Assembly: GCF_007744675.1 (NCBI RefSeq)
Contig: NZ_CP036269.1
Coordinates: forward strand, 6,065,046 to 6,129,045
Direction of reading: 5' to 3'
DNA: 64,000 nt
Source: Gimesia alba
GTDB lineage: Bacteria; Planctomycetota; Planctomycetia; Planctomycetales; Planctomycetaceae
The notes under the pieces are model-generated. The model did no database searches. It was not told the origin of the DNA and worked only from the letters and a program-made list of their open reading frames with translations. Below are positions 1 to 64,000 of this stretch, one piece after another. The number at the start of each line of letters is the position of its first letter. Position 1 is the stretch's first letter. Both the position numbers and the translations under genes were made by a program.

Positions 1-295
1 CAGCCGTCCCGAAAAAGGACGCATGGTGCTCGACTGTGGTCGCAAGACAATGCACCCTGACTTCCAGCTTCCCCTGGTCAAAGCCTGGCCCGATGCGAAG
101 GTGACAGCCCTTAGTGCAGAACACTGTGCCGTCGACCTGGGACCCGAATCACAGGACCTCAAGATCGGCGACAAAATCGAATTGATCCCCGGCTACGCCG
201 ACTTCACCACGATCCTGCACGAAAACTTCTACGGCTTCCGCAACGATCGCCTCGAAGTCGTCTGGCCAATCCAGGGGCGCGGGAAGATTCAGTAA
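1..295 (+). CDS. D-threonine aldolase / D-serine dehydratase-like protein, C-terminal part (5' partial)
   Basis: This is the 3' end of a gene that enters from outside the window; the frame is already open at base 2 (SRPEKGRMVLDCG). The fragment resembles the C-terminal beta domain of fold-type III PLP enzymes of the D-threonine aldolase / DSD1 type (COG3616). Typical elements are the EHC segment near residue 41, the LKIGDKIELIPG stretch, and a following loop that in the family carries the metal ligands. Here the loop reads PGYADFTT where relatives usually have an H-x-D or H-x-C pattern, so one ligand may differ. The enzyme would cleave or deaminate D-beta-hydroxy amino acids in the cytoplasm. 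The N-terminal PLP-lysine barrel lies outside the window, so the exact activity cannot be judged. Confidence 0.6.
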   Translation, partial: SRPEKGRMVLDCGRKTMHPDFQLPLVKAWPDAKVTALSAEHCAVDLGPESQDLKIGDKIELIPGYADFTTILHENFYGFRNDRLEVVWPIQGRGKIQ

Positions 296-426
296 GCCCA
301 CTCTGAACGGAAGTCAGATCAAATAGACATCAGAAATCTCGAAAGGTATTTGGACATTCTCTGAAAAACCGTTAATATAAACCGACACTTATATGACATG
401 TTCGTTTGGTTCAAGGAGTATCCCAG

Positions 427-1803
427 ATGGTGAGAGGTCACTTGAGCGATGGCTGCGCTGAATTTCGAAGTTCACTCCACCTGAACCGTCGCGGCTTTCT
501 GAAAGCCGGCGGTTTGGGGATAGCTGGCTTGACGCTGGCTAATCTTCTGCAACACGAAGCGCACGCCGGTCCTGCTGCCCAAAAAGAGAATTCGGTTATC
601 ATCCTCTGGATGCGGGGCGGCCCGTCTCAGCACGAAACATGGGATCCGAAACCGTTGGCCCCTGCTGAATTTCGCGGGGATTTCGGTGCTATCAAAAGTT
701 CTGTTCCCGGCATTGAAATCGTCGATCTGATGCCCCGTTGCGCGAAGATCATGGATAAGTGGTCGATTATTCGCAGCCTGCATCACACCAATGCGGGACA
801 CTCCGCCGGAGACCAGATTCTGTTCACCGGATACCCGCCTGGAACAGACCCCACTCTCAACGTGCATCCCAGTTGCGGTTCGATTGCCTCAGAACAACTG
901 GGACACCTGACTCCTGAACTGCCCCCATACGTCATGATTCCCCGCCAGGTGCCGGGAACCGATTCGGCTTACCTGGGCGTGGCGCACAAGCCGTTTGAAA
1001 CATTAGCCGACCCGGCCAATGACGCCCCGTTTACCTTACAAAACTTCTCGCTGGTCGAAGGCATCAGCGACAATCGTTTTACGCGTCGTAAAGACCTGCT
1101 CAAAGGCTTTGACCAGTTTCGCACTGACTTGGACCGCTCCGGGCAACTCAAAGCCATTAACGAATTCCAGCAACAGGCGTTCGGCATCTTAAGTTCCGAC
1201 AAAGCCCGGAAAGCGTTCGACCTGGATGCAGAACGCAGCAGTACACGAGAACGCTACGGTTTTATTCCCCGCTATGATCCCATGGACCCGACCCGTTGCA
1301 GCGCGAGTGCCTTTTCACAGCGGATGCTCTTAGCTCGCCGTCTGGTCGAAGCAGGCGTGAGACTTGTGACAGTCGATTGCCGCTGGTGGGACACGCACGT
1401 TAAAGGATTCGACTCGATGCGAAATGGTTTTCTGCCCCGCTGGGATCAGGCCTACTCGGCTCTGATCGAAGACCTGGACCAACGCGGCCTGCTGGAAACC
1501 ACGCTAGTCGTCGCCTGGGGAGAATTCGGTCGCACACCACGCGTGAATAAGAATTCTGGCCGCGATCATTACCCGAATGTATTCAGCGCCGCGATCGCCG
1601 GAGGGCCCGTCAAAGGGGGCCGTGTCGTCGGTTCGTCCGATGCCAAAGGCGCGTTCCCCAAAGATAATCCGAAAACGCCGCAGGATGTGCTCGCCACGGT
1701 CTACCAACACCTGGGAGTCGACACCGAGAAGCATTATCTGGATCATTCGGGCCGCCCGATCATTACGCTCCCCTACGGAGAACCATTACACGAGTTGATG
1801 TAG
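427..1803 (+). CDS. DUF1501 domain-containing secreted protein (Tat signal)
   Basis: A 458-residue protein of the planctomycete-rich DUF1501 family, distantly related to alkaline-phosphatase/sulfatase-fold enzymes. The N-terminus carries a twin-arginine signal (NRRGFLKAGGLGIAGL), so it is probably exported folded. Family-type motifs follow: WMRGGPSQHETWDPKP after the signal, LHHTNAGHSAGDQILFTGYPP, VDCRWWDTH in the middle, and WGEFGRTPRVN...GRDHYPN near the C-terminus. I place the start at ATG 427 because AAGGAG (413-418) lies 8 bases upstream; a TTG at 406 has no such support. DUF1501 genes usually sit beside DUF1549/DUF1553 cytochrome genes, but this copy stands alone. The molecular function of the family is not established. 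Confidence 0.85.
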   Translation: MVRGHLSDGCAEFRSSLHLNRRGFLKAGGLGIAGLTLANLLQHEAHAGPAAQKENSVIILWMRGGPSQHETWDPKPLAPAEFRGDFGAIKSSVPGIEIVDLMPRCAKIMDKWSIIRSLHHTNAGHSAGDQILFTGYPPGTDPTLNVHPSCGSIASEQLGHLTPELPPYVMIPRQVPGTDSAYLGVAHKPFETLADPANDAPFTLQNFSLVEGISDNRFTRRKDLLKGFDQFRTDLDRSGQLKAINEFQQQAFGILSSDKARKAFDLDAERSSTRERYGFIPRYDPMDPTRCSASAFSQRMLLARRLVEAGVRLVTVDCRWWDTHVKGFDSMRNGFLPRWDQAYSALIEDLDQRGLLETTLVVAWGEFGRTPRVNKNSGRDHYPNVFSAAIAGGPVKGGRVVGSSDAKGAFPKDNPKTPQDVLATVYQHLGVDTEKHYLDHSGRPIITLPYGEPLHELM

Positions 1804-1825
1804 CATTGATGCAACAATACCAGTT

Positions 1826-4800
1826 CTACTCGTCATCCATCCGTTTTAACAGAGCGTTGTAATCATTCAGACAGCGTGTGATCAATTCGCGGAGTTCCTG
1901 GAACTCCGTCTGATTCGCGTGTGTGGATAACAATAATGGCTGCATCCAGCCCTGCATTAGATCAAACTGCGTTTCCAGAACGTTTAGAAGCGAGCGAGGG
2001 ATTTTATTGACAACCGTGATTTTATCGTCAGGAGTGTGTGCTCGTTCCTCAGTTTGAGGAGCAGGAGTTGATGGTGCCGAACGTGATTGTAGTGACTGCT
2101 CAAACAGAGTGGTTACATTTTGGGTGCCCGAGGAAAGTGCTGCCTGAATCGCATTCAGACTCTCAGCCAGATGTTGAAATCGCTCCGAGAAATCTTTGGC
2201 ATAGAGATCGAGATTGGTTTCTTTCTTTTCCGTCAAACGATTCATACCAGCGTCCATCGTCTCGCGGATGTCCTGAAGCCCCTCGCCGACATTACTGAGC
2301 TGCAGCACTGCCTGGGCCAGACGATCTTCGCCTCCCACACCTTTTAGCTGTAGATTTTTGCGGAATGATTTCTTGATGTCATTCCAGCGCTGAAGCTCGG
2401 CTTCGGTTAAAATTCCCATCAATTCCTTGAACTTCAACAGGTTGGCTTCCGTATCCGATGTCAGAGTCTGGGCGTCGTTTTCATAATTGGAAACGATCAG
2501 CGTTTCGAGTTCTTTCTCGTTCATGACCGCAAACACTTTTTCGGCGATGCGGTTCATATTTCGGTAGGAACCCTGTAACTTGAATGCCGGTTCGGTGCGA
2601 TATTCATCAGACTGGGCTGCCGAGCGGATGTATTCCCGGTTGACACTCAAGATCACATCACGTACGCGGATCAGTTTCTTCATGGTGGAAACCATCTCGT
2701 TGAGTTCTTCCACCGAGTAATTGCCTTCCAGATCGCCGCGTTCTCCGGTTCCATCCTGTGCCATCTGAATGATGGTATAAACATCCTTCTGGCTCCGCGA
2801 AGAGAGTGGATTCAGCACTGGATTGGACGTAATACAGTTTTCCAGATAACTCATTTCAAAGGCATCCGCGTGTTCGCCGATCACTTCTCCCAGGTTATAA
2901 ATGTCGGCCCGGTTGGAGAGCATGTCGGGAATCTGGAATTTCTCGCCGCTTTCCGTATAAGGATTACCCGCCATCACAACGGCGACTTTTCTGCCGCGTA
3001 AGTCATAGGTACGGGTCTCGCCTTGATAAACGCCTTCGATTTTGCGCTGGGCATCACAGAGCGAAATGAATTTCTGTAGGAACTCGGGATTACAGTGCTG
3101 AATGTCATCCAGATAGATCATAACATTGTCGCCCATCTCCAGAGACAGGTTGAGCTTCTTGACCTCTTCTCGAGCGCCGGCATTGGGGGCAGCCGCCGGA
3201 TCGAGTGAAGTCACCTGATGCCCGAGAGCCGGTCCGTTGATTTTCATGAAGATGATTCCCAACCGATTGGCAATATATTCCATCAACGTCGTTTTCCCGT
3301 AACCGGGGGGCGAGACCAGCATCAGCAATCCCATGCGGTCAGTCCGTTTCTGTTCGCCTGCTTCCCCCATCTGCTTGGCCAGGTTATCACCAATGACTGG
3401 TAAATAGACTTCGTCGAGTAGCCTGTTTCGAACAAATGAAGTCAGTACGCGCGGTCGGAATTCATCGAGCCGCATGGAATTACGGGATCGATCTACGATC
3501 TCTTTTTTCAATGCCAGATACGATTCATACCGGGGAACGTTGACCGATTCAAATTCGGTTAACCGCTTCATATAGCGATTGAAGTGCAAATGATATTCTC
3601 CATTTTGAATGCGTGCATGTGAGCCTGACAGACCGGATATCTGTGCGGTCACGGTCGCATCAATCAGTCGGCTGCGATCGAGTTTGTCCTGAAGCAACAG
3701 TAGCGATACTTCATCCAGATAATCATAATCTTCGTCTGAATCCAGATGATCCAGATACGCCTGAACCCAGTCGCGCGCCAGGAGAAACCAGTTCGCCGGA
3801 TTTTCATTCGTAGCAGCCAGACTTTCCTGCAGTCGTTCCAACGCGTTATTGTGTTTTAAATATTTTTCAAACTCCAGATAGAGATCAGCGGCCCGCTTAC
3901 TGACCACAAACGCCTCTCCACGTACCAACTCCAGAAACAGGTATTCGGCAGCTTCCGGAATCAATGCCTGATCACAACAGGAAATTCGCTGTACGAATTG
4001 CGAAAGCTGCTGTTGTAGTTCGTTGATGTAATACTGTTGTTGGCCGGTCTGAGGAAAGACCTGCATGATCCGACCAAATCCGGCTAACTTGGTGGCAAAG
4101 AGATCTTTTGTTTCCGGGTCGCAAAAATACTCCCAATAGAGTGACGCTAAAGCGCGTGCTCCCGACTGATATCGCAAAAGCCCGAGTGCCGGTTTCACTT
4201 TCAGCAGTGACCGTAACAGCAACAAGGTATCCTGATCGTGGACCCCTTTGATATAACCTTCACTGTAACGCGGACCCATGAATTTCTGAATGAATGCCAG
4301 TAGCTCTTCATCCGATAGTTTGGCAAGCGATTCAACGGAGTGTTCCGGATCCGTCTCCAAAGATTTTAACAGGCAGTACGTTAAATATTCCACCCGATAC
4401 ACATCACGGTTTTCCGAAACGACTTCCTGATCCCAGACTTCTCTGGTTGCTAACAGACGTTCGTCTTCGATCACTTCAAAGAAGTTGGTTCCCGTCAAAT
4501 GCAACTGCAGGGCATCATCACGATAGACGGTTGTTAAATCGAGCGGCTGACGATTGACCGTGAATTGGCGATTGCCGAGCTTGATGATATTTTCGCCATC
4601 AACAAACAATTCCTGCTTGTCTTTTAGCTGCCGGACGGCATCTTCGCGAATACTTTTCAGACGGCTCTGAATGTCATCGACTTTGACCGTATCTTCCAGC
4701 TCGCCCAGTTGTCGAACGATGTCCCGGACCTTGTCGATCATCAGGTCAGCAGCAAAATAACCATTGATCTCGTTTATCGTTTCTAACTGCTCTGCACGAC

Positions 4801-7156
4801 TGCGGATCCCAGTCAGAATCCGGTCTGCCGACTTCGCCAGCGAATTTGCCCGCTTATTGCGACTTTCGACAATCGCCAGTTTGCGCGTCTCAAAGGCGGC
4901 GTAGATCTCTTCCCGCTTTTCGGTCAACTGCTCAACGAATTCATCAAATTCCGAAAATCGGCCTTCGAGTTCCTCAACCTGAATCATCAGTTTGGTGAGA
5001 AAATCATCACACTTTTCAGGTGAATCGGAAACATCCAGATAATTGACCACCCCTTGATTCAGCAGCTTGATCTGGGCATTGAATTCCGCCACTCCTTCCA
5101 CGGACATCAACTCTTTGATGCGTCGTTTTAGAGCGGCTCGGGATTGATTGATACGGGAAAAGTTCGTCGAAATATTATCAATGATCGCGGTGCGCTGTGT
5201 TGTATCTTCAACTTTCAGATTACTGACAATATCGATCAACATTTCGAGTTCGTTCGAGCTGGCTTCGATCTCCTGTTCGACCTTCCGTGCGTCGGCAACC
5301 TTCTCCACAGTTTGAATCTGTTCGGTCGCAGCAGTGATTCGATCTGCGTACGGCTTGAGTGCATCCTCTCTCAGCAGGAATGAAACACAGCGGGTTGCCA
5401 GTTTTTCGGTTCGCTTGCCGACACTTTGTTCCAGCCGATCGACCAGTCCCTGATCGACATACCGCAGATCGCGTAACGAAATCACATCGCCGCGCAAACC
5501 TCGTAAACTTGCCAGACTCTGGACAAAGTCATCAATCTTATCAAACCGTCGATGATCAATGTCAGTGAAAGTGTTCTTTGTCTTTGTCTCAATCTCGGCT
5601 GTTGTTTTTTTCGTATTCTGCCTGAGCTGCAGAACTTTTTCATACTCAGAGACGGCCGCTTCCGCAGCCTTTTTGATCTCAAGTACGACCTCGCCTAAGA
5701 CAAACGTTTCCTGGTGATTGATCCAGAAATAGGAATCGAGCACGACACTGGTCTGTTTCACCAGATCAACATACAGATTTTCGTAAGCATCTTTTCGGTA
5801 GATCAACCCGAGAAGCTCATGGCATTCGGCCATGCCGCGTACGATGTCTTTATTACCAATTTTATCGAGATAAGAATCAGTTTTGTGTGGAACCTGAAAT
5901 GATTCACTGATGTAAGGGGTCTTCCAAAGCTGAATCATGTGATGTTTTTGCGGCTCATCCTGGCCGGAAAAACAGATCAACTCTCCCCCTTCGAAGCGGG
6001 TGAAACCGTGGCAGATTAAAGGAGTATCGAGCTTTTGTTCGATCACATTGTACTGGAGTAGAACGTAGGCTCCCTGATCCGGCTGATAGAACACATACAG
6101 AAAGTCTTCACCGTTTGGAGACGCAATGCGTTCCTGATAGAGCATGTCCTGCAGTTCGGTGTCGAAGGTTTTTGATTCTCCGTTTTGCAGATAATAGCCG
6201 TTTGAAAACACCAGGCCATGATCATCGGGAAGCAAAATGCAGGCATCCTGGATTGAATCCAGCCGCTGAGCTTTCTGCAATTTTTCGTTATAAATGAAAT
6301 ACCGAAATTTCGTTTCTTTATACGGACGAATTTTCAACAATATCAGTGAGCCGATGAGTGCATAGAAAATCTCGGCATCGTCCAGGACCTGATCGGGATC
6401 GTCAACGGGTTCGGAGTAGATCCCCTCACCCGTTTCGGTATTGTTTTCAATCTTGATCGTCAGGTCGCCGCCGATGGTTTCGACAAACAGCCGATCATCG
6501 ATCGAAATATGAGGATGTGCTCCTGTGTAATGCAGATCGCGATGAGTACGCGTCCATTCAAATTCCTGCTGAGACGGATACTGGACCTCGTGGTCACTCC
6601 GGTTATCTACATAAACGAGTTCGCTACCCTGAATCGCCCACTTGAACGACTTGAAATCCTTGGGGCCATCCCCGACCTTAAACAACATATACAAAAAAGG
6701 ACCTTTGACAAAAAACTTGGCAAAGGTGGCATTTTTGTAATAGCGGTAGATGTCCTTGAAGTCTTTTTCGAACTCGACATTCTGAATCAGATCGAGTGGC
6801 AACGCATGATACGTGCCCTCTTTGAATTCGTAGACCGAGAACACGTCACTCAGATGTGTTTCTGATTTCAGGCCAAAGTGCACGTTGTAACCAAACAGAA
6901 ACCGGTTCCCCACCGCCAGCATATCACGGGGGATGCAATTATGCTCGGTTGTGATGCGGTCACTGCCCAGCAGCTGGGTTTCAATGGAACCGAAGACCTC
7001 TTTACGCAACTCATTGAGTTTTCCGAGACGCGCCTTCAGCTCTTTTCCATGGCTCTGTAAGCGATTTTGAATAATTTCATATGTACTGCTTTCGAGGGCA
7101 ATCGCATCTGCATTGCCGCCGGCAGTCTCTTCTGAATTATTTTCCAAATCGGCCAT
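1826..7156 (-). CDS. Giant DUF3686-type AAA ATPase ('DNA repair ATPase')
   Basis: A protein of about 1776 residues. The N-terminal ~470 residues look like the beta-rich DUF3686 region. A long charged coiled-coil segment follows (roughly 480-900). An AAA+ module lies near 1285-1450, with Walker A SPPGYGKTT and Walker B MIYLDDIQH, then a sensor region (VVMAGNPYTESGEKF). A polar tail ends the protein. Annotation pipelines often name such proteins DNA repair ATPases, but this rests on SMC-like coiled coils. It is the last gene of an operon after a YqiJ-like and a flotillin gene, which suggests a membrane-associated remodelling ATPase working with the flotillin scaffold. ATG 7156 is chosen; GTG 7177 in the same frame is the alternative, and neither has a strong ribosome binding site. 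Confidence 0.8.
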   Translation of the reverse strand: MADLENNSEETAGGNADAIALESSTYEIIQNRLQSHGKELKARLGKLNELRKEVFGSIETQLLGSDRITTEHNCIPRDMLAVGNRFLFGYNVHFGLKSETHLSDVFSVYEFKEGTYHALPLDLIQNVEFEKDFKDIYRYYKNATFAKFFVKGPFLYMLFKVGDGPKDFKSFKWAIQGSELVYVDNRSDHEVQYPSQQEFEWTRTHRDLHYTGAHPHISIDDRLFVETIGGDLTIKIENNTETGEGIYSEPVDDPDQVLDDAEIFYALIGSLILLKIRPYKETKFRYFIYNEKLQKAQRLDSIQDACILLPDDHGLVFSNGYYLQNGESKTFDTELQDMLYQERIASPNGEDFLYVFYQPDQGAYVLLQYNVIEQKLDTPLICHGFTRFEGGELICFSGQDEPQKHHMIQLWKTPYISESFQVPHKTDSYLDKIGNKDIVRGMAECHELLGLIYRKDAYENLYVDLVKQTSVVLDSYFWINHQETFVLGEVVLEIKKAAEAAVSEYEKVLQLRQNTKKTTAEIETKTKNTFTDIDHRRFDKIDDFVQSLASLRGLRGDVISLRDLRYVDQGLVDRLEQSVGKRTEKLATRCVSFLLREDALKPYADRITAATEQIQTVEKVADARKVEQEIEASSNELEMLIDIVSNLKVEDTTQRTAIIDNISTNFSRINQSRAALKRRIKELMSVEGVAEFNAQIKLLNQGVVNYLDVSDSPEKCDDFLTKLMIQVEELEGRFSEFDEFVEQLTEKREEIYAAFETRKLAIVESRNKRANSLAKSADRILTGIRSRAEQLETINEINGYFAADLMIDKVRDIVRQLGELEDTVKVDDIQSRLKSIREDAVRQLKDKQELFVDGENIIKLGNRQFTVNRQPLDLTTVYRDDALQLHLTGTNFFEVIEDERLLATREVWDQEVVSENRDVYRVEYLTYCLLKSLETDPEHSVESLAKLSDEELLAFIQKFMGPRYSEGYIKGVHDQDTLLLLRSLLKVKPALGLLRYQSGARALASLYWEYFCDPETKDLFATKLAGFGRIMQVFPQTGQQQYYINELQQQLSQFVQRISCCDQALIPEAAEYLFLELVRGEAFVVSKRAADLYLEFEKYLKHNNALERLQESLAATNENPANWFLLARDWVQAYLDHLDSDEDYDYLDEVSLLLLQDKLDRSRLIDATVTAQISGLSGSHARIQNGEYHLHFNRYMKRLTEFESVNVPRYESYLALKKEIVDRSRNSMRLDEFRPRVLTSFVRNRLLDEVYLPVIGDNLAKQMGEAGEQKRTDRMGLLMLVSPPGYGKTTLMEYIANRLGIIFMKINGPALGHQVTSLDPAAAPNAGAREEVKKLNLSLEMGDNVMIYLDDIQHCNPEFLQKFISLCDAQRKIEGVYQGETRTYDLRGRKVAVVMAGNPYTESGEKFQIPDMLSNRADIYNLGEVIGEHADAFEMSYLENCITSNPVLNPLSSRSQKDVYTIIQMAQDGTGERGDLEGNYSVEELNEMVSTMKKLIRVRDVILSVNREYIRSAAQSDEYRTEPAFKLQGSYRNMNRIAEKVFAVMNEKELETLIVSNYENDAQTLTSDTEANLLKFKELMGILTEAELQRWNDIKKSFRKNLQLKGVGGEDRLAQAVLQLSNVGEGLQDIRETMDAGMNRLTEKKETNLDLYAKDFSERFQHLAESLNAIQAALSSGTQNVTTLFEQSLQSRSAPSTPAPQTEERAHTPDDKITVVNKIPRSLLNVLETQFDLMQGWMQPLLLSTHANQTEFQELRELITRCLNDYNALLKRMDDE

Positions 7157-7220
7157 TGATCTTATTTCCCGTGGCACCTGATATCGTTAATTCTTACAAG
7201 CCATTGCCCTGAATTCAATC

Positions 7221-7263
7221 GGCTCTCTCCACTGAAGTTCACACTTCAGATGGAGAGCAAGCC
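7221..7263 (-). promoter_or_regulatory. Imperfect hairpin between flotillin and AAA ATPase genes
   Basis: An inverted repeat pairs GGCT, CTCTCC and CTGAAGT with ACTTCAG, GGAGAG and AGCC around a TCAC loop, with small bulges. It fills the only sizeable gap in the three-gene operon. No T-run follows on the minus strand, so it is more likely a processing or stability hairpin, or a leaky attenuator lowering expression of the last gene, than a full terminator. Confidence 0.5.
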
Positions 7264-7307
7264 GACAGAACAACTATAAAAAGTCGAAAGTTGAGGTTTA
7301 CACTTTT

Positions 7308-9461
7308 CTACTTTTTGACTTTTGCATTGATAAATGAAGAAACTTTTTTGTCTGAAATTCCGAGGTTTTTCACAGTCTCCAACAGACGATTTAAGACGGA
7401 CTTGTCTTCATCGCTGTCTGCCTGGACGAGCAGTTGAGAAATCAAAGCTGCCACGGAAAGATTCTTCACATCTTCAAAGGACATACCAAACCGGGAAATA
7501 AAAGTCTGGAGTTGATCTTCGAAGTAATCAGGGTTTCCATTAAAGAACGTATTTTTAATATCGGTCAGTGTTTCGCTGTTATGCACAAAGCGGTCGATGG
7601 ATTTACCACTCTTGATCGAATCGACAATCTTGTCGAAGAAGGTGGTTTCGCCGCCGACAATATCGATGCGGGCCGACTTGAGTGCTTCCCCAACAATACC
7701 TGCCTGCGCTTCTGCAATTTCCTGTTGAGCAGCGATGGCCGCCAGTTCGATATCCTTATCTTTATTAATCTTAATCTTGAACTCTTCGTGCTCTCGACCA
7801 ACACCATCGAACAGCTTCATCGCCTTGGCTTTTTCTACAATACCAGTCGCTTCAGAACTGAACTTGAGTTTCATGACAGTCGCCTCCGCGGTTCCGGCCT
7901 TCTCGGTTCCGTCGGCTTTGGCAATCATGACGTTGGCCTCGGCTTCGCCAGTTTTCTGTACGCCTTCCGCTTTGGCGATCATGACATTGGCTTCTGCCTG
8001 ACCAGCCTTTTCGGTCGCGGTGGCCTTGGCAATCATGACCTGGGCATCTGCCAGTCCGATCGCAGCACCGTCTGCTGTCTTGGCTTCCGCCATGACTTTG
8101 ATCGCGTCCGATTTCTTTTCGGTGGCCGTTTTCTCAGCCTCGGCTTCGATGACCACTTTTTCAGCCAGCAGTTCGGCTGAGGTTTTCTGAGCTTCTGCGG
8201 CTTTGACTTCCTTGACCAGATTCTCTTCTGCTTCCATTTCCGCCTTGGTCACGGTGACCTGCTTGAGTCGATCTGCGCCGGCGAACTCTTCGGTATCCTT
8301 GATTCGTTCCTGCTCTTCCACAACCGCGCGTTCTACAATCACACGCTCGCGGATTACTTCCTGAATATTGCGTTTTTCAACTTCAATCGCTTTATCTTTC
8401 TCGATGTCGGCGACACCCACGACACGTTCGCGTTCCTTGACTTCCAGCAACCGATCTTTTTCAACACGTTCCGTTTCGACTGCGTCAGTCCGCTGTTTAC
8501 TCTTTTCAGCAACGATCACTTGTCGCAGTTTATTTTCCTCAGCAATCGCCAGTTCTTCATCTGTGCGAATGCGGGCTGATTCTGCCTTCAGGCGTTCTTC
8601 ATGCTCGACACGGCGGGCTTCCGCCTGCTCACGAGCCGTTAATGCGGCAATTTCCCGCGTTTGTTTCTCAACCGCTTCCACACGCTGGCGTTCCAGTTCC
8701 AGAATCGTTTCCTGGGCTTCGACGTCCTGCTTCTTAATGGTCTTTTCTTTTTCACGCGTAATATTATTCGACAAGACATGCTCACGAGCCGTGAGGTCGG
8801 TGATCTTTTTGATCCCCTCCGCATCGAGAATATTCGTCGGGCTTAGTTTTTCCAGAGGAGTCTGTTCCAGATAGTCAATCGCACAGTCATCCAAAACATA
8901 ACCATTCAGGTCTGTTCCGATAATCTTCAGAATCTCTTCCTTGAACTTATCCCGTTCATTATAGAGTTCTACAAAATCGAAGTGCTTCCCGACGGTCTTC
9001 AATGCCTCCGAAAACTTGGCATCAAACAATTCCACCAAAGCTTCGCGACTGGAGGCTCTATCACAACCCAACGACTGTGCTACATTGCGAATGTCACCAA
9101 CGGTATTATTTACTCGTACGAAGAAAGCCACCTCAATATCTGCCCGGATATTATCCCGGCAAATCAGACCAACTTCCCCTTTTCGGGCAATTTCGATTCG
9201 CTTAACCGAAAGGTCCATCTGATCAGCTCGATGCAGAACAGGAATTACAATAATTCCTTCACCTGTGGCAACGCGAAGACCACCTGCTCCCGTTAACACC
9301 AATGCTTCCTCTGGTCCAACTTTTCGATAAAAGCGAGATATCGCTACAGCTAACCCGAATAGGATAGCCCCACCAATAATCACCATGGTGATAAAGGATG
9401 AACCGAACAGCTCCAATCCCAGCAGGTAGGAACTAGAAAAATAAATGGCTGAGATGGACAT
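7308..9461 (-). CDS. Flotillin family protein, YqiK-like
   Basis: A 717-residue membrane-anchored flotillin. One hydrophobic segment (about residues 25-42, FITMVIIGGAILFGLAVAIS) is followed by an SPFH/Band 7 domain (about 50-220). A very long Ala/Glu/Lys-rich coiled coil follows (about 230-540). It ends with a C-terminal region of about 170 residues that E. coli YqiK (553 aa) would not have room for. Flotillins oligomerise at the inner membrane and organise microdomains. The start at ATG 9461 has AGGAG 9 bases upstream. It lies 3 bases after the YqiJ-like gene, the usual yqiJ-yqiK pairing, and is followed by the DUF3686 ATPase. The coiled coil contains an 18-residue internal tandem repeat. 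Confidence 0.9.
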   Translation of the reverse strand: MSISAIYFSSSYLLGLELFGSSFITMVIIGGAILFGLAVAISRFYRKVGPEEALVLTGAGGLRVATGEGIIVIPVLHRADQMDLSVKRIEIARKGEVGLICRDNIRADIEVAFFVRVNNTVGDIRNVAQSLGCDRASSREALVELFDAKFSEALKTVGKHFDFVELYNERDKFKEEILKIIGTDLNGYVLDDCAIDYLEQTPLEKLSPTNILDAEGIKKITDLTAREHVLSNNITREKEKTIKKQDVEAQETILELERQRVEAVEKQTREIAALTAREQAEARRVEHEERLKAESARIRTDEELAIAEENKLRQVIVAEKSKQRTDAVETERVEKDRLLEVKERERVVGVADIEKDKAIEVEKRNIQEVIRERVIVERAVVEEQERIKDTEEFAGADRLKQVTVTKAEMEAEENLVKEVKAAEAQKTSAELLAEKVVIEAEAEKTATEKKSDAIKVMAEAKTADGAAIGLADAQVMIAKATATEKAGQAEANVMIAKAEGVQKTGEAEANVMIAKADGTEKAGTAEATVMKLKFSSEATGIVEKAKAMKLFDGVGREHEEFKIKINKDKDIELAAIAAQQEIAEAQAGIVGEALKSARIDIVGGETTFFDKIVDSIKSGKSIDRFVHNSETLTDIKNTFFNGNPDYFEDQLQTFISRFGMSFEDVKNLSVAALISQLLVQADSDEDKSVLNRLLETVKNLGISDKKVSSFINAKVKK
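7866..8042 (-). repeat. 54-bp (18-residue) tandem repeat in the flotillin coiled coil
   Basis: Within the flotillin gene the protein repeats units of the form NVMIAKAEGVQKTGEAEA. There are about three copies, beginning QVMIAKATATEKAG and ending in a degenerate TVMKLK. The copies differ by several substitutions, so the repeat is old and kept by the heptad-like spacing of the coiled coil. Confidence 0.7.
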
Positions 9462-9464
9462 GGC

Positions 9465-10094
9465 TTAAGACTCCTGATTAATTTTCACTACGTAAAATAC
9501 TTGTTTTTCCGAGTTATAGTCTGATAAACGAACCCAATCCCCCTTCTGGATCGAACTGTCTTCAGAACGAATATGTAGTTTCAAGGGGGCTCCTTCTGCT
9601 TCCATTTCTGCCTGCCCATATCGTTCGGATACTGAACTACTCGTGACTTGGCAGGACTTCCCCAGTAATGTTTCGATTTCATTTGGGGGAGTAAACTGAA
9701 AATACCCTTTAAATGGTTGAGTAATCAGTTTCGTCACCACCAAACTGATTCCCATATTTCGCAATGCTAACGGCAAATAATCCATTACCGTATTAATCTC
9801 GATCTTGGAATCAAAGTTGATTGAAAGCATCCACATGCTGAGTGAAAAGATGCTTAGCCATAACATCACCGGCACTTCGCCTAAATTCAGAAACCGTAAA
9901 CCGATAAAACCAAAATCAAGTATTGATGGACTGTCTGTACCGATTTCGAAATCGAGATCAAAATCCAGCAAATCAAAATCCAAGACCCCCAATATGACGC
10001 TCACCCAATACAACAGACATAGCCCGACCAACACCGTTGCCGGCAATGTGGGCCAGTTAATTGCAGCGTGTATCAATTCGCTCACGATTTTCAC
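9465..10094 (-). CDS. YqiJ-like membrane protein with OB-fold domain
   Basis: A 209-residue protein with the YqiJ/DUF1449-like plan. Hydrophobic segments lie near residues 16-38 (ATVLVGLCLLYWVSVILGVL) and 75-95 (VPVMLWLSIFSLSMWML). A further amphipathic or membrane stretch lies near 113-130. A C-terminal soluble domain (about 140-209) reads LLGKSCQVTSS...GDWVRLSDYNSEKQVFYVVKI, like an NfeD/YqiJ OB fold. Such proteins are encoded beside flotillins and are thought to partner with them. The start is GTG 10094; no strong Shine-Dalgarno sequence precedes it. It is the first gene of the three-gene minus-strand operon. Confidence 0.8.
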   Translation of the reverse strand: MKIVSELIHAAINWPTLPATVLVGLCLLYWVSVILGVLDFDLLDFDLDFEIGTDSPSILDFGFIGLRFLNLGEVPVMLWLSIFSLSMWMLSINFDSKIEINTVMDYLPLALRNMGISLVVTKLITQPFKGYFQFTPPNEIETLLGKSCQVTSSSVSERYGQAEMEAEGAPLKLHIRSEDSSIQKGDWVRLSDYNSEKQVFYVVKINQES

Positions 10095-10405
10095 CGGATA
10101 GTAAGGGGATGTGAAAAAATCCTACGAGCTCGTTCTGGATAGAATCCAACGAGTATGGTTACTCCAGTATGAACCCTAAAAACGGGTCTATCGCATTGAG
10201 AACGTAATTTTCTTTGATTGGATCACGAAAACCTGCGAAACCGGCAGATTTTTTCTTGATGTCGGAATCGTTAGCAAAAAGCGAGTTGTTCAGAGAACAT
10301 TCAATGTAAGACAAGCGAATGAGCAAAATGGAAAATTTGTTCCAGTGAGGCAAGATTTGCTCAAGATTTTATTTGAGTCTGTCACGAAGTCAGGGAGGTC
10401 AAGGC
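10095..10405. other. Intergenic region upstream of the flotillin operon
   Basis: About 310 bases between the start of the YqiJ-like gene and the fabI terminator. I see no convincing coding region and no RNA gene. It presumably holds the promoter of the flotillin operon, but I cannot assign -35/-10 boxes with confidence. Confidence 0.5.
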
Positions 10406-10452
10406 GTGAAAAAAGCCACCTGTTGTAACGGTTATGTTCAACTGGTGGCTTG
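10406..10452 (-). terminator. Intrinsic terminator of fabI
   Basis: On the minus strand AAGCCACC-A-GTTG pairs with CAAC-A-GGTGGCTT and is followed directly by a run of six Ts. It lies 28 bases beyond the fabI stop codon. Confidence 0.85.
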
Positions 10453-10479
10453 AAAGCATTATCAGTATTGCAGGTGCGG

Positions 10480-11301
10480 CTAAGCTTCAGCCTGCTGTTG
10501 CTGTAATTCGATCGGCGGGGCCCCCATAATATGGTAGCCTGAATCGACGTGATGATTTTCGCCGGAGACACCACTCGACAGATCACTTAACAGGTACATG
10601 CCAGCCTTGCCTACATCTTCCGGAGTAATATTTTTGCGAAGCGGCGACATGGTCTGATACAACTTCATCATCATATCAAACTCACCCACGGCAGAGGAAC
10701 TGAGAGTCTTCAAAGGTCCTGCACTCAGACTGTTAATACGAATGCCTTCCGGGCCGAGTTCATTCGCCAGATACATCACGGAATTCTCAAGGGCGGATTT
10801 GCAGATTCCCATCACATTGTAACCGGGAATCACTTTTTCGCCGCCCAGGTAACTCAGAGTCAAAATACTTCCGCCTGGTTTCAGAATGTCTTTGGACCGA
10901 TTGGCAATCGCCAGCAGACTGTAGACACTGATTTCCATCGACAGCTTGAAACCATCGCGACTCACGTTGTAAACAGGCCCCTTCAGGTCGTCCATCGGAG
11001 CATAAGCAATGGAGTGCAACACAAAGTCAATTTCGCCGTACTCTTGCTTGACCGTTTCAAAGACGCGATCCAAGTCTTCATCTTTGGTCACATCACAGGG
11101 AAGCATAATTTTTGCGCCCTTGGGCTCAACCAGCTTTCTCAAACGACGTTCCATGCGTGGTCGTTCGGGATCTTTATCGGGAAGGTGCGTGAATGCGATC
11201 TCGGCCCCTTCGTCATAAAGTTTTTCCGTAATGGCCCAGGCGATTGAATGATCGTTCGCGATGCCAAAAACCAGACCTTTTTTGCCTTCAAAAAGCCCCA
11301 T
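10480..11301 (-). CDS. fabI: Enoyl-[acyl-carrier-protein] reductase (NADH), FabI
   Basis: A 273-residue short-chain dehydrogenase of the FabI type. It reduces trans-2-enoyl-ACP in the last step of each fatty acid elongation round. The N-terminal nucleotide site reads [16 protein letters not shown], as in FabI rather than ordinary SDRs. The family catalytic pattern Tyr-x6-Lys is present in [12 protein letters not shown]. The C-terminal [13 protein letters not shown] motif is also typical. Length fits the family (about 260-270). The start at ATG 11301 has GGAG about 10 bases upstream. It is separated from rpoD by a terminator, so it probably has its own promoter in 11302-11425. Confidence 0.95.
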
Positions 11302-11427
11302 GCTGTGCTACTCCGTAAATATTATGAGATCTAAGATGATTGAAGTTCTCGGAACGTTCAATCAGTTGTTGATGTCAGTTTTCGCTGATTGCGTATAAAC
11401 TATTCGAATTGTGCGAAATAGAAAAGG

Positions 11428-11467
11428 CAAAGGCGGCTTGTTGTTCGTGAAAACAGCAAACCGCCTT
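11428..11467 (-). terminator. Intrinsic terminator of rpoD
   Basis: On the minus strand AAGGCGG-TTTGCTG pairs imperfectly with AACAAGC-CGCCTT, followed by a T-rich stretch (TGCCTTTTC). It lies 33 bases after the sigma factor stop codon. Confidence 0.75.
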
Positions 11468-11500
11468 GATTCGAGAATTGATTAAATAGCTTGTTCGAGA

Positions 11501-13267
<1,767 letters not shown>

Positions 13268-14329
13268 GGGTCACTCCCTTAATATGTATTGTCAAAAAAA
13301 TTACGGCCACACGTCCGTGTGTAACCACGGCGGTTCAGTTTATGAGAATAAAAGGATCGTATTTACAGAAGACATCAAGTTTGCTCCTCTCACTATCCTT
13401 TTCCAAATTTTTGTTACTGATTTCACTCGTTATCTATTAAGTGTCACTCTACTCTGCACCTATCAATTCCTATAGCGATAGAGCAGTGAAATAATTGCAA
13501 AAACCCCAAAACCTGTCAGTTGATTTCAAACCGACTTCAGATTCCTTCTCCCCTAACCGAAAATGGAAGAAGAGCGATCTAAAATACAACCTGATCGTTA
13601 GCGGTAAAATGGGCGTCGCGTAGAGCATCTGAAAAACTAAGTTGCTCAAATACGCTTTCACGCTCTTAGTCGGAGCATCCGGTTCGCCAACATAATTAAT
13701 CAAGAGGGTTCTCTCCCAAGGCATCCTTACTTCTCCCGAGAACCTGAAAAAGCCAATAAGCCTCCAGCTCATATAGCCCCATCCTACCACAACTTTTCGT
13801 AACGTCTACGGAAATCCACAACGACGATTTAAAAAATTCTAAAAAACCTCTGCAACGTTACCAGCTAACAACTTACGAAAGCTGATGGTTTTCCCTTCAT
13901 TCTTAAAAGCAGTATTGATTGCGAACCCAATTAATCTGGTTAAACCACAAGGCGACAGTAGCTTAAGAAGCAAATCTGCCCCCACTTAAAACCAGCATAC
14001 TTCTGCCTCATACCTCTATTTTCACACCCTCAGGCAAATAGTCAATCCCCTGATTCTAAACCTCGTGAAGCATATATGAACATTTATCAAACAGGCCGTT
14101 TATCCAGTCTCTCTGGATTATAGCAGAAACCCGCCATGCTCTCTTGAGGAAACAATTTCGCTAGATTGAACTTATGACAGGGCTTGATATACTGGGAGAC
14201 TGCGAATTTTCAATAGTTTGTTTAATAAAAGTCGGTCGAGGATTACTGTCTAAACCAGAGCCCTGGTTCGTGATCGCAAACCTTACTGTAAATTTATTGG
14301 CTGTAGTTGAGAAAGTGGAATCAGTTCAA
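13268..14329. other. Long divergent intergenic region between rpoD and citrate synthase
   Basis: About 1.06 kb, clearly more AT-rich than the flanking genes. Open frames occur in it (for example 13470-13790 minus), but their products are compositionally odd, have no recognisable domain and no good ribosome binding site. No tRNA-like fold was seen. It should contain the promoters of both rpoD and the citrate synthase gene. Confidence 0.5.
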
Positions 14330-15478
14330 ATGAGCGCAGACGACGTAGAGAAAACATCAAGCGAAGCTGTCAAAGGGCTTAAAGGAATCATTGCGGCTGA
14401 CAGTTCCATCTGTCTAGTCAACGGAACCGAGGGGAAACTGCTGTATCGTGGTTACAACATCGACGATCTGGCAGAACATGCAACATTTGAAGAAGTCTCT
14501 TATCTGTTATTGAACGGAGAGCTTCCCAATGCAGGGCAACTGGCAGAGTATCAGGAAAGCCTGAAGCAATATCGCAGCATCCCAAGTGAACTGATCGACG
14601 CCCTCAAAACGCTTCCCACATCAGCACCACCAATGGCATTGTTGCGAACTCTCACATCAATGGCAGGGGTTTACGATCCTGATGCAGAATCGGAATCGAG
14701 TGACAAACGACTGCAGATCTCTATCAAGTTAATTTCACAAATCCCCACAATTGTAGCCGCCATCCATCGAGTGCGAAAAGGATTGGATCCAGTCGATCCA
14801 GACCCGAGCCTGTGCCATGCCGGGAACTTCATGTACATGCTCAATGGAGAAAAACCGAGTGAAGACGCCACACGTGCGATGGACCTGATCCTGACACTGC
14901 ATGCAGAGCACGGACTCAATGCAAGCACATTCACCAGTCGCGTGATCATTGCAACGCTACCTGATATTTATTCCGCAATCACGGGCGCCATCGGTGCTCT
15001 CAAAGGGAAGCTGCATGGCGGAGCAAATACCGAAGTCCTCAAGACACTATTTGAAATCGGTTCCGTGGACAACATCGCACCGTATGTGAAAAAAGTGCGA
15101 GAAGCCAAAGGGAAATTCATGGGCTTTGGTCATGCGGTCTATCAGGTAGAAGATCCTCGTGCCAAGCACTTAAAAGAACTCTCACGACGCCTGGGGGAAG
15201 AAACCGGCGAACCGAAATGGTACGAAATGTCGATCGAGATGGAAAAGCTCGTTTACGCAGAAATCAAACGCAACTGCAATGTCGACTTCTATTCTGCTAG
15301 CCTGCAGCACTACATGGGAATCCCAGGCGATTTGTTTACATGTATCTTTGCTGCCAGCCGCATCGCAGGTTGGTGTGCCCATATCCTGGAACAACTCGAC
15401 GGAAACAAAATTATCCGTCCCAAGGCCAATTACATCGGCTATGAAGAACGACCTTACGTTTCCGTTAGTGAGCGTTAA
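14330..15478 (+). CDS. Citrate synthase (type II-like, about 380 residues)
   Basis: A 382-residue citrate synthase condensing oxaloacetate and acetyl-CoA at entry to the TCA cycle; a 2-methylcitrate synthase role cannot be excluded. The N-terminus has LVNGTEGKLLYRGYNIDDLA. The catalytic histidines are in KGKLHGGANTE and FMGFGHAVYQVEDPRA. The aspartate is in NVDFYSASLQHYMGIP. I choose ATG 14330 (MSADDVEK) because the open frame upstream to 14174 encodes a hydrophobic stretch unlike the family. The Shine-Dalgarno sequence is weak (GTGGA). A strong terminator follows 26 bases after the stop. Confidence 0.93.
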   Translation: MSADDVEKTSSEAVKGLKGIIAADSSICLVNGTEGKLLYRGYNIDDLAEHATFEEVSYLLLNGELPNAGQLAEYQESLKQYRSIPSELIDALKTLPTSAPPMALLRTLTSMAGVYDPDAESESSDKRLQISIKLISQIPTIVAAIHRVRKGLDPVDPDPSLCHAGNFMYMLNGEKPSEDATRAMDLILTLHAEHGLNASTFTSRVIIATLPDIYSAITGAIGALKGKLHGGANTEVLKTLFEIGSVDNIAPYVKKVREAKGKFMGFGHAVYQVEDPRAKHLKELSRRLGEETGEPKWYEMSIEMEKLVYAEIKRNCNVDFYSASLQHYMGIPGDLFTCIFAASRIAGWCAHILEQLDGNKIIRPKANYIGYEERPYVSVSER

Positions 15479-15503
15479 GCGAAAGATCGTCATTGAAAAC
15501 TCG

Positions 15504-15530
15504 AACCCCGGCTCAATACCGGGGTTTTTT
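15504..15530 (+). terminator. Intrinsic terminator of citrate synthase
   Basis: AACCCCGG and CCGGGGTT form an 8-bp perfect stem around CTCAATA, followed by six Ts. Confidence 0.95.
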
Positions 15531-15604
15531 CTACGATTGAATTCACAGGATCAAACACTGATTGATTCACGACGCATGTATTTAAATGAGACAGGGAGCC
15601 AACA

Positions 15605-16489
15605 ATGCGAAACGCGGTCCGTTTTGTGAAATTCAAGTCCGGGTTACTCTGCCTGATGCTCCTGCTCTGTGGCTTCAAGTCTGTTGATGCCCGTGTTATC
15701 TACGTGGACAACCGCGCTGGGAACAACGCCTTAAACGGATTCTCACCCAAAATTGTCGACGGCAAAAACGGCCCTGTCAAAACGATTCAACGAGCACTGG
15801 ACTATGCTCGAAGAGGCGACAAAATCATTCTCATCAACAACAAGATACCGTATTACGAATCGATCAGCCTCTCCGGAAAACGGTTCAGTGGTATCGGAAA
15901 GGAAAATTTCACGATCCTCGGAAACGGTGCGACTCTCAATGGAAGCATTAAGATCCCCATGAACGGCTGGAAACAACTGGCCAACGACCTTTGGAAGGTG
16001 ACTCCCTATCGAAAAGGTTATTTCAATCTATATCTGGATGGAAAAATTCTTCCCGAATACAAACCAGAGAAAAAGCAACCTGTCAAACTGGATGACATCC
16101 CCACTGGTAAATGGGCCGTCTACCAGGGAGCCATCTATTATCGTGGCTCAAAAAATCAACTACCACCCACCGAAGCCTTTTCTCTCGCAGGAAAGTCAGT
16201 CGGCGTCTCACTGATTGATGTAGAGGGAGTCTCTATTTCAGACTTAAACATCGAAAATTTCCGAATCGATGGCATCAACATCCACGACCGCTGTAAAAAT
16301 ATTGTGTTGGAAAATGTAACCTGCTCAGGGAACGGACGCAGCGGACTTTCGGTCAATGGGACTTCGCAAGTGGAAGTGATTGACTCCAAACTCGTCAACA
16401 ATCGCTTAGAAGACCTGCTGGTGACAGAACAGGGAGTCGCCGATCTCAAGCAGACAGAGCTCAGCAAAAAAGGCACAGTTACTCCCTGA
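15605..16489 (+). CDS. Secreted right-handed beta-helix protein
   Basis: A 294-residue exported protein. Residues 1-29 form a signal peptide (LLCLMLLLCGFKSVDA). Then comes YVDNRAGNNALNG...GPVKTIQRALDYARRGDKI, the typical start of DUF1565/pectate-lyase-like parallel beta-helix proteins. The C-terminal half has repeated short strands (VSISDLNIENFRIDGI, IVLENVTCSGNGRSGL, VEVIDSKLVNNRLEDL) matching PbH1 coils. The fold suggests binding or cleavage of a polysaccharide at the cell surface, but no catalytic residues can be assigned. The start at ATG 15605 has GGGAG 6 bases upstream. It converges with the next gene, with only 4 bases between the stop codons. Confidence 0.8.
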   Translation: MRNAVRFVKFKSGLLCLMLLLCGFKSVDARVIYVDNRAGNNALNGFSPKIVDGKNGPVKTIQRALDYARRGDKIILINNKIPYYESISLSGKRFSGIGKENFTILGNGATLNGSIKIPMNGWKQLANDLWKVTPYRKGYFNLYLDGKILPEYKPEKKQPVKLDDIPTGKWAVYQGAIYYRGSKNQLPPTEAFSLAGKSVGVSLIDVEGVSISDLNIENFRIDGINIHDRCKNIVLENVTCSGNGRSGLSVNGTSQVEVIDSKLVNNRLEDLLVTEQGVADLKQTELSKKGTVTP

Positions 16490-16493
16490 TGTT

Positions 16494-17537
16494 TCAGCCA
16501 TTGGTTTCTGGTAGTGTTGCTTCTGTGCCATCGATTCCTTCCAGTTCCTCAAGCTCATTCTCCGCTTCCCGTTCTGCCTGACTGAGTTTCAGGCCTTCAC
16601 GATTGGAAAAATATAATCCAATCAGAGTCACTGGAATATACTGAGAAAGCTGATAGTAAATGGAAGCCGCGAAAACATCCGACTTGGAAACACCAAACCC
16701 TTGTAGGCTGACCCAGAAGCAAAGCTGAATGATACCAAAGAATCCCGGCGTGGAAGGTACCGTCACTCCAATCGCGGTCACTCCCAGCACCACAAGCGCT
16801 GCTAATGGCGTGACTTGAATATCAAAACTCCAGAGCGCAACGAAAATACTCAGCCCATTGATGGCCCATTGTGCAAAGGAGGTCCAGATGATCCCAAAAC
16901 TGAGCCGTTTGCTTTTCATCGATGCCATTCCGACAGCCCCCGATTGCATCATTTCCAAAACAAGATGCGTCAATTTTTCAGGCAAAAATCGCAGGTAACT
17001 GAAGATTTTACGGAACAGGCCGATCACAGCTTCGGTCCAGATTAGATAGGCAGCTACTACCAGGATAGCCACACAAATGACAACTGCCGTAACCAGGCTA
17101 TAAGAGCGATAGTCTTCAGGAATATTCGGGGTAAAGTAAATGCCGACACCCAGGAAACACAGTATCGCTACAATATCAAACAACCGCTCCAGAACAACGG
17201 TCGAAAGGACGGTTGTCTTGGGAATCTGAAACTGGCGGCTCAGTACATAGACACGCAAAAACTCACCCAGATGCGCAGGCAGAATATTGTTTCCCATAAA
17301 TCCAATCATCATCGCCGGGGTAACTTGCGATACTGAAAGGTTTTTGACCGGTTCCAGCAGCATCCTCCACCGCAATGCTTTGAGCCAGAAGAAAACATAG
17401 AGCAATGCGAACATTCCTGGTAAAGTCCAGTAATTCGCACGTTGAAAACTTTCCTTGATCTGCTCAAGATCAATTCCCCAGACAGCTGCCAGCAGGCAGG
17501 CGACTGTGATGATGATTCCAATCACCAGCTTGATCAT
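16494..17537 (-). CDS. Lysylphosphatidylglycerol synthase TM-like (UPF0104) membrane protein
   Basis: A 347-residue integral membrane protein with about eight hydrophobic segments, for example MIKLVIGIIITVACLLAAVW, the stretch around residue 150 (VTAVVICVAILVVAAYL), and VVLGVTAIGVTVPSTPGFFG near residue 255. The GNNILPAHLGEFLRVYVLSR motif and the PSTPGFFG loop mark the LPG_synthase_TM/UPF0104 family. These relate to the membrane half of MprF and to YbhN-like proteins that move or modify lipids. No soluble synthetase domain is present. The C-terminal tail is acidic (ENELEELEG). Start ATG 17537 follows AGGAGAG at a rather long distance. Confidence 0.85.
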   Translation of the reverse strand: MIKLVIGIIITVACLLAAVWGIDLEQIKESFQRANYWTLPGMFALLYVFFWLKALRWRMLLEPVKNLSVSQVTPAMMIGFMGNNILPAHLGEFLRVYVLSRQFQIPKTTVLSTVVLERLFDIVAILCFLGVGIYFTPNIPEDYRSYSLVTAVVICVAILVVAAYLIWTEAVIGLFRKIFSYLRFLPEKLTHLVLEMMQSGAVGMASMKSKRLSFGIIWTSFAQWAINGLSIFVALWSFDIQVTPLAALVVLGVTAIGVTVPSTPGFFGIIQLCFWVSLQGFGVSKSDVFAASIYYQLSQYIPVTLIGLYFSNREGLKLSQAEREAENELEELEGIDGTEATLPETNG

Positions 17538-17926
17538 TTTCGATTTATTGATTTGAATCTCTCCTGAAATAATGCAGCAAGATTAATGAAATCTCAGAGC
17601 GGTATCGTATGTTTTTTGTTGCTTCCACTGCGGCTATCATACAGCAACTCAGTGAGTCCAGCTACAGAAACTAAAACCGCCAGACCTCTGAAACCTCCCA
17701 TTTTCTCAAATTCAATGCACTTCTAACATGAATTTTTTACAATGTTTACAGCTTTGCAGTAAAACCTCTTGCCAACTTAATACGAGAATTTTATCCTTCT
17801 TCCCTCTTCGTATGTTTTGTCGAACTTTTTTTCTTCGATGAGCATCAGGGACTCTACCCCACTAAAGATTCCCGTTTGGATTTACAGGAATATTTTATCA
17901 AGGGATTGAACGCAAGGAGCTCATGG
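17538..17926. other. Divergent intergenic region
   Basis: About 390 bases between two divergently transcribed genes. It is T-rich in its middle part and presumably holds both promoters. Nothing else is recognised. Confidence 0.45.
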
Positions 17927-18244
17927 ATGAGCATTTTAAAGATTTATTACCCCGAAGATACACACAGCGAGCCAGTCACCTCGCAGGAAGAATCTGCTTC
18001 AATGATTCTTCCGTTTCAGAGAAGATACCCTAAGAAACCTCATTTTCTTAAACAGGAGGACTGGGTATTAAAGCGAGCACGCATTCTGTTTCAGAACCAA
18101 CAGTGCCCCGCTTGCAACAGCTCTTCCATCGACAAACTGGAATTACGAGATGGTTTACTCAATCGGAAGAATCGCCTGATTCCCGGTACTTCAACGGTTG
18201 TTGGCTTCCGGTGTGAATCTTGTGATACAGAATGGCCCGCCTGA
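17927..18244 (+). CDS. Small zinc-ribbon protein
   Basis: A 105-residue soluble protein with an apparent C-terminal zinc ribbon: CPAC near residue 60 and CESC near residue 99. Such ribbons mediate nucleic acid or protein contacts; no specific family is recognised. The start at ATG 17927 is preceded by AAGGAG (17914-17919) at 7 bases, better than the TTG at 17876. It converges with the AAA ATPase gene; a short GC hairpin (CCCGC...GCGGG, 18237-18254) lies between the two stops but lacks a T-run. Confidence 0.65.
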   Translation: MSILKIYYPEDTHSEPVTSQEESASMILPFQRRYPKKPHFLKQEDWVLKRARILFQNQQCPACNSSSIDKLELRDGLLNRKNRLIPGTSTVVGFRCESCDTEWPA

Positions 18245-18264
18245 CTTCGCGGGAATCGAGCAAA

Positions 18265-19857
18265 TCACATTACTGAGAAGTAATTTTCGACAGCAAAGTC
18301 AAATGCGTCTGGTGAAAGTTTCTTAGGCATTTCTTTGTAAACGCAGAAATTTTTCACCTGCAGTAACAGGTCACGTGGCTGACAGGCACGGAACGGCCGA
18401 TTGACGGCTTTGTAATGCGTGTCGACCAGATACTGGTACGACTTTTCGTCGAATTGGAAACCCATCAACGGTGCCATCAATTCAAACAACGCCCGAAATT
18501 CCTCTTCCGAGGGATCAAGGGCTTCGATCTTGTATGGAATCCGCCGCAAAAACGCAGCATCAACCAGATCTTTCGGCTCCAGGTTCGTGGAAAAGATAAT
18601 CAGCTGGTCAAACGGGACCTGTATTTTCTTTCCACTGGGAAGATTCAGAAAGTCGTATCGTTTTTCCAGAGGCACAATCCAGCGATTCAGCAATTCGTCA
18701 ACGGGCATTCTCTGTCGACCAAAGTCGTCAATCACGAAGGTGCCACAATTGCTTTTCAACTGCAGCGGTGCTTCACAAATTTTGGTTTGCGGGTTCTGGG
18801 TGATCTCCAGTTCTTTCATGGTCAATTCGCCCCCCGCAATCACGGTCGGACGCACGATCTGAACCCAGCGTGGGTCGACGCCTGATAAATCAAACAGCCC
18901 CTCTGAATTATTTTCCTGAATCACCTCTTCATGCAGACCGGGATCAAAGATCCGGATAATATCGCCATCAATTCCCATACAACGGGGAATCCAGATCGTT
19001 GAGCCAAAGGCTTTGGTAATCCGCTCGGCAATACTGGTTTTCCCATTACCGGCTTCACCAAACAGAAACATACCCCGTCCTGAATTGACGGCAGGGCCCA
19101 GACGATCCAGCATCTTCGGATTAATAATCAAATCGGAAAATGCTTCTTTCAAATCTGCTTCTGTCGCTTCCTGCTTGGCAATACTCTGGGCTTCCATTGC
19201 CTTCAGATAATCTTTGAAACAAACGGGGGCCGCACCGAAATAGGTACACTCTTGTGTATAGCGACGGGCACGCTCACGTCCCAGCTCGGTAATTGTAAAT
19301 TCATAGTCGCCCATTTCGGCCGTGCCACCATAGGCGACCAGCTGGTCCTGCTTAGCACGTTTCAAGATGGGGTCGATAATGCCGAATGGAAGTTTGACCT
19401 GCTGACTGATCTGACGACCGGTCTGCGTTCCCTTGGCGAGCAGGTATTTTAAGATCAGGCGTTCAATTTCGTCCTGGGTTAAGCCGGTGTCTTCTAATGT
19501 TTCAGGGCATTGAGGAATAAAGCTTCCGTGTTGTTGCTCATCAGCATCCCCCTTCAACAGAGACTGCACACGATTAAATAACTGGCTCAGGTGTTGATCT
19601 TTACCGATCACACGCATAGGCTCAGAGACATCCGTTTCGCCGGAAAGCTGTTCCGCGGTTTTGACCGCCAGCTCTTCTAGTGCAGCTTCACTACTCGAAT
19701 CGTCCGAATCACCATCACCGGTCAGATTCAGCATGCTGAGCGAAGCAAGCAATTCTTCCGTGTTAACAGCATTCGAAGCAGTTTTGCCCTGTTTCTCAGG
19801 ATCACTGTTTTTGTCTAACAAACTTGAAAGATCGGATTCAGAGTCGTTCGCTGCCAT
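18265..19857 (-). CDS. AAA+ ATPase with winged-helix-like N-terminal domain
   Basis: A 530-residue protein. The N-terminal 120 residues are acidic and low in complexity. Residues 125-205 look like a winged helix ([18 protein letters not shown]...[19 protein letters not shown]). The AAA+ domain follows, with Walker [18 protein letters not shown] near residue 268 and Walker B TFVIDDFG near 370. A sensor-like segment ([12 protein letters not shown]) and an arginine pair ([10 protein letters not shown]) follow. It resembles MoxR/COG0714-type ATPases common in planctomycetes, thought to act as chaperones or remodelling factors. Start ATG 19857 (MAANDSES) is preferred over an upstream GTG at 19929, since the extra residues look non-coding; the ribosome site is weak in either case. 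Confidence 0.75.
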
Positions 19858-20309
19858 GGTCGGTTCACAATCAATCAATTTGCACTGAAATAAACAGTTT
19901 ACATCACCTGAATGATATCGCACTGACAATCAGAGCCTGTCAGGAATGATCCAGATAAAATGCAGTGACATTTCATTTTCTTAGATGCAAGGAAACCTTA
20001 GGTCATATAACTCACAAGTCAAATCGATTCTGACCGACACCAGAAAGAACCTGCCTCTCCAATCTTTGAATGCAGTCCTCTCAGATGATCCTGTGAATAC
20101 CGAATTGCCGCCCGTGTATCGATCAGTGCGATTATTCCATTCATCCCGATTAAGCATCGCAAAGAAGATACGACCGTTTATTTTTATGAACGACTGTGCG
20201 ATCAAAGACTTACGATTTGACTTGATATCGCGGCGACCTAGATTCCTTCTGTAAGAGGTCCCATTCTCGAATGGGCAAGGTCTGTCTTCACCTACGTATC
20301 GGATTTATT
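19858..20309. other. Divergent intergenic region upstream of the asparagine synthase cassette
   Basis: About 450 bases between divergently transcribed genes. Small open frames overlap on both strands, but none has a convincing start or composition. It probably carries the promoter of the five-gene cassette that follows; I cannot place the boxes reliably. Confidence 0.45.
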
Positions 20310-22283
20310 ATGTGCGGAATTGCGGGAATCATTCAGTCTGTCCGGCAACCAGTCCAACAGGCAGAATTGCAGAGCATGATTGAGACGCTCAATCATCGTG
20401 GCCCGGATGCTTCAGGCGTCTCAGCAATGGGTTCCGTGGGATTTGCACACAGCCGACTAAGTATTGTCGACCTCGCCGGTGGTTTACAGCCAATGCAATC
20501 CGCTGACGGCATGCTGACCGTTACCTTCAACGGTGAAATTTATAATCATATTGAACTCCGTGCCCTGCTCTCGAGCAAAGGCTATCAGTTCCGCACGCAC
20601 TCCGATACGGAAGTCATTCTGCATATGTATGCCGAATATGGGCCCGAATGCGTTCAACAATTCAATGGCCAATGGGCCTTTGCCATTTATGATCAGAAAC
20701 AACAACAGGTGTTTCTCTCCCGTGATCGCATGGGAATCCGTCCGCTTGTTTATACACAGACACCAGGTCGTTTCCTGTTCGCTTCCGAAGTCAAAGCGCT
20801 GTTTGCGCTGTCCGATGTCGAACGCAAGGTCGACCTGACCGCGATGAACCAGCTGTTTACATTCTGGTCGCCTCTGCCGCCACGTACATTTTTTGAGGGA
20901 GTCTCCGAACTCCCTCCCGCACACTCCATGATTGTCAAAAACGGTCAAATCAAGATCTGGCAATACTGGAATCTGGATTACAGCCCGAACGAAGAACACA
21001 GAACTCTGGACGATTGGGCCGAAGAACTGCGAGCGTTGCTGATCAATGCCACCCAGCTTCGTCTACGGGCAGATGTCTCTGTTGGTGCCTACTTGAGCGG
21101 TGGGCTCGACTCATCAGTTACAGCCGCCATCATTCGCAATTTCACCAATGCGCCGCTGAATACGTTCTCCGTGAACTTCAACGATAAAGACTACGATGAA
21201 AGTCAGTTCCAGCAGGAAATGATCCAGGAACTGGGAACCGATCACCAGACTGTCTGTTGTTCATACGAAGACATTGGTCGCATCTTTCCCACAGTAATAC
21301 AGCACACCGAGAAACCGGTTTTACGAACGGCTCCCGCGCCGATGTACCTTCTATCGCGACTGGTCAGAGAAAATCAGTTCAAGGTTGTGATGACCGGCGA
21401 AGGAGCAGACGAAGTGCTTGGCGGTTACGACATCTTCAAAGAAACTAAGATTCGACGTTTCTGGAGTCGTCAGCCCGATTCAAAAATTCGACCGCTGTTG
21501 TTGAAGCGACTCTACCCCTACATGAAAAATCTGCAGGCACAGTCACCCGCTTATCTCAAAGCGTTTTTCAAAATCCGTGAGGATGAAATCAACAGCCCGT
21601 TCTTTTCACACCTGCCTCGCTGGGATTTAACAGCCAAGCTAAAAACGTTTTTCAGTGACGACATCAAACAGGAATTATTGAATCAAGATCCGCTGGCTGA
21701 TTTTTCCGATCAACTGCCTGAACGATTTTCAAAATGGCCTTCCTTCTGCCAGGCACAATATCTGGAATCCATCAACCTCATGCCCGGCTACATTCTGTCT
21801 TCTCAGGGTGACCGCATGGCGATGGGGAACTCGATTGAAGGCCGCTTTCCGTTTCTGGATTACCGCGTCGTCGAATTCGCCGCCCGGATTCCCGTGCGAT
21901 ATAAAATGAACGGACTCAACGAGAAATTTCTGCTCAAATACGCGATGCGCGACTTGATTCCCGATAGCATTCGAAAACGCCCCAAACAACCCTATCGCGC
22001 ACCAGACGCACACAGCTTTGTCAATACCGACAAACAGAAAGCCCGCTTCGAATATGTCGAACGGCTATTGTCGCCCGAAAAGCTGAAAGAGAATGGCCTG
22101 TTCCAGCCAACAGCCGTCCAGCGACTGGTCAAGAAAATTGAACAGGGACGCGCCATCGGCACCCGCGACAATATGGCGCTGGTGGGCATCCTTTCCACCC
22201 AACTGCTGGTCGAACAAATGATTCAGACGCAACCAGCGACTCACGAAAACAAACGCACTGAAAGTGCGGCGTTACAAACCTAG
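20310..22283 (+). CDS. Asparagine synthase (glutamine-hydrolysing), AsnB-like
   Basis: A 657-residue class II amidotransferase. With the start at ATG 20310 the protein begins MCGIAGII, leaving Cys2 as the glutaminase nucleophile. The Ntn glutaminase domain covers about residues 2-200 (LNHRGPDASG, TFNGEIYNH, SDTEVILHMY, SRDRMGIRPL). The synthetase domain has the PP-loop YLSGGLDSSV near residue 270 and GEGADEVLGGY near 365. It transfers glutamine ammonia to an adenylated carboxylate, classically aspartate. In clusters with an ACP and an AMP ligase, homologues (exopolysaccharide loci, for example) are thought to amidate a sugar or carrier-bound acid instead. It is first in a plus-strand cassette; the stop is 56 bases before the ACP start. 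Confidence 0.9.
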   Translation: MCGIAGIIQSVRQPVQQAELQSMIETLNHRGPDASGVSAMGSVGFAHSRLSIVDLAGGLQPMQSADGMLTVTFNGEIYNHIELRALLSSKGYQFRTHSDTEVILHMYAEYGPECVQQFNGQWAFAIYDQKQQQVFLSRDRMGIRPLVYTQTPGRFLFASEVKALFALSDVERKVDLTAMNQLFTFWSPLPPRTFFEGVSELPPAHSMIVKNGQIKIWQYWNLDYSPNEEHRTLDDWAEELRALLINATQLRLRADVSVGAYLSGGLDSSVTAAIIRNFTNAPLNTFSVNFNDKDYDESQFQQEMIQELGTDHQTVCCSYEDIGRIFPTVIQHTEKPVLRTAPAPMYLLSRLVRENQFKVVMTGEGADEVLGGYDIFKETKIRRFWSRQPDSKIRPLLLKRLYPYMKNLQAQSPAYLKAFFKIREDEINSPFFSHLPRWDLTAKLKTFFSDDIKQELLNQDPLADFSDQLPERFSKWPSFCQAQYLESINLMPGYILSSQGDRMAMGNSIEGRFPFLDYRVVEFAARIPVRYKMNGLNEKFLLKYAMRDLIPDSIRKRPKQPYRAPDAHSFVNTDKQKARFEYVERLLSPEKLKENGLFQPTAVQRLVKKIEQGRAIGTRDNMALVGILSTQLLVEQMIQTQPATHENKRTESAALQT

Positions 22284-22339
22284 TTATTTACTGACACTAA
22301 TAATCCTTAACTAATAACTACTATTCTAGAGGTAAGAAA

Positions 22340-22606
22340 ATGAGCTCTGTCCAATCGATTCAATCTGACGTACGAAATTTTGTCGCTGAGAATTTCCTGT
22401 TCGGCGAAGATCCGGAATCACTCAACAACGATGATTCATTCCTAGAAACAGGAATTATCGACTCAACGGGTGTTCTCGAACTGGTAGCCTTCATCGAAGA
22501 CAAGTATTCCGTTGAAGTCGATGACGATGAACTGGTTCCTGAAAACCTGGATTCGATTGATCGCCTGATTAACTTCATTGAATCAAAACTCAAAGAATTA
22601 GCTTAA
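22340..22606 (+). CDS. Acyl carrier protein (phosphopantetheine-binding)
   Basis: An 88-residue carrier protein with the phosphopantetheine serine in ETGIIDSTGVLELVAFIE (Ser42), close to the canonical DS[LT] motif. Helix II-III features follow (YSVEVDDDELVPENLDSIDRL). The high acidity and length are normal for the family. The ribosome site AGAGGT lies just upstream of ATG 22340. It lies 19 bases before the AMP ligase gene, the likely enzyme that loads it. It is a dedicated carrier for the cassette rather than the fatty acid synthesis ACP, which normally sits in a fab cluster. Confidence 0.9.
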   Translation: MSSVQSIQSDVRNFVAENFLFGEDPESLNNDDSFLETGIIDSTGVLELVAFIEDKYSVEVDDDELVPENLDSIDRLINFIESKLKELA

Positions 22607-22625
22607 TTTCCTAAGGAGCAGGCCG

Positions 22626-24182
22626 TTGTTGCTGCAATCATTTTTAGAACAGAGTGAGCAGAATGATCCCCAGAAGGTTGCGCTGGTTGTCGACCAGCAG
22701 CGCTATACCTATCTGGAACTCGAACAGCAAAGCAATCGCCTGGCACAGGCATTATTGCAGCGTGGACTCGGACGCGGAGACCGGGTCGCTATCCATCTTG
22801 AAAATTCTCTGGAAGCTGCCGTCGCGATTTTCGCCGTGCTGAAAGCGGGCGGCGTGTTTGTGATGGTCAACCCCACCACCAAGATCGATAAATTATCGTA
22901 CGTTCTGAATAACTGCCGTGCCCGCGTTCTGATCATTCCGGAGAAGAAACGCAAAACGGTTTTCGAAAACTCCGATCTGTTACCACATTTGAAAAACGCA
23001 ATTACGGTCGGAACAACTGCTGAATCACCAGAAGACAATGAACTGCAAATGCCCCGGTTTGATGCCTGGGACCAACTGCAGTCAGAATTCGCCGATCACA
23101 TTTCACCGCCGGCAATCCCCACGATCAGCATCGATCTGGCAGCCCTCGTTTACACATCCGGTTCCACCGGAAATCCCAAAGGGGTCATGCTGACTCACTT
23201 AAATATGACCTCGGCGGCACGTTCCATTACGACCTACTTAATGAACGAGCCTTCGGACATCATTCTGAATGTGCTCCCGCTCTCCTTCGATTATGGCTTG
23301 TACCAACTACTGATGGCGTTTCGCGTGGGAGCCACATTGGTCCTCGAAAAATCATTCACGTATCCCCATGCGGTCCTGCAGAAAATCATCAGCGAACGTG
23401 TCACCGGCTTCCCGCTGGTTCCCACAATGTCTGCCATTCTGTTGAAAATGGACCTCTCAAAATACGACTTTACGAACCTGCGTTTTATCACAAACACGGG
23501 AGCCGCCTTACCGACAGAACACATTTTGACCTTCCGCAAAAGACTGCCCCACGTGCAGATCTTTTCGATGTACGGTTTGACCGAATGCAAACGGGTCTCG
23601 TACCTCCCTCTGGATCAGGTTGATACCAGAACAGGTTCGGTAGGCATCGCCATGCCCGATACCGAAGTCTTTATTGTGGATGATGCAGGACACCACCTGC
23701 CGCCGGAACATGTTGGCGAACTGGTCGTCCGTGGCGCGAATGTCATGAAGGGTTACTGGGAAGCTCCCGAACAAACCGCTGAGCGTTTAAAACCAGCCGA
23801 TTTACCAAACGAGATGCTACTCTACACCGGCGATTTATTCCGCATGGACCGAGAAGGATTTCTCTACTTTGTTGGCAGACGAGATGACATCATCAAAAGC
23901 CGTGGTGAAAAAGTCAGCCCCAAGGAAGTCGAAAATGTCCTGTTTACCCACGAGAAAATTTCAGAAGCAGCCGTCGTGGGAGATCCCGATCCCGTCTTGG
24001 GACAATCTATCCGTGCCATCGTCACCTTGATGCCAGGAGAGGAATTGGCCGAAAAAGAAGTCCTCGCATACTGCCGAAAACATCTGGAAGATTTCATGGT
24101 GCCACAAAAAATCGAATTTCGGGATGAACTCCCCAAATCTCCGAACGGCAAGATCGACAAAAAACAACTCACACTTCCCTGA
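22626..24182 (+). CDS. AMP-dependent acyl/aminoacyl ligase (adenylate-forming)
   Basis: A 518-residue ANL-superfamily enzyme. The A3 motif reads LVYTSGSTGNPKGVMLTH (about residue 175) and the A5-like motif is FSMYGLTECKRVSYLP. A7 is LLYTGDLFRMDREGFLYF, A8 is GRRDDIIKSRGEKVSP, and the A10 lysine is in PKSPNGKIDKKQL at the C-terminus. It would adenylate a carboxylic or amino acid and pass it to the preceding ACP or to CoA. The start is TTG 22626 with AAGGAG 7 bases upstream. Similar ligase/ACP pairs occur with asparagine synthase in exopolysaccharide loci. The substrate cannot be read from the sequence. Confidence 0.9.
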   Translation: MLLQSFLEQSEQNDPQKVALVVDQQRYTYLELEQQSNRLAQALLQRGLGRGDRVAIHLENSLEAAVAIFAVLKAGGVFVMVNPTTKIDKLSYVLNNCRARVLIIPEKKRKTVFENSDLLPHLKNAITVGTTAESPEDNELQMPRFDAWDQLQSEFADHISPPAIPTISIDLAALVYTSGSTGNPKGVMLTHLNMTSAARSITTYLMNEPSDIILNVLPLSFDYGLYQLLMAFRVGATLVLEKSFTYPHAVLQKIISERVTGFPLVPTMSAILLKMDLSKYDFTNLRFITNTGAALPTEHILTFRKRLPHVQIFSMYGLTECKRVSYLPLDQVDTRTGSVGIAMPDTEVFIVDDAGHHLPPEHVGELVVRGANVMKGYWEAPEQTAERLKPADLPNEMLLYTGDLFRMDREGFLYFVGRRDDIIKSRGEKVSPKEVENVLFTHEKISEAAVVGDPDPVLGQSIRAIVTLMPGEELAEKEVLAYCRKHLEDFMVPQKIEFRDELPKSPNGKIDKKQLTLP

Positions 24183-24271
24183 AGTGATAGAACAACAACA
24201 AACAACGTTACTACCAACAATAAAACGATTTGCTGAACGACTCTGTCAGCGAATAAGGAGAATAGAGAAAC

Positions 24272-25273
24272 ATGATCACTCAGACGAAAGCATTCAGCCC
24301 TGAATTATTGAACCTCGATTGTGCAGCAGAAACCGACCGCATCGTCAAATGGATGCAGGAAACGGTTCGCAAAACGATGCGTAAAAAAGGAGCTGTTCTG
24401 GGTTTGTCCGGCGGAATCGACAGTAGCGTGGTCACAGCGTTGTGTGTCCGTGCCTTCGGAGCCGATCGTGTTCTGGGAATCATGATGCCCGAACACGATA
24501 CGAAAGATGAAAGTCTGACCTACGGTCAACTGCTGGCGGATCATTTTAACGTTGAAGCCATCGTAGAAAACATCTCACCCATGCTGCAGGGAGCAGGCTG
24601 CTATGAGCGCCGTGATGCCGCCATCAAACAGGTCATCCCGGAATATCAGCCGAACTGGAAATCAAAAATCGTTCTGCCCAACCTGCTTAAGGAAGGCGGC
24701 TACCGCGTCTTCTCTGTCGTTGTGCAAACTCCCTCGGGAGAATTCATCAAAAAACGACTCCCATTATCCGCTTATCAAACGATTGTCGCCGCGACCAACT
24801 TCAAACAGCGTTGCCGCAAAATGATGGAATACTACCATGCAGACCGTTTGAACTACGCCGTCCCGGGAACACCGAATCGGCTTGAATACGATCAAGGGTT
24901 CTTTGTGAAAAACGGCGATGGTGCAGCCGATTTAAAACCAATTGCGCACCTCTATAAATCACAGGTATATCAGCTCGCTGCCTACCTGGACGTACCCGAA
25001 GTCATTCGCATGCGGCCTCCCACAACCGACACCTACTCTCTGGAACAATCTCAAGAAGAATTCTTCTTCGCTGTCTCTTATGACAAACTGGACTGCTGTC
25101 TTTACGGTTTAAATAACGGCTTTCCAGCCGCAGATGTCGCAGCAGGCATTGGGCTGCCCTCAGAACAGGTTGAATTGGTTTACGGCGATATCGAATCCAA
25201 ACGCAAAGCGGCTCGTTATTTACACATGCCGCCACAGCTGATTGATTCCGTATCCAAACATGCCGAAGCTTAG
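24272..25273 (+). CDS. NAD synthase-like PP-loop amidating enzyme (NadE family)
   Basis: A 333-residue NadE-family protein. The PP-loop reads LGLSGGIDSSVVTALC (near residue 45). The C-terminal half has the family pattern LYKSQVYQLAAYLDVPEVI and PTTDTYSLEQSQEEFFFAVSYDKLD. It lacks the nitrilase glutaminase domain of long NadE enzymes, so it would use ammonia or a partner glutaminase. An insertion of about 40 residues (near 118-160) separates the halves. Its place after asparagine synthase, ACP and AMP ligase genes suggests amidation of a glycan or carrier-bound acid, rather than or besides NAD synthesis. AAGGAG precedes ATG 24272 at about 12 bases. Confidence 0.8.
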   Translation: MITQTKAFSPELLNLDCAAETDRIVKWMQETVRKTMRKKGAVLGLSGGIDSSVVTALCVRAFGADRVLGIMMPEHDTKDESLTYGQLLADHFNVEAIVENISPMLQGAGCYERRDAAIKQVIPEYQPNWKSKIVLPNLLKEGGYRVFSVVVQTPSGEFIKKRLPLSAYQTIVAATNFKQRCRKMMEYYHADRLNYAVPGTPNRLEYDQGFFVKNGDGAADLKPIAHLYKSQVYQLAAYLDVPEVIRMRPPTTDTYSLEQSQEEFFFAVSYDKLDCCLYGLNNGFPAADVAAGIGLPSEQVELVYGDIESKRKAARYLHMPPQLIDSVSKHAEA

Positions 25274-25283
25274 TGTACTTCAT

Positions 25284-25483
25284 GTGTAGTGTTTTTTTAT
25301 TAGATTTGAATGTGATTCCCAGGTCCGCAACCTGACCCAGGTCGGTTTTAACCGCGGCTAACGCCGTGCGGCTGATCTTGTTTATGGGTACTTTGCCAGC
25401 CGGAATGACTTATTAGCCGAAGGGCGTTAGCCCCGGTTCATCCTCATTTGTAAGGACTATTCGAATTAAGAAACGCTATCTGG
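25284..25483 (+). repeat. MITE-like palindromic repeat, copy 1
   Basis: About 200 bp between the NadE-like and deacetylase genes. Two internal arms of 27 bases are inverted copies: AACCGCGGCTAACGCCGTGC... at 25348 onward and, as reverse complement, AACCGGGGCTAACGCCCTTC... ending near 25439. The outer ends are a degenerate terminal inverted repeat (TGTAGTGTTT on the left; AAACGCTATCTGG on the right). The same element occurs at 38535 and 63309. Confidence 0.85.
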
Positions 25484-25513
25484 CCGTCAAGAAATCAAAC
25501 AGGAAACAGAACC

Positions 25514-26512
25514 GTGAGTAAAAGAGAACTCCTGGCAAAAGCGCTGGACTGGTCTGGTTTCAATAAACTGGCTCGTTCGACTCATCTCTGGAATGGACTG
25601 ATTGTCCTGAATTACCACCGGGTCGGTGAAGCCAATCAGTCACTCTTTGACCATGATCTCTGGAGTGCTTCTGTCGAAGACTTCGAACAACAGGTGCGTT
25701 TTCTCAGCCTGAACTTTGACCTGATCCGCATTCGTGATCTGGACGACCTTTGGAATCGGAAGAAAGGGCGCCACGTTCTGATTACATTCGACGACGGCTA
25801 TCTCGATAACTATGAATGTGCCTTTCCCATTCTGAAATCTTATAATTCGCCCGCCACATTCTTTCTGACAACAGGCTTCCTGGATGACAGAAAAGTAGCC
25901 TGGTGGGATGAAATCTCCTGGATGGTCCGCTGCGCCACGCAATCAGAATTACCTGAAAATTCCTGGACGGGTGATGCTGTCTCATTGAAATCAGATGACT
26001 GCGATCAATCAATCAAAAGGCTGCTCAGTGTCTTCAAAAAATTATCGGGGGATGAAACGGAAACGTATCTGAACTTCCTGGCAGAGCAAACCGGCGCCGG
26101 ACGCTGCCCGCAGGAAATCGCAGACCAGGTCTGGATGACCTGGGATATGGTTCGAGAAATGCATGCAGCCGGCATGGATTTCGGCGGGCATACTGTTAAC
26201 CATCCCATTCTGGCAAACCATCCTGAAGAAACACAACGATTTGAAATCGAACACTGCAAACAGAGAATTGAAACGGAAATCAAAGATTCGATTTCCGCCT
26301 TCAGCTATCCCGTCGGCGGAAAAGACTGCTTCAATCAACAAACCAGAGACTGCCTGCAGCAGGCCGGTTATCGCTGGGGCTTCAGTTATTACGGCGGTTA
26401 TTCCCAGTTCGGTCCATGTGACAATTGGGATGTCCCACGAATTGCTGTGGAATCCGAAGAACCAGCGACACTCTTTCGTGCTGCCGTTTCACTTCCACAA
26501 GTCTTTTGCTGA
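25514..26512 (+). CDS. Polysaccharide deacetylase family protein
   Basis: A 332-residue NodB-homology (carbohydrate esterase 4) protein. The first motif is LITFDDGYLDNY near residue 95, with the catalytic Asp and a metal Asp. The metal histidines are in FGGHTVNHPIL near residue 225, and FSYPVGG follows. A segment of about 100 residues between motifs 1 and 2 is longer than in minimal NodB domains, as in lipopolysaccharide- and exopolysaccharide-associated deacetylases. No clear signal peptide is seen, so the substrate may be an undecaprenyl- or lipid-linked sugar inside the cell. The start is GTG 25514 after AGGAAAC. It closes the cassette, separated from it by the repeat. Confidence 0.88.
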   Translation: MSKRELLAKALDWSGFNKLARSTHLWNGLIVLNYHRVGEANQSLFDHDLWSASVEDFEQQVRFLSLNFDLIRIRDLDDLWNRKKGRHVLITFDDGYLDNYECAFPILKSYNSPATFFLTTGFLDDRKVAWWDEISWMVRCATQSELPENSWTGDAVSLKSDDCDQSIKRLLSVFKKLSGDETETYLNFLAEQTGAGRCPQEIADQVWMTWDMVREMHAAGMDFGGHTVNHPILANHPEETQRFEIEHCKQRIETEIKDSISAFSYPVGGKDCFNQQTRDCLQQAGYRWGFSYYGGYSQFGPCDNWDVPRIAVESEEPATLFRAAVSLPQVFC

Positions 26513-26737
26513 AACAGAGTGTACATTAATCACGTCCCGCTTCCTCTTCTCCAGCCAGAAATCTTTCGTTCCTGCCTCTCCTTTCCCGATATTTTCCGAG
26601 AATTTGTGATCCTGTAGTCCAGTTGGTTGACGATTCTGATTGAATTTGCGATAACAGCGGACCGCTTTAAAGGTTGTGGTACGCGCAGCAATGTGACGGA
26701 TATCATAATCCTGACTGCTATATCTAGTCTGATCCTC
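26513..26737. other. Intergenic region upstream of the rpsD promoter
   Basis: About 225 bases after the deacetylase gene. No clear terminator or gene is seen on either strand; a minus-strand open frame through it runs antisense into rpsD and is rejected. Confidence 0.4.
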
Positions 26738-26778
26738 TTGGCATAATGACTGTAAACTATTATGTAAGAATAGTTTAC
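26738..26778 (+). promoter_or_regulatory. Candidate rpsD promoter overlapped by a perfect palindrome
   Basis: TTGGCA (26738-26743) and TATGTA (26761-26766) are spaced by 17 bases, a good sigma-70 type arrangement. A perfect inverted repeat, GTAAACTATT (26752-26761) and AATAGTTTAC (26769-26778) with a 7-base gap, covers the -10 box. This looks like an operator; as RNA it would lie at or before the transcription start. A leader of about 85 bases would follow. Confidence 0.5.
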
Positions 26779-26862
26779 TATGATCAGGCTCTAATAATAA
26801 TTCTTTGCCGTTCATCAAGTACACAGTACGGCAGCTTGTGATTAATGTGGGAGAAAGTCTGA

Positions 26863-27468
26863 ATGGGTCGTTACACAGGACCAAAAGGACGGGTGAACCG
26901 TCGCTTAGGAGCTTTGGTTTTCGAAGACGCAGGTGCAACACGCGCATTGGACCAGCGAAACCTTCCGCCAGGAATGTCACAGCGTCGTCGCAAGGCCTCT
27001 AACTATGGTCTCGCCTTGATCGAAAAGCAGAAGATCAAATTCTATTATGGTCTGCGTGAGCGTCAGTTACGTCGCTACTTCGACAAAGCCCGCCGCATCA
27101 AAGGTAACACCGGGGAAGCATTGCTGATTCTCTGCGAGCAACGTCTCGATAACGTTGTCTGCCGTGCCGGATTTGCTCAAACGCGTCCACAAGCCCGACA
27201 GGGAATCGTACACTCACACTTCCAGTTGAACGGCGTGACTGTCAACAAGCCTTCCATCTGGGTTAAACCCGGTGATGTCATTACTGTTCGGAATCGTCCG
27301 AACCTCAAAAAACTCTATGGTGAGTTGGTTGAGTCTGGCCGTCCCGGATGTGCCTGGATTACACTGGACAAAAAAGCGTTGGCTGCCAACGTGGTCACTG
27401 CACCAACCTTTGAAGACGTCAGCCTGCCGGTAGACGTGGGTCAGGTTGTGGCTCTGATCTCCCGCTAA
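26863..27468 (+). CDS. rpsD: 30S ribosomal protein S4
   Basis: A 201-residue S4 protein, a primary 16S rRNA binder that starts assembly of the small subunit body. It begins MGRYTGPKGRVNRRLG, and QRRRKASNYGLALIEKQK follows. The S4 RNA-binding domain starts near residue 92 (EQRLDNVVCRAGFAQTRPQA) with the typical VNKPSIWVKPGDVITVR strand. The N-terminus lacks the zinc-binding cysteines of the C+ form, so it is a C-minus S4. The start at ATG 26863 follows a GGGAGA ribosome site. It is a stand-alone gene with its own promoter and terminator rather than part of an alpha operon. Confidence 0.96.
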   Translation: MGRYTGPKGRVNRRLGALVFEDAGATRALDQRNLPPGMSQRRRKASNYGLALIEKQKIKFYYGLRERQLRRYFDKARRIKGNTGEALLILCEQRLDNVVCRAGFAQTRPQARQGIVHSHFQLNGVTVNKPSIWVKPGDVITVRNRPNLKKLYGELVESGRPGCAWITLDKKALAANVVTAPTFEDVSLPVDVGQVVALISR

Positions 27469-27490
27469 GGGAATCTCAAAAAACAACTCA

Positions 27491-27529
27491 ACACTCCGAA
27501 AAGCACATTTGTTTTTCGGAGTGTTTTTT
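27491..27529 (+). terminator. Intrinsic terminator of rpsD
   Basis: ACACTCCGAAAA pairs with TTTTTCGGAGTGT around a short loop, followed by a T-run. Confidence 0.95.
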
Positions 27530-27686
27530 ATTTACCTTCATTAATATCTCCCCCTCTGGGGTGAGAATTCATTTGTGAAACGTTATTGTAATAAACTGAT
27601 CTCAGGTCAGAACGGCCTGAATTCGAACGCAGTAACCGCCGTGGTTTCTGGAATCAATATCGGCCTTGAAACATAGAGGCATAGTT

Positions 27687-28301
27687 ATGGCGACGGAACG
27701 TCGAAAAGCCGTCCTGCTGTTTGGTGCTCCCGGAGTTGGTAAAGGAACTCAGGGTAGAATCCTCGGTCAAATTCCCGGTTTTTTCCACCTCTCCAGTGGC
27801 GACGTCTTTCGTTCGATCGACATTGAATCTCCCGAAGGTCAGGAAATCTATAAATACAGTTCGCGGGGAGAACTCGTTCCCGATGATCTCAGTATCCGGA
27901 TCTGGAAACAGGGACTCGATGCCCGCGCCACGCTCTCGATGTATAAGCCAAGAAAAGACATTCTGATTCTCGACGGAATTCCCCGAAACGTCGAACAGTC
28001 AAAAATTCTGGAACAACATATTGAAGTCCTCAAAGTTCTGCACTTAACTTGTAGCGACGAAGAGGAAATGATTCACCGCATCCGTCATCGTGCGATTCGG
28101 GAAAACCGGGCCGACGATGCGAATGAAAGCGTCATCCGACGCCGCTTCGAGATCTATCGCGAAGAATCTTCCCTGGTTCTCAGTTGCTATCCCGAAGAGA
28201 TCATCGCCCATATTGATGCCATTGGCTCACCGGCGGGTGTCCTGCTTGCCTGTCTGGAACAGTTGGTTCCCGTTCAGGATGCCCACTTCCGAGGCGAATA
28301 G
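27687..28301 (+). CDS. Adenylate kinase-like nucleoside monophosphate kinase
   Basis: A 204-residue P-loop kinase. The Walker A site is LLFGAPGVGKGTQGRIL at residues 10-26. LSSGDVFRS matches the NMP-binding loop (usually LSTGDMLR), and LILDGIPRNVEQ matches the LDGFPRT..Q motif. The expected RxxxR-like basic residues are in HRAIRENRADD, and the LID is short and has no zinc cysteines. It would balance adenine nucleotides, but the substituted motifs leave another NMP substrate possible. ATG 27687 (MATERRK) is preceded by GAGGC; TTG 27666 is an in-frame alternative. A sulfatase gene follows 66 bases later. Confidence 0.75.
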   Translation: MATERRKAVLLFGAPGVGKGTQGRILGQIPGFFHLSSGDVFRSIDIESPEGQEIYKYSSRGELVPDDLSIRIWKQGLDARATLSMYKPRKDILILDGIPRNVEQSKILEQHIEVLKVLHLTCSDEEEMIHRIRHRAIRENRADDANESVIRRRFEIYREESSLVLSCYPEEIIAHIDAIGSPAGVLLACLEQLVPVQDAHFRGE

Positions 28302-28367
28302 AACACAAACGACCAGAACGGAATACTACAGCGAACAACACAATCAATTGACCAGAAAGGCGCGCTC

Positions 28368-29843
28368 ATGGCCGGTTTTAATCTTGGATGCCCCTCGTAT
28401 CTGAATCGAACACGGATCTCTTGTCTCAGTCTTCTCGTCCTCTTGATCATAGTCGCTTCGATTCAAACCGCGACCGCAGCCACCCGACCGGCAAAACAAC
28501 ACCCCAACTTTGTGGTCATCTTCACCGACGATCAAGGCTACCAGGATGTCGGCGTCTTCGGCTCTCCCAATATCAAAACTCCCAATCTCGACCAGATGGC
28601 AAAAGATGGCGTTCGCTTTACCGACTTTTACGCCGCCCAGGCTGTCTGCTCTGCGTCCCGGTCGGCTTTGTTAACCGGCTGTTATCCGAATCGGATCGGA
28701 ATCCAGGGCGCACTCGGCCCACAATCAAAAATCGGCATCAACGCTGAAGAAACCACCATCGCCGAAGTCGTCAAGCCATTGGGTTACGCCACCGCCATCT
28801 ATGGAAAATGGCACCTCGGTCATCTACCTGAATTCCTCCCCACCCGGCACGGCTTCGATGAATATTTCGGGCTCCCCTACTCCAACGACATGTGGCCCTT
28901 TCATCCCACCGCCGGCAAACGTTTTCCCGATCTCCCGCTGATCGAAAATGAAACCGTCATCAACCCCAAAGTCACCGGCAAAGAACAGGCCCAGCTCACC
29001 ACCTGGTATACCGAACACGCCGTCTCCTTCATCAACAAAAATCATGACCGACCGTTTTTCCTCTACGTCCCCCACTCCATGCCTCACGTTCCCCTGTTCG
29101 TCAGCGATAAATTCAAAGGCAAATCGGAACAGGGGCTCTACGGCGATGTGATCATGGAAATCGACTGGTCTGTCGGCCAGATCCGGCAAGCCCTCAAAGA
29201 AAACGGCATCGAAGACAATACCCTGGTCATCTTCACCTCTGACAATGGCCCCTGGCTCTCCTACGGTGATCACGCCGGCTCGGCTCTACCGCTCCGCGAA
29301 GGGAAGGGAACAGCCTGGGACGGCGGACAGCGTGAGCCCTGCATCATGGCCTGGCCTGGACAGATCCCTGCAGGCACCGTCTGCAACCAGATGGCCATGA
29401 CCATTGATATCCTGCCGACCATCGCGTATCTCTCCGGCGGAAAAGTCCCCCAGGACCGCATCATCGACGGCAAAAATATCTGGCCTCTGATGAGCGGCGA
29501 AAAAGGAGCCAAGTCGCCACACGAAGCCCTACTCTTTTACTGGGGCGGTCATTTGAATGCTGTCCGTAGCGGCAAATGGAAACTGCATTTCCCTCATCCG
29601 TATCGCAGCCTGAAAGACAAACCCGGTTCCGGCGGTACCCCCGGCCCCTACATTCAAAAGAAAACCGGCCTCGCTCTGTATGATCTCAAAAACGATATCA
29701 GCGAAAGCAAAAACGTGGCCGACCAGCATCCTGATGTCGTCAAACGCCTGACCGCGCTCGCAGAACAGGCCCGCGACGATCTCGGCGACACCGGCACCAA
29801 ACGAAAAGGCAAAAATAAACGCCAACCAGGCCGCGTGGACTGA
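28368..29843 (+). CDS. Secreted sulfatase (arylsulfatase family)
   Basis: A 491-residue exported sulfatase. Residues 1-38 include a hydrophobic signal segment ([18 protein letters not shown]). The catalytic core begins [15 protein letters not shown], with the metal aspartates. The formylglycine signature is [11 protein letters not shown] with Cys94, matching C-x-[AP]-S-R, so it needs the cysteine-type formylglycine generating enzyme. GKWHLGH and [15 protein letters not shown] supply further active-site residues. It probably desulfates a marine polysaccharide, as the many sulfatases of planctomycetes do. The C-terminus is Lys/Arg-rich ([12 protein letters not shown]). AAAGG precedes ATG 28368 at 7 bases. 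Confidence 0.93.
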
Positions 29844-29867
29844 AGCCAGCGTTTCATTTTCACGCGT

Positions 29868-30587
29868 TTATTCAATCATCTCCTCGGCAAAGCTGCGATA
29901 TGCTGCGCCGAGATTCTCAGCCATGGAACCGGCAAACTGATGAAACTGCCCTGATTTTATTGCCGCCACAACCGCTGACGCAACCAGTTCCGGCGGATCA
30001 GCCACTTCGAAGCCGGCATCGTCTCCCATATCCGTCGCAGTAGGTCCCGGATGGATGCTGATCACGGCGGTCCCCTGCTCCTCTAGAATTTGTTTCAATG
30101 CCTGCGTCACAGAATAAGCGGCTGCCTTCGAAGCACAATACGTTGTGAACTCCGGCACATTTTTCAAAGAGGCAATCGAATTCACCTGCACCAGTACTCC
30201 GCCACCATTGCGTTTGAGTACCGGGGCAAAGGCCTGCGCAACACGAATCAATCCATACACGTTCGTGTTGATCTCGTACTCCAATGCCTCAATCGCATCC
30301 GCCGACAAAGCAGACGTGCTGGTGAGCACTCCCGCGTTATTCACAACCAGTGAAACATCACTGGCGACTTCAGCCGCTTTGTTGATGATCTCTGGCTTCG
30401 TCAAATCCAGTTCCAAAGGAACCACGCGATCCCCATACGCTTCAGTGAGCGCAGTCACCGATTCAGGCTTTCGCACAGCCGCATAAACCTTCGCGGCTCC
30501 TGCTTCCATGAACGCTTCCAGAATCGCCTTACCAATCCCACGATTTGCTCCCGTCACCAAAGCGACCTGATTTCGTATTTCATAAGT
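29868..30587 (-). CDS. Short-chain dehydrogenase/reductase
   Basis: A 239-residue classical SDR. The Rossmann motif is LVTGANRGIGKAI (TGxxxGIG) near residue 11. VVNNAGVL is the NNAG motif and YCASKAAAYS the catalytic YxxxK, with a serine about 13 residues before (QVNSIASL). HPGPTATDMGDD follows. It would use NAD(P)H to oxidise or reduce an unknown alcohol or carbonyl compound. The start at ATG 30587 follows AGGGAAAG; a longer frame to 30641 adds residues not typical of the family. It follows two paralogous membrane protein genes on the same strand with a gap of about 60 bases. Confidence 0.88.
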   Translation of the reverse strand, partial: TYEIRNQVALVTGANRGIGKAILEAFMEAGAAKVYAAVRKPESVTALTEAYGDRVVPLELDLTKPEIINKAAEVASDVSLVVNNAGVLTSTSALSADAIEALEYEINTNVYGLIRVAQAFAPVLKRNGGGVLVQVNSIASLKNVPEFTTYCASKAAAYSVTQALKQILEEQGTAVISIHPGPTATDMGDDAGFEVADPPELVASAVVAAIKSGQFHQFAGSMAENLGAAYRSFAEEMIE

Positions 30588-30649
30588 CATCAAATCATTC
30601 TTTCCCTGAATAAATTTTCGCGATTGAACCGCGCGATCCATTACATCCT

Positions 30650-31474
30650 TTAATCTAACTCCCGCACCGCATCACACTCATGATTGGCAATCAATACAGC
30701 CAGATCGCGAAACGTCTGCAGCTCTGGCGGTAGTGGGTTTATTATATGCCTCACAATGAACGCTGCAATCGTCCCCAGAAAGATCATAAAAAACAGCCCC
30801 ATTATGAAAGTTTCCCCAATATTGTATGAACTCATCACCGGCATCAACGCTCCCCAGAGGAAGCACCATCCGATAAAGGTCATCACATCCATCCATAACC
30901 AGTAGATAGGAAGCTTCGCCACTCTCTGTCCTGTCATCCAGCGTAGTTGTGACCAGAAATTGATCAGCGAATACCCCTTCAAAACATCCCCAATTCGCGT
31001 ACTCGGCCCGAAGGTCGGAGACCGTTTTTTCAACGTTCTCACAAGCTGTTGAATACCATAAAAAGCCCCCGCGGGTCCGCACTCTGTACCGAGCACCTCT
31101 ACCGGCTGAAAAGAAATCGCAGTCGCCCGTACTGCGATAAACTGCGCCAATCTGCGAAAAGTAAAATCCGCGGCATAAAGACGCTCCCACTCTTCTTGAT
31201 CATCTTCCAAAAGCTCCAGTCCAAAATACTCGGTCCATTCCTTTTCAGAACATTGAAAATGAAAGTAATACTCCATCATCTGGAACCATGAGAATACATC
31301 ATCGAGTTCAATCTCTTCCTGTGCCCAACGAGGTATGGGGGTCTGCAAGAAATAATCGATGCGAGCATCTGCATCAAAAGCCGGATAGCGACTTAACCAG
31401 TCTGGCGTATCAGAAAAAATCACTTCCTCTACTCCACGCAGAATCTGCTTTTCCGTATATCGTAACGGACTCAT
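30650..31474 (-). CDS. Uncharacterised membrane protein, paralogue B of a tandem pair
   Basis: A 274-residue protein of no family I recognise. Residues 1-190 are soluble with many aromatic and acidic residues (YTEKQILRGVEEVIF, DARIDYFLQTP). Two hydrophobic segments follow: one at about 195-215 (VMTFIGWCFLWGALMPVM) and one at 222-245 (FIMGLFFMIFLGTIAAFIV). The C-terminus ends PLPPELQTFRDLAVLIANHECDAV. It is clearly paralogous to the gene just upstream (12-base gap): shared elements include YxEKQIL, DARID, FYGIQQ and the C-terminal ELQTFRDLAV motif. AAGAGGAA precedes ATG 31474. Confidence 0.7.
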   Translation of the reverse strand: MSPLRYTEKQILRGVEEVIFSDTPDWLSRYPAFDADARIDYFLQTPIPRWAQEEIELDDVFSWFQMMEYYFHFQCSEKEWTEYFGLELLEDDQEEWERLYAADFTFRRLAQFIAVRATAISFQPVEVLGTECGPAGAFYGIQQLVRTLKKRSPTFGPSTRIGDVLKGYSLINFWSQLRWMTGQRVAKLPIYWLWMDVMTFIGWCFLWGALMPVMSSYNIGETFIMGLFFMIFLGTIAAFIVRHIINPLPPELQTFRDLAVLIANHECDAVRELD

Positions 31475-31486
31475 TGAGAATTCCTC

Positions 31487-32299
31487 TTAAGAATGATTTG
31501 AGGCAACATTCGCCGGGATCCACTCTGCATCACCGCCGTGGTCTGCAATCCACACCGCCAGATCGCGAAATGTCTGTAGCTCTGGTGGCAGTGGATCTGA
31601 ACGATGAGTGTAGAGGGAATTAACAAACCAGGTTGAAATTACATACAGAACTGCGCCAAGCAAGATGTAGAAGTTCCCTGTTAAGAACACCATGGGGAAG
31701 GTGATCAACAGACCCCAGAAGGCAATCATGCAGCCCCAATTCGTGAGAAATCCCCAGTGTCTCGAAAGCTGAGGCAGACGTACTCCTGATCTCCAGCTGA
31801 GTTGACTCCAGAAGGAATTCAGCTGATAACCACGAAACGCGTCAATGATGTTTGTACTCGGCGTCACCTGACATTTCGCTGAAACCAGCTGATTTGAAAT
31901 CTGCTCGATGCCATAAAACACACCCGCAGATCGACACTCTTTGTTGATCACCATCACGGGCTCAAAGGAAACCGTATTCACGGCCCGCTTCTGAATGAAT
32001 CGCGCCAGTACACCAAACGTTAACTGCGGCGCGATCTCGTTTTTCAATACTTTAAGATTAGGCGTTTCTGGAAACCCCAACTCTTCATACAGCTCTTTAA
32101 GCGAAATCTTGATGTCGAACAACTTTTCCAGACGGAAAATGATATCAAACGGATCAACCGGAGCCCTTAAATGTTCCTCTTTCATGTACAGATCAATGCG
32201 AGTCTCAGCATCGAACGGACGCTCGGTTCCCATCGCATCACACCAGCATTCATAGATACCGGCCAGAATCTGCTTTTCAGAATATTGTGTCTCTGTCAT
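31487..32299 (-). CDS. Uncharacterised membrane protein, paralogue A of a tandem pair
   Basis: A 270-residue paralogue of the following gene, with the same layout. The N-terminal region is soluble (YSEKQILAGIYECWC, ETRIDLYMKEEHL, IIFRLEKLFDIKISLKELYEELG). A middle part has GVFYGIEQISNQL and a conserved FWSQLSW. Two transmembrane segments follow (about residues 188-232), then PLPPELQTFRDLAVWIADHGGDAEW. The N-terminal segment around residues 55-90 looks vaguely like an acyl-carrier or small helical domain, but there is no phosphopantetheine serine motif. The function is unknown. AAAGGGG precedes ATG 32299, so it is first in a two- or three-gene operon. Confidence 0.7.
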   Translation of the reverse strand: MTETQYSEKQILAGIYECWCDAMGTERPFDAETRIDLYMKEEHLRAPVDPFDIIFRLEKLFDIKISLKELYEELGFPETPNLKVLKNEIAPQLTFGVLARFIQKRAVNTVSFEPVMVINKECRSAGVFYGIEQISNQLVSAKCQVTPSTNIIDAFRGYQLNSFWSQLSWRSGVRLPQLSRHWGFLTNWGCMIAFWGLLITFPMVFLTGNFYILLGAVLYVISTWFVNSLYTHRSDPLPPELQTFRDLAVWIADHGGDAEWIPANVASNHS

Positions 32300-32603
32300 C
32301 GAAGTCCCCTTTCGACAAGCGACAGTAAAATGATTCGCAAGAGCTTCATCTCATTAATTCAAATCATAAAAGATATCACCCGCCGTTGATAGAAAATCTT
32401 CCTCCATCCCCCAAAATCGGGATTTTTTGATTTCACTCTTCGTTCTCCTGATGCACAATATGAAGATTTGATGCAGGTTTGATGAACCTGCTCTGAGGCG
32501 CTTGAGTGAATCGTGAACCATACTCACAATGATCCAACCATTTAGATGCCTTGTATATATGAAGATTCAGACCATTTAACTCCATCCAAAGGATGCACCG
32601 ATT
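32300..32603. other. Divergent intergenic region with a small perfect hairpin
   Basis: About 300 bases between divergent genes. GCAGGTT and AACCTGC (32473-32491) form a 7-bp perfect inverted repeat around TGATG; there is no T-run, so it may be an operator for either gene. Nothing else is seen. Confidence 0.4.
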
Positions 32604-33902
32604 ATGTACGCGAACCGGGCCTCGCTGATTCGGATGCTCATACTGCTGTTGATCTGGAAATGCTCCCCACTCGAACTCCTCGCTTGCACCACCGCCGTCA
32701 TCAGTGGAAACGCGACGGCTGACGGGCGTCCTCTGCTCTGGAAAAACCGTGATACTTCTGCCAGTCATAACGAAGTCATCCTGCTCACTGCAGGACCGCT
32801 CCGTGCTGTCGCAGTTGTGAATGCGGGCGCTCGCAAGTCGGCCTGGATGGGCATGAACGAAGCCGGCTTCTGCATCGAAAATTCGTTGAGCAAAGACCTC
32901 AGTATCAAAGGCAAGAAATCAGGACCAGCCAATGGCCGCTTCATGAAACAGGCACTGCAAACCTGTAAGACGGTAGCCGACTTCAAAAAGCTGCTTGATG
33001 AAACCAACAAAACCGGCCGCCGCACCCTTTCCAATTTCGGCGTGATTGATGCACAGGGCGGCGCTGCCCTGTTTGAGACCGGCCCCAACAGCTATACCAT
33101 GTTCGATGCCAACGATCCCGCGACCGCACCCCACGGTTATATTGTCCGTTCCAACTTCGCCACCACCGCCCGCGATTTTCCCGCCAATCCGACGCCCGAA
33201 CAGCTGGGAAAAATTTACTCCGCCGAACGGTATTCCCAGGCCTGTTCCCGCCTCGACCTGCAAAAAGCAAAAGGCATCACCGTCGACTATCTCATTCGCA
33301 ATCTGACGCGCGATCTTTCCAGTAAAACAGGTACCCCCTGGCCCGGCACCGTGAATGGCTCGAAACAAAAGCTGCCCGCCATTATCAAGACCAACAACAC
33401 TATCAGCCGCACGACCACTGTTTCCGCAGCCGTCTTTCAAGGCGTCAAACCAGGAGAAGATCCAAGCCTCGCCACGATGTGGACCATCCTCGGCGATCCC
33501 AGTTTCTCCATCGCCGTCCCCTGTTGGGTTGCAGTGCAGGACATCGCCGATCCGCTTGCCGACGACAATGGAGCCGCGCTCGGCGAGATCGCCATTACCC
33601 TGCGTGCCTGGAGCAAGACCGACGACGGCAAAGGCATCAAAACGGAATATCTGCCCGGCATCTGGTCCGATCTCTGGCCCGTCGAAGACCAAATTCTGAA
33701 ACTCACACAATCGTTCCAGCAAGGACGCCGTGAGCATGGTTATTCTGCGGATGCCATCACTCGCTTTCATCAGAAAATGGCGTTGCTCGCTATGACGGCG
33801 ATGCAAAAAGAACTCCGCGATATGAAACAGGCGGCACTCGCTCTGCCAACTCCGCCCCCGCCTCGATTTGCTCCGGTCAAAAAGACCATCGTGATCCCCT
33901 GA
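32604..33902 (+). CDS. Exported C45/acyltransferase-like Ntn hydrolase
   Basis: A 432-residue protein of the peptidase C45 / isopenicillin-N acyltransferase / carcinine hydrolase type. Residues 1-27 are a signal sequence ending LELLA, and the mature protein would begin CTTAVISGNATADGRPLLWKN, where Cys28 is the expected N-terminal nucleophile. RKSAWMGMNEAGFCIENS and the NFGVIDAQGGAALFET strand are further family features. It would cleave or transfer an amide-linked acyl group outside the cytoplasm. LLAC also matches a lipoprotein box, so the same cysteine could in principle be lipidated. AAAGGATG precedes ATG 32604. A BPL-N-like gene follows 31 bases later, probably in the same operon. Confidence 0.82.
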   Translation: MYANRASLIRMLILLLIWKCSPLELLACTTAVISGNATADGRPLLWKNRDTSASHNEVILLTAGPLRAVAVVNAGARKSAWMGMNEAGFCIENSLSKDLSIKGKKSGPANGRFMKQALQTCKTVADFKKLLDETNKTGRRTLSNFGVIDAQGGAALFETGPNSYTMFDANDPATAPHGYIVRSNFATTARDFPANPTPEQLGKIYSAERYSQACSRLDLQKAKGITVDYLIRNLTRDLSSKTGTPWPGTVNGSKQKLPAIIKTNNTISRTTTVSAAVFQGVKPGEDPSLATMWTILGDPSFSIAVPCWVAVQDIADPLADDNGAALGEIAITLRAWSKTDDGKGIKTEYLPGIWSDLWPVEDQILKLTQSFQQGRREHGYSADAITRFHQKMALLAMTAMQKELRDMKQAALALPTPPPPRFAPVKKTIVIP

Positions 33903-33933
33903 CCTCGAATTCTCATACAAGGATTTGGTACTG

Positions 33934-34710
33934 ATGCACCATTTCACGTTTCGACCATCCCAGTTTTTCGTCCTCAGTTTCCTGATTCTTCCCTGTTCGG
34001 CTGATGCCGAGGAAGCCAAACCTGCGACGAAACTGGTTCGCGTGGCTGTGTTTGATTATACCGGAGAAGAATCCAACGGACCACGAAATCTGAAACGCAT
34101 CCTGACACCCGAGCATGGCTTCTCTTTTCAAGTCATCACTGCTGAGGAAATACGGAACGGCTCCCTCAAGGATTTTGACGTCCTCATCATGCCCGGCGGC
34201 AGTGGCGGAAAACAGGCTAAGACCCTGAAACCAGAGGGCCGCGAAGCGGTCCGCACTTTTGTCAAAAACGGAGGCGGCTACGTCGGCATCTGTGCCGGCG
34301 CGTATCTCGCCTCTTCGCATTACGACTGGTCGCTCGATCTGATCAACGCCCGCGTCTGGGATCGTGCGCACTGGAAACGGGGGCAGAAAAAGGTTGCCAT
34401 CCAACTCACTCCGGCAGGTCAGGAAGTCCTCAGCAAAACCCAAGCGAAATTCAACATCTATTATGCGAACGGCCCCTTGCTCGTTCCCGACAATCAACCC
34501 GATCTTCCCGGCTACGAAGTCCTCGCCCGCTTTGAAACGGAAGTCGCCAGAAACGGCGCTCCCACTGAAGCGATGATCGGCACACACGCCATCATCCGCT
34601 CCCAATTCGGCTCCGGTCGCGTCATCTGTTTCAGTCCTCACGCCGAAGTCAAAAACGGCCCCCACTCCCTGATCGCCTCCGGCATCTACTGGGCCGCGAA
34701 TCCTGAATAA
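33934..34710 (+). CDS. Exported BPL-N / glutamine amidotransferase-like protein
   Basis: A 258-residue protein with a signal peptide (FFVLSFLILPCSADA). A class I glutamine-amidotransferase/DJ-1-like fold of the BPL_N type (named for the N-terminal domain of yeast biotin-protein ligase) follows. VLIMPGGSGGKQAKTL and the nucleophile elbow GGGYVGICAGAYLAS carry the cysteine. A histidine near the end (CFSPHAEVKNGPHSLI) could complete the site. The substrate is unknown. The start ATG 33934 lies after AAGG at a long distance; TTG 33925 in frame is an alternative. It probably shares a transcript with the preceding Ntn hydrolase gene. Confidence 0.8.
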   Translation: MHHFTFRPSQFFVLSFLILPCSADAEEAKPATKLVRVAVFDYTGEESNGPRNLKRILTPEHGFSFQVITAEEIRNGSLKDFDVLIMPGGSGGKQAKTLKPEGREAVRTFVKNGGGYVGICAGAYLASSHYDWSLDLINARVWDRAHWKRGQKKVAIQLTPAGQEVLSKTQAKFNIYYANGPLLVPDNQPDLPGYEVLARFETEVARNGAPTEAMIGTHAIIRSQFGSGRVICFSPHAEVKNGPHSLIASGIYWAANPE

Positions 34711-35305
34711 CGACGGTCAGTTTCATGCTCATCGTTTCACTCTTTGTCTAAGATTTGCCCAATCCCCTTCCCGATCTTCAGCTTGACACGTTCCCGAATC
34801 GAACGAAACTATGCGGAGATAACGTCGCGCGTGCGAGGCACGAATTTCTCGTTTGCTCGCATTCCCTGTTTTTAACTGGACTTAGCAAAATCAGCATTCA
34901 GGCGCCTCATTTGAAGCAACAACTGGTTTCTAACGCATAGGAAAATCGTTTCACCCAACAAATACAGAGTATAACCGATATCAACGCCTCGCCCCAGTTC
35001 ACTCTGAGTAGTACGCTAAAATGGCGTTATCAGAGCGTTTCAAAGAACTTCATGAGTGGATGTCAAGGCATCCCAAGACTTCATGGCCCCTTCATAAGCG
35101 TTCGATTTGGTACTCATTCTGAAGTCAGCATACTAACAGTTGCCCCTTTGTCGCAGATGGGGAGAATCAAACGCGTGCAACAACTCACGACTCAGAAATC
35201 CCAGATCGAAAGCCACACGCGGTTGCGTTCTGGAACCAAAAATAATCCGTTCGCCGCGTGTGGGTTTGATGTCATTCCTGATTTCAATGAATCTCCTGCG
35301 CTCAC
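34711..35305. other. Intergenic region with no recognised gene
   Basis: About 600 bases between convergent genes. Short open frames exist on the plus strand (34755-34940, 35052-35372) but have no family likeness and unconvincing starts. No terminator, tRNA or repeat is recognised; it may be decayed sequence. Confidence 0.5.
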
Positions 35306-35698
35306 TTATTCTGTCTCGCTTTTGCCTCTTCGTTTGACGTTCACATATCGCACGACATCTCTGATCGTCTGAATTTTATCATAGTCGTTATCTGGAATCA
35401 CGATATCATACTCATCCTCTAATTTCATCACGAGTTCAACCAGGTCCAGGGAATCTAGAGAATCGGCATTCAACTCTGCAAATCGAGAATCTACTGTGAT
35501 CGAAGATGGCGTAGTGCCGAGCACATCTTGTGAATATTTTGTGAGTGATTTGACAAGTTCCGTAGAGAACCAGAGCAGACAACCACATTGAGGACAAGGC
35601 GCATCGTTTGCCGGGTCTGAAAACTCAATGCTGACACTGGCCCCACATACGGGACAATGACTGGGAAATCCTTCAGGTGTGCGGGAAGAAACTGTCAT
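35306..35698 (-). CDS. Zinc ribbon fused to an acyl carrier protein domain
   Basis: A 130-residue two-domain protein. The N-terminal zinc ribbon has CPVC near residue 15 and CPQC near 35 ([23 protein letters not shown]). The C-terminal 80 residues form an ACP with [20 protein letters not shown], where the phosphopantetheine serine is in the DSLD motif. [19 protein letters not shown] is the usual helix III region. The fusion is unusual. I prefer ATG 35698 (GGAAA just upstream); an upstream ATG at 35779 overlaps the transglutaminase stop codon and would add 27 residues. The adjacent exported transglutaminase gene is on the same strand, so they are probably co-transcribed. Confidence 0.78.
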
Positions 35699-35775
35699 AG
35701 GCGTTTCCAATCCATTTATAACCGGCTTCCATACCAACTGCTGTTTACAACAGAAATCATAATTGACAATTAGAA

Positions 35776-36807
35776 TCATTCAGATTCACTGGAACTCGTT
35801 GCGGGCTTGGATTCGCTTTGATCTGGGCTGCTCGAAAGTTCTGGATGCAACAGCTTCTTGAAATCAACAAACACAATCTTTGTATCACCCAGCGTGATAT
35901 GCCCCGCCTTCAGTCCCTGGGAAGCCCCCGAGAAATACTGTTCTAATTTGGACAGTGGCACGATGGGAACGCCCTGGTGCGTTTCAATCAGTAGAATACT
36001 CCCTCTGGCCTGCGGCAGGTGTTTATCGTAATCCGTGTTGAAGGAAAGTTTCACAGTCCACCCCTCGCGTTGCGCCATCGTCTGCAGCATTTGATAATAA
36101 GGGGCATTCCCAATGATGTAACATTTGTGTTCCAGTTTGACGGCAGCGACCTCGTCGGTGGGAAGCAGACTCGCATCGAGTTTCGTAAAATACTCTCTGG
36201 TTTGCTGTTTCCAATCTTCCCACTGCAGCGACATGATCATTGCTTTGGGATCATTGCCTTTATGATAAGCAAAACGATTTCCAGGTAAGATTCGAGACTG
36301 GGGAGAGTAGCCCGGATACAGCTTGCGTGCCCCCGGATCGAGTAAGACCCACTGTTTGTCGAGATAAACTTCGAGAAAGACATGTCCCGACCAGGTTTGA
36401 AATGGCCGTCCTTGTTTCAAATCCCAGATCCAGAGCACATCCATCGTCTTCACCCAGACAGTCGGAATGCCGGCACGCTTCAAAAGCACGCCACACACAA
36501 TCGCATAATCGGCACACCCGCCATAACAACCTTCTTTGACGACGGTATCATAGTTTCTCCAGTGGTACGCTTCATCGGCCTTATACTTGAGTGTCCCCGT
36601 CATCCAATCTAACACATTCAGGACAGTCTTGCGGTCACTTTTCCCTTTCAGCTTTAACGCCTGAGCGGCAATCTCTGCCTGATTTCCCAGGGAATCGGGA
36701 ACTACGAGATACTTTGAAGGTGTTGCGTAGTCAATTGCATCAAAGACCGGCTCGGTCGCGAACGCAGTCGAGCTCAACAGAATCAGACAGACCAGTGATC
36801 GCCACAT
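35776..36807 (-). CDS. Exported transglutaminase-like protein
   Basis: A 343-residue protein with a clear signal peptide ([17 protein letters not shown]). A transglutaminase/cysteine-protease fold occupies about residues 55-175. [21 protein letters not shown] carries the cysteine, [15 protein letters not shown] the histidine, and [12 protein letters not shown] the aspartate of the catalytic triad. The C-terminal 150 residues are not recognised and end in a Ser/Glu/Pro-rich tail. It may process peptides or crosslink proteins in the periplasm. AAGGAG precedes ATG 36807. The stop codon overlaps an ATG in frame with the zinc-ribbon/ACP gene. Confidence 0.83.
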
Positions 36808-36866
36808 CGGAATACTCCTTTGATCAAGAAAAGAATCAGACTCGCTTATTGTCCTGATGCCACTGT

Positions 36867-37286
36867 CTAATTAGCCCCCTGCATCGCCTCCAGGTACATT
36901 CGATAACCTTCAAGCTCTTCATCAGTCACGGGTACCTGTTTGATGAACACAGGGTTGTCTTGTAAAAAACCTTCCTTTGCGATTGGAAAATGTCCAATCC
37001 CGATACCAGCCGGATCATTGAGACCTCCAAGCGTAAGCACCGCAGGATCAACGTCTGCTGGTTTCGCTGTGAATTTATTGGCGTAGCTACGAATATGCAC
37101 GCTCATGTCATCTACTGCAAGCACCTTCATAACAGAAAAAGTACCTTCATTGTTCTGCGAATAGTACAGTCCGCCAACGACAATTTCCGGTGATGAATCA
37201 TTTTTTTCGTTTTCGGAATGAGACGAGGAGCACCCGTATAACAAACACAGAATCGCGAGAATGATTATCGGTTGAAGCTGCTTCAT
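36867..37286 (-). CDS. Small lipoprotein of unknown function
   Basis: A 139-residue protein whose first 19 residues form a lipoprotein signal ending LLYGC, followed by a Ser/Glu/Asn linker (SSSHSENEKNDSSPE). The rest is a small soluble domain (VVGGLYYSQNNEGTFSVMKVLAVDDMSV as its first part). It is not a family I recognise. The start ATG 37286 is preceded by AGGAAG; an upstream in-frame codon at 37313 would spoil the signal sequence. It lies between the transglutaminase and the NHL propeller genes, all on the minus strand, but terminator and spacing separate it from the latter. Confidence 0.7.
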   Translation of the reverse strand: MKQLQPIIILAILCLLYGCSSSHSENEKNDSSPEIVVGGLYYSQNNEGTFSVMKVLAVDDMSVHIRSYANKFTAKPADVDPAVLTLGGLNDPAGIGIGHFPIAKEGFLQDNPVFIKQVPVTDEELEGYRMYLEAMQGAN

Positions 37287-37312
37287 CTTATTTCTTCCTG
37301 ATTCCCTATCCA

Positions 37313-37352
37313 AGAAAATGTCCGGATAACGTTAATTACCCGGACATTTTTT
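37313..37352 (-). terminator. Intrinsic terminator of the NHL propeller gene
   Basis: AAAATGTCCGG and CCGGACATTTT form an 11-bp stem around ATAACGTTAATTAC. T-rich sequence flanks both sides, so it could work in both directions; the gene it serves is on the minus strand. Confidence 0.8.
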
Positions 37353-37395
37353 CAATATCTCAATTTCCACTGGTCATTGCCAGAAGATCCAAATC

Positions 37396-38400
37396 TTACT
37401 TCACGCGCACCAGCTTCATCAACCGGCCGGAAACATTCCAGTCCTGCACATACAGGTTGCCCTCTTTGTCCCAGTACGAACCGTGTGTGCCACTGAAGAT
37501 GCCTTCGCGCCATTTGTCCTGAGGCACGTTGAAGTTGACGCGGGTCTTGGGGTCTTCGTTATTACCAAGCACTGCGACAATCGTGTTGCTCTTGTCCAGA
37601 ATCACCAGACGACCATGCAGGTCCGGCACGGAAACATAGTCTCCCTGAATGGAAACCGAGGTCGGCATGCCCAGTCCGGTGATGACTTCTTCGATGAAGT
37701 TGCCATTCAGATCGTAATGCAGCAGGCGGCCTTTGGGCTGATGGTTCCGGTCGCAGATCAACAGCCGCGGCGGGTCGTAGCGCGTATCCAGCGTCATTCC
37801 GTGGGCGGTGTTGAATTCCTTCATCCCGTTCCCTTTTTTGCCGAAGTGCGACAGATATTTCCCGTTCTTGTCGAACTTGAAAATATAGTTGCTCGCGTAA
37901 CCGTCCGACAGAATAATATCCCCGTTCGGAGCAACCGTGATTGCCGTTGGAGCGAACTTCTTCAGATCGAGCCCCGATTCTTTCGGGAACGGCAGCTTGA
38001 GAATCATCTCCCCGGTCAGTGCGTTGAACTTGATGCCTTCGGCATTGGCATTTCGAGCCCCGTAAATGAATTCGCCGTCCGCTTCTTCGCGAATTTCCAT
38101 ATCATGAATATTGGAATATTCAGGCCCCAGAAAACGACGCACGACTTTTCCGTCAGGCGAAAACACCACCACGCCAATCCGGGCGCTCGTGTAAATGTTG
38201 CCCGCTTTGTCGATCACCACGCCGCCATGCGTCGGCCCTAATACAGAGCGGCCCTGCTCATCAAAGCCCCAGCCGGGAACCGTATCAAAGGTCATGATCC
38301 CGCTGCCCATTCGCACCGGAGCCACTTTCTCCGCCGCAAACCCTGGCACCGCCAGACAAAACACAACAGCCGCCGCAATCGAACACAAGCACTTCTTCAT
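37396..38400 (-). CDS. Exported NHL/six-bladed beta-propeller protein
   Basis: A 334-residue protein with a signal peptide (CSIAAAVVFCLAVPGFA). It is built of repeated blades in which strands such as GVVIDKAGNIYTSARIGVVVFSP, AITVAPNGDIILSDG and LLICDRNHQPKGRLLHYD alternate. The pattern is that of NHL-repeat proteins, and relatives are often labelled peptidyl-alpha-hydroxyglycine alpha-amidating lyase-like. Such activity is not shown here; the propeller may only bind a ligand or protein. AGGAAC precedes ATG 38400. Confidence 0.8.
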   Translation of the reverse strand: MKKCLCSIAAAVVFCLAVPGFAAEKVAPVRMGSGIMTFDTVPGWGFDEQGRSVLGPTHGGVVIDKAGNIYTSARIGVVVFSPDGKVVRRFLGPEYSNIHDMEIREEADGEFIYGARNANAEGIKFNALTGEMILKLPFPKESGLDLKKFAPTAITVAPNGDIILSDGYASNYIFKFDKNGKYLSHFGKKGNGMKEFNTAHGMTLDTRYDPPRLLICDRNHQPKGRLLHYDLNGNFIEEVITGLGMPTSVSIQGDYVSVPDLHGRLVILDKSNTIVAVLGNNEDPKTRVNFNVPQDKWREGIFSGTHGSYWDKEGNLYVQDWNVSGRLMKLVRVK

Positions 38401-38534
38401 AATCCGGGTTCCTGTTTATTATTCATCGAGATTGAAAAGTCATCCATTCAGCATCGCCCCATTCAATATAAGGCGAATCACTCTAGTATCCAGCACCCCG
38501 ACACACTTTGCAACCTGCGGGAAGAAAAAGCCGG
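38401..38534. other. Intergenic DNA next to MITE-like copy 2
   Basis: About 135 bases upstream of the NHL gene, presumably with its promoter; no other signal recognised. Confidence 0.35.
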
Positions 38535-38717
38535 CCAGGTAGTGCTTCTTAATTCGACTCTTCCATTCAAAGGGTGGAGGAACCGGGGCTAACGCCCTTC
38601 GGCTAATAAGTCATTCCGGCTGGGAAGTTAACTAAAAACAAAATCAGCCGCACGGCGTTAGCCGCGGTTAAAACCGACCTGGGTAAGTTTGCGGTCCTGA
38701 GAATCACACTCAAAACC
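38535..38717 (-). repeat. MITE-like palindromic repeat, copy 2 (inverted)
   Basis: About 183 bp, in the opposite orientation to copies at 25284 and 63309. It starts CCAGGTAGTGCTTCTTAATTC, the best preserved terminal repeat. It then has AACCGGGGCTAACGCCCTTC and, about 40 bases on, the inverted partner arm ending AGCCGCGGTT. Similarity fades after GGTCCTGAGAATC, so its other end is degenerate or truncated. Confidence 0.85.
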
Positions 38718-38951
38718 ATTCGGTCAATACGATTCAGCCCCGTCTCTCACGCCCGTTTCCGCTGTTTCTCCCCTTGAAAACCGCTGAAATCACAGACTTT
38801 ACGATTTTTTCTCAATTTCCCTGTAACAGATTTCCGCGGTTCTCGCTGAGTGAGGTAGGCAGGCATGTGACCTGCAACACAATTGGGAACGGCCAGATCA
38901 AACCGTATGTCGTTCACCTCATTCTGGTACGAGAGAAAAGGATATAGAACA

Positions 38952-40337
38952 ATGAAACGCTTCACACTCTGCATGGTAATCATGACAATGGTGTTCGGCA
39001 CGGTTTCTCTGGACGCTTACGCCAGAGGAAAGGGCCGCTCGTCAGGTCGCTCTGGACGCTCAAGTATGTCTCGCTCAAGTCATTCCAGCGGTGCACGTCG
39101 GAGTTTCTCCAGCCGTTCCACACAACGCTATCAAGGCCGGTCAACAAGCTCGCGGTCGCCGCAACGGTTTCAAAGCCGGTCAACAAGCTCGCGATCACCA
39201 CAACGATTTCAGAGTCGTTCGACAAGTTCGCGATCACCACAACGTACAACAAGTAAGTTCCCGACCACTCGCGATCACCGCGGCGGTAAATTAACCACTG
39301 TCCGCGATCATCGCGGCACAAGCACGCGAAAGCGGGTTGTCAATTCGGCTCCGAAACCCAGACCAACCATGAAACCGATTGGCAATACGCGGCCCCAGAC
39401 GAAACCATTCACAGGGATGCGTCCTCGTCCGGGCAATGGTGCACCCAAACCACGGCCCGGTATCAAACCCATCGATCCAGGCATCGGTAACGGCAGACCA
39501 GGATTCGGCGGCATTCGTCCTCGTCCAGGCAATGGTGCACCCAAACCACGGCCCGGTATCAAACCCATCGATCCAGGTATCGGTAACGGCAGACCAGGAT
39601 TAGGCGGCATTCGTCCTCGTCCGGGGAACGGTGCTCCCAAACCACGACCCGGTATCAAACCCATCGATCCAGGTATCGGTAACGGAAGACCAGGATTGGG
39701 CGGCATTCGTCCTCGTCCCGGGAATGGTGCTCCCAAACCACGGCCCAAACCACAGCCTCCCGTTGGCAACGGACCTCCGAAGCCACGGCCACCAAAGCCA
39801 AATCATCCGAAACCGAACAACCCCAAACCGGGAAAACCAGGACACGGTCATCATGGCGGTGGTCATCACGGCGGACACCACGGTCACGGTCATCATGGAC
39901 ACCACGGCAAACCCTGGTTCCACGCTCGACCCAACTACTGCTGGTGGTGGTTTAACTACTGCACGCCGCTGCAGAACTGCCGACCGGTTGACATCCAGTA
40001 CTGTAACTACATCTACCCGACGTGTGACTATGTAACTCCGGCTGGTGTGGTTGTGGAAGATGCCCGCTGGTACCTGGGAATGAAAGGGATGATGCTGCCC
40101 GGTAAGGGAGTCGGCGTGGAATCCGTCGAACCAGACTCTCCTGCCGCAGTAGCCGGACTGGCTCCCGGAATGGTGATCACCAAGTGCAACGGAGTCGCGA
40201 TTACCGACAACGATGTCTTAGCCCAGGTCATCGCCGAATCCGGCGGCGTACTGGAAATGGAACTCTACGAAAAACTGGACGGCCCGTTGATGGGAACCAC
40301 GGTCGAAATGATCCGGCTCCCCGCCGCCAGCTTCTAA
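38952..40337 (+). CDS. Exported low-complexity (SR/GP/HG-rich) protein with C-terminal PDZ domain
   Basis: A 461-residue protein. Residues 1-26 are a signal peptide (TLCMVIMTMVFGTVSLDAYA). The first third is Ser/Arg-rich, with repeats of the type SRSTSSRSPQRFQ. Then come tandem 32-residue units containing RPRPGNGAPKPRPGIKPIDP, a Pro/Lys stretch (PKPNHPKPNNPKPGKPG) and a His/Gly segment (HGGGHHGGHHGHGHHG) that could bind metal. An aromatic Cys-containing block follows (YCWWWFNYCTPLQNC). The last ~90 residues form a PDZ domain (GVGVESVEPDSPAAVAGLAPG). It may be a surface or envelope scaffold. Start ATG 38952 follows AAAGGAT. A strong terminator ends the unit. Confidence 0.8.
   Translation: MKRFTLCMVIMTMVFGTVSLDAYARGKGRSSGRSGRSSMSRSSHSSGARRSFSSRSTQRYQGRSTSSRSPQRFQSRSTSSRSPQRFQSRSTSSRSPQRTTSKFPTTRDHRGGKLTTVRDHRGTSTRKRVVNSAPKPRPTMKPIGNTRPQTKPFTGMRPRPGNGAPKPRPGIKPIDPGIGNGRPGFGGIRPRPGNGAPKPRPGIKPIDPGIGNGRPGLGGIRPRPGNGAPKPRPGIKPIDPGIGNGRPGLGGIRPRPGNGAPKPRPKPQPPVGNGPPKPRPPKPNHPKPNNPKPGKPGHGHHGGGHHGGHHGHGHHGHHGKPWFHARPNYCWWWFNYCTPLQNCRPVDIQYCNYIYPTCDYVTPAGVVVEDARWYLGMKGMMLPGKGVGVESVEPDSPAAVAGLAPGMVITKCNGVAITDNDVLAQVIAESGGVLEMELYEKLDGPLMGTTVEMIRLPAASF
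39421..39750 (+). repeat. 96-bp tandem repeat coding 32-residue units
   Basis: Units begin GTCCTCGTCC at 39421, 39517, 39613 and 39709, exactly 96 bases apart. There are three full copies and a partial fourth. They are almost identical at DNA level, with silent changes mostly, which indicates recent duplication or homogenisation. Copy number may vary between strains. Confidence 0.95.
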
Positions 40338-40376
40338 GGAGAAATCAGCGAATGAATCGCAAGGCAACCCCGATTA

Positions 40377-40415
40377 AACGTCCGGCAAGGTCTGAACCTT
40401 GTCGGGCGTTTTTTT
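40377..40415 (+). terminator. Intrinsic terminator of the PDZ-protein gene
   Basis: AACGTCCGGCAAGGT pairs with ACCTTGTCGGGCGTT (two G-U pairs) around CTGA, followed by seven Ts. Confidence 0.95.
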
Positions 40416-40475
40416 GTCTGGTACTGTTGCTTGATACGACTCTTTCAACACATCTTCATTCGGAAATTTCCAGCC

Positions 40476-41279
40476 ATGATTCGGGAACTCACTCCAGACG
40501 ATCAGCCTGCGATCCTCGATTTCGCCTACCAGCGCGAGCAGGAAAATCTGTTTGTCATCGGCAGCTTTGATTTCCTGCCCCATCCCTTTGAGACCAACGT
40601 CTACCTGGGCTACTTTAAAGAGAATGAACTGCTGGGCCTGGGCACCTACTTTGGGCTCTGGAGTGATATCCAGATCAGCACGCAGAATCCCGAAGTCCAC
40701 AACGCCCTCGTCGATGAATTCATGCAGCGAAACAAACCCGTGGAATACGTCGTCGGATTCAAACGGTATACGTTACAGACAATAGAACGCCTGCGATCGC
40801 ACGGCATCGAGCCGAAAGCCACATATGAAGAGACCGTCTATCTCCTGACGCGCGCAACATTCCACAACCTGTCAACGGGAGCAGCAACGCAAGCGACACC
40901 CGCCGACGTAGATGAAATCGTGCGGCTCGAATATCAAGTGGAAGGCAAAAGCGCAGAGACGGAAGTGACACCCAAAGAACGGGATCGCATTCTGCCGGAC
41001 AACGAATGGGTGCTCAGAAAAGAGGGGCAGATCATCTCCAAAGCCAATATCCACGGCGTTTCCAGACACTTTGCCCAAATCGGCGGCGTCTTAACACACC
41101 CCCAACATCAAAACCAAGGCTATGCGAAACAGACCGTCAGCACAGTCTGCCAACACTGGCTAGACCAGGGCAAACAGCCCCTCCTCTTCGTCAAAAACGA
41201 CAACACACCGGCCATCAAAGTCTACGAAACCCTCGGCTTCCAACCCATCGACGAGTTTCTACTGGCTGAGTATGTTTGA
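40476..41279 (+). CDS. GNAT family N-acetyltransferase
   Basis: A 267-residue protein. Its C-terminal 90 residues form a GNAT domain: the acetyl-CoA motif is GGVLTHPQHQNQGYAKQTV (Q/RxxGxA-like). PLLFVKNDNTPAIKVYETLGFQPI is the usual motif B. The N-terminal half (residues 1-150) looks like a second, degenerate GNAT-like fold (MIRELTPDDQPAILDF), so it may be a tandem GNAT protein. The acceptor is unknown. Start ATG 40476 is preceded by GGAAA; a longer frame begins within the preceding terminator and is not favoured. Confidence 0.85.
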   Translation: MIRELTPDDQPAILDFAYQREQENLFVIGSFDFLPHPFETNVYLGYFKENELLGLGTYFGLWSDIQISTQNPEVHNALVDEFMQRNKPVEYVVGFKRYTLQTIERLRSHGIEPKATYEETVYLLTRATFHNLSTGAATQATPADVDEIVRLEYQVEGKSAETEVTPKERDRILPDNEWVLRKEGQIISKANIHGVSRHFAQIGGVLTHPQHQNQGYAKQTVSTVCQHWLDQGKQPLLFVKNDNTPAIKVYETLGFQPIDEFLLAEYV

Positions 41280-41326
41280 TGTTGGTGCGGGGATGAACCT
41301 CATATTCTTGAAAAAGTCGCCCGCCA

Positions 41327-41557
41327 CTACACTACACTACACAGCACAGGATTCGCCGGAAACCGCTCCGGCGTTCGCATCACCAGTTTCAGATTCTGCG
41401 AAAACGGCAGCGAAACCTCATCAAAGGCAAACAGCGTCGTCGCCTGCATCTCATCAAAATACCCGCCGTGTGCATCACCACCGTGTTCTTCAGCCGAGAT
41501 CACACCAGCCAACCCGGCCCAGACAATCCCCGCCACCAGCAACAGCCCCCAGCGCAT
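41327..41557 (-). pseudogene. N-terminal fragment of a secreted glycosidase-like gene
   Basis: A 76-residue frame begins with a signal peptide (GLLLVAGIVWAGLAGVISA) at ATG 41557, with a GGGGGC ribosome site. It continues LFAFDEVSLPFSQNLKLVMRTPERFPANPVL. That pattern is like the N-terminus of planctomycete secreted glycosidase-like proteins of 500 or more residues. The frame stops at once after PVLCSVV, within repeats of the pentamer CTACA (plus strand 41326-41342), and nothing resembling the missing catalytic part lies between here and the GNAT gene. I infer a truncated remnant; a genuine small secreted protein is the alternative. Confidence 0.55.
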
Positions 41558-41670
41558 CACACTGCCCCCCGGAAGAAAGAAAGATTAATGAGATGCGTTT
41601 CAGTGTAGAAGATTGAACCGGGGAAGCAATGAAATTCGTGTGAGAATACCATACTCATATAAAATGGAAT

Positions 41671-41686
41671 TACCCTATCGAGGGTA
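41671..41686 (-). terminator. Hairpin after the dtcC-like gene
   Basis: TACCCT and AGGGTA form a 6-bp perfect stem with an ATCG loop 10 bases after the dtcC-like stop codon. An AT-rich stretch but no clean T-run follows on the minus strand. It may be a weak terminator. Confidence 0.45.
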
Positions 41687-41695
41687 GATAGTGTC

Positions 41696-42916
41696 TCATT
41701 TGGCAAGTACTGATAATGCAAAATAATAAAGAAATTTACTACTAGTATAAGCTGCATAATTTTGATAATCATCAGATTTTTCTGAGTCACCAAAATCACA
41801 AATTGACTTGAAGGCCATTGCAGTAGGACGTGGACCAGGACAAATTAGTGATGCCAAAAACAGTCCATAAATCTCCATTTCCACCCCCACTAACTTTCTG
41901 TCATGGGCTTTGATAGCATCTATAATATTTCGATTTTCAATCACTGCAGCACCAGAAGCAATCGGCCCAATTAACGCGCTTAAAGGCGTAGCAGCCCTTA
42001 CACCATCCCAGTCGAGTTCAATCTGCTTTAAGATATGATCGTTTGTTAAAAATGCTTGCATTTCCTCTAATATTTTGGGCGAAAGCCTAATTGCGGTTGG
42101 TGCTGGTTCAAAAATTGAAGATTCGTTTTTTGAATTATCTATTCCGAGTTTAATCTTCCCGCTACCATAATCCCAAGACTGATCTGCGATTAGGATATCG
42201 CCAAAATTACCTCTTACACCGGCTGCAATTCCTGTCATAGCAATATACTTTGGTTTAAAGTGCTGACATATTTTCATTGCAAGTCCAGTAGTAGCAGTCA
42301 TCCCAGCTTGAATAGCAGAAGCAGCAATTACAGAGATAGTTTTGCCACAACTCTTAAATTCTCCCCGATAATATAAAGTATCATCACCTGAAATAGATGT
42401 CTGCTGCCAATTGCCTTCAAGCATAAGTACTTGGTCGAGTTCTGGTGATTGCAATGCAGTAACAATAGCCAGATCCGTATGATAATCTTTCTGTTTTTCA
42501 ATATTATTTACATTTGCGACATGGATTAAACCGTTAGTCAGTTGTTTTACCCATAGATCAGAACTTGTATCATAATACATTAAGATCCAAGTGAAATCTT
42601 CAAATTGTTTTTTGTATTCATTCAATTTTTCTTCATGAGCAGTCAGGCCGATTACATGAAATGGTATCTTAAATTCTTTTCTAGTTTTCAAATGTTGTAA
42701 CAATTTTATTCCTGCATCTTCACGCACAGAGTCTCCAGGACGCATTGGAAGTTTCACATCCAAAACCATTAAATCATATTGATTTGATTTTAACTTTTGC
42801 CCTGCATCATAAACTGTTTCAACAATCGTTAAATCAACATCAACAGTTTCTTTACACACATCCGCTACTTGCGTTGCTTTTACGTTATCGTCTTCTACTA
42901 TGATTACTTTTAACAA
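41696..42916 (-). CDS. dtcC: Receiver domain fused to purine nucleoside phosphorylase domain, DtcC-like (Detocs effector)
   Basis: A 406-residue fusion. The N-terminal receiver domain (1-130) has acidic residues Glu8-Asp10 and the phosphoacceptor Asp53 in DLMVLDVKLP. Its beta-4 threonine is in VIGLTAHEEK, but the usual beta-5 lysine is replaced (MYYDTSSD). The C-terminal PNP/MTAN-like domain (about 148-406) has IAMTGIAAGVRG, GPIASGAAVIEN, GVEMEIYGLFLAS and KSICDFGD, the residues that bind the nucleoside and phosphate. In Detocs, DtcC of this architecture is phosphorylated on phage infection and cleaves ATP to adenine. It starts at TTG 42916, with AGGAG 7 bases upstream and 10 bases after dtcB. 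The gene looks intact. Confidence 0.85.
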   Translation of the reverse strand: MLKVIIVEDDNVKATQVADVCKETVDVDLTIVETVYDAGQKLKSNQYDLMVLDVKLPMRPGDSVREDAGIKLLQHLKTRKEFKIPFHVIGLTAHEEKLNEYKKQFEDFTWILMYYDTSSDLWVKQLTNGLIHVANVNNIEKQKDYHTDLAIVTALQSPELDQVLMLEGNWQQTSISGDDTLYYRGEFKSCGKTISVIAASAIQAGMTATTGLAMKICQHFKPKYIAMTGIAAGVRGNFGDILIADQSWDYGSGKIKLGIDNSKNESSIFEPAPTAIRLSPKILEEMQAFLTNDHILKQIELDWDGVRAATPLSALIGPIASGAAVIENRNIIDAIKAHDRKLVGVEMEIYGLFLASLICPGPRPTAMAFKSICDFGDSEKSDDYQNYAAYTSSKFLYYFALSVLAK

Positions 42917-42926
42917 AGAGAATCTC

Positions 42927-43118
42927 CTAGGTGATCAATTTTTCAATCACTTTAGTTAGAGCAGTTTTCCAATCAGATTGTGCCGGATGATAATAGACAG
43001 CATCTCGATATACACTTGGAAAGTCATGTTTAAGTTCGGCTTTGAGCTGTTCTAAAGTTTTTTTATCATCAGAATCACCAAATGTCTCATATTGAGTTAC
43101 AATGATTACTGGAATTAC
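42927..43118 (-). pseudogene. dtcB: dtcB-like receiver gene, 3' fragment (split by IS)
   Basis: A 63-codon remnant of the stand-alone receiver: VIPVIIVTQYETFGDSDDKK at its start covers strand beta-4 with the Thr, and it ends WKTALTKVIEKLIT. The frame joins exactly to the 5' fragment at 44057-44317 when the insertion sequence and one CTAG copy are removed, giving a 150-residue protein. It has no start codon of its own, so it is not expected to be translated. The stop codon lies 10 bases before the dtcC-like start. Confidence 0.9.
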
Positions 43119-44059
43119 TAGAGGTTGTCTCATAACGTCAAAAAAAGTGAACGGTTTGGCGCGTCTTTTGCATGAAGTGTTCTCCTGAAAGGAGAATTTC
43201 TTATGTATATGACGCTGGTCTGGTGGCCCAAACGAAAACGGGTTTCCACAAAAACAGCGTCCAGGACGGAACGCCCGGTCGTTTTGACCGATAAACAATG
43301 GTCTTTAGTCGCAAAACTGTTTCCCTGGACTCCCCCTTCCAAAAAGGGAGGACGTCCAAAAGCCCATCCACGAGATTGCCTGGAAGGCATTCTCTGGATT
43401 TTGGTGACAGGAGCACGATGGAAAGATTTACCAAGAGAGTATCCCTCAAAAGCGACGTGCCATCGACGTTTCCAGCAATGGACGATCGAAGGGCGGCTCT
43501 TATCTGCCTGGCAAATCATCTTGGAACGAATGGATGATGCTGGCCAGATTGATTTCTCGGAAACCTTTGCTGATGGCACTTTTGCCTCGGCAAAAAAAGG
43601 GGTAGAAGAGTTGGCCCGACTCGTCGTGGCAAAGGCACAAAGGTCATGATTTTTGTCGATCGTCACGGGACACCTGTGGCGATCGACACAGAATCGGCCC
43701 GTCGTAGCGAAGTCAAGCTGATCGAACCGCTGCTTGAAAAAATCACATTGCAAAATCGACAACCCGAGCGACTTGTTTATGACAAAGCCGCCGATTCGGA
43801 CTCGTTGCGCAAACGGCTGATGGAAAAGAATATCGATCTGATCTGCCCGCATCGAAAATCGAGAGTCAAACCGCCGACGCAAGATGGTCGAAAGCTTCCA
43901 CGCTTCAAACGACGTTGGATTGTGGAACGCAGTATTGCCTGGCTCCACAACTATCGTCGCATTGTCACGCGCTGGGAATATCACGATTACCTCTACGAAA
44001 GCTTTGTAATTCTTGGGTGTTTATTTACACTATTAAAAAGGTTTTGAGATGCCCTCTAG
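43118..44059 (+). mobile_element. IS5-family insertion sequence (934 bp) with CTAG target duplication
   Basis: The element spans 43122-44055. Terminal inverted repeats are AGGTTGTCTCATAAC on the left and, as reverse complement, AGGGCATCTCAAAAC on the right (11 of 15 matching). CTAG flanks both sides (43118-43121, 44056-44059). The transposase is split over two overlapping frames joined by a slippery A7 tract, as in the IS427-type group of IS5. It sits inside the dtcB-like gene in opposite orientation. Because the target is palindromic, the duplication could also be read as 2 or 3 bases. Confidence 0.92.
43203..44047 (+). CDS. IS5-family transposase, two frames (43203-43649 and 43646-44047) joined by -1 frameshift
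   Basis: The first frame (148 residues) starts at ATG 43203 after AGGAG and contains the DUF4096-like part: LTDKQWSLVAKLFP, KGGRPKAHPRDCLEGILWIL and GARWKDLP. The second frame (133 residues) has the rest of the DDE domain: RLVYDKAADSDSLRKRL, ICPHRKSR, and the E-containing RWIVERSIAWLHNYRRIV. At 43592-43598 lies AAAAAAA followed by GGGG. A -1 slip there yields GRRVGPTRRGKGTKVMIFVD, the normal family sequence across the join. The first catalytic Asp is in FADGTFA. The element therefore looks functional, moving the IS by cut-and-paste. Confidence 0.9.
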
Positions 44060-44317
44060 TAATCGACGATCAATTTCTTCTAAAATATCTCTGCCAGCAT
44101 ATGCTCTAGTTCGCCCACCTTTATCTTTCGGTGTCACATCAAATGTTGGCATGCTCATATCAAGAAGAACAAGGTCGGGAGTAGACCCTAGTATTTCTTT
44201 TAGTCCACTCTGATAAGATCTACGCTCTGTGATCTCTGAGCTAGGTAATAACTCTTTAACAAAATTGACTAATTGTTTTCGTTTATTTTCATCATCCTCA
44301 ATTATTACAGTTAGCAT
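44033..44317 (-). pseudogene. dtcB: dtcB-like receiver gene, 5' fragment (split by IS)
   Basis: The first 87 codons (44057-44317) encode the start of a stand-alone receiver domain. VIIEDDENKRKQLV has the acidic pocket, and Asp53 in LVLLDMSMPTFD is the phosphoacceptor. The frame then enters the IS and ends after seven foreign codons (EGISKPF), losing beta-4 and beta-5. In Detocs, DtcB is a lone receiver that soaks up phosphate leaking from the kinase and so prevents self-toxicity. The ATG at 44317 overlaps the kinase stop by 7 bases, so it was translationally coupled. Confidence 0.9.
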
Positions 44318-47253
44318 GGTATTACTTCTTCTGCTGTAAATACGAACGTAACACTAAATTGCCGCGGCTCAGGTTTCACTATAAGCTCAATTTCGATATC
44401 TAACATATTCAAATTAATTTGAATTAGTTTACCTAGTTTGTAATATCCACTATCCCCTTCACTTCGCACTTCTTGTCCTGATACACTGGACTTTACTCTT
44501 TCAGAAAGCTGGTTTGACAGGTCACGCAATTCTTCTAAGTCAATGTTTTGAGGCAAAGAATTTTCAATACTGATTGCTGCTCTCTCATCTTTTTCAAATA
44601 TTTTTATTGATACATTCTCAGCACCATCTAAAGAGTATTTTACTGCATTTTCTAAAGGGATATAAATCATATCCACGAAATAAGTAAATGTTTCACCTGG
44701 AAGACGCCATTCCTTTAATTTTTCAACTACCAGTTGCTGAGTTTTATCAGGTGAAGTTCTTCGAAGCATTTCAATACTTGTTTTAACCACATGGTGAACT
44801 TCGTAATCTGGCATTGTGGCATCTCCGACAGTCTCAAACCATCCGGCAATTAAATCTAACTCCACTTGAATGTCAGTACGACATTTTCCTACACAGGCAC
44901 TAAACTCAGATTGATTTAGCCTTGGTAACAAATAAATTATGTCTTGTTCTAACTCATTTAATGCATTGATTAATTTTGAACATAGTTCGTTACGAATTAC
45001 ATTTCGAACTTCTTTGAGAACAACTTTCGACCGAAGATTCAATTCCTCGATACACATATCTATAAAGTCACCTACAAATTCGATACTTCCATATTTTAAA
45101 TATAAAGAGGCTAGTTGATAATCATCATACTCAAAGTCAAAAAGCCCATCCGGAGTTTCTTCGTTTCTAATCTGGATCCAACTCCTTTTTACATTATCAA
45201 TGATCTCATCAATTGATTTCGAAAACGAACCTAGTCTTTCATCAATTTTTTCATATCCAATGATCTTTTGAAATCTTGAAGCCCAGTATTGATTGGAATG
45301 ATATTTACCAGTTGAAGATTCAAGAGTGGTAATAATTTGCCTTTCTTCGAAAACTCGACGCATCTGACCAGCCAAAGTCCCATGCCTTATTCGTAAGCTT
45401 AAATATGAATCTAGTCCATACTCATTACTGGATATATATCGATATCTGATTTCATGAAATAGGATATTAAAGAGTTCAACTGCGGCGTCCAATTGAATTA
45501 TATCTCTTTTGTTAATCACTCTTTTTGTATTAATATCAAATTCAAAAACAGAGTATCTAATACTTTCATCTAATCCATACCATTGCCGATACCTATCAAA
45601 CCCTTCATAAAACGCACGATCTAATGATTTTTTTATACCAACCGTATCGACATATACCTTACTAGAATCTATTTGATGAACTGCATCTCTTACCGCTCTT
45701 GCTTGTGTTAAACGATGAATTTCATTCGAATACTCTTCGGCATTAGAAGAATCAATCCTCAGAAGATGTTGGCATAGCTTAATCCTTTCTTCTTCTAGAT
45801 CATCAGATGATTCGTATGCTATTGAAGAATCTAGAATTTCTGTTACACATACGTATCGAAGAAAATAAACAAACCATGATTGCGAATATTCTTCACATTG
45901 AGATAAAAGCTCACTTGGTCTCGATGCCCCTTTATCTGAAAGAAATTTGTCCAACAGAATAAACAGTTTTTTATTGTTATTTGGTAATGAATTTTCTTTA
46001 TAATAAATCGAGTTTAATACTGCCCAACCAAAATGTGTCATTTTTTCGTAACCACCGAGGATGTCATGCTGAACTATCAAATCCCATACGGGAACTGACA
46101 ATAGAAATTCTCGGCGAGTAAAATAAACACTAAGTACTAGCTTCAGACATTTATTGAGTTGCTCTGTAGCAAGGAAAGCTTTAAACAATCCTTCAATTGC
46201 ATGACATTCGAATATTTGATTTCCTGAAGACTTTTCCTTCAAATCCTCAAATACCAAAACTGCATCAGAATACTCTCCATTTCTAATTCTGCCTACCCCT
46301 TGATAAGCTAGTTGGCGCTCACTTGGTACATCTAAATCAGTACATTGAGAATCACTATTCAACAAGTAATTGAATAATTTCAAAGTTACTGTTTCACCAA
46401 ATATTCCTCTAAATGATTCGTAATAACATTTAGATTCGCTAGAGTTTTTAAATACATCGAGAAATCGAGGAGTTGGAACAGATGTATTAATCTCTCTCAA
46501 AAGAGGAAGGTTAAGATTATCATGAATTGTTTGGTGACGTCTTACAAAGGCATATAACTGTGGACCAAGTGTTGTATTCCAAAAAATATAAGCGGCTTTT
46601 TCAAGACGGAGCAAACTATCATCGGCACTGGGTGTTCTCGCGAATACATGATAAATATTTTCTATTATTTCACTCAAATAAGTTTCTTTATCTCCTTCTC
46701 TTTTAGGTTGTGCACCTAAATGAATCAGAGATTTGCAATACAGTTCGTAGAACTCAAGTTGTATTGGGTTCTCTGCTAAAAGTATGTATGAATCTTCCAG
46801 TGCTTTTTTGTAATCCCCACGAGTATAAGTATCTATTACTCCATTAACTTTACTTGAATATTCAATATTCTCAGATTGAATTAACCCAGAACAAGCCGTG
46901 GATATCATGTTAATACGAGACTCATCAAATCCCGTACCAAGACACTTGAGAGCTTGATCTACAAGTTTTCTATTTTTCTCTAAATTGAATACTGTTAAAT
47001 ACTCTAATACTTTGACAAATAATAGAAATCGATCTACAACAGCGTAGCAACTTTCAATATTTAGAATTTGAATCAGATTATGTTCTGTGAACTTCCGAAA
47101 GGAAAAATAACAAGATTTGAACCAAAGATAAGCCACGTTTGCAAACAAGTCGCCTTCGTGGATGTAGTCACTAAAAAATTCATGCATTGAATCAATATAA
47201 GCAGCAATTGAAAACTCATGCTCTGCTCTTCTACTAGAAAATTCTAACAACAT
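44311..47253 (-). CDS. dtcA: Sensor histidine kinase with TPR-like sensor region, DtcA-like (Detocs), main fragment
   Basis: A 980-residue frame. The N-terminal ~600 residues are helical and repeat-like (TPR-type, for example YKKALEDSYILLAENPIQLEFYE), suited to sensing a phage factor. The last ~150 residues form a HATPase_c domain: N-box YIPLENAVKYSLDG and a G-box-like SEGDSGYYKLGKLIQIN. I see no textbook H-box; His residues in YEVHHVVKTSIEML are candidates. The open frame continues upstream of ATG 47253 to about 47391, and a further in-register N-terminal part appears in another frame (47372-47821), so the gene is probably frameshifted. The call as DtcA rests on domain order and on the dtcB- and dtcC-like genes downstream. 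Confidence 0.72.
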   Translation of the reverse strand: MLLEFSSRRAEHEFSIAAYIDSMHEFFSDYIHEGDLFANVAYLWFKSCYFSFRKFTEHNLIQILNIESCYAVVDRFLLFVKVLEYLTVFNLEKNRKLVDQALKCLGTGFDESRINMISTACSGLIQSENIEYSSKVNGVIDTYTRGDYKKALEDSYILLAENPIQLEFYELYCKSLIHLGAQPKREGDKETYLSEIIENIYHVFARTPSADDSLLRLEKAAYIFWNTTLGPQLYAFVRRHQTIHDNLNLPLLREINTSVPTPRFLDVFKNSSESKCYYESFRGIFGETVTLKLFNYLLNSDSQCTDLDVPSERQLAYQGVGRIRNGEYSDAVLVFEDLKEKSSGNQIFECHAIEGLFKAFLATEQLNKCLKLVLSVYFTRREFLLSVPVWDLIVQHDILGGYEKMTHFGWAVLNSIYYKENSLPNNNKKLFILLDKFLSDKGASRPSELLSQCEEYSQSWFVYFLRYVCVTEILDSSIAYESSDDLEEERIKLCQHLLRIDSSNAEEYSNEIHRLTQARAVRDAVHQIDSSKVYVDTVGIKKSLDRAFYEGFDRYRQWYGLDESIRYSVFEFDINTKRVINKRDIIQLDAAVELFNILFHEIRYRYISSNEYGLDSYLSLRIRHGTLAGQMRRVFEERQIITTLESSTGKYHSNQYWASRFQKIIGYEKIDERLGSFSKSIDEIIDNVKRSWIQIRNEETPDGLFDFEYDDYQLASLYLKYGSIEFVGDFIDMCIEELNLRSKVVLKEVRNVIRNELCSKLINALNELEQDIIYLLPRLNQSEFSACVGKCRTDIQVELDLIAGWFETVGDATMPDYEVHHVVKTSIEMLRRTSPDKTQQLVVEKLKEWRLPGETFTYFVDMIYIPLENAVKYSLDGAENVSIKIFEKDERAAISIENSLPQNIDLEELRDLSNQLSERVKSSVSGQEVRSEGDSGYYKLGKLIQINLNMLDIEIELIVKPEPRQFSVTFVFTAEEVIPC

Positions 47254-47371
47254 CTTCGCAAAATAATCATCAGTGGAATTTAATGCTGACTGAAGTTCTA
47301 CCCTATTACTTTTTATTCCACTATGTAATTCTGCTAATAGAATGGCCGATTCAGAAGCCCAAAGAGATGCC

Positions 47372-47821
47372 TTAAAGTTTTGTTTGATATTTTAGTAAAT
47401 TCTCAGCTAAGTTCAGGTCACCTGAAACTATTGCTACCTCAAATTGTTTTTTCTCTTGAAGAAAAGAGTTAATTTCATTCTGCCACACTTTTAGTCCTAT
47501 TGCAGTCCAAGTTAACTCATTCGACAAGCTTAGTGCATCATTTGTTGGTAGAACTGGAAGGAATTCATTTAAGTTAGAGGGAAAAGGAATACCATATAAT
47601 TTTTTACTAACATGTGGCAGTCGAGGGGCTCGTTTCAAAACATATGAAATGACCTGAGGAGATTCGCTTTTCAGATCTTCTGTATCAATATCCTTATTAG
47701 AAAAACCTTTAAGTAGCCCATCAATATATTGATGAGATTTGTTTTTCAGAGAATTAGTCTTGTTTTTATTTTTCGATTTCGTTCTTAACTTTCGAGTTTT
47801 ATTTTGTTTTCTCTTGCCCAT
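47372..47821 (-). pseudogene. dtcA: N-terminal fragment of the DtcA-like kinase, separated by a frameshift
   Basis: A 149-residue frame from ATG 47821. It starts very basic (GKRKQNKTRKLRTKSKNKNK) and ends EVAIVSGDLNLAENLLKYQTKL. The last part looks like the first helix pair of a TPR-like repeat. In the next frame, directly after the A4 tract (complement of 47390-47393), the sequence continues NIKQNFKASLWASESAILLA without a stop into the kinase gene. One extra base in the A-tract explains both. The alternatives are a genuinely separate small gene, or a sequencing error that makes the kinase look broken. Confidence 0.6.
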
Positions 47822-48094
47822 AAGATCTTTTAACTCGTAATAATAAGCGTTTTATTGTAATTACAGACTTTAAAGAGATGCAGAAATTAGTTTCTCTATA
47901 TTAGGTATAGATAAAATACCTAATATGAACAAAAGAATCCATCATTTAAATATTAAAGTACAAGCCCGCATATTACATTGAGTACTACTATTTTCATTTA
48001 TTCACAATTTTCAATTTAGATTACAAACGTTGCCTCAAGCCGTCTTATGAAAATTAGATTGAATATAGTCAGAATTTGCATCTAACATTAACTA
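47822..48094. other. AT-rich region upstream of the Detocs-like operon
   Basis: About 270 bases, with no gene on either strand. It contains the 11-bp palindrome listed separately and probably the promoter of the minus-strand operon. Confidence 0.5.
47898..47926 (-). promoter_or_regulatory. Perfect 11-bp inverted repeat upstream of the Detocs-like operon
   Basis: ATATTAGGTAT and ATACCTAATAT are separated by AGATAAA. On the minus strand TTGTTC and TATACC, 17 bases apart, make a weak candidate promoter that the palindrome overlaps. It could be an operator. The start codon of the first frame lies about 77 bases downstream. Confidence 0.45.
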
Positions 48095-48128
48095 TGAAAA
48101 AAAAGGCAGCCCCGAAGGACTGCCTTTC
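48095..48128 (-). terminator. Intrinsic terminator of glgC
   Basis: On the minus strand AAAGGCAG and CTGCCTTT form an 8-bp stem around TCCTTCGGGG, followed by eight Ts. It is 29 bases after the glgC stop. Confidence 0.95.
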
Positions 48129-48156
48129 TGAGTGTTCATATTTGATGATCGGTGTA

Positions 48157-49437
48157 TTACAGTTTCCACCCGTCTGCCAGCACAGTCCCTTTCGGTACGA
48201 CGATAATTCCGTCGCGGATCAGGACATCGCTGTGGTCGAAGTCCTGTTCGGTGTGGCCGTTGAGTTCGATGCGGACGTTTTTGCCGACCCGGCAGTTTTT
48301 ATCGACAATGGCCCCGTCGATATAAGCACCCTCATCGATGCCAAAGGGAGGCAGACCGTCATCCGCGGTTTCTTTACACTGGTCCTGATAAAAGTCGGCT
48401 CCCATCACGATTGAATTTTTAATCGTCACGTTCTTGCCGATACGGCAGCGCAGGCCGATCACGCTGTTTTCAATCACGGCTCCTTCATCAATTTCACAAC
48501 CATCGGCGATCAGACTGCGTTTGATGTTGGTGCCTTCGCAGCGCGTCGGTGGCAGGAAGCGGGGACGCGAATAGATGGGCGCCTTCTCGACGACAAAATC
48601 GAAGGGCGGATCGGGATGCGTCAGCGCCAGGTTCGCATCAAAGAACGAACGGATCGTCCCGATGTCTTCCCAGTAGCCATCGAACAGATGCGCGTGGACC
48701 TTGTGCGTGCGAATCGACATCGGAAAGATTTCTTTACCGAAGTCTTCGTAATCGGTTTTCTTCAACAGATCCACCAGCAGATCGCGATTAAACAGGTAGA
48801 TGCCCATACTGGCCAGACAGTCGCGGCCCCGGCTTTCGATACCCTGCTGATCGATCCATTCCGACGGTGTGCGAACCATAGCCAGCTCTTCTTCTGTCTG
48901 TGGTTTTTCCAGGAAGCTTTCCACGCGTCCTGCATCGTTCACTTTCATAATGCCGAATGCGGAAGCCTGCTCGCTGGAGAGAGGCACCGTGGCGATCGTC
49001 ACATCGGCCTTCGAGTCGATGTGTGTCTGCAGCATTTCCAGATAATCCATGCGATAGAGCTGATCGCCGGATAGGATCAGAACGTAATCAATGTCCGACT
49101 GTTCGATGCAGCGGATATTTTTGCGGACCGCGTCAGCCGTCCCCTGATACCAGTCAGTCCCTTCCATCGTCTGCTGTGCGGCCAGAATTTCCACAAAGCC
49201 GCCACCAAAGGAATCGAACTTGTAGGTCTGGCGAATATGACGGTGCAGACTGACCGAGTTGAACTGCGTGATCAAGTAAATACGACTCAGTTCGCTATTA
49301 ATACAGTTCGAAATCGGAATATCAATCAACCGATATTTTCCCGCCAGAGGAACCGCGGGTTTAGAACGAAACTGTGTAAGCGGAAACAGACGTGTGCCCT
49401 TTCCTCCCCCCAGGATGAGGCTGACGACATTTTTCAT
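48157..49437 (-). CDS. glgC: Glucose-1-phosphate adenylyltransferase
   Basis: A 426-residue ADP-glucose pyrophosphorylase making ADP-glucose for glycogen synthesis. The N-terminus has LILGGGKGTRLFPLTQFRSKP, the nucleotide site. PISNCINSELSRIYLITQFN and LILSGDQLYRMDYLEM (the GDxLYxMDY motif) are typical. ASMGIYLFNRDLL and EDIGTIRSFFDANLAL mark the sugar-phosphate site. The C-terminal left-handed beta-helix (about 300-426: IKRSLIADGCEIDEGAVIEN and similar) mediates allostery and tetramer formation. AGGT precedes ATG 49437. It is a single-gene unit beside the AT-rich island. Confidence 0.96.
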   Translation of the reverse strand: MKNVVSLILGGGKGTRLFPLTQFRSKPAVPLAGKYRLIDIPISNCINSELSRIYLITQFNSVSLHRHIRQTYKFDSFGGGFVEILAAQQTMEGTDWYQGTADAVRKNIRCIEQSDIDYVLILSGDQLYRMDYLEMLQTHIDSKADVTIATVPLSSEQASAFGIMKVNDAGRVESFLEKPQTEEELAMVRTPSEWIDQQGIESRGRDCLASMGIYLFNRDLLVDLLKKTDYEDFGKEIFPMSIRTHKVHAHLFDGYWEDIGTIRSFFDANLALTHPDPPFDFVVEKAPIYSRPRFLPPTRCEGTNIKRSLIADGCEIDEGAVIENSVIGLRCRIGKNVTIKNSIVMGADFYQDQCKETADDGLPPFGIDEGAYIDGAIVDKNCRVGKNVRIELNGHTEQDFDHSDVLIRDGIIVVPKGTVLADGWKL

Positions 49438-49757
49438 AAAGTAACCTGATTCTAGTGCAACGCACTGATAACGTGAGTTCGTACATTTTTCTAAGCAAAC
49501 TTAATGAACAGCCTGCCCGTTGGTAATTCTCTTCTGTATTTGTTTCATGTTACTTAATTTTCAACATGCAAACCAGTTTATAAAGACCTGTACTCCACTG
49601 GCTCATGAAAAATTCTCAGTCGAAATCAAATCTGTATTGATCAGGCAAATTAGGAGAATTCCAGGCTGTGAACTGCTTATCGCCAGCGTTAAGATATGAT
49701 AAATTCTCCATCTATACTCATTTTGATGCATCATTTGTCTCGCCGAGGAGTGCTACC
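49438..49757. other. Divergent intergenic region
   Basis: About 320 bases between glgC and the PVC cytochrome gene, AT-rich, probably holding both promoters. A GTG at 49668, in frame with the downstream gene, is an alternative start for it. Confidence 0.45.
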
Positions 49758-52700
49758 TTGTTTCCTGTCCACTGTCTGAAATTGTCGTCGTTGATACGCG
49801 TCCCTGTCGCTACGGTTTGTCTGCTCTCGCTTTTCGGTATGCAATCCAGTTTTGCAGAAACGCCTTACACACCTGCGATCGCCGAAGCATCCAAAGAAGG
49901 TGAGCAAGCGATTCAGGGTTTTCGTGTGCCGAAGGGGATGACGGTCAGCCTGTTTGCAGCAGAACCCTTGCTGGCAAATCCGGTGGCATTCTGTATCGAC
50001 GAGCAGGGCCGGTTTTATGTTGCAGAAACATTCCGACAGGGAAAAGGCGTGGAAGACAATCGCGGCCACATGAACTGGCTGCACGACGATCTGGCTGCCG
50101 AAACGCTTGAAGATCGCCTGGCTTTCTTCAAGAAACATCTCAAAGAGGGAGTCAAAGAATACGCACGCGAACACGATCGCATCCGCCTGGTGGAAGACCG
50201 GGACCATGACGGCAAAGCCGACCATGCGAGTGTCTTCGCCGACGGATTCAACGGCATTCTGGAAGGTACCGGCGCCGGGATTCTGGCCCGCGGCGGATAC
50301 GTCTACTACACGTGCATTCCGCATGTCTGGAAACTCAGCGACACCGCCCACGAAGGCAAAGCGACGCTGCGGGAAAAGTTGAGTAGCGGTTACGGTATCC
50401 GTGTTGCCTTTCGCGGTCATGACCTGCACGGCTTGAAGCTCGGCCCTGACGGACGCCTCTATTTCAGCATCGGCGACCGCGGATACAACATCAAAACCAA
50501 AGAAGGCAAGCACCTGTTCCGACCCGATACGGGAGCCGTCTTCCGTTGTAATCTCGATGGCACCGAGCTGGAAGAATTCGCTTACGGCTTGCGAAACCCG
50601 CAGGAATTGACGTTTGACGATTATGGCAATCTCTTCACCGGCGATAACAATTCGGATAGCGGCGACAAAGCCCGCTGGGTGTATGTGGTCGAAGGAGGCG
50701 ACACCGGCTGGCGGATGTATTATCAATACCTCAGCGATCGTGGTCCCTTCAACCGGGAAAAAATCTGGCACCCTGCCCACAAAGGACAACCCGCTTACAT
50801 GGTTCCCCCCGTGATCAATCTTGCCGACGGTCCTTCCGGGCTTGTGCATTATCCGGGCGTCGGTTTGTCGGATCGCTACAAAGATCACTTCTTCCTGGCC
50901 GACTTCCGCGGCACACCTTCCCGCAGTGGAATTCGATCCTTTGCTGTGAAACCGAAAGGGGCGTCCTTCGAACTGACCGATTCGCATGAATTCATCTGGC
51001 AGATTCTGGCTACCGATGTCGACTTCGGCTACGACGGCAGTCTGTATGTGAGCGACTGGGTGAATGGCTGGAACGGACTGGGCAAAGGCCGGATCTACGA
51101 GTTCACCGATACCGAACATGCGAAAGCTGCCAAAGCCGCACATTCCGCCGAACTGATGAAAGAGGGCTTCTCCCAACGTTCCATCAAAGAATTAACGAAG
51201 CTGCTGTCACACCCCGATCAACGCATTCGCATGGAAGCGCAGTTTGCTCTCGTCGATGAAGGCGCCTTAGAAGCATTACAGAGTGTGGCCCTCGATTCGA
51301 AAGATCAGCTTGCCCGCCTGCATGCCATCTGGGGCATCGGTCAACTGGGTCGCAAAACCTCATCCGACGTTTCCGGCATTCAAAGCCTGCTGAAAGACGC
51401 CGACGGCGAAGTCCGCGGGCAGACCGCAAAAGTGATCGGCGAAGCAGATTTCAAAGCCGCCGTGCCGGCTCTCATCGAACTGGTTTCCGATCCCAACGCC
51501 CGCGTGCAATATTTCGCTACGGTGGCACTGGGAAATCTCGAAGCCGCCGATGCGATTCCCGCGTTATTTGATCTGCTCAAGAAAAATAACAATGACGACC
51601 CGATGCTGCGACACGCGGCGATTCTAGCGTTGGCACGAATCGGAGACGCCGAACAGTTGATTGCCGCCGCGAATAATGAATCAGCGGCCATACGACTGGG
51701 AGCCGTCGTGGCGCTCCGTCGTCTGAAACGCAAAGAGGTGGGTCTGTTCCTGCAGGATTCTGACCCGCTTGTTGTGTTGGAAGCAGCTCGTGCGATTAAC
51801 GACGCCCCCATTCCCGGCGCGGTTTCTGATTTGGCTGCCGTTTCGATTCGCCCCGATCAGTCCGAAGCGTTATTACGCCGCGTGATGAATGCGAACTTCC
51901 GTCTGGGTGGTGCCGAGAATGCGGCCGCGGTCGCAAAAATCGCCGCCGACAGTAAAGTTCCGGAAGCACTCCGTCTGGAAGCGATTGAAGAACTGAGCCA
52001 ATGGAACGAGCCTTCCCCACTCGATCGAGTACTGGGACGCTGGCAGCCGATTGAAAACCGAAAACCCATCGAACTGACCGGCATTGTCGGCCCCATTGTA
52101 CCAGATCTGTTTCAGAGTTCCGAGAAGGTCAAAACCGCGGGCACGGGACTGGCTGAGAAATACGGCATCAAAGCAGCGGCTCCGATGCTGGCAAAAATGG
52201 TCGCCGATACCAAACGCCCGGTGGATGTGCGTGTCGCCTCTTTGAAAGCCTTGGATAAACTGGGATATTCCAGTATTACCGACGTCGCCAAAACCGCGAT
52301 CAAAGACAAAAAAGCAGCCCTGCGAGTGACCGGCAGAAACGTACTGGCTCGACATCAGCCGGAAGCGGCCCTCCCAGAGCTGGAACAGGCCATTGAAAAA
52401 GGCCAGACATCCGAAAAACAGGGCGCCATCGCGACCTTGACCGAAATGAAACTCCCCGCAGTGACAGAGATTTTAGTGCGCTGGATGCAGCGACTTGCCA
52501 AAGGCGAGGTGCCAGCCGAGATACAACTCGATTTACTCAAAGCAGCCAGGCAGAAACAGACTCCCGAGCTGGATCAACTGCTCGTAGCCTTTGATCAGAG
52601 CCGGCCCAAAGATGATGCGATCAGCGGTTATATTGAAACGCTGTCCGGCGGCAATGCAGCCCGCGGTCGCGAGATCTTTTATGGACGGAGCGACACATCA

Positions 52701-53102
52701 TGCCGCCGTTGTCATATGATCAAAAATAACGGTGGTGAAGTTGGCCCCGATTTGTCCGGGATCGGCATCGATAAAGACCGGCGGTATCTGCTGGAAGCAA
52801 TCGTAGCGCCGAATAAAGCCATCGCCAAGGGATTCGAAACAGCAGTGCTGGCCACTCTGGACGGCAAAGTTCTGGTAGGCATCGTGCGAAAAGAGGATGA
52901 TAAAGTAATCGTGTTAATGGATGCGAAAGGGACGATCAGTCGCGTGTTGAAGGAAGACATCGACGAACGGGCATCAGGAAAATCAGCCATGCCCGAAGAG
53001 ATCGTCAAACAGCTCAGCAAAGACGATTTGCGCGATCTGGTGGAATTTCTGAGTCGTCAGAAACAAAAAAAGAAAGCGACTTCCAACAAACATGAAGGTT
53101 GA
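49758..53102 (+). CDS. PVC-type propeller/HEAT/CxxCH cytochrome c protein (putative membrane-bound dehydrogenase)
   Basis: A protein of about 1114 residues. A signal peptide (IRVPVATVCLLSLFGMQSSFA) is followed by a beta-propeller of the GDH/PVC dehydrogenase type (about 45-470: FYVAETFRQGKG, LHGLKLGPDGRLYFSIGDRG, YGLRNPQELTFDDYGNLFTG). HEAT repeats come next (about 480-950). A C-terminal cytochrome c module has CRRCH at residue 982 followed by GGEVGPDLSGIG. Such proteins are abundant in planctomycetes and probably oxidise sugars outside the cytoplasm, but substrates are unproven. I choose TTG 49758 because GAGGAG lies 7 bases upstream; GTG 49668 with AGGAG at 11 bases would add 30 residues before the signal. 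Confidence 0.87.
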   Translation: MFPVHCLKLSSLIRVPVATVCLLSLFGMQSSFAETPYTPAIAEASKEGEQAIQGFRVPKGMTVSLFAAEPLLANPVAFCIDEQGRFYVAETFRQGKGVEDNRGHMNWLHDDLAAETLEDRLAFFKKHLKEGVKEYAREHDRIRLVEDRDHDGKADHASVFADGFNGILEGTGAGILARGGYVYYTCIPHVWKLSDTAHEGKATLREKLSSGYGIRVAFRGHDLHGLKLGPDGRLYFSIGDRGYNIKTKEGKHLFRPDTGAVFRCNLDGTELEEFAYGLRNPQELTFDDYGNLFTGDNNSDSGDKARWVYVVEGGDTGWRMYYQYLSDRGPFNREKIWHPAHKGQPAYMVPPVINLADGPSGLVHYPGVGLSDRYKDHFFLADFRGTPSRSGIRSFAVKPKGASFELTDSHEFIWQILATDVDFGYDGSLYVSDWVNGWNGLGKGRIYEFTDTEHAKAAKAAHSAELMKEGFSQRSIKELTKLLSHPDQRIRMEAQFALVDEGALEALQSVALDSKDQLARLHAIWGIGQLGRKTSSDVSGIQSLLKDADGEVRGQTAKVIGEADFKAAVPALIELVSDPNARVQYFATVALGNLEAADAIPALFDLLKKNNNDDPMLRHAAILALARIGDAEQLIAAANNESAAIRLGAVVALRRLKRKEVGLFLQDSDPLVVLEAARAINDAPIPGAVSDLAAVSIRPDQSEALLRRVMNANFRLGGAENAAAVAKIAADSKVPEALRLEAIEELSQWNEPSPLDRVLGRWQPIENRKPIELTGIVGPIVPDLFQSSEKVKTAGTGLAEKYGIKAAAPMLAKMVADTKRPVDVRVASLKALDKLGYSSITDVAKTAIKDKKAALRVTGRNVLARHQPEAALPELEQAIEKGQTSEKQGAIATLTEMKLPAVTEILVRWMQRLAKGEVPAEIQLDLLKAARQKQTPELDQLLVAFDQSRPKDDAISGYIETLSGGNAARGREIFYGRSDTSCRRCHMIKNNGGEVGPDLSGIGIDKDRRYLLEAIVAPNKAIAKGFETAVLATLDGKVLVGIVRKEDDKVIVLMDAKGTISRVLKEDIDERASGKSAMPEEIVKQLSKDDLRDLVEFLSRQKQKKKATSNKHEG

Positions 53103-53251
53103 TCGTTGGTTGTTTCTGCAGAAATATATTTATAAAATCGCCTCCTTGTTTTGCGTGGGACTGCTGGCTAAAATGAAGATATAACGAAACAGAGAAATAA
53201 GCCTCTGCCTTGTTGATTCAAAATCGTGAGTTGACCCTACAAATATTAAAC

Positions 53252-53325
53252 TGGGGACCCCCGAAATTCGGCTGCGTGTATATCCGGTATATCCGGCTCA
53301 CACAACCCGGGTTATCAGGTCCCCA
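53252..53325 (+). promoter_or_regulatory. Candidate structured leader upstream of rarA
   Basis: TGGGGACC (53252) and GGTCCCCA (53318) would close a 74-base element. Inside are CCGA-AAT-TCGG, the duplicated TATATCCGG, GTGT/ACAC and the self-complementary AACCCGGGTT. Four nested short palindromes in 74 bases is more than expected by chance and suggests a folded RNA or a protein-binding site. It ends 60 bases before the rarA start. No known riboswitch class is recognised. Confidence 0.4.
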
Positions 53326-53384
53326 CTTTGCAATCACGGGTTCTAATATACCCGCGTCTGAATCACTTGGTGGAGGTTTTTTTC

Positions 53385-54722
53385 ATGGGCTTATTCGACC
53401 AGCAGGAAGCCAGTAATCTGGAAAAAGCCAAACCGCTGGCAGCCCGTATGCGTCCCGCTTCGCTGGAAGAATTTGCCGGGCAGCAGCATTTTCTGGGTGA
53501 GGGCAAGTTACTTCGCCGCATCCTGGCCGCAGATCGGATTGGCTCGCTGATTTTCTACGGTTCTCCTGGCACCGGAAAGACGTCTCTCGCCGAACTCATC
53601 GCTCGCCAGTCCCACCGCCGTTTTGAAGCGTTGAACGCGGCATCTGCCGGGATCAAAGAGGTCCGAGCCGCCCTCGACCGGGCACGCAACGAATTGGCCA
53701 CCGGCGGCAAACAGACGATTTTGTTCATCGACGAGCTGCATCATTTCAGCAAGGTCCAGCAGGATGTCCTCTTGCCCGATGTGGAATCGGGAGTGGTTTC
53801 TTTAATTGGTGCGACGACATCAAACCCGTTTTTCTCACTCGTTTCGGCGCTCATCAGCCGCAGCCAGATCTTTGAATTTCAGCCGCTGACTGCCGACGAA
53901 ATTCTGACACTGATGCAACGGGCACTCCGCGATGAAAAGCGAGGGCTCGGCCGCTACAAAGTGACCGTGGAGCCGGAAGCCCTTGATTTTCTGATCGAAG
54001 TCTGTGACGGCGATGCGCGGCGTTCGTTAAACGCGTTGGAAATCGGCGTGCTTTCGATTCACGGCAGTGATCGCGTTTTCGATCTCGAAGTCGCGCAGGA
54101 ATCGATCCAGAAAAAAGCGATTCAATACGATCAGGACGGCGATTCGCACTACGATTCCGCCAGTGCGCTGATCAAAAGCATGCGCGGCAGTGATCCTGAT
54201 GCTGCCTTATACTGGTTGGCACGCATGATCGAAGCAGGCGAAGATCCCCGTTTTCTCGCCCGCCGCATTGTGATCGCGGCTTCGGAAGACGTTGGCAACG
54301 CTGATCCGACGGCTCTGATGCTGGCCATGTCCGCCTTTGACGCGGTCGAAAAAATCGGTATGCCGGAAGGCCGCATTTTACTGGCACAAGCGGTCACCTA
54401 TATCGCCACCGCACCAAAATCGAATGCTTCGTACGTCGCCATTGATGAGGCGCTCAGTGATGTGCGAAATAAATCGTTGCTGCCCGTCCCCATTCATTTG
54501 AAAGACAGTCACTATCCCGGTGCTGCGAAATTAGGGCACGGTGAAGGTTACCAGTACGCTCATGCATCCGAAGAGGGCTGGGTCGATCAGGATTATCTGG
54601 GGGTCGAGAAAGAATACTATCGCCCGGTTGAACGGGGCTTTGAAGCCACGATTCGCAAGCGGCTGGAAGTCTTTAAGCAGCGGCGCAAAAAAACAGGAAC
54701 GGATGATAACAACCGTTCCTGA
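53385..54722 (+). CDS. rarA: Replication-associated recombination protein A (RarA/MgsA AAA ATPase)
   Basis: A 445-residue clamp-loader-like AAA+ ATPase acting at stalled replication forks. The N-terminus has ARMRPASLEEFAGQQHFLGE, the family opening. Walker A is IFYGSPGTGKTSLAELIA and Walker B TILFIDELHHFSKVQQD. IGATTSNPFFSLVSALISRS is sensor 1 and the arginine finger region. The C-terminal tetramerisation domain follows (SGDPDAALYWLARM-like MRGSDPDAALYWLARMIEAG; SKPYARAHE-like variants near the end). Length fits the family (about 440). The start at ATG 53385 has GGAGG about 9 bases upstream. The 3' end contains a terminator hairpin for the opposite gene. Confidence 0.95.
   Translation: MGLFDQQEASNLEKAKPLAARMRPASLEEFAGQQHFLGEGKLLRRILAADRIGSLIFYGSPGTGKTSLAELIARQSHRRFEALNAASAGIKEVRAALDRARNELATGGKQTILFIDELHHFSKVQQDVLLPDVESGVVSLIGATTSNPFFSLVSALISRSQIFEFQPLTADEILTLMQRALRDEKRGLGRYKVTVEPEALDFLIEVCDGDARRSLNALEIGVLSIHGSDRVFDLEVAQESIQKKAIQYDQDGDSHYDSASALIKSMRGSDPDAALYWLARMIEAGEDPRFLARRIVIAASEDVGNADPTALMLAMSAFDAVEKIGMPEGRILLAQAVTYIATAPKSNASYVAIDEALSDVRNKSLLPVPIHLKDSHYPGAAKLGHGEGYQYAHASEEGWVDQDYLGVEKEYYRPVERGFEATIRKRLEVFKQRRKKTGTDDNNRS
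54686..54720 (-). terminator. Intrinsic terminator of the minus-strand hypothetical gene, inside the rarA 3' end
   Basis: On the minus strand AGGAACGG pairs with CCGTTCCT around TTGTTATCAT, followed by G and seven Ts. It lies within the last codons of rarA on the plus strand, 38 bases past the stop of the 54758-55402 gene. The rarA codons there encode the Lys-rich tail (RRKKTGTDDNNRS). Confidence 0.85.
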
Positions 54723-54757
54723 TCCCCCCTCTGTTGCATCGTCGTCAGTTTACTTTA

Positions 54758-55402
54758 CTAGCACAGCGGCTGCTGTTTCAAACCGACGATTGTGATCGCC
54801 TTGGCGACTTCCCGTTCCTGCAATAAGCCTTCCAGGTTCGGCATGAAATCAACCGACATGAACCATTGCATCAAAACATCGAACATGGGCTCAATTGCTT
54901 CTTCTTGAATCCCAAATTCTTCTTTCATCGGCAGCGCTTCTTCTGGAGCCATATCCTGAAATTGACTAATCAGTAAAAAGTCGCCTTCATTAGACAGGTT
55001 CAAATGCAGATTGCGAATTTCCGATGAAAGGAAATGATCAACGGCGATGTGCACGTCCAACGGCCCCCCCTGCAGGTAACGACGTGCTTCATCCGGTTGT
55101 TCGTCGATAATGCGGGCCGCTGTTTCACAGACAGCATAAACCACACTCTCATCAACAAGGTCGCCTTCGACGTGCTCACTGGCCAGATGCTTGGCCCAGG
55201 TCACTGACAGCAGATCCAGTTGAACGTGCGGAGGCACGCTGCGTAAAAAAGGAACTTCGGTCAGAAAACCAAATGAATCAAATGGGTCGTCGCCTACCTG
55301 CTTCGCCAGAGCGATCCGCTCCAGAGTATCCATGAAAGCAATCCGGAATGCGATATAACTGAGAAACGTTTGAGGCAGAATGTCTTTGGAAATTGTAAGC
55401 AT
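54758..55402 (-). CDS. Hypothetical protein, alpha-helical
   Basis: A 214-residue soluble protein of no family I recognise. It is rich in Leu, Glu and Asp (DTLERIALAKQVGDDPFDSF, PPHVQLDLLSVTWAKHLASE, MKEEFGIQEEAIEPMFDVLM) and predicted mostly helical. There is no signal peptide or membrane segment. Its coding nature is supported by codon-like composition and its own intrinsic terminator. ATG 55402 has no clear ribosome site; ATG 55333 (MDTLERIALAK) is an in-frame alternative. It converges with rarA. Confidence 0.7.
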   Translation of the reverse strand: MLTISKDILPQTFLSYIAFRIAFMDTLERIALAKQVGDDPFDSFGFLTEVPFLRSVPPHVQLDLLSVTWAKHLASEHVEGDLVDESVVYAVCETAARIIDEQPDEARRYLQGGPLDVHIAVDHFLSSEIRNLHLNLSNEGDFLLISQFQDMAPEEALPMKEEFGIQEEAIEPMFDVLMQWFMSVDFMPNLEGLLQEREVAKAITIVGLKQQPLC

Positions 55403-55808
55403 GTTAATAATCGCTTGGCAAAAGTTGTAGATCTCAGATGCTTCATGCAGTACTTAAAAAATGCCTTCAGGCACCGTCATGAAATCAGTTACACTTGGTA
55501 AGTGACAGGTATTACTTTGCCAGAGAGGTATCCCAAACACAATAAAAAAGTTTTGAAAATACTTCGAAAATTAGTGGATTGATTAAAGTGCATGACTCTC
55601 TGTCAGCACTGTAAAACAGGGCCTAAATTACTCACCGAAACATAGTTCGTGCAGATCACGTAATCGTCAGTCTGACTCTGATTGATACAACCGTTACATT
55701 TCGTCAAAATTCAGACCTGTTGTAAGCGTTATCGCAATTTTGAAACCATCAGTACGGATTCTGCGAGGTAGAGGCCGCTCATATTTAGGGTGGCGACACG
55801 TTCAGATA
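55403..55808. other. Intergenic region with no recognised gene
   Basis: About 400 bases between two minus-strand genes. No coding region, tRNA or strong terminator was seen. Confidence 0.45.
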
Positions 55809-56927
55809 TCACGAAATGTCCGAGCGACGACGGCAGTTTTCCACTCCCTGATCCAACTGCATAACATGAGTGGACCAATGGAATTGAGCCGTGATTTGCT
55901 CTAATTGATCACGCAAGACTGGATCGAGTGAGTCGGCCTGTAACGATTTTGAAAACTGGATGATTTTTGACACCAGCGAATCAGTGGAGCCGTCATAAAA
56001 ACAATCCGTCACTTTTGAAAATATTTCTGGATACGCGAGGCGCGAAGGCAGAATGGGAATGCAGCCAGCGTCGACCGCTTCCAGAATGGAGATGCCGAAG
56101 AACTCATGCCAGGCTGTTGAAATCACCAGATCCGCCTGTTGCAGCGCCCGCAGGTAGTCGGAGCGTCGCTCCCGAAATCCCCAATGATCGATACGGTCTG
56201 GAAACGCGGCACGTAGCGCTTCAAAACAGTCAGGGATTTCAGGAGATGTCTGGCCGAGCACACTCAACCGAAAGGGAATCTCCTTCCGAGCCAACTCACC
56301 AATCGCTTCACAGAACTGGCGAGGGTTCTTGTCATACTCCCAGCGAGCCACCCACAGAATTTGAATTGGCCGTTCGCCCCGGCGTTCGACTTCAAACTCG
56401 GTCTGCTGAATCCCCGGCGGTACGACAGACGACTTCTGCTCGCAAGAAGAAAGCAGATCCAGCAGAGAATAATCGGGCATGCGTTTCAGGAAGTCGACAG
56501 AGGCCTGAAAGAATTCCCGCCGATGAAAGTCGGAATTAAACCAGATTTCATCGGCGGAAATCGCTGTTTTCAGATTAATAAAACCGTACGTCAGATCGCG
56601 GGTTTCATTTTCCGGAACCGGATACGTCCACTGATTTTCGTGGAAATAAACAATCCGGGGCAGTGCCGCGATTTCTGCTCGCACGAACCCCAGAAAGGTT
56701 GCCAGATCAAACATATCGGTAACAAACAAAACGTCCCAGCGCTGGCCCGCTTCAAAACGAGCCTCGACATCAGACGCCAGAGTCACAGCTGCATGCTGCA
56801 TTCTCCATTTCCAATGTCGCGCCGGTAGAGAAAAAACACTGAATTCGTGACAACTATGCGAAATCCATTGCTCCAGGAATTCACGATGACTTCCGCCGTG
56901 ATACGCATTGATTGCCAGAATTCGCAT
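55809..56927 (-). CDS. Glycosyltransferase, tRNA-queuosine alpha-mannosyltransferase-like (DUF3524)
   Basis: A 372-residue GT4-type glycosyltransferase. The DUF3524 N-terminal domain has ILAINAYHGGSHREFLEQWI, LPARHWKWRMQHAA and VLFVTDMFDLATFLG. YFHENQWTYPVP and NLKTAISADEIWFNSDFHR are also characteristic. The C-terminal GT-B half includes ILWVARWEYDKNP and the nucleotide-sugar site STAWHEFFGISILEAVDAG. Animal and bacterial members were linked to mannosylation of queuosine in tRNA-Asp (QTMAN); I transfer that role only tentatively. The ATG overlaps the SulP stop codon (TAATG), indicating translational coupling. Confidence 0.83.
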   Translation of the reverse strand: MRILAINAYHGGSHREFLEQWISHSCHEFSVFSLPARHWKWRMQHAAVTLASDVEARFEAGQRWDVLFVTDMFDLATFLGFVRAEIAALPRIVYFHENQWTYPVPENETRDLTYGFINLKTAISADEIWFNSDFHRREFFQASVDFLKRMPDYSLLDLLSSCEQKSSVVPPGIQQTEFEVERRGERPIQILWVARWEYDKNPRQFCEAIGELARKEIPFRLSVLGQTSPEIPDCFEALRAAFPDRIDHWGFRERRSDYLRALQQADLVISTAWHEFFGISILEAVDAGCIPILPSRLAYPEIFSKVTDCFYDGSTDSLVSKIIQFSKSLQADSLDPVLRDQLEQITAQFHWSTHVMQLDQGVENCRRRSDIS

Positions 56928-58666
56928 TAAACTTGACTCAGTTTGTCCTCTTCAATGTTGGTTTTGCCTGAAGCCAGATCGGACTCGAGCTCCTGTATTT
57001 TCAGGATGGCATCGTTAAATGTCTCCAGACAATGTTCCCTTCCCACTTTTTCGATCACACGCAAACGGGTCAAAGTCCGATCCACCTGAGGTCGTAACCC
57101 AGTGAAGAAGACCGTGGCCCCCTGTTTATGCGCTTTTTCGATAATATCATCGAGTAAATACGTTCCCGACATATCAGCCATCGGCACACGGGCCATGCGG
57201 ATAATCAGATATTTATAATCGACCAATGCCGATGAAGCACGATAGATTGTATCAGAGACCCCAAAGAACAGAGGCCCTTCCAGACGTAATTTAAGAACTT
57301 TTTCTTTCAGTTCTTCCGGCATCGAAACGTCGGATGGTAACTTTCGATCCATCTCATTCAGACTCACGACATTCTGTTCGTAGGCCTGTCCCAGTTCCTG
57401 CACGATCCGAACGAAGGCAATCGTAATCCCCACGCCCATCGCCACCAGCAAGTCGACAGAAATGGTCAAAACCAACACGGCCCAGAAACAGATCGAATCC
57501 ATAAAAGGCATGCGGTGCAAAACGGGCAAGACGCGGTAATCGATGATATCGATACCTACTTTAAGCAGAATCCCGGCCAGACAGGCCATCGGAATATAGC
57601 TCGCGTACGGCGCCAGTCCCAGCATCAATGCCAGCAGAACCAGACCATGCGTAATCGAAGCCAGACCGGTTTTACCACCACACTTGATATTCGCCACGGT
57701 TCGCATGGTGGCGGTCGCGGTTGTTACGCCACCCACAATTCCGCAACCCAGGTTGGCAATACCCTGCCCGAAGATTTCGCGGTCACTGTTATGTCGCTCG
57801 TTGGTCATATTATCTGCGACCAGACAGGTCAGCAGTGAATCGAAAATACAAAGCCCGGCCAAAGCGAAGGCACCCCCGACCATTTCACCAAAGCGAGTGA
57901 AATCAGGCCAGTACAGGTGAGGCATGCCAACAGGCATCGATCCGATATATTCAATATCTTTAAAACTGAAGAGATGCGCAATACTGGTACCAACAATCAG
58001 ACCTAAAAGCGGTGCAGGCAACCATTGTTTCTTGGTCACACGGGGCCAGAGCAAAATCGTGAAGAATGTCGCCAGAGACACTATTAACGCATGGGGTTTC
58101 TCATGCATCACGTCATAGGGAATTTGCTTGATCGCGCCGACCACCGAGTTGGGCGTCGCGAATCCGAGCATTGGCGGAATTTCGAGCAGAATGATAATCA
58201 CGCCGATCCCGCACATGAATCCTGACACCACTGAATAGGGCGTGTAATAAATAAACCGCCCGATTTTCATCAGCGCCAACACAATACAGACCAGACCACT
58301 CAAGAAGACCATCGACATGGCAAACACAATATCCGGTTCACCGCTTGCCAGCTTGGTAGCAGCGATAATCGCCGCTAACTGAACGACTTTCGGTCCGGTC
58401 GGACCACTCACCCCGGTATTGGAGCCTCCAAAGATCCCCACCAGAATACCACCACAGATGGCCGCCCACATCCCTGCTTCTGCCCCCAGCCCGGAAGCGA
58501 CACCAAATGCCAGAGCCAGCGGCATGGCGATGACCGCAACCGTGATACCTGCGAGGATATCGTTCGGCACATTGGTATGCATAATTTTGATGTTATGCCA
58601 GGGGTTAAAATCGTTAAGATAACTCTTAAGGTTAAACTTGGGTTGATTCGAATCAATTTGAGACAT
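56927..58666 (-). CDS. SulP family anion transporter with STAS domain
   Basis: A 579-residue SLC26/SulP transporter for sulfate, bicarbonate or similar anions. The N-terminus carries the family signature near residues 37-60 (DILAGITVAVIAMPLALAFG), and VSGPTGPKVVQLAAII is in TM3. About 10-14 hydrophobic segments span to residue 420, including QGIANLGCGIVGGVTTATAT. The C-terminal STAS domain (about 445-560: LEGPLFFGVSDTIY, RMARVPMADMSGTYLLDDII) may regulate transport. Coupling to the glycosyltransferase gene downstream is unusual and its meaning unknown. The start at ATG 58666 has only a weak GGAT site. Confidence 0.92.
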   Translation of the reverse strand: MSQIDSNQPKFNLKSYLNDFNPWHNIKIMHTNVPNDILAGITVAVIAMPLALAFGVASGLGAEAGMWAAICGGILVGIFGGSNTGVSGPTGPKVVQLAAIIAATKLASGEPDIVFAMSMVFLSGLVCIVLALMKIGRFIYYTPYSVVSGFMCGIGVIIILLEIPPMLGFATPNSVVGAIKQIPYDVMHEKPHALIVSLATFFTILLWPRVTKKQWLPAPLLGLIVGTSIAHLFSFKDIEYIGSMPVGMPHLYWPDFTRFGEMVGGAFALAGLCIFDSLLTCLVADNMTNERHNSDREIFGQGIANLGCGIVGGVTTATATMRTVANIKCGGKTGLASITHGLVLLALMLGLAPYASYIPMACLAGILLKVGIDIIDYRVLPVLHRMPFMDSICFWAVLVLTISVDLLVAMGVGITIAFVRIVQELGQAYEQNVVSLNEMDRKLPSDVSMPEELKEKVLKLRLEGPLFFGVSDTIYRASSALVDYKYLIIRMARVPMADMSGTYLLDDIIEKAHKQGATVFFTGLRPQVDRTLTRLRVIEKVGREHCLETFNDAILKIQELESDLASGKTNIEEDKLSQV

Positions 58667-58879
58667 GAACGAGATCCATTATATAATGTGCCTGAATAAT
58701 AACTCTCAGGATGAATGAACGAGAAACAGCATTCTCGGGAGAGCTACGCGAATCACACACGGTGAACCAGTCGTTTCACCAATACCAATACACAGCATTG
58801 ATCAATAACGGTGATTTGCGAGCGCAGCAAAAGATGAATACAAAAAGCAGGAGAATGCCGGAAAAAGACCGAGCATTAA

Positions 58880-59185
58880 TTAGCAGGCGCGAGGCGGGCC
58901 GCGTGAAGCATGAATCTCATAGTGATCCGATTCTTTGACACTGAATTCAACGAAATGAATCAGCGAATTCGAGATCGAAACCCCACTCAGGAACGAAGCA
59001 TCCTGAATTAAAGGCTCCTCTTCACCGCTCTCTTCAGTTTCTTCCAGCTCAAATTCAGAATAGAGCCAGTCAGGATTGGATTCCGCAGAATCCACTAGAA
59101 CCGGTCCGGCCAATAGAAATACGATGTCCAGCAGAAACACTGTACAGAAAATGAACATCAGAGATTGGCGGGAGTACTGAAGCAT
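58880..59185 (-). CDS. Small hypothetical protein with N-terminal membrane segment
   Basis: A frame of 101 residues from ATG 59185. It begins LQYSRQSLMFIFCTVFLLDI, a strongly hydrophobic segment that could be a signal or anchor. An acidic part follows (FELEETEESGEEEPLIQDA), then ISNSLIHFVEFSVKESDHYE. No family is recognised. The ribosome site is poor, and the frame extends upstream to 59341, so start and even reality are uncertain. The hydrophobic-then-acidic plan supports a genuine small membrane protein. Confidence 0.4.
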   Translation of the reverse strand: MLQYSRQSLMFIFCTVFLLDIVFLLAGPVLVDSAESNPDWLYSEFELEETEESGEEEPLIQDASFLSGVSISNSLIHFVEFSVKESDHYEIHASRGPPRAC

Positions 59186-59552
59186 ATATAGATCGTATTT
59201 TATGTTTCTTACTTTGTCAATGACCCGTTTGTGAACTAACCTAGAATAAGGAAATGTCCAGAGAAATACCTGAGTGGTGAAAGGCCTAAGTACTTTCCAA
59301 GTCATTACTAAATCGTATTTTCCTTGTTCTCTGGTATTCACATTCAGTGATGTTCATGTGAGAATATAAACAACTTCTACAAAATGTGTCTTATATTAAA
59401 GCATGGTCTGATAGGAAAGAATTACCGCTTATAGCATTCTCGCTGTCGAACTTTGCTCGGCATTGATTCCTGCCTCACTGACTAACAAACTGATCACATT
59501 AAAAGATTAAACCAGGGCTCTACGTCCTGATTCCCGAAAGCTTGAGGGTCTG

Positions 59553-62500
59553 ATGAATATTTTAAATCGTCAAAGTCGAACACGTTGTTCTTTGATTGTA
59601 GCAGTGATTCTCTGCAGCATGTTCCAATCGACGGATCGAGTTGCTGCCCAATCACTCAAAGAGGAATTATGTGATTGCTCGCCCGAATTGACACTCTTAC
59701 TGAGAGTGAACGATGTCCGACGGACTGCCAAGCTGGTGACGAAAGCGGGCGGAAAGATTGTCTACGATCCCAACCTGGGTATTGGCAACGACATTCCTTT
59801 CCTGGTTGTAAATCTTCCTCCAAGCAAGCTGAACGATAAAAAATTCATTGATTCACTGAAACTTCCTTCCGGCGTGATGGAAGAAATTAAACCCGGTAAA
59901 ATCACCCCTCAAGCAGCGCCCGAACCTGCCGCAGACGGAGCCAACGTAGTCGAACCTCAAGCAGCCCCTGAACCTGACTTTGATTCACTGTACGTTCCTC
60001 TGGATGACATCAAGGTTCCCGCACTCCGAAAACGAGTGGCCGGCAAAGGTCTCGGCGAAGGTACCATTGTCGCCATTATCGATACCGGCATCGATACCAG
60101 CCACCCCGTCTTTCAAGATCGTGTGATTTTCTGGAACGATGCCACACGCGAAGGACGAACACCATTAACCAAAGTCAGACAACGGGACGGGAAATTCGAA
60201 CTGGAACATGGTAAGTTTATCACGCTTCCCGAAACGATTAAAGAAAACGAATATGTCTTCGCTGGTTATATCGACGAGAAAAAACTCGGCTTTCAACAAG
60301 GCGATATCTGGACCACACTCGGAAAAGAGGGTGTTGATATCAACCGCAATGGAACCAAGGACGACAAGCTGCTCGTCGTCGTCGGCTTAATTCCGAACCC
60401 GGTACTGAAAAAAGAAGAAGACAAGAAAAAAGCGGCCGCCGAGAAAAAAGCAAAAGATCCTGAAGCACCGCTGGAAGCCCAGAAGCCGAATCTGGAAATC
60501 CATGACTTACCCAAAGAATATACACTGGCTTTCGTCGATGTGGACATGGATGGAAAATTCAGCAAAGAAGAAGCGGACACACCAATCATCGACTTCAATA
60601 CCGCTCGCAAGATGCAGAAAGACGGGCTGAAGGTTTCCTATCAAAACATGCTGGAATTTCCGTCACGCACCAAACGCATCGCGTACCCCTTGCTCTTCCG
60701 TCCGGATGCGAAAAAGCAGGTAAAGGAAATTACGGTCGCCTTCGATCAACAATCGCACGGAACCCACGTCGCGGGGATTGTTGCGGGAAGCGGACTGCAA
60801 ATTGAAGGGGCAGCCCCGAAAGCCGAATTGATGGCCATTAAAGTCTGTTCGGGACGCAGCTGTACCGATCAGGCGATTCTGCGCGGCATTATCGCCGCGT
60901 TCTTCAACCCCGAAGGATACGTCCCAGACGTCGTAAATATTTCACTGGGCAGCCATGAAGGTTACCTCAAGCGTCCTTTAAGCATTCTGATTCAGGACCT
61001 GTCGGCGAAGTTTGGAACCACATTCTTTGTCTCTGCTTCGAACGACGGGCCCGGCTATCGCACCATTAACGGTCTGGCAGGATCAAGCCCGGCTGTCTTT
61101 GTCGGTGCACATGTCTCAGCTAATACTTTAAGAGAGCATTACCGTCTCGCCGAAGGAGTTCACGCTCCCGAGCACGGCCTGTTGTACTTTTCCTCACTCG
61201 GTCCTTCCTACACCGGAGAAATGCGTCCCAATGTGGTCGCCCCCGGTTCGGCACTCTCTTCGACACCATTAAATTCCGACGGGTCAAGCATGTTCAACGG
61301 AACCAGTATGTCGTCGCCGATTGCCGCTGGTGCCGCCGCCGCCATGTTATCACTGGTGAAAGCGGACAAAGACTATGCCGAAGTACTGGAACGGCAACAG
61401 AAGAAAATCGAAGCGATTCGCAAGAAATCGTCGGACAGCCGCTATTCACTGACTTCACTGGCACTCAGCATGCGGCTCGCGCTGGAAAATTCCGCGATGC
61501 GGATGACAGGCTTTACTTATGCCCAGCAGGGAGCCGGCCTGATCGACATCGACAAAGCCTACCCTGAGTTCATGCGACTGGCGAAATTAACGCTGGATCC
61601 GAAAAAACAGTCCGCTGAATTCAGCATCAACAACTATTCCAAATATAACCGTCTGTATGACCGTTCGAATAATATTGCCGCTCATAAAAAAGTAGACCTG
61701 GACCTGAATATCGATGGCGAAGTTTCTGACCGCGGCAGCCTGCTGCTGAAAAATACGCCTGCCATTATCAAACTGGAAAAAGTCGAAATTCAGGACAGTG
61801 ATGGATCAGTCACGATTCTCGATGTGAACGGCAATAAAGAAAAAATTCCGTTTTCCATTGCGTTACCCGGTAAAGAAGAAGCACAGGGAAATGAAATTTC
61901 ACTGGTGCTGTCCAACAGCAGTAAATCGTTCTTCTACAGCACGCGCAAACGCGATTTAATGGAAACCGGTAAAACGTATCTGGCTTATTACACCGTAACG
62001 CAGCATGGCGAACGGGAATTCAGCTTTCTGGACGTTGTTCACAAACCGATCGAATTATCGGACCTGGAAACAGAAGTCAGCCTGCCCGGTCTGGCATTAC
62101 AGGACTCAGAACGCATCGCCGCGTTTGTCGTACCACAAAAAACGATCTCTGCCGGTGCCTACCACCGTTACCCGATTGCCGTCACCAGACGTGACAGCAG
62201 CCTGACGGTCATGCTTGGCTTTGTCGCCAATAGCTCCGGTCGTCTGCTGGTGAGTGTGTTTAATCCAGATGGTGAGGAAATTGGTTATCGTGTCATTCAA
62301 CAGACATCACAGCTGGGAGGTGACCGTTCCAACGCCAGCCTGACCGTTTCTACAAAAGAAGAAGGTATCCACGAAGTCGTCGTCAGTACTTTTAGCGGAA
62401 ACTGGCTCAATGAATCCAAATACGACCTGCTGATCGAAGCACAGCGTTTCCGTGCCTCGACGGATAAACTGGCACTCTCAACCGTTGATACCGGAAAAGA

Positions 62501-63284
62501 AGCTGAAAAGCTGATTACATTTTCCAATTCTTCTGGGCAGGTCAGAAGTATGTCGGCCAGTCTGGGTGGTCTCACGCGTGTTGTGCCACAGGATAATTTT
62601 CCGATCCTGGCCAACTACCGCACATTTCGAAAGCTGGATATTCCCGAATGGAGGCCGGAAAGTGGCGAAAGCCAGAAAACCAGTATTCGACTGACGTTTC
62701 CCCCCGATGATAAAAAATACGAAGGCTTCCGAGGCCGTATCGATCATCGCCTGTATAAAAAGGGTCCGGATGGGAAACTGGTGGAAGCATATAAAGGTTC
62801 GTTCTATGGACGCGGAAAATCATTCAACAATATCCCCCGCCCTGAACCTGGTAAACCTTATGAAACGCTGTACGCCGCCGTCGATACCTACTTTACCGTC
62901 CCCTATGATGAAGGCTTAAAACACAGTAAGGGGACGATCACATTAGACGCCTATTTCCCGGGAATCCCCGTGAAGATGGAAGGTTCCGTCGGACTCAGTA
63001 TTCTGTCTGTCGGCAGACCCGATGTTTACATTCTGAAAATCAAAGGGCCTCAGAAACTGATCGATGCCTCTGCTGCGAAAACCAACAACACCAGTTCGTC
63101 GCAGGCAACTCTGGAAATCCCCACAAAAATCGGCGGTGTCTCTAAGATCAAAGTCACATTACCTGTGACGGTAACGCCTGATGTGAAATCCACGTTGTCC
63201 AAACAGTTAATTCGCTCGACACTCAGTATTTCGACGAGTGACTCCCGAGTTTCCAAATCGATCCCGATTGAAATTTCACAATAG
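59553..63284 (+). CDS. Exported subtilisin-like serine protease, tripeptidyl-peptidase II-like
   Basis: A 1243-residue S8 protease. Residues 1-33 are a signal peptide (SLIVAVILCSMFQSTDRVAA). The catalytic Asp is in VAIIDTGIDTSHPVFQD near residue 180, the His in QQSHGTHVAGIVAGSG near 405, and the Ser in FNGTSMSSPIAAGAAAAM near 588. The oxyanion Asn is in VSASNDGPGY. The insert of over 200 residues between Asp and His, and the long C-terminal beta-rich region, match TPP II rather than ordinary subtilisins. The insert has a Lys/Ala/Glu-rich stretch and an EF-hand-like DVDMDGKFSKEEAD, possibly binding calcium. GAGGG precedes ATG 59553. Confidence 0.87.
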   Translation: MNILNRQSRTRCSLIVAVILCSMFQSTDRVAAQSLKEELCDCSPELTLLLRVNDVRRTAKLVTKAGGKIVYDPNLGIGNDIPFLVVNLPPSKLNDKKFIDSLKLPSGVMEEIKPGKITPQAAPEPAADGANVVEPQAAPEPDFDSLYVPLDDIKVPALRKRVAGKGLGEGTIVAIIDTGIDTSHPVFQDRVIFWNDATREGRTPLTKVRQRDGKFELEHGKFITLPETIKENEYVFAGYIDEKKLGFQQGDIWTTLGKEGVDINRNGTKDDKLLVVVGLIPNPVLKKEEDKKKAAAEKKAKDPEAPLEAQKPNLEIHDLPKEYTLAFVDVDMDGKFSKEEADTPIIDFNTARKMQKDGLKVSYQNMLEFPSRTKRIAYPLLFRPDAKKQVKEITVAFDQQSHGTHVAGIVAGSGLQIEGAAPKAELMAIKVCSGRSCTDQAILRGIIAAFFNPEGYVPDVVNISLGSHEGYLKRPLSILIQDLSAKFGTTFFVSASNDGPGYRTINGLAGSSPAVFVGAHVSANTLREHYRLAEGVHAPEHGLLYFSSLGPSYTGEMRPNVVAPGSALSSTPLNSDGSSMFNGTSMSSPIAAGAAAAMLSLVKADKDYAEVLERQQKKIEAIRKKSSDSRYSLTSLALSMRLALENSAMRMTGFTYAQQGAGLIDIDKAYPEFMRLAKLTLDPKKQSAEFSINNYSKYNRLYDRSNNIAAHKKVDLDLNIDGEVSDRGSLLLKNTPAIIKLEKVEIQDSDGSVTILDVNGNKEKIPFSIALPGKEEAQGNEISLVLSNSSKSFFYSTRKRDLMETGKTYLAYYTVTQHGEREFSFLDVVHKPIELSDLETEVSLPGLALQDSERIAAFVVPQKTISAGAYHRYPIAVTRRDSSLTVMLGFVANSSGRLLVSVFNPDGEEIGYRVIQQTSQLGGDRSNASLTVSTKEEGIHEVVVSTFSGNWLNESKYDLLIEAQRFRASTDKLALSTVDTGKEAEKLITFSNSSGQVRSMSASLGGLTRVVPQDNFPILANYRTFRKLDIPEWRPESGESQKTSIRLTFPPDDKKYEGFRGRIDHRLYKKGPDGKLVEAYKGSFYGRGKSFNNIPRPEPGKPYETLYAAVDTYFTVPYDEGLKHSKGTITLDAYFPGIPVKMEGSVGLSILSVGRPDVYILKIKGPQKLIDASAAKTNNTSSSQATLEIPTKIGGVSKIKVTLPVTVTPDVKSTLSKQLIRSTLSISTSDSRVSKSIPIEISQ

Positions 63285-63308
63285 TTCTGTGGACAACCGT
63301 GACACCGG

Positions 63309-63510
63309 CTAGGTAGTGTTTATTTATTAGTTTTGAAGAAGATTCCCAGGACCGCAACCTAACCCAGGTCGATTTTAACCGCGGCTAACGCCGTGCGGCT
63401 GATCTTGTTTTGGGTACTTTGCCAACTGGAATGACTTATTAGCCGAAGGGCGTTAGTCCCGGTTTCTCCCCATTTACAAAAACCAATTCGAATTAAGAAA
63501 CGCTACCTGG
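63309..63510 (+). repeat. MITE-like palindromic repeat, copy 3
   Basis: About 202 bp, in the same orientation as copy 1. The ends CTAGGTAGTGTTT and AAACGCTACCTGG form the terminal inverted repeat. The inner arms AACCGCGGCTAACGCCGTGC and (reverse complement) AACCGGGACTAACGCCCTTC are about 40 bases apart. It begins 24 bases after the protease stop and ends 17 bases before the next start codon, so it is the whole intergenic region. Confidence 0.88.
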
Positions 63511-63527
63511 AATAGAGATTGCCCAAC

Positions 63528-63920
63528 ATGGATCAGGCACCACGCATCGGATCTTCGAATACGATTTCATTCGAAGTGGAGAAAAGCCACTCGATTACGT
63601 TTTCACAGGAAGCAGAAATTTCTGTGCTTTCGACGCCGTCACTGATTTGGTTTCTGGAACAGGCTGCGTTACAATTCCTGGAACCGTGGCTTGATGACAA
63701 GTCCCTGAGTGTTGGCACGCATGTGGATGTGGAGCACTTGGCTCCCACTCGCGTCGGTGCTACCGTGAATTGTACCGCACGACTCATCTATCAGGATGGG
63801 CCCGTGTATCGATTCAGTGTTGAAGCATATACCGGGGATGAGAAAATCGCGAAAGGCCTACACTCCCGCCGCATCATTCAAGCCCGCCAGTTAATCAAAC
63901 GGCTCCAGGCCGGATCGTAA
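63528..63920 (+). CDS. Hotdog-fold thioesterase, FlK-like
   Basis: A 130-residue protein with the hotdog pattern of the fluoroacetyl-CoA thioesterase-like group. LSTPSLIWFLEQAALQFLEP holds the helix with the catalytic-type Thr/Glu. LSVGTHVDVEHLAPTRVGATV is the core strand pair with the conserved His. FSVEAYTGDEKIAKGLHSRRII completes the sheet. It probably hydrolyses an acyl-CoA thioester; the substrate is unknown. ATG 63528 is chosen, with TTG 63519 as an in-frame alternative; neither has a good ribosome site because the repeat abuts the start. Confidence 0.82.
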   Translation: MDQAPRIGSSNTISFEVEKSHSITFSQEAEISVLSTPSLIWFLEQAALQFLEPWLDDKSLSVGTHVDVEHLAPTRVGATVNCTARLIYQDGPVYRFSVEAYTGDEKIAKGLHSRRIIQARQLIKRLQAGS

Positions 63921-64000
63921 TCCATCTAACCAGAGCGACTCTCATTCGATGCGACTCGGGCTGGAGGGCTTCGGAGACGTTTTAGTAAACCTGGAGACAG

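Follow-up and report, generated by a model that had tools for sequence, protein, structure and literature searches.

An apparently decayed Detocs-type operon with an intact effector gene in the planctomycete Gimesia alba

Introduction

The Detocs defence system was described as being composed of a kinase, a buffer receiver and an effector response regulator with a PNP effector (PMC11728103, PMC11249213), and its PNP effector was described to cleave ATP (PMC11249213). The family PDC-M60 was named among the PADLOC candidates that are composed of the same proteins as systems known under other names, and Detocs was not mentioned in the main text of that paper (PMC11811056). A literature search of limited extent found no paper that joined planctomycetes, Gimesia, phage and defence systems. 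PDC-M60 is presumably Detocs, an equation suggested by the architecture.

The locus described here lies in a 64,000-nucleotide stretch of the Gimesia alba genome (the window); the genome is one contig of 7.77 Mb with a completeness of 99.97%. The initial annotation had read the locus as three genes of a working Detocs-like system in a transferred defence island. The same gene order, domain make-up, effector type and patchy distribution were found as in Detocs (DtcA-DtcB-DtcC with a PNP effector), whereas dtcA of the window was found to be frameshifted and dtcB to be split by an insertion sequence (IS), and the production of neither protein can be assumed. The PADLOC profiles PDC-M60A, PDC-M60B and PDC-M60C were found to match all the pieces of dtcA, dtcB and dtcC, respectively, with A and B each matched as two pieces and not as single proteins. 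The operon of another planctomycete of the same bacterial family (genome G092, L031:4353-9519) was found to contain the A-B-C order and a DtcC that is 42% identical, but unlike the window it contained three open genes of 1157, 158 and 411 aa. The MTA/SAH nucleosidase MTAN was found to have the nucleosidase fold and the aligned motifs in common with DtcC, whereas MTAN is a stand-alone metabolic enzyme and DtcC contained an N-terminal receiver and would be expected to act on ATP.

Results

Organisation of the locus

Homologues of dtcA, dtcB and dtcC were found in the Detocs order on the minus strand, with a GNAT gene on one side and glgC on the other. The kinase, the lone receiver and the receiver-effector were found to be co-directional neighbours, with the IS inside the second gene. 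The features were as follows.

41644 to 48089, no strand: putatively acquired block, AT-rich, showing no blastn homology to the 14 sister-species loci; bounded by a conserved region downstream of the GNAT gene and by glgC
41696 to 42916, minus strand: dtcC, receiver and nucleosidase, 406 aa; PDC-M60C E 1.1e-112; Pfam Response_reg and PNP_UDP_1
42927 to 43120, minus strand: 3′ piece of dtcB, second receiver half to the stop; PDC-M60B E 6e-15, profile positions 88-153
43121 to 44056, plus strand: IS element of 936 bp in dtcB, with imperfect terminal inverted repeats and TA on both sides
43203 to 43649, plus strand: transposase ORF A of the IS; Pfam DUF4096 (IS4/5 family) E 1.4e-23
43646 to 44047, plus strand: transposase ORF B of the IS; Pfam DDE_Tnp_1 E 3.7e-12
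44057 to 44317, minus strand: 5′ piece of dtcB, first 87 receiver codons, with Asp53; PDC-M60B E 1.1e-23
44311 to 47391, minus strand: body of dtcA, helical TPR-like part and HATPase kinase core, 1026 codons from stop to stop; PDC-M60A E 2.7e-92
47362 to 47416, minus strand: frameshift region of dtcA, net -2 nt, equivalent to +1, near 47390
47372 to 47821, minus strand: 5′ piece of dtcA, 149-codon ORF with a wrong-frame stop; PDC-M60A E 3e-4 (residues 86-144); aligns with intact DtcA N-termini

The Pfam search found the receiver and PNP domains in DtcC, the transposase and, below the cut-off, a receiver in the 5′ piece of dtcB, whereas no named domain was found in the kinase. The ORFs, PADLOC and Pfam bore out the gene order, strand, domain composition and outer coordinates (41696-47821) of the initial annotation, of which the end at 47821 had silently included the severed N-terminal piece of dtcA. 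Its description as three genes held for the content of kinase, receiver and receiver-PNP protein but not for the gene structure, as dtcA was found in two frames and dtcB in two pieces. The "large kinase" was found as a 149-codon ORF and a 1026-codon frame in different frames, and the "lone receiver" as pieces at 44057-44317 and 42927-43120 with the IS between them.

The effector gene dtcC

No stop was found to interrupt the 406 codons of dtcC, which begin at a TTG preceded by AGGAG. The D9, D53, E159, M347, E348 and D374 residues of DtcC were invariant in 64 aligned sequences, and D53, E159, E348 and D374 were present in the DtcC of the window. The predicted model (pLDDT 96.1) contained a receiver and a nucleosidase domain, and the 50 matches listed by Foldseek in the PDB were all MTA/SAH nucleosidases or futalosine hydrolase. 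In the profile alignment, D374 and M347-E348 were found to fall on the matching MTAN motifs and E159 to adjoin a gap; the positions of E159, E348 and D374 are taken to be those of Glu12, Glu174 and Asp197 of MTAN. The PDB titles among the matches name Glu12 and Asp197 mutants of MTAN. Sequence and model thus point to a receiver joined to a PNP-type nucleosidase with a fold like that of MTA/SAH nucleosidases and with the catalytic residues kept, which agrees with the PNP domain that had been proposed. ATP would be the substrate of DtcC because of what is known of the family. No match was found in the PDB sequence search with the single DtcC, and the NCBIfam search found generic receivers, MTAN and stray weak matches, all below the cut-off. 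The genome search found no second dtcC match.

The receiver gene dtcB and its insertion sequence

The dtcB gene was found to be split by the 936-bp IS after codon 87, so that the 5′ piece retained Asp53 without the second half of the receiver. The 5′ frame enters the IS for 7 codons followed by the presence of a stop (ORF 44033-44317). The gene contained 261 nt ahead of the IS and 453 nt in total when the TA duplication was counted once, and its halves were in phase. As this total makes whole codons including the stop, the insertion is the sole visible lesion of dtcB. Misassembly was considered as the cause of the IS placement and was rejected on the TA on both sides and the in-phase halves.

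The IS is presumably IS5/IS427-like. The 17 full copies in the genome (G000, L012-L028) were all found to contain no mismatches and to have TA on both sides, and two additional partial matches were found. Because no differences were found among the 17 copies, the IS appears to have been recently active and the insertion to be recent. Four terminator-like sites were found around the IS compared with 1.5 expected; the scan found no minus-strand promoter-like match around the IS, and such matches were not in excess over shuffles. The genome search with DtcB found the two pieces, the receiver of dtcC itself and three weak receivers (E of at least 7e-4).

The kinase gene dtcA

In intact relatives dtcA was found as one ORF, mostly of 1100-1220 codons, and both frames of the window were found to align to successive parts of intact DtcA. 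The kinase core was present and the gene was frameshifted near its 5′ end, so that DtcA, with its helical sensor part and HATPase core, was not encoded as one protein. The 149-aa ORF (47372-47821) was considered as a separate gene and rejected, as it aligns with DtcA N-termini. The spacing of two aligned columns, represented in the window by a D and a W, of which the W is well conserved and the D is not, was 19 residues or 57 nt in 66 of 68 relatives, which had been selected for dtcA as one long open frame; the other two contained 18 and 16 residues, and the window contained 55 nt. The simplest reading of this spacing would be a net loss of 2 nt. The longest base run at the site was four. The frameshift looks recent because dtcA carries no further stop.

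The residues R669-H670 (RIRHG motif), N915 and G982 of the kinase core were invariant in 53 aligned sequences and were kept in the window, where H670 is our guess for the phospho-acceptor of DtcA. The model of the dtcA body (pLDDT 87) was predominantly helical and ended in a HATPase-like C-terminal part. Histidine kinases made up most of the top Foldseek matches, at E values from 2e-4 to 1e-3 and covering a small part of the model; repeat proteins, e.g., Ski and Ctr9, ranked lower. The PDB sequence search with the single DtcA found one match at E 0.23 and that with the DtcA alignment found no match; a second dtcA match was not found in the genome search. The first ATG of the body was found at 47253, from which a truncated kinase of 980 aa with the whole kinase core could be made.

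Origin of the block

The block without the IS was found to contain 34.3% GC compared with 49.7% in the rest of the window, where the lowest value among 56 one-kb windows was 43.5%, and the GC profile thus confirmed that the region is clearly more AT-rich than its neighbours. In blastn against 14 sister-species loci, the left homology reached 41643 at most (11 of the 14 had a left-side match) and the right homology began at 48090-48179 in all 14. No DtcC match was found in any of the 16 other genomes searched within the genus. In the order, 10 of 170 genomes including its own were found to match at E 1e-3, of which three (G000, G092 and G144) were near full length; in the phylum, where four candidates were scored per listed genome, 2 of 392 sampled genomes matched at E 1e-40, its own being one of the two.

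In 13 of the 14 sister-species loci, one gene that looked PDZ-like by eye had a homologue within 0.9 kb of glgC, 29-64% identical to that of genome G030. This gene had no match in the window or in this genome; an empty genome search says little without a positive control, but the same query matched the 13 relatives. The operon thus replaced local genes or arrived alongside their loss. The AT-richness of the block and the other genes held by the slot in sister species support the horizontal acquisition of the operon. The comparison with related genomes thus upheld the acquisition part of the "transferred defence island"; the word island is too strong because the block contained only the Detocs-type operon and the IS. 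No integrase ORF was seen in the ORF list of the block, and no repeat of at least 10 nt was common to 41451-41800 and 47901-48300.

Two other observations were made around the slot. A sister species (G031, L058:4105-4304) was found to contain a second, diverged glgC 3′ end in the same slot, as though the glgC end were a site of integration. In a secreted-looking ORF of the window (38883-40337, plus strand), inspection by eye showed several nearly identical repeats, each about 30 residues long and rich in Pro, Gly and Arg, ahead of a PDZ-like end.

Related loci

The contig search with the single DtcC found no relative; it was repeated with the DtcC alignment, and 80 of 96 loci were kept. Among 95 loci examined, 77 contained a full receiver-nucleosidase DtcC in one frame, and 73 of these contained at least 3.6 kb upstream. 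Among these 73 comparable loci, dtcB was complete in 71, dtcA formed one ORF of 950 codons or more in 70 and both were found in 69, counts that are not independent, as some of the loci are identical or nearly so (L032/L082, L094/L095, L074/L118/L119, L121/L139 and L158/L159). Three of the four exceptions were L076 with a split dtcA, L092 with a frameshifted dtcA and L141, in which neither dtcA nor dtcB was found. Broken copies of both genes were found in none of the 73. In the fourth exception, a Cupriavidus draft (L086; 6500-7010), dtcB was frameshifted across frames and dtcA and dtcC were open; the loss of dtcB alone may be tolerated there, or the draft record may contain errors.

The PDC-M60 profiles were matched in the same order in the planctomycete loci L031 and L077 and in the Escherichia coli loci L072, L162, L173 and L175. 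In a comparison with the published E. coli yjcB-ssb Detocs island, neither yjcB nor ssb was found beside the operon in the four E. coli chromosomal loci that were inspected. A Detocs-type operon on a Klebsiella aerogenes plasmid (L176:2973-9380), outside the 73, was found to be IS-broken like that of the window, with only dtcA hit, by an IS3-family element, while the other two genes, dtcB and dtcC, are annotated as whole; the accessions of their products were those of a Klebsiella pneumoniae plasmid with a whole kinase ORF. Related operons were scattered over many phyla and also occurred on plasmids. A second nucleosidase-like domain (143-144 bits) was found upstream of the Detocs-type operon in L074 (139-909), L118 and L119 (both 1639-2409), and its gene in L074 was annotated as an HNH endonuclease.

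Discussion

The homology, the gene order, both lesions, the kept effector residues and the different slot genes of the sister species are best explained by a horizontally acquired Detocs-type operon that has since been inactivated, a reading that we hold with high confidence. The PDC-M60 matches, the gene order and the DtcC domains sustain the Detocs-type ancestry and the PNP-type effector that had been proposed. By descent the locus belongs to a known kind of system, of which it is, in our reading, an acquired and decayed member rather than a working one. ATP cleavage, phosphotransfer and the loss of function are what we infer for it. In an intact relative, the TPR-like kinase DtcA would detect infection, autophosphorylate and hand the phosphate to the receivers, DtcB would be a buffer soaking up stray phosphate, and the phosphorylated effector DtcC would cleave ATP via its nucleosidase domain, so that the phage would be stopped along with the cell. 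Owing to the frameshift in the kinase gene and the IS in the receiver gene, it is very probable that two of the three components are not produced whole. With the kinase cut near its N-terminus by the 2-nt shift and the buffer gene split, no competent kinase or buffer would be present, and DtcC should therefore be idle: any of the whole protein that may still be expressed downstream of the IS should stay unphosphorylated and silent.

The initial annotation had implied a defence system that works today, against which the frameshifted dtcA and the split dtcB stand. Such a system would need the lesions to be absent from most cells or to be bypassed by a truncated kinase or the loss of the IS, and is improbable: dtcC is intact, the dtcA body and both dtcB pieces contain no further stops and the kinase-core motifs are kept, but dtcB is split between Asp53 and the second receiver half, the dtcA N-terminus is out of frame and 69 of the 73 comparable loci keep both genes open. 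It is rather unlikely that the dtcA frameshift is a sequencing error and only dtcB is broken, leaving a kinase and an effector without a buffer, a potentially leaky state. The remaining dtcA is open over 1026 codons without a second lesion and L086 has a broken dtcB with open dtcA and dtcC, as such an error would allow; the net shift of 2 nt at a site with no base run above four and the single-contig, nearly complete genome speak against it, and a cell without the buffer should come to harm if DtcB is required in that role.

It is very unlikely that DtcA arises by programmed +1 frameshifting at CTT TAA, a site which we take to resemble the prfB frameshift site. The zero-frame stop lies directly after CTT and the +1 frame continues the protein, but the product would contain 18 residues where 66 of the 68 relatives contain 19 (one contained 18), none of the 73 comparable loci has a shift at the same place and no Shine-Dalgarno-like stimulator was seen upstream by eye. 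Receiver and MTA/SAH-nucleosidase-like domains occur in metabolism too, as a housekeeping phosphorelay with a nucleosidase output would have it; this reading is scarcely credible against the lack of a match in the other 16 genus genomes searched, the strong matches in only 2 of 392 sampled phylum genomes (its own being one), the related operons scattered across phyla and on plasmids, and a PADLOC candidate family of its own.

The inactivated operon thus carries a pair of lesions that suits the published idea of DtcB as a buffer, without proving it. If DtcB restrains a live kinase, its loss would be more easily tolerated after the loss of the kinase. The lesion pair may then record the logic of the circuit, in that the kinase was lost, the buffer became dispensable and the IS landed in dtcB harmlessly, with losses of dtcB beside a live kinase and effector being purged; we regard this as a doubtful though conceivable account. 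The window fits a loss of the buffer after that of the kinase, whereas L086 does not obviously do so, and the recency of both lesions says nothing on which came first. We make no general claim that the loss of dtcB always follows that of dtcA, as the lesions are too few and L086 speaks against it.

The annotation is corrected by these results, as domain content alone would list the genome as Detocs-positive when two of the three genes are broken. Detocs-type operons were found to be rare across the phylum, with matches in 2 of the 392 genomes sampled (that of the window included), and the locus adds a planctomycete case in a slot occupied by other genes in sister species. It represents a natural double knock-out with an intact effector, which raises the question of the order of decay in three-part immune circuits. 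If kinase-first decay is true, natural Detocs wrecks could test the role of DtcB as a phosphate buffer.
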